Shown here one piece after another: positions 1 through 17,849 of a stretch of 17,849 bases of DNA. Origin of the DNA: Anaerobacillus sp. (GTDB lineage: Bacteria > Bacillota > Bacilli > Bacillales > Anaerobacillaceae). The position numbers were made by a program, and so were the translations under genes. The number at the start of each line of letters is the position of its first letter. Position 1 is the stretch's first letter. The stretch is taken from NCBI GenBank assembly GCA_007118195.1, contig SKSA01000100.1, forward strand, positions 1-17,849. The letters run 5' to 3'. Under the pieces are notes generated by a model. The model saw only the letters and a program-made list of their open reading frames with translations, was not told the origin of the DNA and ran no database searches.

Positions 1-337
1 CGTCCTCTATTCCAATCTGTAAATAGCCATTTTCAAAACTTTCAGCATATACCCACCATTCATAATCATAAGCCGATAGGTCTACCCGTTTTGGATCCCC
101 GTATTTTTCTTGAAGAAATGTGATTGGTTGTCCAATTAAAGAGTGCAGTCCACCTTCGATTAATACTTTGCTACTACGACTAAAATTCCCTACATCAAAC
201 AGCTGGTTATCAGTAACAACTAGACTTTTGTCTAATGGATCATCACCTTCAACCCCAAGTTTACTATCAATAAAAAAAGAAAAGTATATTGCGATTCCAG
301 TAAAAAATAGTACAACCAACAAAGATATTTTCCCCAT
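1..337 (-). CDS. ylbC: YlbC-like CAP-associated domain protein, 5' part (runs off left edge)
   Basis: An open frame runs from ATG at 337 to the window edge (112 codons), with a GAGAGGAG Shine-Dalgarno just upstream. The N-terminus is a single hydrophobic segment (about residues 3-23, LLVVLFFTGIAIYFSFF) that reads as a signal anchor. It is followed by a region with LIGQPITFLQEKYGDPKRVD and SAYDYEWWVY. That is the conserved pattern of the CAP-associated N-terminal domain found in Bacillus YlbC, which normally precedes a C-terminal SCP/CAP domain; that second domain would lie outside the window. Position next to ylbB matches the B. subtilis ylbB-ylbC order. The protein is expected at the cell surface; its function is unknown. 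The family call is from recognition of motif and synteny, not from a search. Confidence 0.8.
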   Translation of the reverse strand, partial: MGKISLLVVLFFTGIAIYFSFFIDSKLGVEGDDPLDKSLVVTDNQLFDVGNFSRSSKVLIEGGLHSLIGQPITFLQEKYGDPKRVDLSAYDYEWWVYAESFENGYLQIGIED

Positions 338-436
338 AAAATGCTCCTCTCAAAAAAGGTAATATGATTCGTATTATCCAAAGAGTCATTAACTTTACTT
401 CTCTATGTACTTATATTATTACTGTTCTTTAATATG

Positions 437-466
437 TATATATTTCCTGCAAATAGTTTATGACAA
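437..466 (-). promoter_or_regulatory. candidate sigma-A promoter for ylbC
   Basis: On the minus strand TTGTCA (466-461) is followed after 18 bases by TATATA (442-437), about 100 bases before the ylbC start. The -35 matches consensus at 5 of 6 positions and the -10 at 4 of 6. This is a weak assignment in AT-rich sequence. A promoter is expected because a terminator separates ylbB from ylbC. Confidence 0.3.
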
Positions 467-480
467 AATCTCACAAGAAG

Positions 481-493
481 AGCGCAAGGCGCT
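481..493. repeat. small GC-rich perfect inverted repeat
   Basis: AGCGC-AAG-GCGCT is a perfect 5-bp stem with a 3-base loop. It is a GC-rich island in otherwise AT-rich intergenic DNA, directly beside the ylbB terminator hairpin. It may be the remnant of an intergenic repeat. No function can be assigned. Confidence 0.4.
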
Positions 494-504
494 GAAGCTA
501 GACA

Positions 505-553
505 CAAAAAGGGCTGCCCCATAAGTGTCCGACACTTTGTTTTGAGACAGCCC
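505..553 (-). terminator. rho-independent terminator of ylbB, imperfect copy of a repeated hairpin
   Basis: On the minus strand GGGCTG (553-548) pairs with CAGCCC (516-511). Further pairing continues toward a GTGTC/GACAC apex, with about four unpaired extra bases in one arm, and the hairpin is followed by TTTTTGTGTC. It starts about 20 bases after the ylbB stop. The 5' arm is nearly the same as that of the hairpin at 4617-4663, so the two are copies of one repeat family. Confidence 0.75.
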
Positions 554-572
554 CTCTACTAAATATTTAGTT

Positions 573-1001
573 TTAATGATGTACTTCTGGGCGTTCAGAG
601 ATCTCTGATAAAGCATACCCAGCTTCATCGTCAGTTCCCGTATTCACAGCTAAGTCACCTAATGCACAAATTCCAACTAAACGGTTATTTTCAACAATTG
701 GGAGACGACGAATTTGATGATTTGCCATTAAGTTGGCTGCATCATCAATACTCATCCCCGGATCAGCAGTGATCAAATGCTCACTCATAATATCGGTAAC
801 TTTAGTTGAGTTAGGTCGCTTTTCAGCTACACCTCTAACAACGATGTCTCTGTCAGTGATCATTCCTAAAAGTTGGTCATTTTCACAAATTGGTATCGCG
901 CCACAATCTAAATTTTTCATTTTAACTGCTACTTCATAAACGTTGTCTAAAGGGGTACAATACTCGACATCTGATGTCATGACATCTCGGACATGTTCCA
1001 A
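573..1001 (-). CDS. ylbB: YlbB-like protein with a pair of CBS domains
   Basis: The 142-residue product is essentially two CBS motifs. The first is at about residues 5-60 (VRDVMTSDVEYCTPLDNV ... GMITDRDIV) and the second at about 70-125 (VTDIMSEHLITADPGMSID ... LVGICALGDLA). The D-x-x-M and T-D-R-D-I signatures are typical of adenosyl-nucleotide-binding CBS pairs, which sense energy status. There is no catalytic domain, so its partner is unknown. I chose TTG at 1001 because AAGGAGG sits 8 bases upstream and the protein then begins MEHVRDVMT, as in B. subtilis YlbB; the frame is open a further 15 codons to an ATG at 1046 that lacks a good ribosome site. It lies 63 bases after the AlaX-like gene and may be co-transcribed with it. 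Confidence 0.88.
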   Translation of the reverse strand: MEHVRDVMTSDVEYCTPLDNVYEVAVKMKNLDCGAIPICENDQLLGMITDRDIVVRGVAEKRPNSTKVTDIMSEHLITADPGMSIDDAANLMANHQIRRLPIVENNRLVGICALGDLAVNTGTDDEAGYALSEISERPEVHH

Positions 1002-1064
1002 TCTAAAAACCTCCTTAAAAAGATTAATTACATACATTTGTATCATGCCCGTTTTATAATTTTG

Positions 1065-2237
1065 TTATGATAAATTACCGATATTCTGTCGTTTAAATTG
1101 ATCCCATTCTTCATTATTGATCTCACCAATCCATTGGCCGAATACAGAATTACCTCCACCTTTTCCACCAAATACTTCTTTTAATGCTTGTATACAAGAT
1201 GAAACATTAAATAATTGTGATGAGGAGGAAGCAAATATCCAAGTATTGTGTTTACTACTACAGAAAAACACAGCCTTATCTCCTACTTCTATTATAATTT
1301 TGGCTAACTCTTTCATTTCTTGAATCGATCGCTCAGGCCACATTACTTCTACGGCCCCATTCTCGGATTTTTCTATCAACATATTTGCCTCATGATGAAT
1401 TTCTTTTTCATACAGCTTTTGATATTTTTTCTTTAACGTTTGATAGCCTTGGAAAAACTCGGAAAATCTTTCGGTTACACTAGTAGGTGAGACATTTAAT
1501 TTTTTACATACCTCTTGAGTAGATTGATACACTACTTGATAATAATTTACCGCTCTTTTCCCACATACAAAGCTGAGTCGAATATTTTGTTTGTATTTCT
1601 CCCAGCCGATCATTTTTATCATTCCTATTTCCCCTAACATACTTACATGAGTTCCACAACATGTAGACGTATCAATTCCTTCAATATCAATTAGGCGAAC
1701 AAAAGCAGGCTTTTCCTTCAATTTAATAAGTTTGTCCGCGTTTACTTCGTCATAAGGTAATACATAACTCTCCACCGTTCGATTTTCAAAAATATAATCG
1801 GCTACCTTTTTTTCTACTTCATTAATATGTAATTCATTTATTTCACTTATTTGTAAATCAATTGTACACACTTCCTTCCCTAAATGAAAAGAAACGGTAT
1901 TTATATCGTACAACTCTTTCCAAACAGCAGATAGAAGGTGTTGTCCACTATGTTGTTGCATATGATCAAACCTGCGAGGGTAATCTATAGAAAGTTTTAC
2001 ACGTACCCTATCGATGGATTCCGCAATTTTATGAAAAACTTCACTATCAAAAATTTGAACATCTAAAATCGGTATTTGATGAATAAATCCAAAGTCAGAG
2101 GGTTGTCCACCACCTTCTGGGTAAAAAATGGTTTGATCTAAAGAAATCCAAGTTTCACCATTTATCGTCTTTGTATTTTCAATGGTTGCCGAATAATCCT
2201 TTATATATGGGTCGATTTCATATATTTTTTTCGTCAT
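1065..2237 (-). CDS. AlaX-type alanyl-tRNA editing protein (with DHHA1 domain)
   Basis: The protein has 390 residues. It resembles the editing half of alanyl-tRNA synthetase without the aminoacylation core. The N-terminal region carries FYPEGGGQPSD (38-48). The editing-site zinc motif follows, with H96 and H100 in HSGQH and C193 and H197 in CCGTH. A coiled, charged linker (about 255-290) and a C-terminal DHHA1-type region with GGKGGGNSVFGQ (357-368) complete it, as in long AlaX proteins. Family members hydrolyse Ser- or Gly-mischarged tRNA-Ala in trans in the cytoplasm. The ATG at 2237 has an AAGGA-type ribosome site about 10 bases upstream. The gene is not present at this point of the B. subtilis ylb cluster, so it is an insertion in the conserved order. 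Family call is firm; substrate preference is inferred. Confidence 0.9.
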   Translation of the reverse strand: MTKKIYEIDPYIKDYSATIENTKTINGETWISLDQTIFYPEGGGQPSDFGFIHQIPILDVQIFDSEVFHKIAESIDRVRVKLSIDYPRRFDHMQQHSGQHLLSAVWKELYDINTVSFHLGKEVCTIDLQISEINELHINEVEKKVADYIFENRTVESYVLPYDEVNADKLIKLKEKPAFVRLIDIEGIDTSTCCGTHVSMLGEIGMIKMIGWEKYKQNIRLSFVCGKRAVNYYQVVYQSTQEVCKKLNVSPTSVTERFSEFFQGYQTLKKKYQKLYEKEIHHEANMLIEKSENGAVEVMWPERSIQEMKELAKIIIEVGDKAVFFCSSKHNTWIFASSSSQLFNVSSCIQALKEVFGGKGGGNSVFGQWIGEINNEEWDQFKRQNIGNLS

Positions 2238-2292
2238 CTTATTTCATTCCTTTTTTATATTTTATATCGACGATGTACCGTCACCATCTGGC

Positions 2293-2468
2293 ATGTAAAT
2301 GCTGACCGAGTTCTCTCGCTTCGCTGTAAAGCTACTGACCTCAATCACATCATGTGATAATTCCTAGTAAATTCATCGTGCAGCTTTGCGACGAGGAACC
2401 GCAGGAGCACTTCTAACAAATTTTAGAGGCTTGTTCGGAAAAACCGACCGTCATTTTGCTTTTTACAT
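2293..2468. repeat. REP/MITE-like intergenic element, copy A
   Basis: A 176-base intergenic block begins ATGTAAATGCTGACCGAG and ends ACCGACCGTCA...TTTTTACAT. Its ends form an imperfect inverted repeat (ATGTAAA...GGTCGG against CCGACC...TTTACAT). The inside can also pair (AAGCT at about 2329 with AGCTTT at about 2382) and contains a perfect 15-base palindrome ATCACATCATGTGAT near 2345. No coding frame is evident. The ends match the element at 11695-11788 in sequence and arrangement. It occupies most of the gap between the AlaX-like and YugN-like genes. Confidence 0.6.
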
Positions 2469-2509
2469 AGAAAAACATTTTTTAACATTTAACACGTGTC
2501 AATATAGTT

Positions 2510-2515
2510 TATAAT
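2510..2515 (+). promoter_or_regulatory. candidate -10 element of the YugN-like gene
   Basis: A perfect TATAAT lies 71 bases before the YugN-like start. No convincing -35 lies 17 bases upstream; TTTAAC at 2488-2493, with a 16-base gap, is the best. The leader carries an 8-bp inverted repeat, CTTCTTTC near 2525 and GAAAGAAG near 2556, just before the ribosome site, which could fold weakly. Confidence 0.35.
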
Positions 2516-2585
2516 AATTGCATCTTCTTTCTTTTCATACTATCATATTTATTGGAAAGAAGTTTACATAATAGGAGGGTTATTT

Positions 2586-2936
2586 ATGAAATTTGAAGGA
2601 ACAGGTATCTCTAATAAAGAAGTCGAGTTTGCTGAAGTAGAGCATGTATTAAGTGAGGCTGGTTTTGTTCATGCTGGCCAGTGGGATTATGAACGGGTAA
2701 CATTTGACTATAAATTTGATGACCTCGTAAATGATGACATTTATTATCTACGTATTCAAGCATTTGCTGTTAAGGGGGACATCCCTTCACCATCTTGTGT
2801 TATTAAATTTTTAGATCCTATTTTAGGAAAGCATTATTATCCGCATGGCGTTGAATATGCTGAAGAAAATTTTCCTAAACATATTATCGAAAAAAGTCAT
2901 AAAAAATTAGATCAAATTGAAGCTTTATTAAAATAA
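2586..2936 (+). CDS. YugN-like family protein (ylbA position)
   Basis: The 116-residue soluble protein has the YugN-like family pattern: MKFEGTGI at the start, AGQWDYERVTFDYK in the first third, YYLRIQAFAVKGDI in the middle and VIKFLDPILGKHYYPHGVEY toward the end. The family is small, Bacillales-specific and of unknown function. No signal peptide or membrane segment is seen. The ATG is preceded by AGGAGG with a 7-base gap. In B. subtilis the gene between the cta operon and ylbB is ylbA, of similar size, so this may be its equivalent. That equivalence is inferred from position only, and here the gene faces the opposite way to ylbB. Confidence 0.8.
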   Translation: MKFEGTGISNKEVEFAEVEHVLSEAGFVHAGQWDYERVTFDYKFDDLVNDDIYYLRIQAFAVKGDIPSPSCVIKFLDPILGKHYYPHGVEYAEENFPKHIIEKSHKKLDQIEALLK

Positions 2937-3010
2937 GGATGAATCCGTAAATATTTAGTGGGCCATCTCTTTTTAATAAAATGTGCGTTTAAAATTAATA
3001 AGTGAAATAT

Positions 3011-3043
3011 AAAAAAGAAGCGTTCGTTCCCATACGCTTCTTT
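3011..3043 (-). terminator. rho-independent terminator of the Asp23-family gene
   Basis: On the minus strand AAAGAAGCG (3043-3035) and CGCTTCTTT (3022-3014) form a perfect 9-bp stem with a 12-base loop, followed by a run of six T residues. The stem begins inside the stop codon of the Asp23-family gene, an unusually tight arrangement. It could also stop convergent transcription from the YugN-like gene, but its plus-strand T run is short. Confidence 0.85.
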
Positions 3044-3386
3044 AGTCTTGGAATAATAACTGGTTTACAAACACATTTATTTCTTGAACTTGAAATCCTG
3101 TAAATAATTCTATATGTGTTTTTATTACATGTTGAAGTTTATTAATAACTTGTGGAATGTTGTTCCCGTAGATAACTCCAACCGTTACATCTACAATTAC
3201 TTCTTCACTTTCAGTAGTAACCTTTATACTACCGTAATTCCCTTTTAGCGAATGTAAAATATTCCCTTTAACTATAGAGGAACTACATTCAACACCTTCC
3301 ACCTCTGTTATCGCTACTTTCGTAATAAGTTTTATGACTTCGTCAAAAATATACACGACACCATGTTCCAGCTCTTTATATAGCAT
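3042..3386 (-). CDS. Asp23/Gls24 family envelope-stress protein
   Basis: The 114-residue product matches the Asp23/Gls24 family. It begins with GVVYIFDEVIKLITKVAITEVEGVECSSS, then KGNYGSIKVTTESEEVIVDVTVGVIYGNNIPQVINKLQHVIKTHIE and ends TGFQVQEINVFVNQL. Relatives include the B. subtilis YloU/YqhY group and staphylococcal Asp23, small cytosolic or membrane-associated proteins linked to envelope or lipid homeostasis. There is no membrane segment here, so a separate anchor would be needed. The ATG at 3386 follows GAAGGTGG by 6 bases. It diverges from the ytvI-type gene across about 120 bases. Which paralogue it corresponds to cannot be settled from sequence reading alone. Confidence 0.8.
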   Translation of the reverse strand: MLYKELEHGVVYIFDEVIKLITKVAITEVEGVECSSSIVKGNILHSLKGNYGSIKVTTESEEVIVDVTVGVIYGNNIPQVINKLQHVIKTHIELFTGFQVQEINVFVNQLLFQD

Positions 3387-3464
3387 AAATAACCACCTTC
3401 ATATAGTAATATTTTTGATAATAATTTCACAAAATCGATTTTTTACTGTAAATATTACAAAATA

Positions 3465-3475
3465 CATACTATAAT
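3465..3475 (+). promoter_or_regulatory. candidate promoter of the ytvI-like gene
   Basis: CATACTATAAT holds a perfect sigma-A -10 (TATAAT, 3470-3475). It also holds CATACTAT, which is one base from the sigma-E type -10 CATACAAT. Neither has a convincing -35 at the proper distance. Sigma-E use would fit a sporulation membrane protein, but the evidence is thin. Confidence 0.3.
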
Positions 3476-3509
3476 ATTGATATGTTGTCCTATGAGAGAG
3501 GAGTTTGAA

Positions 3510-4568
3510 ATGTCAGCAATATTTTGTAAGAAAAATATAATAATAATTATTTCAATTTTAATAATTATTATATTAGGTTATTTTATACTTCCGGTTTCTG
3601 TGCCGATAATTACAGCATTACTTACTGCGTTGCTCCTTGCTCCTGTTGTAAAGTTAGTTCAAATGAACAATAGAATAAAGCGAAGTTTAGCAGTATTTAT
3701 TGTATTTATGATATTTTTATGCTTTATAGGCTTGACTGGTTACTTTTTAATAACGAAAACGATCACGCAAGTTGATTATTTCGTAAAAAATTTACCATCG
3801 TATATCACAGAAATTAATTATGCTTGGTTTAATATTCAAGAAAATTTATATGATAAATTTGAGGATCTCCCACAGGAATTTTTTGAAGAAGTTGATACAT
3901 ATGTACAAAATGCATTATCATCGTTACGGACTACAGTAAGTAGTAGAAATTTAGTGAGTGATATCACTTCTTTAATTACAAAAATACCAAATTTTTTAGT
4001 CTCATTCCTTGTTTACTTAATCGCATTATATTTATTTTTATTGGAATTACCTAAGCTTAAAAAACAAATCTTTTCCTATATGTCTGAGAAAACGAAAGAT
4101 AAAGTACAATTTATGAGCTCTAGGCTCTCATATGTAATCTTCGGTTTTATTAAAGCTCAATTTTTAGTTAGTATCATTATTTTTATCATCTCGTTAATAG
4201 GATTATTGTTAATTGTCCCAGAGGTCGCACTGTTAATGTCGTTTATCATTTGGATCATTGACTTTATTCCCATTATCGGATCAATTGCCATCCTAGCACC
4301 TTGGGCAATCTACCATTTAATTGCTGGGAACCTCGGGTTGGCTACACCATTACTAATTCTTGCTGCGGTATTGTTAATTATTAGGAGAACAGTTGAGCCT
4401 AAAGTAATGGGACAACAAATCGGCTTATCTCCACTCGCAACTTTAATTGCAATGTATATTGGCTTAAAACTTTTAGGAGTTATCGGCTTTATCGTAGGTC
4501 CACTAGTTGTCATTCTATTTACTTCTGCTAAAGAAGCAGGGATTATTAAACTTAACTTCAAACTTTAA
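3510..4568 (+). CDS. ytvI: AI-2E family membrane protein, sporulation protein YtvI type
   Basis: The 352-residue integral membrane protein has about eight hydrophobic segments: two at the N-terminus (about 8-55), one at about 60-82, a pair near 155-180, and a cluster from about 205 to the end. A soluble loop lies between about 85 and 150. This is the AI-2E transporter (PF01594) layout. The C-terminal half holds the conserved IIDFIPIIGS ... PWAIYHLI and VEPKVMGQQIGLSPLATLIAMYIGLK ... GFIVGPL patterns, and ends AKEAGIIKLNFKL as in YtvI. YtvI is found in endospore formers; its transport role is unproven. ATG at 3510 is chosen for GAGAGGAG 6 bases upstream; the frame extends 11 codons further without a ribosome site. 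B. subtilis does not have ytvI at this locus, so this is a local rearrangement or a paralogue. Confidence 0.83.
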   Translation: MSAIFCKKNIIIIISILIIIILGYFILPVSVPIITALLTALLLAPVVKLVQMNNRIKRSLAVFIVFMIFLCFIGLTGYFLITKTITQVDYFVKNLPSYITEINYAWFNIQENLYDKFEDLPQEFFEEVDTYVQNALSSLRTTVSSRNLVSDITSLITKIPNFLVSFLVYLIALYLFLLELPKLKKQIFSYMSEKTKDKVQFMSSRLSYVIFGFIKAQFLVSIIIFIISLIGLLLIVPEVALLMSFIIWIIDFIPIIGSIAILAPWAIYHLIAGNLGLATPLLILAAVLLIIRRTVEPKVMGQQIGLSPLATLIAMYIGLKLLGVIGFIVGPLVVILFTSAKEAGIIKLNFKL

Positions 4569-4610
4569 AATTGGTTTGACAAAAAATGAAGATTGCCACA
4601 TCGCTACACA

Positions 4611-4663
4611 AAAAAGAGGCTGTCCTAAAACAAAGTTTCTGACACTTTGTTTTAGGACAGCCT
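4611..4663 (-). terminator. strong bidirectional terminator between ytvI-like gene and ctaM, perfect 20-bp stem
   Basis: The arms 4617-4636 and 4644-4663 are perfectly complementary over 20 bases with a 7-base loop. The minus-strand side ends in CTTTTTTGTGT, so it mainly stops ctaM transcription; plus-strand transcription from ytvI also enters the hairpin. It is a repeat-family member, sharing AAAACAAAGTGTC with the hairpin at 511-553. Confidence 0.92.
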
Positions 4664-4711
4664 AGTTTATTTAATTCGCTATCTATTGTAAAGTTAAATA
4701 GCTATGATGTT

Positions 4712-5161
4712 TTAAAAGCCCCAAATTGCGCGAAACACGTTTGTAACTTCCCCTGGAGGATAGATCACATAAAGTAAGAAATATACAGCAATCCCTGTTG
4801 AGGAACCTAAAAACCAAATGACCGACGTAATAGGTCCTAACTTTCGATGTAGTTTCATGTTATTTTTATAACCTGAAATAAGAGCAGTAATCCCTAAAAC
4901 AGCAGCCGTTGTTGCCAATGTAATATGGATGATTAAGAAAATAGTATAATACACCTTTACTTCTTCAGGGCCTCCAAATGCAGTACTTCCAACAAAAACT
5001 GTCTTTGCTACATACGTTACAAAGAAAATCACCGCAAATAAAGCTCCGAAAAGCATCATTTTCTTATGTAACTCTATTTTTCCTCTGGCAACTACAACCC
5101 ATCCTAAAGCTACAAAAACAGCACTAATCGCAATGAAAATCGTACTTATTAAAGGTAACAA
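4712..5161 (-). CDS. ctaM: DUF420 / CtaM-type aa3 oxidase assembly membrane protein
   Basis: The 149-residue protein has four hydrophobic segments (about 1-24, 36-55, 70-95, 108-132). It carries the DUF420 signature: HKKMMLFGALFAVIFFVTYV, then GSTAFGG, YYTIFLIIHITLA, HRKLGPITSVIWFLGSSTGIAVYFLLY and a terminal AIWGF. Staphylococcal CtaM of this family is needed for activity of the aa3-type quinol oxidase, probably in metal or heme centre assembly; B. subtilis YozB is a homologue. TTG at 5161 is preferred over GTG at 5170, because the GTG lies inside the AAAGGAG ribosome site while the TTG is 8 bases after it. It sits where B. subtilis has ctaG. It has its own promoter with a CRP/FNR-type box and a leader hairpin. 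Confidence 0.85.
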   Translation of the reverse strand: MLPLISTIFIAISAVFVALGWVVVARGKIELHKKMMLFGALFAVIFFVTYVAKTVFVGSTAFGGPEEVKVYYTIFLIIHITLATTAAVLGITALISGYKNNMKLHRKLGPITSVIWFLGSSTGIAVYFLLYVIYPPGEVTNVFRAIWGF

Positions 5162-5203
5162 ATCAGTCACTCCTTTCCTAACTTAAGATACATTACACAT
5201 ACG

Positions 5204-5254
5204 AAAAAAAGACTCTATTCTAAAGACGGTTGTTTTAAAGTTTTAAACAGAGTC
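5204..5254 (-). terminator. intrinsic-terminator-like hairpin in the ctaM leader
   Basis: On the minus strand GACTCT (5254-5249) pairs with AGAGTC (5216-5211). The stem can extend to about 13 bp with wobbles and a one-base bulge, and is followed immediately by seven T residues (5210-5204). It lies between the upstream promoter and the ctaM ribosome site, about 27 bases before the latter. It therefore either attenuates ctaM or ends a separate short RNA. Confidence 0.75.
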
Positions 5255-5323
5255 AAAAGAATGCTTGCCTCTTTACGTAAAGAGTGGAGTTCTTGAAAAT
5301 AAATGAACTTTCAAATACAATCC
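5204..5323 (-). ncRNA. candidate ~120-nt leader RNA or small RNA upstream of ctaM
   Basis: An RNA starting about 7 bases after the TATAAT at 5335-5330 and ending in the T run at 5210-5204 would be about 120 bases long. It would contain a perfect hairpin CTCTTTACGTAAAGAG (5284-5269) and a terminator hairpin, and no plausible open frame with a ribosome site. Start and end are inferred from promoter and terminator motifs only. Confidence 0.4.
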
Positions 5324-5329
5324 TAAATC

Positions 5330-5354
5330 ATTATACCATGTGATAAATATCACA
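5330..5354 (-). promoter_or_regulatory. ctaM promoter with CRP/FNR-type operator
   Basis: TGTGATAAATATCACA (5339-5354) is a perfect 16-bp palindrome of the form TGTGA-N6-TCACA, the CRP/FNR family consensus. On the minus strand it is followed directly by TGGTATAAT, an extended -10 (TATAAT 5335-5330). The box would be centred at about -23, covering the spacer and -35 region. That geometry suits repression better than activation. The extended -10 can explain the lack of a good -35. Confidence 0.65.
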
Positions 5355-5411
5355 CCAGTATATAATTTTGACATTTTTAAAACATTTTTATAGTGTTTAT
5401 GTTTAAATCTT

Positions 5412-5493
5412 CAATTTAAAATTTACAAATGAAGCCATCAAAACAGCTCCGTCTTCATTTAACATATAAATGTAGAGCGAAAATTTTAAATTG
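5412..5493. repeat. nested inverted repeat downstream of ctaF
   Basis: Outer arms CAATTTAAAATTT (5412-5424) and AAATTTTAAATTG (5481-5493) are perfectly complementary. Inside them lies a second perfect 8-bp pair, AAATGAAG (5427-5434) and CTTCATTT (5453-5460). The arms are very AT-rich, so chance is possible. There is no coding frame. Together with the ctaF terminator it fills the stretch between ctaF and the ctaM promoter. Confidence 0.45.
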
Positions 5494-5508
5494 TTCATTC
5501 AACTTAGA

Positions 5509-5544
5509 AGAAGCCGACATACATTTACAATGTAGTCAGCTTCT
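5509..5544 (-). terminator. probable terminator of the ctaBCDEF operon
   Basis: On the minus strand AGAAGC (5544-5539) pairs with GCTTCT (5514-5509), and the stem continues GAC/GTC and TACAT/ATGTA with one wobble and one bulged base. That gives about 15 bp and a 5-base loop. It starts 12 bases after the ctaF stop codon. The following T tract is weak (TCTAAGTT), so termination may be partial. Confidence 0.6.
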
Positions 5545-5556
5545 CTAAAAATCATA

Positions 5557-5901
5557 CTAAAATTTCACTACTCCTAAAAGAAGCATCAATGCTGCAACCA
5601 TAGGAATGATTATCACTATTCCTGACAACATAAAGGCATTTGGCCACTCGTGGTCTTTATCCTTTAAGTGCATAAAATAATATAACTGTAATATTACTTG
5701 GACAGCTGCAAGTATTAAAATAAATGGTACTGCGAATGATGCAGGAATTAAATCACTCGCAACAGAGATGAAAGCTAGTACCGTGAAAAAGATCATTACT
5801 ACAAATGTTATAATTTGGTGTCTCATTTCACGTTCAAGCTTTATTTTTTCTTTTTGCGAAAGATTGACTTTCGGTTGATTAGTATTTAAATTCGGTTCCA
5901 T
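5557..5901 (-). CDS. ctaF: cytochrome caa3 oxidase subunit IV
   Basis: The 114-residue protein has a charged N-terminal tail (1-28) and three membrane helices (about 30-48, 53-74, 90-112). It contains the conserved FILILAAVQVILQLYYFMHLKDKDHEWPN segment of bacterial COX4 proteins. It is the small fourth subunit of the caa3 oxidase, thought to stabilise the complex. The ATG is preceded by AGGAGGAT, which lies in the last codons of ctaE; only 4 bases separate the two genes, so they are translationally close. It is the last structural gene of the operon, followed by a hairpin. Confidence 0.93.
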   Translation of the reverse strand: MEPNLNTNQPKVNLSQKEKIKLEREMRHQIITFVVMIFFTVLAFISVASDLIPASFAVPFILILAAVQVILQLYYFMHLKDKDHEWPNAFMLSGIVIIIPMVAALMLLLGVVKF

Positions 5902-5905
5902 GCAT

Positions 5906-6523
5906 CTATCCTCCTATTCCCATTAAATAGACAACTGTAAAAATGAATACCCAGACAACATCAATAAAGTGCCAGTATAAACTTGCTAAATAAAACTTCG
6001 GTGCGTTTGTTAATGTTAAGCCACCTTTACGATAACGGATTAAAAGAGTAATAATCCAACCAATTCCAAAGGCAACGTGAGCCCCGTGAAATCCTACTAA
6101 CGTATAAAAAGCAGATCCAAATGCACTCGATGTAAATGTTAGACCTTGGTTTGTATAATCAATAAACTCATAAATTTCTAGACCTAAGAAAGTTACACCT
6201 AACGCTACTGTTACCCACATCCAAACGAGCATTTGCTTGAAGTTACCTTTTTTCATTGCTAACATCGCAAACACACTCGTTAAACTACTTGTGAGTAAGA
6301 TCATTGTCATTATAAAGACAAGTGGTAAGTGAAAAATGTCTGCTGCTGTTGGTCCACCAGCTGTTCCGTTACGTAATCCTAAATACGTTCCGAAGAGACT
6401 AGCAAAAAGTACTGTTTCTCCACCAAGGAAAAACCAGAAAGCTAAAAACTTATTACGTCCTTCAAGAGTTGCTTTTTCAGGATTTGGAGGAAGCGTGCCC
6501 GTATTATGTGCTGCGTGACCCAT
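5906..6523 (-). CDS. ctaE: cytochrome caa3 oxidase subunit III
   Basis: The 205-residue protein has five membrane helices and the COX3 patterns FLGGETVLFASLFGTYLGLRN near residue 32, FYTLVGFHGAHVAFGIGW near 140 and SLYWHFIDVVWVFIFTVVYL near the C-terminus. Five helices, rather than seven, is usual for Bacillus CtaE. It is the non-catalytic subunit III that packs on subunit I. The ATG at 6523 lies one base after the ctaD stop, and its TAAGGAGGT ribosome site is inside the end of ctaD, implying coupled translation. Confidence 0.95.
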   Translation of the reverse strand: MGHAAHNTGTLPPNPEKATLEGRNKFLAFWFFLGGETVLFASLFGTYLGLRNGTAGGPTAADIFHLPLVFIMTMILLTSSLTSVFAMLAMKKGNFKQMLVWMWVTVALGVTFLGLEIYEFIDYTNQGLTFTSSAFGSAFYTLVGFHGAHVAFGIGWIITLLIRYRKGGLTLTNAPKFYLASLYWHFIDVVWVFIFTVVYLMGIGG

Positions 6524-6524
6524 C

Positions 6525-8357
6525 TTATCCTACCTCCTTATCTTGCTGAATCTCTTCCACTGGAATGTGATAGCCGTGATCTTCTTTCACTGATCTCACA
6601 ACCATACAACCTAATGTGATACCAAGACCGACCACTGAAATCCAGTACGTGTGATAGATAAATCCAAAACTTGCAATAAATAGTCCGATAGACATAATCA
6701 CTGGTAAAATCGATCCGTTTGGCATATGAATGTCACCAAGTGGTTCTGCTACCGGCATTTTCTTGTTTCCTTGCATCTTTTCATACCATAATGCATCAAG
6801 CTCACGCGCAACTGGCGTTTGAGCAAAGTTATACTCTGGAACTGGCGTAGGTGTTGCCCACTCTAACGTACGACCATCCCAAGGGTCAGCTACTGCTTTG
6901 TCGTTTCTTGAAACAAAAATATTTACAAGAAGAAGTATAAATGCTACAGCCATAAAGAAGGCCCCAATTGTACTAATAAAATTCAGGTCATTTAAGCCTT
7001 GGCCATCTAAATAAGAAGCAACACGTCTAGGCATACCCATTAAGCCTAAGAAATGCTGAACGAAGAACGTTAAATGGAACCCGAATAAGAATAACCAGAA
7101 AAACCATTTTCCTAACGTTTCATTTAACATATATCCGAAAATCTTTGGCCACCAATAAAATGTACCAGCGAATAATCCGAATACAACCCCACCGATAATC
7201 ACGTAGTGGAAGTGAGCAACTACGAAATATGTGTCATGGAACTGGTAGTTTGCTGCTGAAGTCGCAAGCATAACCCCCGTTACTCCACCTAATACGAATG
7301 AAGGAATAAACCCTAAAGCAAATAGATTCGCCGTTGTAAATTTAATTCGTCCACCCCAAATAGTTAGTAACCAGTTAAATATTTTAATTCCTGTTGGAAC
7401 AGCAATCGCCATTGTTGCAACAGCAAAAATGGCATTAGCAACAGGTCCCATACCAACTGTAAACATATGGTGCGCCCACACCATGAAACCTAAGAAACCA
7501 ATAATAAGCGTTGCAAATACCATTGCACTATACCCAAATAAACGCTTTTTCGAAAAAGTAGAGAGTACTTCAGAGAAGATACCAAACGCTGGTAAAACTA
7601 AAATATACACTTCTGGATGCCCAAATATCCAGAATAAATGCTGCCAAATAACAACGTTACCGCCTGCTTCGACAATAAAGTAATTTGCACCGAATAGACG
7701 TTCAAACATTAGTAGGAAAAGACCAACTGTTAATGCAGGGAAAGCAAATAAAATAAGTGCTGATGCTACGAATGAACTCCATGTAAACAATGGCATTTTC
7801 ATCATTGTCATGCCCGGTGCTCTCATCGTAATAATCGTTACGAGGAAGTTAATTCCTCCAATTAATGTTCCTGCGCCACTAATTTGTAAACCTAATACAT
7901 AGTAATCTAACCCTGTACTTGCATATTCTGCACTTGATAATGGAACGTATGCTGTCCAACCTGCATCAGGGGCTCCCCCAAAGAACCAACTGAGGTTCAG
8001 CAATATTCCACCAGATAAAAACAACCAAAAACCTAATGAATTTAAAAATGGAAATGCTACATCACGCGCACCTATTTGTAAAGGCACGATAAAATTCATA
8101 AGTCCAAATAGTAACGGCATTGCCGCTAAAAAGATCATTGTAGTACCATGCATTGTAATAAGTTCATTAAATGCTTGTGCACTGACAAAATTTGACTCTG
8201 GAAACATTAGCTGAATTCGAATTAACATGGCTTCTAGTCCACCTAACGCGAAAAAGAACGCACCGGCAACCAAATACATAATTCCTATTTTTTTATGGTC
8301 AACAGTCGTCAGCCAATCCCAAAGTGCGCTTTTTGTTAAAGCTTGTGAGTTTGACAA
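6525..8357 (-). CDS. ctaD: cytochrome caa3 oxidase subunit I (heme-copper catalytic subunit)
   Basis: The 610-residue protein is the oxygen-reducing subunit. Ligands visible: H70 (HGTTM) and H384 for low-spin heme a; H247, H296 and H297 for CuB; Y251 four residues after H247 for the Tyr-His crosslink; H382 for heme a3 (HDTYFVVAHFHYV). Twelve core helices plus an added C-terminal pair after about residue 545 fit the Bacillus caa3 type. The start is TTG at 8357, with AAGGAGGT 9 bases upstream and the product beginning MSNSQALTKSALWDWLTTVDHKKIG. It follows ctaC by 21 bases and touches ctaE. It reduces O2 to water while pumping protons in the cytoplasmic membrane. Confidence 0.97.
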   Translation of the reverse strand: MSNSQALTKSALWDWLTTVDHKKIGIMYLVAGAFFFALGGLEAMLIRIQLMFPESNFVSAQAFNELITMHGTTMIFLAAMPLLFGLMNFIVPLQIGARDVAFPFLNSLGFWLFLSGGILLNLSWFFGGAPDAGWTAYVPLSSAEYASTGLDYYVLGLQISGAGTLIGGINFLVTIITMRAPGMTMMKMPLFTWSSFVASALILFAFPALTVGLFLLMFERLFGANYFIVEAGGNVVIWQHLFWIFGHPEVYILVLPAFGIFSEVLSTFSKKRLFGYSAMVFATLIIGFLGFMVWAHHMFTVGMGPVANAIFAVATMAIAVPTGIKIFNWLLTIWGGRIKFTTANLFALGFIPSFVLGGVTGVMLATSAANYQFHDTYFVVAHFHYVIIGGVVFGLFAGTFYWWPKIFGYMLNETLGKWFFWLFLFGFHLTFFVQHFLGLMGMPRRVASYLDGQGLNDLNFISTIGAFFMAVAFILLLVNIFVSRNDKAVADPWDGRTLEWATPTPVPEYNFAQTPVARELDALWYEKMQGNKKMPVAEPLGDIHMPNGSILPVIMSIGLFIASFGFIYHTYWISVVGLGITLGCMVVRSVKEDHGYHIPVEEIQQDKEVG

Positions 8358-8378
8358 TGAAATTTACCTCCTTTTCGG

Positions 8379-9392
8379 CTAGTCTAGGACTTTTAAGCCC
8401 TTCATATATTCGATTAATGCTTTCATATCATCTTCATTCAGATGATTAAACGGCGGCATCTTGTTACCAGGCTTTGTTTCAGCTGGGTAGCGAAGCCATT
8501 TTTCTAAATTTTCTTCATTAAATTCTAAGAAGCCTGCAATAACTTCTCTTTCTCCAAAGTTTGTAAGATCTGGTCCACCGCTAGCTGGATTTCCTCCAAC
8601 TCCACCAACAGCATGACAGCCTATGCAACTTGCTTGGAAAACTTCACGACCAGTTTCGGCTAATTGACTTGCTGGTTCTTGTTCTGGCCCGATCATGTTC
8701 GTTGCCCACTTGTCAAAAACATCTCGTTCAACAGAAATAACTCTGAAGTCCATCAACCAGTGTCCTTCACCACAAAGCTCTGTACACTTTCCTTTGTAAA
8801 CTCCAGGGTGAGAAGCCTCAAGCCACATTTCATTCGTTATTCCTGGGACATTATCTTGTTTACCAGCTAAAGCCGGAACCCAGAACGAATGCATAACATC
8901 AGAAGCTTCTAGATTAACTAAAATCTTTGTGTTAGTAGGAATATACATATCTTGCCCTGCAACGATATCATGGTCTGGATATTCAAACTCCCACCAAAAC
9001 TGATGTGCTGTTACATTTACTGTAATTGAATTTTCATCTGCTTCCACATTTGCCAAAGTAAACGTATCCATTACATTCGGGATTGCAAGTATTAGTAGCA
9101 AAATGACTGGAATTGTTGTCCAGATGATCTCTAATGTTTTACTACCCTCTACTTGCTTAGGAATATGTGTATCTCCGGGTTTTTCTCTAAAACGAATGAG
9201 AGCAATTGCAAAGATAACAAAAACGACAACGATCACAATAATCATGATATACAAGCTTAACTTAATAAGTGATAGCTGCATCTCTGCTACAGGTCCTTGA
9301 GGATCAAGGGCACTTAAATTTACTTCGCCACAGCCCGCAAGCAACAACAAAAGTGCTGATAACGGGAGTAGACGGCCAAGTTGTTTCATCAA
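8379..9392 (-). CDS. ctaC: cytochrome caa3 oxidase subunit II with fused cytochrome c domain (lipoprotein)
   Basis: The 337-residue protein starts with a lipoprotein signal (LLLLAGC, lipidated C21) and two membrane helices (about 44-66 and 88-108). The cupredoxin domain follows, with CuA ligands H168, C203, C207, H211 and M214 (CTELCGEGHWLM). A C-terminal cytochrome c domain has CIGCH (C256, C259, H260) and a likely axial M312 in KPGNKMPP. This makes it the cytochrome-c-bearing subunit of caa3. Start choice is close: TTG at 9392 lies 9 bases and ATG at 9389 lies 12 bases after GGGAGG, a one-residue difference. It lies about 40 bases after ctaB with no terminator between, so they are probably one transcript. 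Confidence 0.96.
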   Translation of the reverse strand: MMKQLGRLLPLSALLLLLAGCGEVNLSALDPQGPVAEMQLSLIKLSLYIMIIVIVVVFVIFAIALIRFREKPGDTHIPKQVEGSKTLEIIWTTIPVILLLILAIPNVMDTFTLANVEADENSITVNVTAHQFWWEFEYPDHDIVAGQDMYIPTNTKILVNLEASDVMHSFWVPALAGKQDNVPGITNEMWLEASHPGVYKGKCTELCGEGHWLMDFRVISVERDVFDKWATNMIGPEQEPASQLAETGREVFQASCIGCHAVGGVGGNPASGGPDLTNFGEREVIAGFLEFNEENLEKWLRYPAETKPGNKMPPFNHLNEDDMKALIEYMKGLKVLD

Positions 9393-9431
9393 AGTAGTAA
9401 ACCTCCCTTTTTAAAATATGTGATTATATTT

Positions 9432-10364
9432 CTAAACAATGTGGATGACAATCATAAGAATAAAAATAATTGTTAAGTAGTTAAGGGAATAAACAAACAT
9501 TAATCTCGCCCATTTAATATCATCCTTCATGAAGAAGCCCGCAAGTCCAAGAGCTAACCAACCTACTCCTAAAATTGCTGCAATCGAAGTATAAACAGGT
9601 CCAAACGTCGGTGATAATAGCAGTGAAATTGGAATAAGTGCTGCAACATAGAAAACCATTTGACGTTTAGTTACTGCAAAACCTGCTACGACAGGAAGCA
9701 TAGGAATGCCTGCTTTGCGATATTCCTCACAGCGCTTCATTGCTAAAGCAAAAAAGTGAGGTGGTTGCCAAATGAACATAATTAAAAATAATACCCAGGC
9801 AACCGGGTTTAACCCTGCATCAATTGCCGCCCAACCAATCAGTGGAGGAACCGCTCCTGATACACTACCTACAATTGTATTTAATGATGTTGTTCTTTTT
9901 GTCCACATCGTGTAGATAACAACGTAAAAAATTAAACCTATTAAACCTAGCACACCTGCACTTAAAGAGGCTAGGAATAAAAAGACAAGGCCTAATGAAG
10001 ATAAAGTGAGACCGAATATTAACACCTGGTTATCTGGAATTTTTCCGGTTACCGTCGGTCTTTCGTTTGTTCTTTCCATTAAATGGTCAATATCTCTATC
10101 GATGTAATTATTTAAACTACATCCACCTGCCATAACAAGAGCCGAACCTAACAACCCAAAAATGACTAGATGTATATTTGAGATTAATTGAATATCCATA
10201 TAATAAGCTGCTAAAAACATCCCTGCAAAAGCTGTAATCATATTCGACATAACAATTCCAACCTTTGTTAACGCAAGAAAATCTTTCCACCTAACATCAG
10301 TATTTGATGTATTAGTAATAGTTGTTTCAATCACTTTTGCACCTTCTAAAACCGTTTTATTCAA
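9432..10364 (-). CDS. ctaB: protoheme IX farnesyltransferase (heme O synthase)
   Basis: The 310-residue UbiA-family membrane enzyme adds a farnesyl group to heme B to make heme O, the precursor of heme A for the oxidase encoded next door. Nine or so hydrophobic segments are seen. The substrate motif [25 protein letters not shown] is near residue 90-115, with a second acidic region around [15 protein letters not shown] (near 215). TTG at 10364 is chosen because GGGGGTGA, close to the Shine-Dalgarno consensus, ends 5 bases upstream; GTG codons at 10379 and 10373 sit at or inside that ribosome site and are unlikely. It heads the minus-strand cta operon and diverges from ctaA. Confidence 0.95.
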
Positions 10365-10569
10365 GATTTTCACCCCCACAAGTTATTAAACTAAAACTAT
10401 ATCATCGGATATATAATTACAGAATGTTAAAGATTAAACACCCTGTATTTCAATCCAAAAATGCAGCAACCTTTTTCCTTAATTTCAGTCATTTACCTCA
10501 ATGTGATCGCATAAATAACATATACTAGTTAAATAACATGATCTTAGTGGAAAACGACTTAACAATCAC

Positions 10570-10602
10570 ATTATAAATGAAAACGCAGTGATTTTCATCA
10601 CT
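10570..10602 (-). promoter_or_regulatory. CRP/FNR-like palindrome and candidate ctaB promoter
   Basis: AGTGATTTTCATCACT (10587-10602) is a perfect 16-bp palindrome of CRP/FNR type (TGTGA-N6-TCACA with one symmetrical change). On the minus strand a TATAAT (10575-10570) follows 11 bases after it, so the box would be centred near -31. The -35 (TGAAAA) is poor and the leader to ctaB would be about 200 bases. The rest of the 10380-10757 divergent gap holds the ctaA promoter and no open frame I can support. Confidence 0.4.
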
Positions 10603-10683
10603 TATATTTTCCATTTTTATATTCTTACCAAGATTGTAACATTTTTATATTGCTAAAGGTAATTATATGCTTAATATGGTAAA

Positions 10684-10712
10684 TTGACAATTTCGTATTT
10701 TGTACTTAAAAT
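10684..10712 (+). promoter_or_regulatory. sigma-A promoter of ctaA
   Basis: A perfect TTGACA (10684-10689), a 17-base spacer and TAAAAT (10707-10712, 5 of 6 matches) lie 46 bases before the ctaA start. This is one of the best sigma-A promoters in the window. No operator overlaps it visibly; the CRP/FNR-like palindrome lies about 120 bases upstream of the expected start. Confidence 0.72.
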
Positions 10713-10757
10713 GAGATAGGCAACAAATCCGTATAATAAAAAGGTCAGGTGAGCACC

Positions 10758-11660
10758 TTGAATAAAAAACTTAAAATCTTTTCAATTGTAACCACCATCG
10801 GAATGATCATTGTCCTACTCCAAGGAGCATTAGTTACAAAAACTGAGTCTGGACAAGGTTGTGGCGATTCTTGGCCACTTTGCCACGGTCAAGTAATTCC
10901 TGAATCAATTTCAACTGCCGAAACGATGATCGAATATAGTCACCGCTTTGTTTCTGGGATTCTTGGATTAATGGTTATTATTCTAGCAATTTGGATGTGG
11001 AGAAAATTTCCACATGTTAGAGAGACAAAATTCCTTTCCATCATTGCTATATTATTTATTATTTTCCAAGGATTGTTAGGTGCTGCTGCTGTTATGTGGG
11101 GACAATCCTCAGCCGTACTAGCATTACATTTCGGTTTTTCATTAATTTCATTTGCTAGTGTACTGTTATTAACCATTCTTGTTTTTGAAGAAGACAAAGG
11201 CCTGAGTATACGCTTGCCACGTATAACAAAACAACTTAAAGCATTTATCTATTTCATATTTATTTATCTATATATTGTTGTATACACAGGTGCACTCGTT
11301 CGCCACACTGGTTCAAGCCTAGCATGCGCTGGTTGGCCATTATGTAATGGCCAAGTAATACCACAGTTACAAAGTAGCATTGCCGTCCAGTTTGGACATC
11401 GTGTAGCTGCCGGCTTATTCTTTTTGATTATTTTAGCCCTTGCTTATCATGTATACAAAAACTATAAAGACGAAACAGCACTTCGTTATACCACGTTTAT
11501 ATCGTTATTTTTAGTTACTGCACAAGTCGCTAGTGGTGCTTACGTTGTATTTACACAAATGAGCTTATTGTCAGCCATGCTCCACGCCTTTTTAATCACA
11601 TGTTTATTTGGAGCAATTAGTTATTTAGTCATGCTTGCAACAAGATCTAATTCCAAGTAA
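10758..11660 (+). CDS. ctaA: heme A synthase
   Basis: The 300-residue eight-helix membrane enzyme oxidises heme O to heme A. The two four-helix halves each show a Cys pair and heme-ligand histidines: C35 and C42 in CGDSWPLCHG, H62 in EYSHR, H124 in LHFG, then C190 and C196 in CAGWPLCNG, H214 in GHRV and H276 in LHAF. TTG at 10758 is preferred to GTG at 10749: AGGTGA then falls at proper spacing, and the N-terminus MNKKLKI and C35/C42 numbering match B. subtilis CtaA. It is transcribed away from ctaB, the same divergent arrangement as in B. subtilis. Its transcript ends at a clear terminator after an inserted repeat element. Confidence 0.95.
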   Translation: MNKKLKIFSIVTTIGMIIVLLQGALVTKTESGQGCGDSWPLCHGQVIPESISTAETMIEYSHRFVSGILGLMVIILAIWMWRKFPHVRETKFLSIIAILFIIFQGLLGAAAVMWGQSSAVLALHFGFSLISFASVLLLTILVFEEDKGLSIRLPRITKQLKAFIYFIFIYLYIVVYTGALVRHTGSSLACAGWPLCNGQVIPQLQSSIAVQFGHRVAAGLFFLIILALAYHVYKNYKDETALRYTTFISLFLVTAQVASGAYVVFTQMSLLSAMLHAFLITCLFGAISYLVMLATRSNSK

Positions 11661-11694
11661 TAGAACAACCATGAGAATCTTCTCTCAACCCAAT

Positions 11695-11788
11695 ATGTAA
11701 ATGTCGGCCGGCTTCCTTTCACTGCGCTGTTATCTCTGGCGATATAAAGGCTTGTTTAAGGAAAGCAACCGACCATTTATTTTTACAC
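11695..11788. repeat. REP/MITE-like intergenic element, copy B
   Basis: A 94-base block begins ATGTAAATGTCGGCCGGC and ends ACCGACCATTTATTTTTACAC. The ends are imperfect inverted repeats, CGGCCGGCTTCCTTT against AAGGAAAGCAACCGACC. The arrangement matches copy A at 2293-2468, with a shorter interior. It lies between the ctaA stop and its terminator, with no coding frame. Confidence 0.6.
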
Positions 11789-11791
11789 AGA

Positions 11792-11830
11792 AAAAAGACT
11801 AGGACTTTGAAATGAATTCCTAGTCTTTTT
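11792..11830. terminator. terminator of ctaA
   Basis: AAAAAGACTAGGA (11792-11804) and TCCTAGTCTTTTT (11818-11830) are perfectly complementary over 13 bases with a 13-base loop, ending in five T on both strands. It closes the ctaA unit and insulates the NADH dehydrogenase gene downstream. Confidence 0.9.
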
Positions 11831-11925
11831 ACTATATTCTTATAATCATCCTATTCATTAATATTTTTCCAAACAGTCGATCACCTCATTGTTCTTTTAA
11901 TGTTCATAAGTCGGGTAAGGATATT

Positions 11926-11943
11926 TTGTGAAACATTTCACAA
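11926..11943. promoter_or_regulatory. Rex operator of the NADH dehydrogenase gene
   Basis: TTGTGAAACATTTCACAA fits the Rex consensus TTGTGAA-N4-TTCACAA exactly in both arms. The palindrome extends one more T/A pair on each side. Rex is the NAD+/NADH-sensing repressor of low-GC Gram-positives, and B. subtilis Rex controls its own ndh gene. The site overlaps a candidate -35 (TTCACA). Confidence 0.82.
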
Positions 11944-11985
11944 ACTTACTTTTCATTGCATATATTGGTATTGAATATAGATAAT
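11937..11985 (+). promoter_or_regulatory. candidate promoters of the NADH dehydrogenase gene
   Basis: Two sigma-A arrangements are possible. One is TTCACA (11937-11942) with an 18-base spacer and TATATT (11961-11966), whose -35 lies in the Rex site. The other is TTGCAT (11956-11961), an 18-base spacer and GATAAT (11980-11985). A 13-base direct repeat CAAACTTACTTTT flanks this region at 11941-11953 and 11989-12001. Confidence 0.45.
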
Positions 11986-12034
11986 TCGCAAACTTACTTT
12001 TTTAGAATAAATTAGGACTAGGAAGGTGTTCATT

Positions 12035-13219
12035 ATGAAAAAAAAACAAATTGTTATTCTTGGCGGTGGGTATGCGGGTGTAATGACTGCTATAAATTTA
12101 CAAAAAAAAATAAAAAATAAGGAAGCAGATATTATTTTAGTAAATTATGAGGATTACCAATATTTAACAACAAAGTTACATGAACCTCCAGCAGGTACAT
12201 TACAAGAAGATAAAATTAAAATAATGATTAATGAGATCATTGACACTAATAAAGTCATCTTTAAAAAAGCAACTGTTATCGGTATTGATAAGGAAAACAA
12301 AAAAGTCCTCTTAGGAAATGAAAAACTAGATTATGATTACTTAGTTGTCGCATTCGGAGCCGTTCCTGAGACCTTTGAAACACCAGGTGTAAAAGAGCAC
12401 GCATATTTCATTTACAATTTTGATAGTATTCACCAACTAAGAAATCAAATTAAAACTATGTTTCAAACATATAGTAAAGAAGCGAACGACGATTTATTAA
12501 GCTTCATAGTCGTTGGTGGAGGCTTTACTGGTGTTGAATTTTTATCAGAATTAGCGTACAATGCTCCAGCCTTATGTAACAAATATGGGGTTCCTTTAGA
12601 AAAAATTAAGATCAATTGTGTTGAAGCCAGTTCCTCAATCTTAAGGGAATTTGAAGGTGAAATGATTAATTATTCACTTTATGTTCTAGAACAATATGGA
12701 ATTAAGATTAGATGTAATAAGAAAGTGATTAGGTGCGAAAACGATGGAGTAATTTTGGATAATTCAGAGAAAATCTACGGTAATACAATTATTTGGACGG
12801 TAGGTATTAAGGGAACTCACATCTCATCTCAAGCTGGATTTAACGTGATCAATGGTCGTGTGAAGATCAATGAATTTTTACAAGTCCCTGATGAAGAAAA
12901 TATTTTCTTTATCGGTGATAGCAGCATTTATACAGACGAACGAGGGAACGAAGAACCACCAACTGCTCAAATAGCTATTCAACAGGGAGAACATTGTGCT
13001 AGAAACATTGTTGCATTAATCAGAGGAAAAGCTCTAAAACCATTTAAATATATTTATCGAGGAACATTAATGTCTTTAGGTAGAAAGAAGGCTACTGGAG
13101 TTGTCTATGGAATAAAAGTTAAGGGGCGAATTGCCTCATTGTTAAAGAAAGTAACAGAATGGCGCTATTACTTGAAATTAGGTAGTATTAAATTATTTTT
13201 AAAGAAAATGTTTATTTAA
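12035..13219 (+). CDS. ndh: type II NADH dehydrogenase (NDH-2), single-subunit NADH:quinone oxidoreductase
   Basis: The 394-residue flavoprotein has two Rossmann motifs: ILGGGYAG (residues 8-15) for FAD and VVGGGFTGVE (159-168) for NADH. It also has the FAD motif FFIGDSS (291-297) and the quinone-side AQIAIQQGE (311-319). The length and the C-terminal GTLMSLGRKKATG region match B. subtilis Ndh. The enzyme passes electrons from NADH to menaquinone without pumping protons, at the inner face of the membrane. ATG at 12035 follows GGAAGGTG; an upstream GTG at 12026 lies inside that ribosome site. A Rex operator upstream supports the function. The gene is very AT-rich near its start and is not part of the B. 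subtilis pycA-ctaA order. It converges on pycA. Confidence 0.9.
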   Translation: MKKKQIVILGGGYAGVMTAINLQKKIKNKEADIILVNYEDYQYLTTKLHEPPAGTLQEDKIKIMINEIIDTNKVIFKKATVIGIDKENKKVLLGNEKLDYDYLVVAFGAVPETFETPGVKEHAYFIYNFDSIHQLRNQIKTMFQTYSKEANDDLLSFIVVGGGFTGVEFLSELAYNAPALCNKYGVPLEKIKINCVEASSSILREFEGEMINYSLYVLEQYGIKIRCNKKVIRCENDGVILDNSEKIYGNTIIWTVGIKGTHISSQAGFNVINGRVKINEFLQVPDEENIFFIGDSSIYTDERGNEEPPTAQIAIQQGEHCARNIVALIRGKALKPFKYIYRGTLMSLGRKKATGVVYGIKVKGRIASLLKKVTEWRYYLKLGSIKLFLKKMFI

Positions 13220-13231
13220 AATAAGCGGCAG

Positions 13232-13263
13232 AAAAAAACGAGCTCTTATCAGCTCGTTTTTTT
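13232..13263. terminator. bidirectional terminator between ndh and pycA
   Basis: Seven A, ACGAGCT-type stem and seven T: CGAGCT (13239-13244) pairs with AGCTCG (13251-13256), flanked by complementary A7 and T7 runs, with a 6-base loop. It is symmetrical and so should stop both converging genes. It starts 13 bases after the ndh stop and lies about 85 bases after the pycA stop. Confidence 0.92.
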
Positions 13264-13348
13264 ACTTTTATTCATAATACCAATCAATTAGCCACATCAA
13301 TCTACTTCTTTGAGCTTGTGGTGCTGAAAGGGCATTATCAAATTTATT

Positions 13349-16300
13349 TTAATTATTTAATTCAATAAGTAAATCACCGGTTTGAATAGCTTCTCCATTT
13401 TGAACGTGAACTCGCTCGATTACTCCATCAAACGGCGCTTGTACAGTTGTTTCCATCTTCATCGCTTCTGTAATCATGAGATGATCGCCTTTTTTAACCT
13501 TATCGCCGGCTAAAACAAGCGTTTTTACTACCGTTCCAGGCATCGTTGCACCGATATGATTAGTATTTCCTTTTTCAGCCTTGATTTTCACAGAAACCGT
13601 ACTCTCAACATTTTGATCTTTTATTACAACTTCTCGTGGTTGACCATTTAATTCGAAATAAAGGATACGAGTCCCGTCTTTTTGTGCCTCGCCAATGGAT
13701 ACTAGTTTTACGATTAACGTTTTTCCATGTTCTATTTCCACTTCGATTTCTTCACCAAGACGAAGTCCATATAAGAATGTTGGTGTATCAAGTACTGATA
13801 AATCACCAAACTGTTCATAAAAACGTTGTTGGTCTAAGAAAACTTTTGGATAGAGAGCAAACGAGATAATATCAAAATCAGTAACTTGACGATTTAATTT
13901 TTCAAATAATTCTCCCTTAAGCAAATCAAAATTAACTGCAGGTAAGTTTTCACCTGGTCTTGACGTAAATGCTTTCTTACCTTTTAAGATAATCTGCTGT
14001 AATTTTTCAGGAAAACCTTGATAAGGTTGCCCTAAGTTACCTTGAAAGAATTCAACGACAGAATCAGGGAAGTCTAAAGACGCTCCACGCTCGTAAATAT
14101 CTTCTTCAGTTAAATTATTTTGCACCATAAATAATGCCATATCACCAACGATTTTAGAAGATGGGGTTACCTTTACGACATCACCAAACATATCGTTAAC
14201 CGTTCGATACATCTTTTTTACTTCATTCCATCGGTTTTTCAAGCCAACTGCCTTCGCCTGTTGTTGTAAGTTGCTATATTGTCCGCCAGGCATTTCATGT
14301 TCATATACCTCTGAATGCGGAGCTACCATACCACTTTCAAAACCTTGATAAAACTTTCGGGTATTTTCCCAATATTCACCTAGTTTTTCAACTGCTGTAA
14401 TATTTAGATTCGGTTGTCGTTGACTACCAGAAAGTGCATAATATAAGCTATTCATACTCGGTTGTGAAGTTAGCCCAGCCATCGATCCAACAGCTACATC
14501 AACAATATCAACCCCCGCTTCAATAGCTTTGGCATAGGTGAATAGACCGTTTCCACTCGTATCGTGCGTATGCAAATGAATAGGAATATCAATCGACTCT
14601 TTTAGTGTAGATACAAGTCTATAAGCGGCTTCTGGCTTTAATAAACCTGCCATATCTTTTATGCCGAGTATATGCGCTCCTGATTGTTCAAGTTCTTTTG
14701 CCAACGATTTATAATAATCGAGATTGTACTTAGATCTATTGGGATCTAAAATATCTCCCGTATAGCACATCGTTGCCTCAGCGATTTTTCCTGATGAACG
14801 AACAGCATCAATCGTTAACGTCATACCAGGCACCCAGTTTAAACTGTCAAAAATTCGAAATACATCAATACCAGCCTCTGCCGACTTATGAACAAATTCT
14901 TCAATAAGATTATCTGGATAATTCGTATATCCAACCGCATTTGATGAGCGAAGTAGCATTTGTAATAGTACGTTTGGCATTTGTTTTCTTATAGTTAATA
15001 AGCGCTCCCAAGGGTCTTCATGTAAAAACCTCATTGCCACATCAAATGTTGCTCCTCCCCACATTTCTGATGAAAATAAATGAGGCAGCATTCTTGCAGT
15101 TGGTTCAGCGATTCTTTTTAGATCATGAGTTCTAACACGTGTTGCTAAAAGAGATTGATGAGCGTCACGGAAAGTAGTATCAGTAAGTAATACTTCTTTT
15201 TGTTCCTTCACCCATTTCGCAACTCCGTCAGCCCCTTTTTCGTCTAGGATTTGTTTAGTGCCATTTGGTATTGGCTCTAACAGATTTAATTTAGGAATAG
15301 CAGGTTGATCAAATACCGGTTTTTTCATTTTTTCTAAACCAGGATACCCATTGATCGTTGTTTCCCCAATAAATGTTAGCATTTTCGTTCCACGATCTTT
15401 CCGTTTTGGGAAAACAAAAAGTTCAGGTGTTGTATCAATGAAAGATGTATTGTACTCACCATTTAAAAATTTCTCATGCTGAACAACATTTTCTAAAAAG
15501 GCGATATTTGTTTTTATTCCACGGATTCTGAACTCTCTTAAATTCCTTAACATCTTTGAGGCTGCATCTTCAAAATTTAGCGCCCATGTTGATAATTTTA
15601 CTAGTAAAGAATCGTAATATGGAGAAATTACAGATCCTTGAAAACCGTTACCAGCATCAAGTCTAACGCCAAAACCTCCACCTGAGCGATACACCGAAAT
15701 TCTTCCTGTATCCGGCATGAAATTGTTGCTCGGATCTTCCGTTGTTACACGTGATTGAATCGCAAAACCGTGGCACATGATTTTATCTTGAACAGGAATA
15801 TTAAGCTTTTTCCCATGAATTTCTTCACCATCAGCAATAAAAATTTGTGCTTGGACGATGTCAACACCCGTCACCATCTCGGTAATCGTATGTTCTACTT
15901 GAACACGTGGGTTTACTTCAATAAAATAAAATTCACCTGAATCAGTGACTAAAAACTCAACTGTACCAGCGTTAACATAGTTGACCTTCTCCATCAATTG
16001 AACAGCTGCTGCGCAAATCTTTTCCCTTACTTCCTCGGTTAGAGAAACACTTGGGGCAATTTCAACTACTTTCTGATGACGTCGTTGTACAGAACAGTCT
16101 CTATCATAAAGGTGAATAATATTACCACTACGGTCACCTAATATTTGAACTTCTATATGCTTCGGGTTTTCAATAAACTTTTCTACATAAACTTCATCAT
16201 TACCGAACGCTGATTTTGCTTCGGATTTCGCTCGATCATACGCTTCATTAAGTTCTTCCTTAGATCGAACTATCCTCATACCTCGACCACCACCACCAAG

Positions 16301-16798
16301 TGAAGCTTTAATAATAAAAGGGTAGCCGTGCTGTCCGGCGAAACTATGAACGTCTTCTACATTATTAACTGGACCATCGCTACCTGGAATAACTGGCAAG
16401 CCTGCATCAATCGCCTGTGCTCTAGCTTGAACTTTATCCCCGAACATAATTAAATGCTCTGAACTTGGACCTATGAAAATAATTCCTTCTTTTTCACACC
16501 GACGGGCAAAATGAATATTCTCAGAAAGAAAGCCGTACCCTGGATGAATTGCATCGACGTCATTTCGTTTCGCAATTTCTATGATGCCTTCAATATCTAA
16601 ATAAGCATCAATCGGTTTTTTACCTTCCCCTACTAAATAAGCTTCATCAGCTTTATAGCGGTGGTAAGCGCCAGTATCTTCATTCGAATAAATAGCGACT
16701 GTACGTATATGCAGTTCAGTACAAGCTCGGAATATACGAATTGCTATTTCACCACGGTTTGCTACTAATACTTTTTTTATTTTTTTCAACCTATTCAT
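13349..16798 (-). CDS. pycA: pyruvate carboxylase
   Basis: The 1149-residue protein is the full-length single-chain enzyme. An N-terminal biotin carboxylase (about 5-455) has an ATP-grasp glycine loop GGGGRGMR near 170 and HIEVQILGD and EVNPRVQVEHTITE further on. A carboxyltransferase domain opens with LLTDTTFRDAHQSLLATR near 536 and has the metal-site HLHTHD near 740 and the carboxylated lysine in GIKDMAGL near 713. A C-terminal biotinyl domain has K1114 in AMKME. It makes oxaloacetate from pyruvate, bicarbonate and ATP in the cytoplasm to refill the TCA cycle. ATG at 16798 follows GGGAGGT. Its place next to the cta genes is as in B. subtilis. Confidence 0.97.
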   Translation of the reverse strand: MNRLKKIKKVLVANRGEIAIRIFRACTELHIRTVAIYSNEDTGAYHRYKADEAYLVGEGKKPIDAYLDIEGIIEIAKRNDVDAIHPGYGFLSENIHFARRCEKEGIIFIGPSSEHLIMFGDKVQARAQAIDAGLPVIPGSDGPVNNVEDVHSFAGQHGYPFIIKASLGGGGRGMRIVRSKEELNEAYDRAKSEAKSAFGNDEVYVEKFIENPKHIEVQILGDRSGNIIHLYDRDCSVQRRHQKVVEIAPSVSLTEEVREKICAAAVQLMEKVNYVNAGTVEFLVTDSGEFYFIEVNPRVQVEHTITEMVTGVDIVQAQIFIADGEEIHGKKLNIPVQDKIMCHGFAIQSRVTTEDPSNNFMPDTGRISVYRSGGGFGVRLDAGNGFQGSVISPYYDSLLVKLSTWALNFEDAASKMLRNLREFRIRGIKTNIAFLENVVQHEKFLNGEYNTSFIDTTPELFVFPKRKDRGTKMLTFIGETTINGYPGLEKMKKPVFDQPAIPKLNLLEPIPNGTKQILDEKGADGVAKWVKEQKEVLLTDTTFRDAHQSLLATRVRTHDLKRIAEPTARMLPHLFSSEMWGGATFDVAMRFLHEDPWERLLTIRKQMPNVLLQMLLRSSNAVGYTNYPDNLIEEFVHKSAEAGIDVFRIFDSLNWVPGMTLTIDAVRSSGKIAEATMCYTGDILDPNRSKYNLDYYKSLAKELEQSGAHILGIKDMAGLLKPEAAYRLVSTLKESIDIPIHLHTHDTSGNGLFTYAKAIEAGVDIVDVAVGSMAGLTSQPSMNSLYYALSGSQRQPNLNITAVEKLGEYWENTRKFYQGFESGMVAPHSEVYEHEMPGGQYSNLQQQAKAVGLKNRWNEVKKMYRTVNDMFGDVVKVTPSSKIVGDMALFMVQNNLTEEDIYERGASLDFPDSVVEFFQGNLGQPYQGFPEKLQQIILKGKKAFTSRPGENLPAVNFDLLKGELFEKLNRQVTDFDIISFALYPKVFLDQQRFYEQFGDLSVLDTPTFLYGLRLGEEIEVEIEHGKTLIVKLVSIGEAQKDGTRILYFELNGQPREVVIKDQNVESTVSVKIKAEKGNTNHIGATMPGTVVKTLVLAGDKVKKGDHLMITEAMKMETTVQAPFDGVIERVHVQNGEAIQTGDLLIELNN

Positions 16799-16873
16799 GA
16801 TTACCTCCCAAAAATTTCAAATAACCACCTAACATCTGATGACCCGATGATAAGATCTCTGTAATAAACTTAC

Positions 16874-16916
16874 TATTTATCATACAATTTTTTAAAAATA
16901 ATTTAAAGCGTTTCCC
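16874..16916 (-). promoter_or_regulatory. candidate pycA promoter with cre-like site
   Basis: TTAAAGCGTTTCCC (16903-16916, plus-strand reading) matches the CcpA cre core TGWAANCGNTNNCA except at the second and last bases. On the minus strand it is followed by a weak -35 (TTTAAA) and, 17 bases on, TATGAT as -10. The cre-like site would lie just upstream of or overlapping the -35. Evidence is by motif only. Confidence 0.35.
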
Positions 16917-16944
16917 ATAAAAAATATTGAATTATTATTAAATT

Positions 16945-17421
16945 TCAAACATTTGATTTCAAATTTTCACTTATCACTTTTACTATTACCCAACCATCAG
17001 AATAAAATAAACCAATTTTATAAGGGATGAGATTCATCACACACATCCAGAGGTTAAACAACGCCAACCATTGAAACCAAATCGTAATATAATGATCACC
17101 ACTCCCTAAACCAGGCAGCAGTAGAAAGAAAGCGATACATCCGTTTAACAAAGGGCCACCAAGGGAGAGGATAATTTGTTTCATTGAAGATAAGTTTTTA
17201 TTCAATTCAAAAAAGGTTGTTCCACCATACGGAAATATGTGAAGAACAACCGTTAAATCTTTAACTTTAAGTCTGAACATCTCTTTACCAGAGCCAATCC
17301 TTACTGTTACATTCTCTATAAAAAAAAGTCTAGTAACAAAAAAATGTCCTAATTCATGACATAAAGTTGTTAGCGGTAAAATCGTAAAAAAACAAAAAAT
17401 GATAAAAACGATATTTTCCAT
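16945..17421 (-). CDS. small membrane M50-type (site-2 protease family) metalloprotease
   Basis: The 158-residue protein has three to four hydrophobic segments. The first carries the zinc motif HELGH (H22, E23, H26). A third-segment GGPLLNG (near 88) and a late NLIPYKIGLFYSDG (130-143, with D142 as third zinc ligand) complete the M50 pattern, a variant of the usual NxxPxxxxDG. It lacks PDZ or CBS domains, so it is a minimal form, shorter than RseP or SpoIVFB. The substrate is unknown. The ATG at 17421 follows AAGGAG by 6 bases. It stands where B. subtilis has ftsW between ylaN and pycA. A terminator-like hairpin ends only some 20 bases before its start, so it may depend on read-through. No terminator separates it from pycA. 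Confidence 0.72.
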   Translation of the reverse strand: MENIVFIIFCFFTILPLTTLCHELGHFFVTRLFFIENVTVRIGSGKEMFRLKVKDLTVVLHIFPYGGTTFFELNKNLSSMKQIILSLGGPLLNGCIAFFLLLPGLGSGDHYITIWFQWLALFNLWMCVMNLIPYKIGLFYSDGWVIVKVISENLKSNV

Positions 17422-17439
17422 AGTTTTCTCCTTGCAATT

Positions 17440-17510
17440 AAAAAAGATGACTCTTTTTTAGAGCTATTCTCCTCATAAAACAAAAAGGAAGGCTCCAAAT
17501 GAGTCATCTT
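17440..17510 (-). terminator. large terminator/attenuator hairpin between ylaN and the M50 gene
   Basis: On the minus strand AAGATGACTC (17510-17501) pairs perfectly with GAGTCATCTT (17453-17444). An inner TTTGGAGC/GCTCTAAA pair (17499-17492 with 17464-17457) lies inside, and six T residues (17445-17440) follow. The loop is long (about 27 bases). It starts 13 bases after the ylaN stop and ends about 6 bases before the M50 ribosome site. Confidence 0.8.
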
Positions 17511-17523
17511 CTTTAACTAAAAA

Positions 17524-17805
17524 TTATCTTTTCATCGACGCTTCATGAAGAGCTGCAAGTTCACGTTCAAGTTCAGCCAACAATTCTTTTCCTATTTCCT
17601 CCTCAATTAGCTCAAGGCGGATAGCGAAATCGATTTCCCTTGATAATCCGAACATTTGGGTATCTAAAACCTCTTCATAAAGAGGGCATTGTGGCATCGT
17701 TAAGTTAGCCATTTGAACTTTAATAAGCTTTAAAATCTTATTTGCATCCGCTTTTAGAAGGGCGTACGCTTTTTCGTTATGTCCTGTTTGAACATCGTTA
17801 GACAT
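17524..17805 (-). CDS. ylaN: YlaN (DUF1507), iron-homeostasis protein
   Basis: The 93-residue protein has the same length as B. subtilis YlaN and keeps its conserved core [20 protein letters not shown], then [21 protein letters not shown] and a C-terminal helix [12 protein letters not shown]. The soluble protein is all-helical. YlaN is essential under iron limitation in B. subtilis; reports link it to iron binding and to counteracting Fur repression. The ATG at 17805 follows GGGAGGG by 8 bases. Its 5' flank holds only 44 bases, so its promoter cannot be seen. It marks the right boundary of the ylaN-pycA-cta synteny block. Confidence 0.95.
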
Positions 17806-17849
17806 TGGTTATTCCCTCCCATACGAGTTGTGTCACTGTCCCTTATTAC

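Follow-up and report, generated by a model that had tools for sequence, protein, structure and literature searches.

In the B. cereus group, bcr1 is a repeat of about 147-167 bp present in up to 130 copies per genome, and three papers describe bcr1-bcr3 as MITE-like repeats that are intergenic, foldable and found in UTRs (PMC2267715; PMC6542083; PMC3446304). The mobility of the bcr repeats is, according to one of these papers, tied to repetitions of a TTTAT motif (PMC6542083). Bacterial MITEs, including the pneumococcal SPRITE, BOX and RUP elements, are characterized in a review as short and intergenic, with inverted ends, target duplications and a stable structure (PMC10969869). In B. subtilis, functional Qox and Cta have been reported to depend on CtaM (PMC13344008), and the aa3 oxidase of S. 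aureus is reported to need it as well (PMC4958251). No study of the ctaM promoter, or of Fnr at ctaM, was among the literature matches listed, and the word Fnr does not occur in the 2026 mBio paper on CtaM (PMC13344008).

The window analysed here is a stretch of 17,849 nucleotides from Anaerobacillus sp. (contig SKSA01000100.1 of assembly GCA_007118195.1), in which ctaM is encoded on the minus strand. The region preceding the gene had earlier been interpreted as either an attenuated leader or a new oxygen-regulated small RNA (the original prediction). The elements on which this was based, an extended -10, an exact TGTGA-N6-TCACA, the palindrome CTCTTTACGTAAAGAG and a T7-tailed hairpin, are all found on the minus strand at 5204-5354. 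The features of the locus are as follows.

5339..5354, 3 nt upstream of the -10: Crp/Fnr-type palindrome TGTGA-N6-TCACA, an exact match whose place and spacing are kept in five of seven congeners
5330..5338, minus strand: extended -10 TGGTATAAT of the ctaM promoter, read from the sequence, with TGnTAWAAT conserved in five of seven congeners
5323, minus strand: expected transcription start, placed from the position of TATAAT
5211..5322, minus strand: degenerate copy of a MITE-like repeat (R1 match 5307-5209), with approximate ends and a blurred 5' end
5269..5284: perfect 16-nt palindrome, aligning with a shifted register to hairpin 2 of the repeat (CTTCACGC-AAA-GCGTGAAG)
5211..5254, minus strand: terminator-like hairpin with a 10-bp stem and a 24-nt loop, -8.9 kcal/mol when folded alone, its 3' arm being the 3' end of the repeat (..AGAATAGAGTC)
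5204..5210, minus strand: T7 run directly after the repeat, read as flanking sequence and not as part of the element
5170..5178, minus strand: ctaM ribosome-binding site GGAAAGGAG, with GGAGG at the corresponding place in G003, G004 and G001
4712..5161, minus strand: ctaM (DUF420, PF04238; Pfam score 126.5 bits), with a likely TTG start at 5161 as judged from congeners

Codes from G000 to G006 denote the seven genomes of the genus, G000 being that of the window. The start of ctaM is likely TTG 5161 and not GTG 5170, the start in the ORF list, which overlaps the ribosome site. The CtaM of G006 is 93% identical to that of the window.

Crp/Fnr-type promoters of Bacillus have the consensus TGTGA-N6-TCACA, and the position for activation by Crp/Fnr proteins is -41.5. 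Upstream of ctaM the minus strand reads TGTGATATTTATCACA at 5354-5339, TGG, and TATAAT at 5335-5330, so the box is the same exact palindrome as in Bacillus, but its centre lies at about -23.5 relative to the inferred start, which is a repressor position and not that of an activator. Two exact boxes are found in the window, the ctaM box among them; when one mismatch is allowed there are three matches against 0.49 expected, a number reached by 2 of 200 shuffles. The combined pattern TGTGA-N6-TCACA-TGnTAWAAT is present exactly once per genome in five of the seven Anaerobacillus genomes searched, each time just before ctaM. The pattern search did not find it in the remaining two, G002 and G005; by eye, G002 has a degraded form of the box at the corresponding place and G005 has none. 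Outside the genus, 24 genomes were compared; the sequence upstream of ctaM was read in 16 members of the order, none of which has a box at up to one mismatch there, and the other eight gave only distant DUF420 matches. Among the boxes of the five congeners the N6 spacer is variable and the half-sites are invariant, which is the pattern expected of a protein-binding site.

These comparisons support the view that TGTGA-N6-TCACA and the extended -10 form a separate, conserved ctaM promoter with an overlapping predicted Crp/Fnr-type operator, and this part of the original prediction was borne out. The promoter is probably regulated, and it marks ctaM as a transcription unit of its own in the genus Anaerobacillus. 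Since a box centred near -23.5 overlaps the site of the polymerase, repression would be the natural mode of action. The HTH_Crp_2 domain occurs in all seven genomes of the genus (nine matches in G000, seven of them above the cut-off), yet it also occurs in all 14 control genomes, so that its presence says little.

Another protein that recognises a similar site could also bind the putative operator. If it were a Rex site, ctaM would respond to NADH/NAD+ and not to a Crp/Fnr protein. The published S. aureus Rex consensus TTGTGAAW4TTCACAA does contain TGTGA-N6-TCACA (PMC2883068), and a repressor position is what would be expected for Rex. In all five ctaM sites, however, TGTGA is followed by T or C and never by A, TCACA is preceded by A or G and never by T, and the bases flanking the box are G or A at its left end and T at its right end. 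As the bases adjoining the half-sites thus differ from the published consensus, Rex is the less likely reader at ctaM, and we regard this reading as unlikely overall. By contrast, TTGTGAAACATTTCACAA at 11926-11943 fits the Rex consensus except for one C inside W4. This Rex-type box, on the plus strand about 90 nt before ATG 12035, contains TGTGAAACATTTCACA, the second exact TGTGA-N6-TCACA of the window, and is followed by a gene for a pyridine nucleotide-disulphide oxidoreductase resembling NADH dehydrogenase (ORF 12026-13219).

The congeners differ markedly in what lies between the common promoter and ctaM. The distance from the -10 to the start codon is 168 nt in the window, against 62 nt in G006, 34 in G003, 31 in G004 and 28 in G001, making the leader of the window 106-140 nt longer than in these four. 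A BLAST comparison with G006 gives 86% identity over 99 nt of the promoter, and the match stops at 5320. The extra segment has a 70% BLAST match elsewhere in G003, upstream of ptsH, and this place belongs to a large set of dispersed repeat copies. The original prediction had set the conservation of the hairpin in relatives as a test, and no hairpin/terminator segment is found at ctaM in any of the four other congeners with this promoter. A dedicated attenuator or oxygen-regulated sRNA evolved at ctaM would agree with the conserved promoter and operator; against it stand this absence, the membership of the segment in a dispersed repeat and an Rfam search of the window, which gave no family at the gathering score. 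Either form of the proposal, the attenuator or the sRNA, is not supported and appears very improbable. It is formally conceivable that the extra segment was lost in the other lineages and not gained in this one.

The parent repeat is about 182 bp long, with inverted ends and 8-bp target duplications, and is dispersed in the genome. In G003, 40 of 187 BLAST candidates were scored, and all 40 lie between genes according to a crude ORF call. Thirty of them could be delimited, the other ten could not; the delimited copies are 180-189 bp long, mostly 182-183 bp. The 8-mers flanking the copies are alike at seven or more of eight bases in 17 of the 30; mismatched pairs reach this in 21 of 870 cases, and agreement is highest at shift 0. 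At up to three mismatches, the 24-bp inverted ends GGCTSTTTTCGTAAACTTTGTTGC have 242 occurrences in G001 and 222 in G003, and the reversed control gave none in any of the seven genomes. A covariance model, R1, was built from 23 of 62 aligned copies (18 from G003, two each from G000 and G006, one from G004), leaving out the copy of the window. At E≤0.01, with 150 candidates scored per genome and a few G003 places counted on both strands, it matches 143 times in G003, nine times in G000, seven times in G006, once each in G004, G001 and G005, and not at all in G002. The counts for G000 are lower bounds, since this draft genome is 62% complete.

MITEs are bounded in length at a few hundred bp. The family has such a short length together with dispersed copies, terminal inverted repeats and target-site duplication, which supports the classification of the repeat at ctaM as a bacterial MITE. 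Like the bcr repeats it is intergenic, foldable and found in a leader, and like the bacterial MITEs named above it is short and structured, with inverted ends and target duplications. It differs from bcr, compared here by description only, in having ends of the type GGCTGTTTTCG.. and 8-bp duplications where bcr mobility is linked to TTTAT, and from bacterial MITEs generally in its five-helix cloverleaf, the pairs of which covary across three families. None of the papers searched yielded the repeat by name, and no paper joining Anaerobacillus with MITE, or Anaerobacillus with genome, insertion sequences and repeat, was retrieved.

A search of 299 genomes of the order, with two candidates scored per genome and hence giving a lower bound, found a match at E≤1e-5 in at least 19, four in the genus and 15 outside it. 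In ten of these 15 the match is confined to about 30 nt at the 3' end. Near-complete copies with 79-83% identity (one with 70%) occur in three genomes of genus g65 in family f6, and G136 of family f31 has copies with the same ends and changed insides. No match was found in plasmid and phage records at E 0.001. The GGCT.. ends and 8-bp duplications suggested ISL3 as the parent, but no ISL3 match was found in G000, G001, G003 or G006, and the five of 14 ISL3 loci examined in other congeners all lack the ends GGCTGTTTTCGTAAACTTTGTTGC. Within ISL3, the transposase family tested, no autonomous transposase with the ends of the repeat was found.

Derivatives with the ends of the repeat and other insides occur in G001 (L093, L097), G006 (L078, L079, L082-L086) and G005 (L096, L101, L106). 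Judged from their sequences, repeats with common ends but different insides make up several MITE-like subfamilies of about 125-195 bp in one genus. Three G003 loci (L053, L057, L064) are composites: one repeat passes at its 3' end directly into the terminus of a second subfamily (GGCTGTTTTCGCAAAGTTTGTTGC or a near variant), and the loci look as if repeats insert into each other. In G172, the copy L278 (198-400) has its second and third hairpins partly duplicated, is 203 nt long against 182-193, and folds at -113 kcal/mol.

Intact copies fold as a cloverleaf with paired ends, one long and two short hairpins (-88.4 kcal/mol, z -13.6). Covariation was examined in an alignment of nine copies from three families and four genomes. 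Fifteen loci were tried, of which L012 and L281 could not be delimited; four of the 13 delimited were left out, namely L276 (almost identical to L267), L280 (from the place of L272), L095 (carrying a deletion) and L053 (wrongly delimited). Changes on both sides are seen in 22 of 75 pairs, against 11.6 in shuffles, and 91.1% of the cells pair, against 83.3% in shuffles and 39-46% when the partners are slid. Of the five covariation measures, the number of further pair types does not rise above the shuffles, with 34 against 31.2, a value reached by 103 of 500 of them. The structure was derived from this same alignment, only four genomes contribute, and the arms of a DNA hairpin can correct each other; the cloverleaf is therefore best read as showing a fold maintained across families, from which an RNA function does not follow. 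The four loci with intact copies gave no Rfam match at the gathering score. In genomes of Bacillales, a structured repeat family of this kind can be mistaken for riboswitches or sRNAs.

The window copy scores 39.2 bits with R1, corresponding to E 5.9e-7 in the window and 8.6e-5 genome-wide; these E-values are rough, and the G003 copy that BLAST had initially matched to the window was among those used for training. Of the 22 window matches listed at E≤10, the next best scores 14.6 bits. The copy is 70% identical to that of G003, and six of 16 model pairs are broken. The long first hairpin is missing, and neither a clear inverted end on the 5' side nor a target duplication can be recognised; only the 3' end can. 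These losses, which make its borders approximate, and the broken pairs mark the copy as a relic. Taken together, the matches support the interpretation of the extra leader segment as a degenerate member of a dispersed mobile repeat.

The two hairpins of the leader can be viewed against this background. Among 1000 dinucleotide shuffles of the 121-nt leader, 6 contain a perfect 16-nt palindrome, which makes a chance origin unlikely. Its RNA form, a perfect hairpin of six pairs with a loop of 3-6, is common by chance and appears in 265 of 1000. The second hairpin, described as intrinsic-terminator-like, is present before T7, and a hairpin of -8.9 kcal/mol or better at that place is likewise improbable by chance, being found in 15 of 1000 leader shuffles; against this, the loop has 24 nt and the ten pairs include G-U. 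It forms in folds of a 99-nt or an 81-nt piece, but the minimum free energy fold of the 130-nt leader is another structure (z -1.75; 12 of 200 shuffles as good), and a terminator scan with permitted loops of 3-8 did not list the hairpin at 5211-5254. In the G003 copies the target duplication comes right after the 3' end. The 3' arm coincides with the terminal part of the repeat on its 3' side, and the T-run begins immediately beyond; the terminator look thus arises from the insertion.

The 3' hairpin and T-run may nevertheless cause some termination in the ctaM leader. In a stronger form of this idea the repeat has been domesticated, so that hairpin and T-run would terminate a transcript of about 120 nt and ctaM would be expressed only by read-through. 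Precedents can be cited: a review deems MITE-derived terminators conceivable and refers to terminator-like SPRITE repeats (PMC10969869), and another paper, on two strains of B. cereus, places 84 of 165 intergenic repeats of one and 62 of 155 of the other in mRNA, UTRs included (PMC3446304). The flaws of the hairpin described above weigh against domestication, as do its absence at ctaM from every congener with this promoter and the fact that nothing was found that is able to switch it, and this reading appears improbable. A further version, in which the parent is an undescribed Bacillales mobile element with a cloverleaf kept functional across families, for transposition or as RNA, and the ctaM copy was recruited as a terminator giving a short RNA from an oxygen-responsive promoter, seems more doubtful still.

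By far the most probable explanation of the ctaM leader is a conserved Crp/Fnr-type promoter followed by a MITE-like repeat that was inserted in this lineage and then decayed. Comparison between genomes shows the conservation of promoter and predicted operator, the added length and the membership in the repeat family. The repeat would have entered a short leader between the conserved promoter and ctaM, and subsequently degenerated. A protein of the Crp/Fnr family bound at -23.5 would block RNA polymerase, so that ctaM would be repressed when the protein is active. The ctaM leader would be transcribed with the relic inside it, and the 3' hairpin of the relic with the T-run would bring about at most partial, unregulated termination. 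An apparent regulatory RNA is in this way recast as a testable insertion, and the relatives that have the same promoter unit without the insert constitute natural controls for the effect of a mobile repeat on a respiratory gene.

Some minor observations concern the neighbourhood of ctaM. In G006 a further R1 copy, L073 (G006:C42:42220-42331), is located some 2 kb past ctaM, following a gene that at its end is similar to the YugN-like gene of the window (2586-2936). The corresponding place of the window has no R1 match of note, which suggests that repeats come and go around the ctaM locus. The stretch 5171-5556 of the window is a non-coding gap with its own promoter between ctaF and ctaM, whereas many of the 16 other order members have, directly before ctaM, sequence that looks coding and by eye resembles the C-terminus of what we take to be CtaG. 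A ctaG gene thus seems to be absent from the place between ctaF and ctaM in this genome. Finally, the terminator scan revealed a strong hairpin of 20 pairs at 4617-4663, between the gene for an AI-2E-family transporter and ctaM, which is terminator-like on both strands and is a possible bidirectional terminator.
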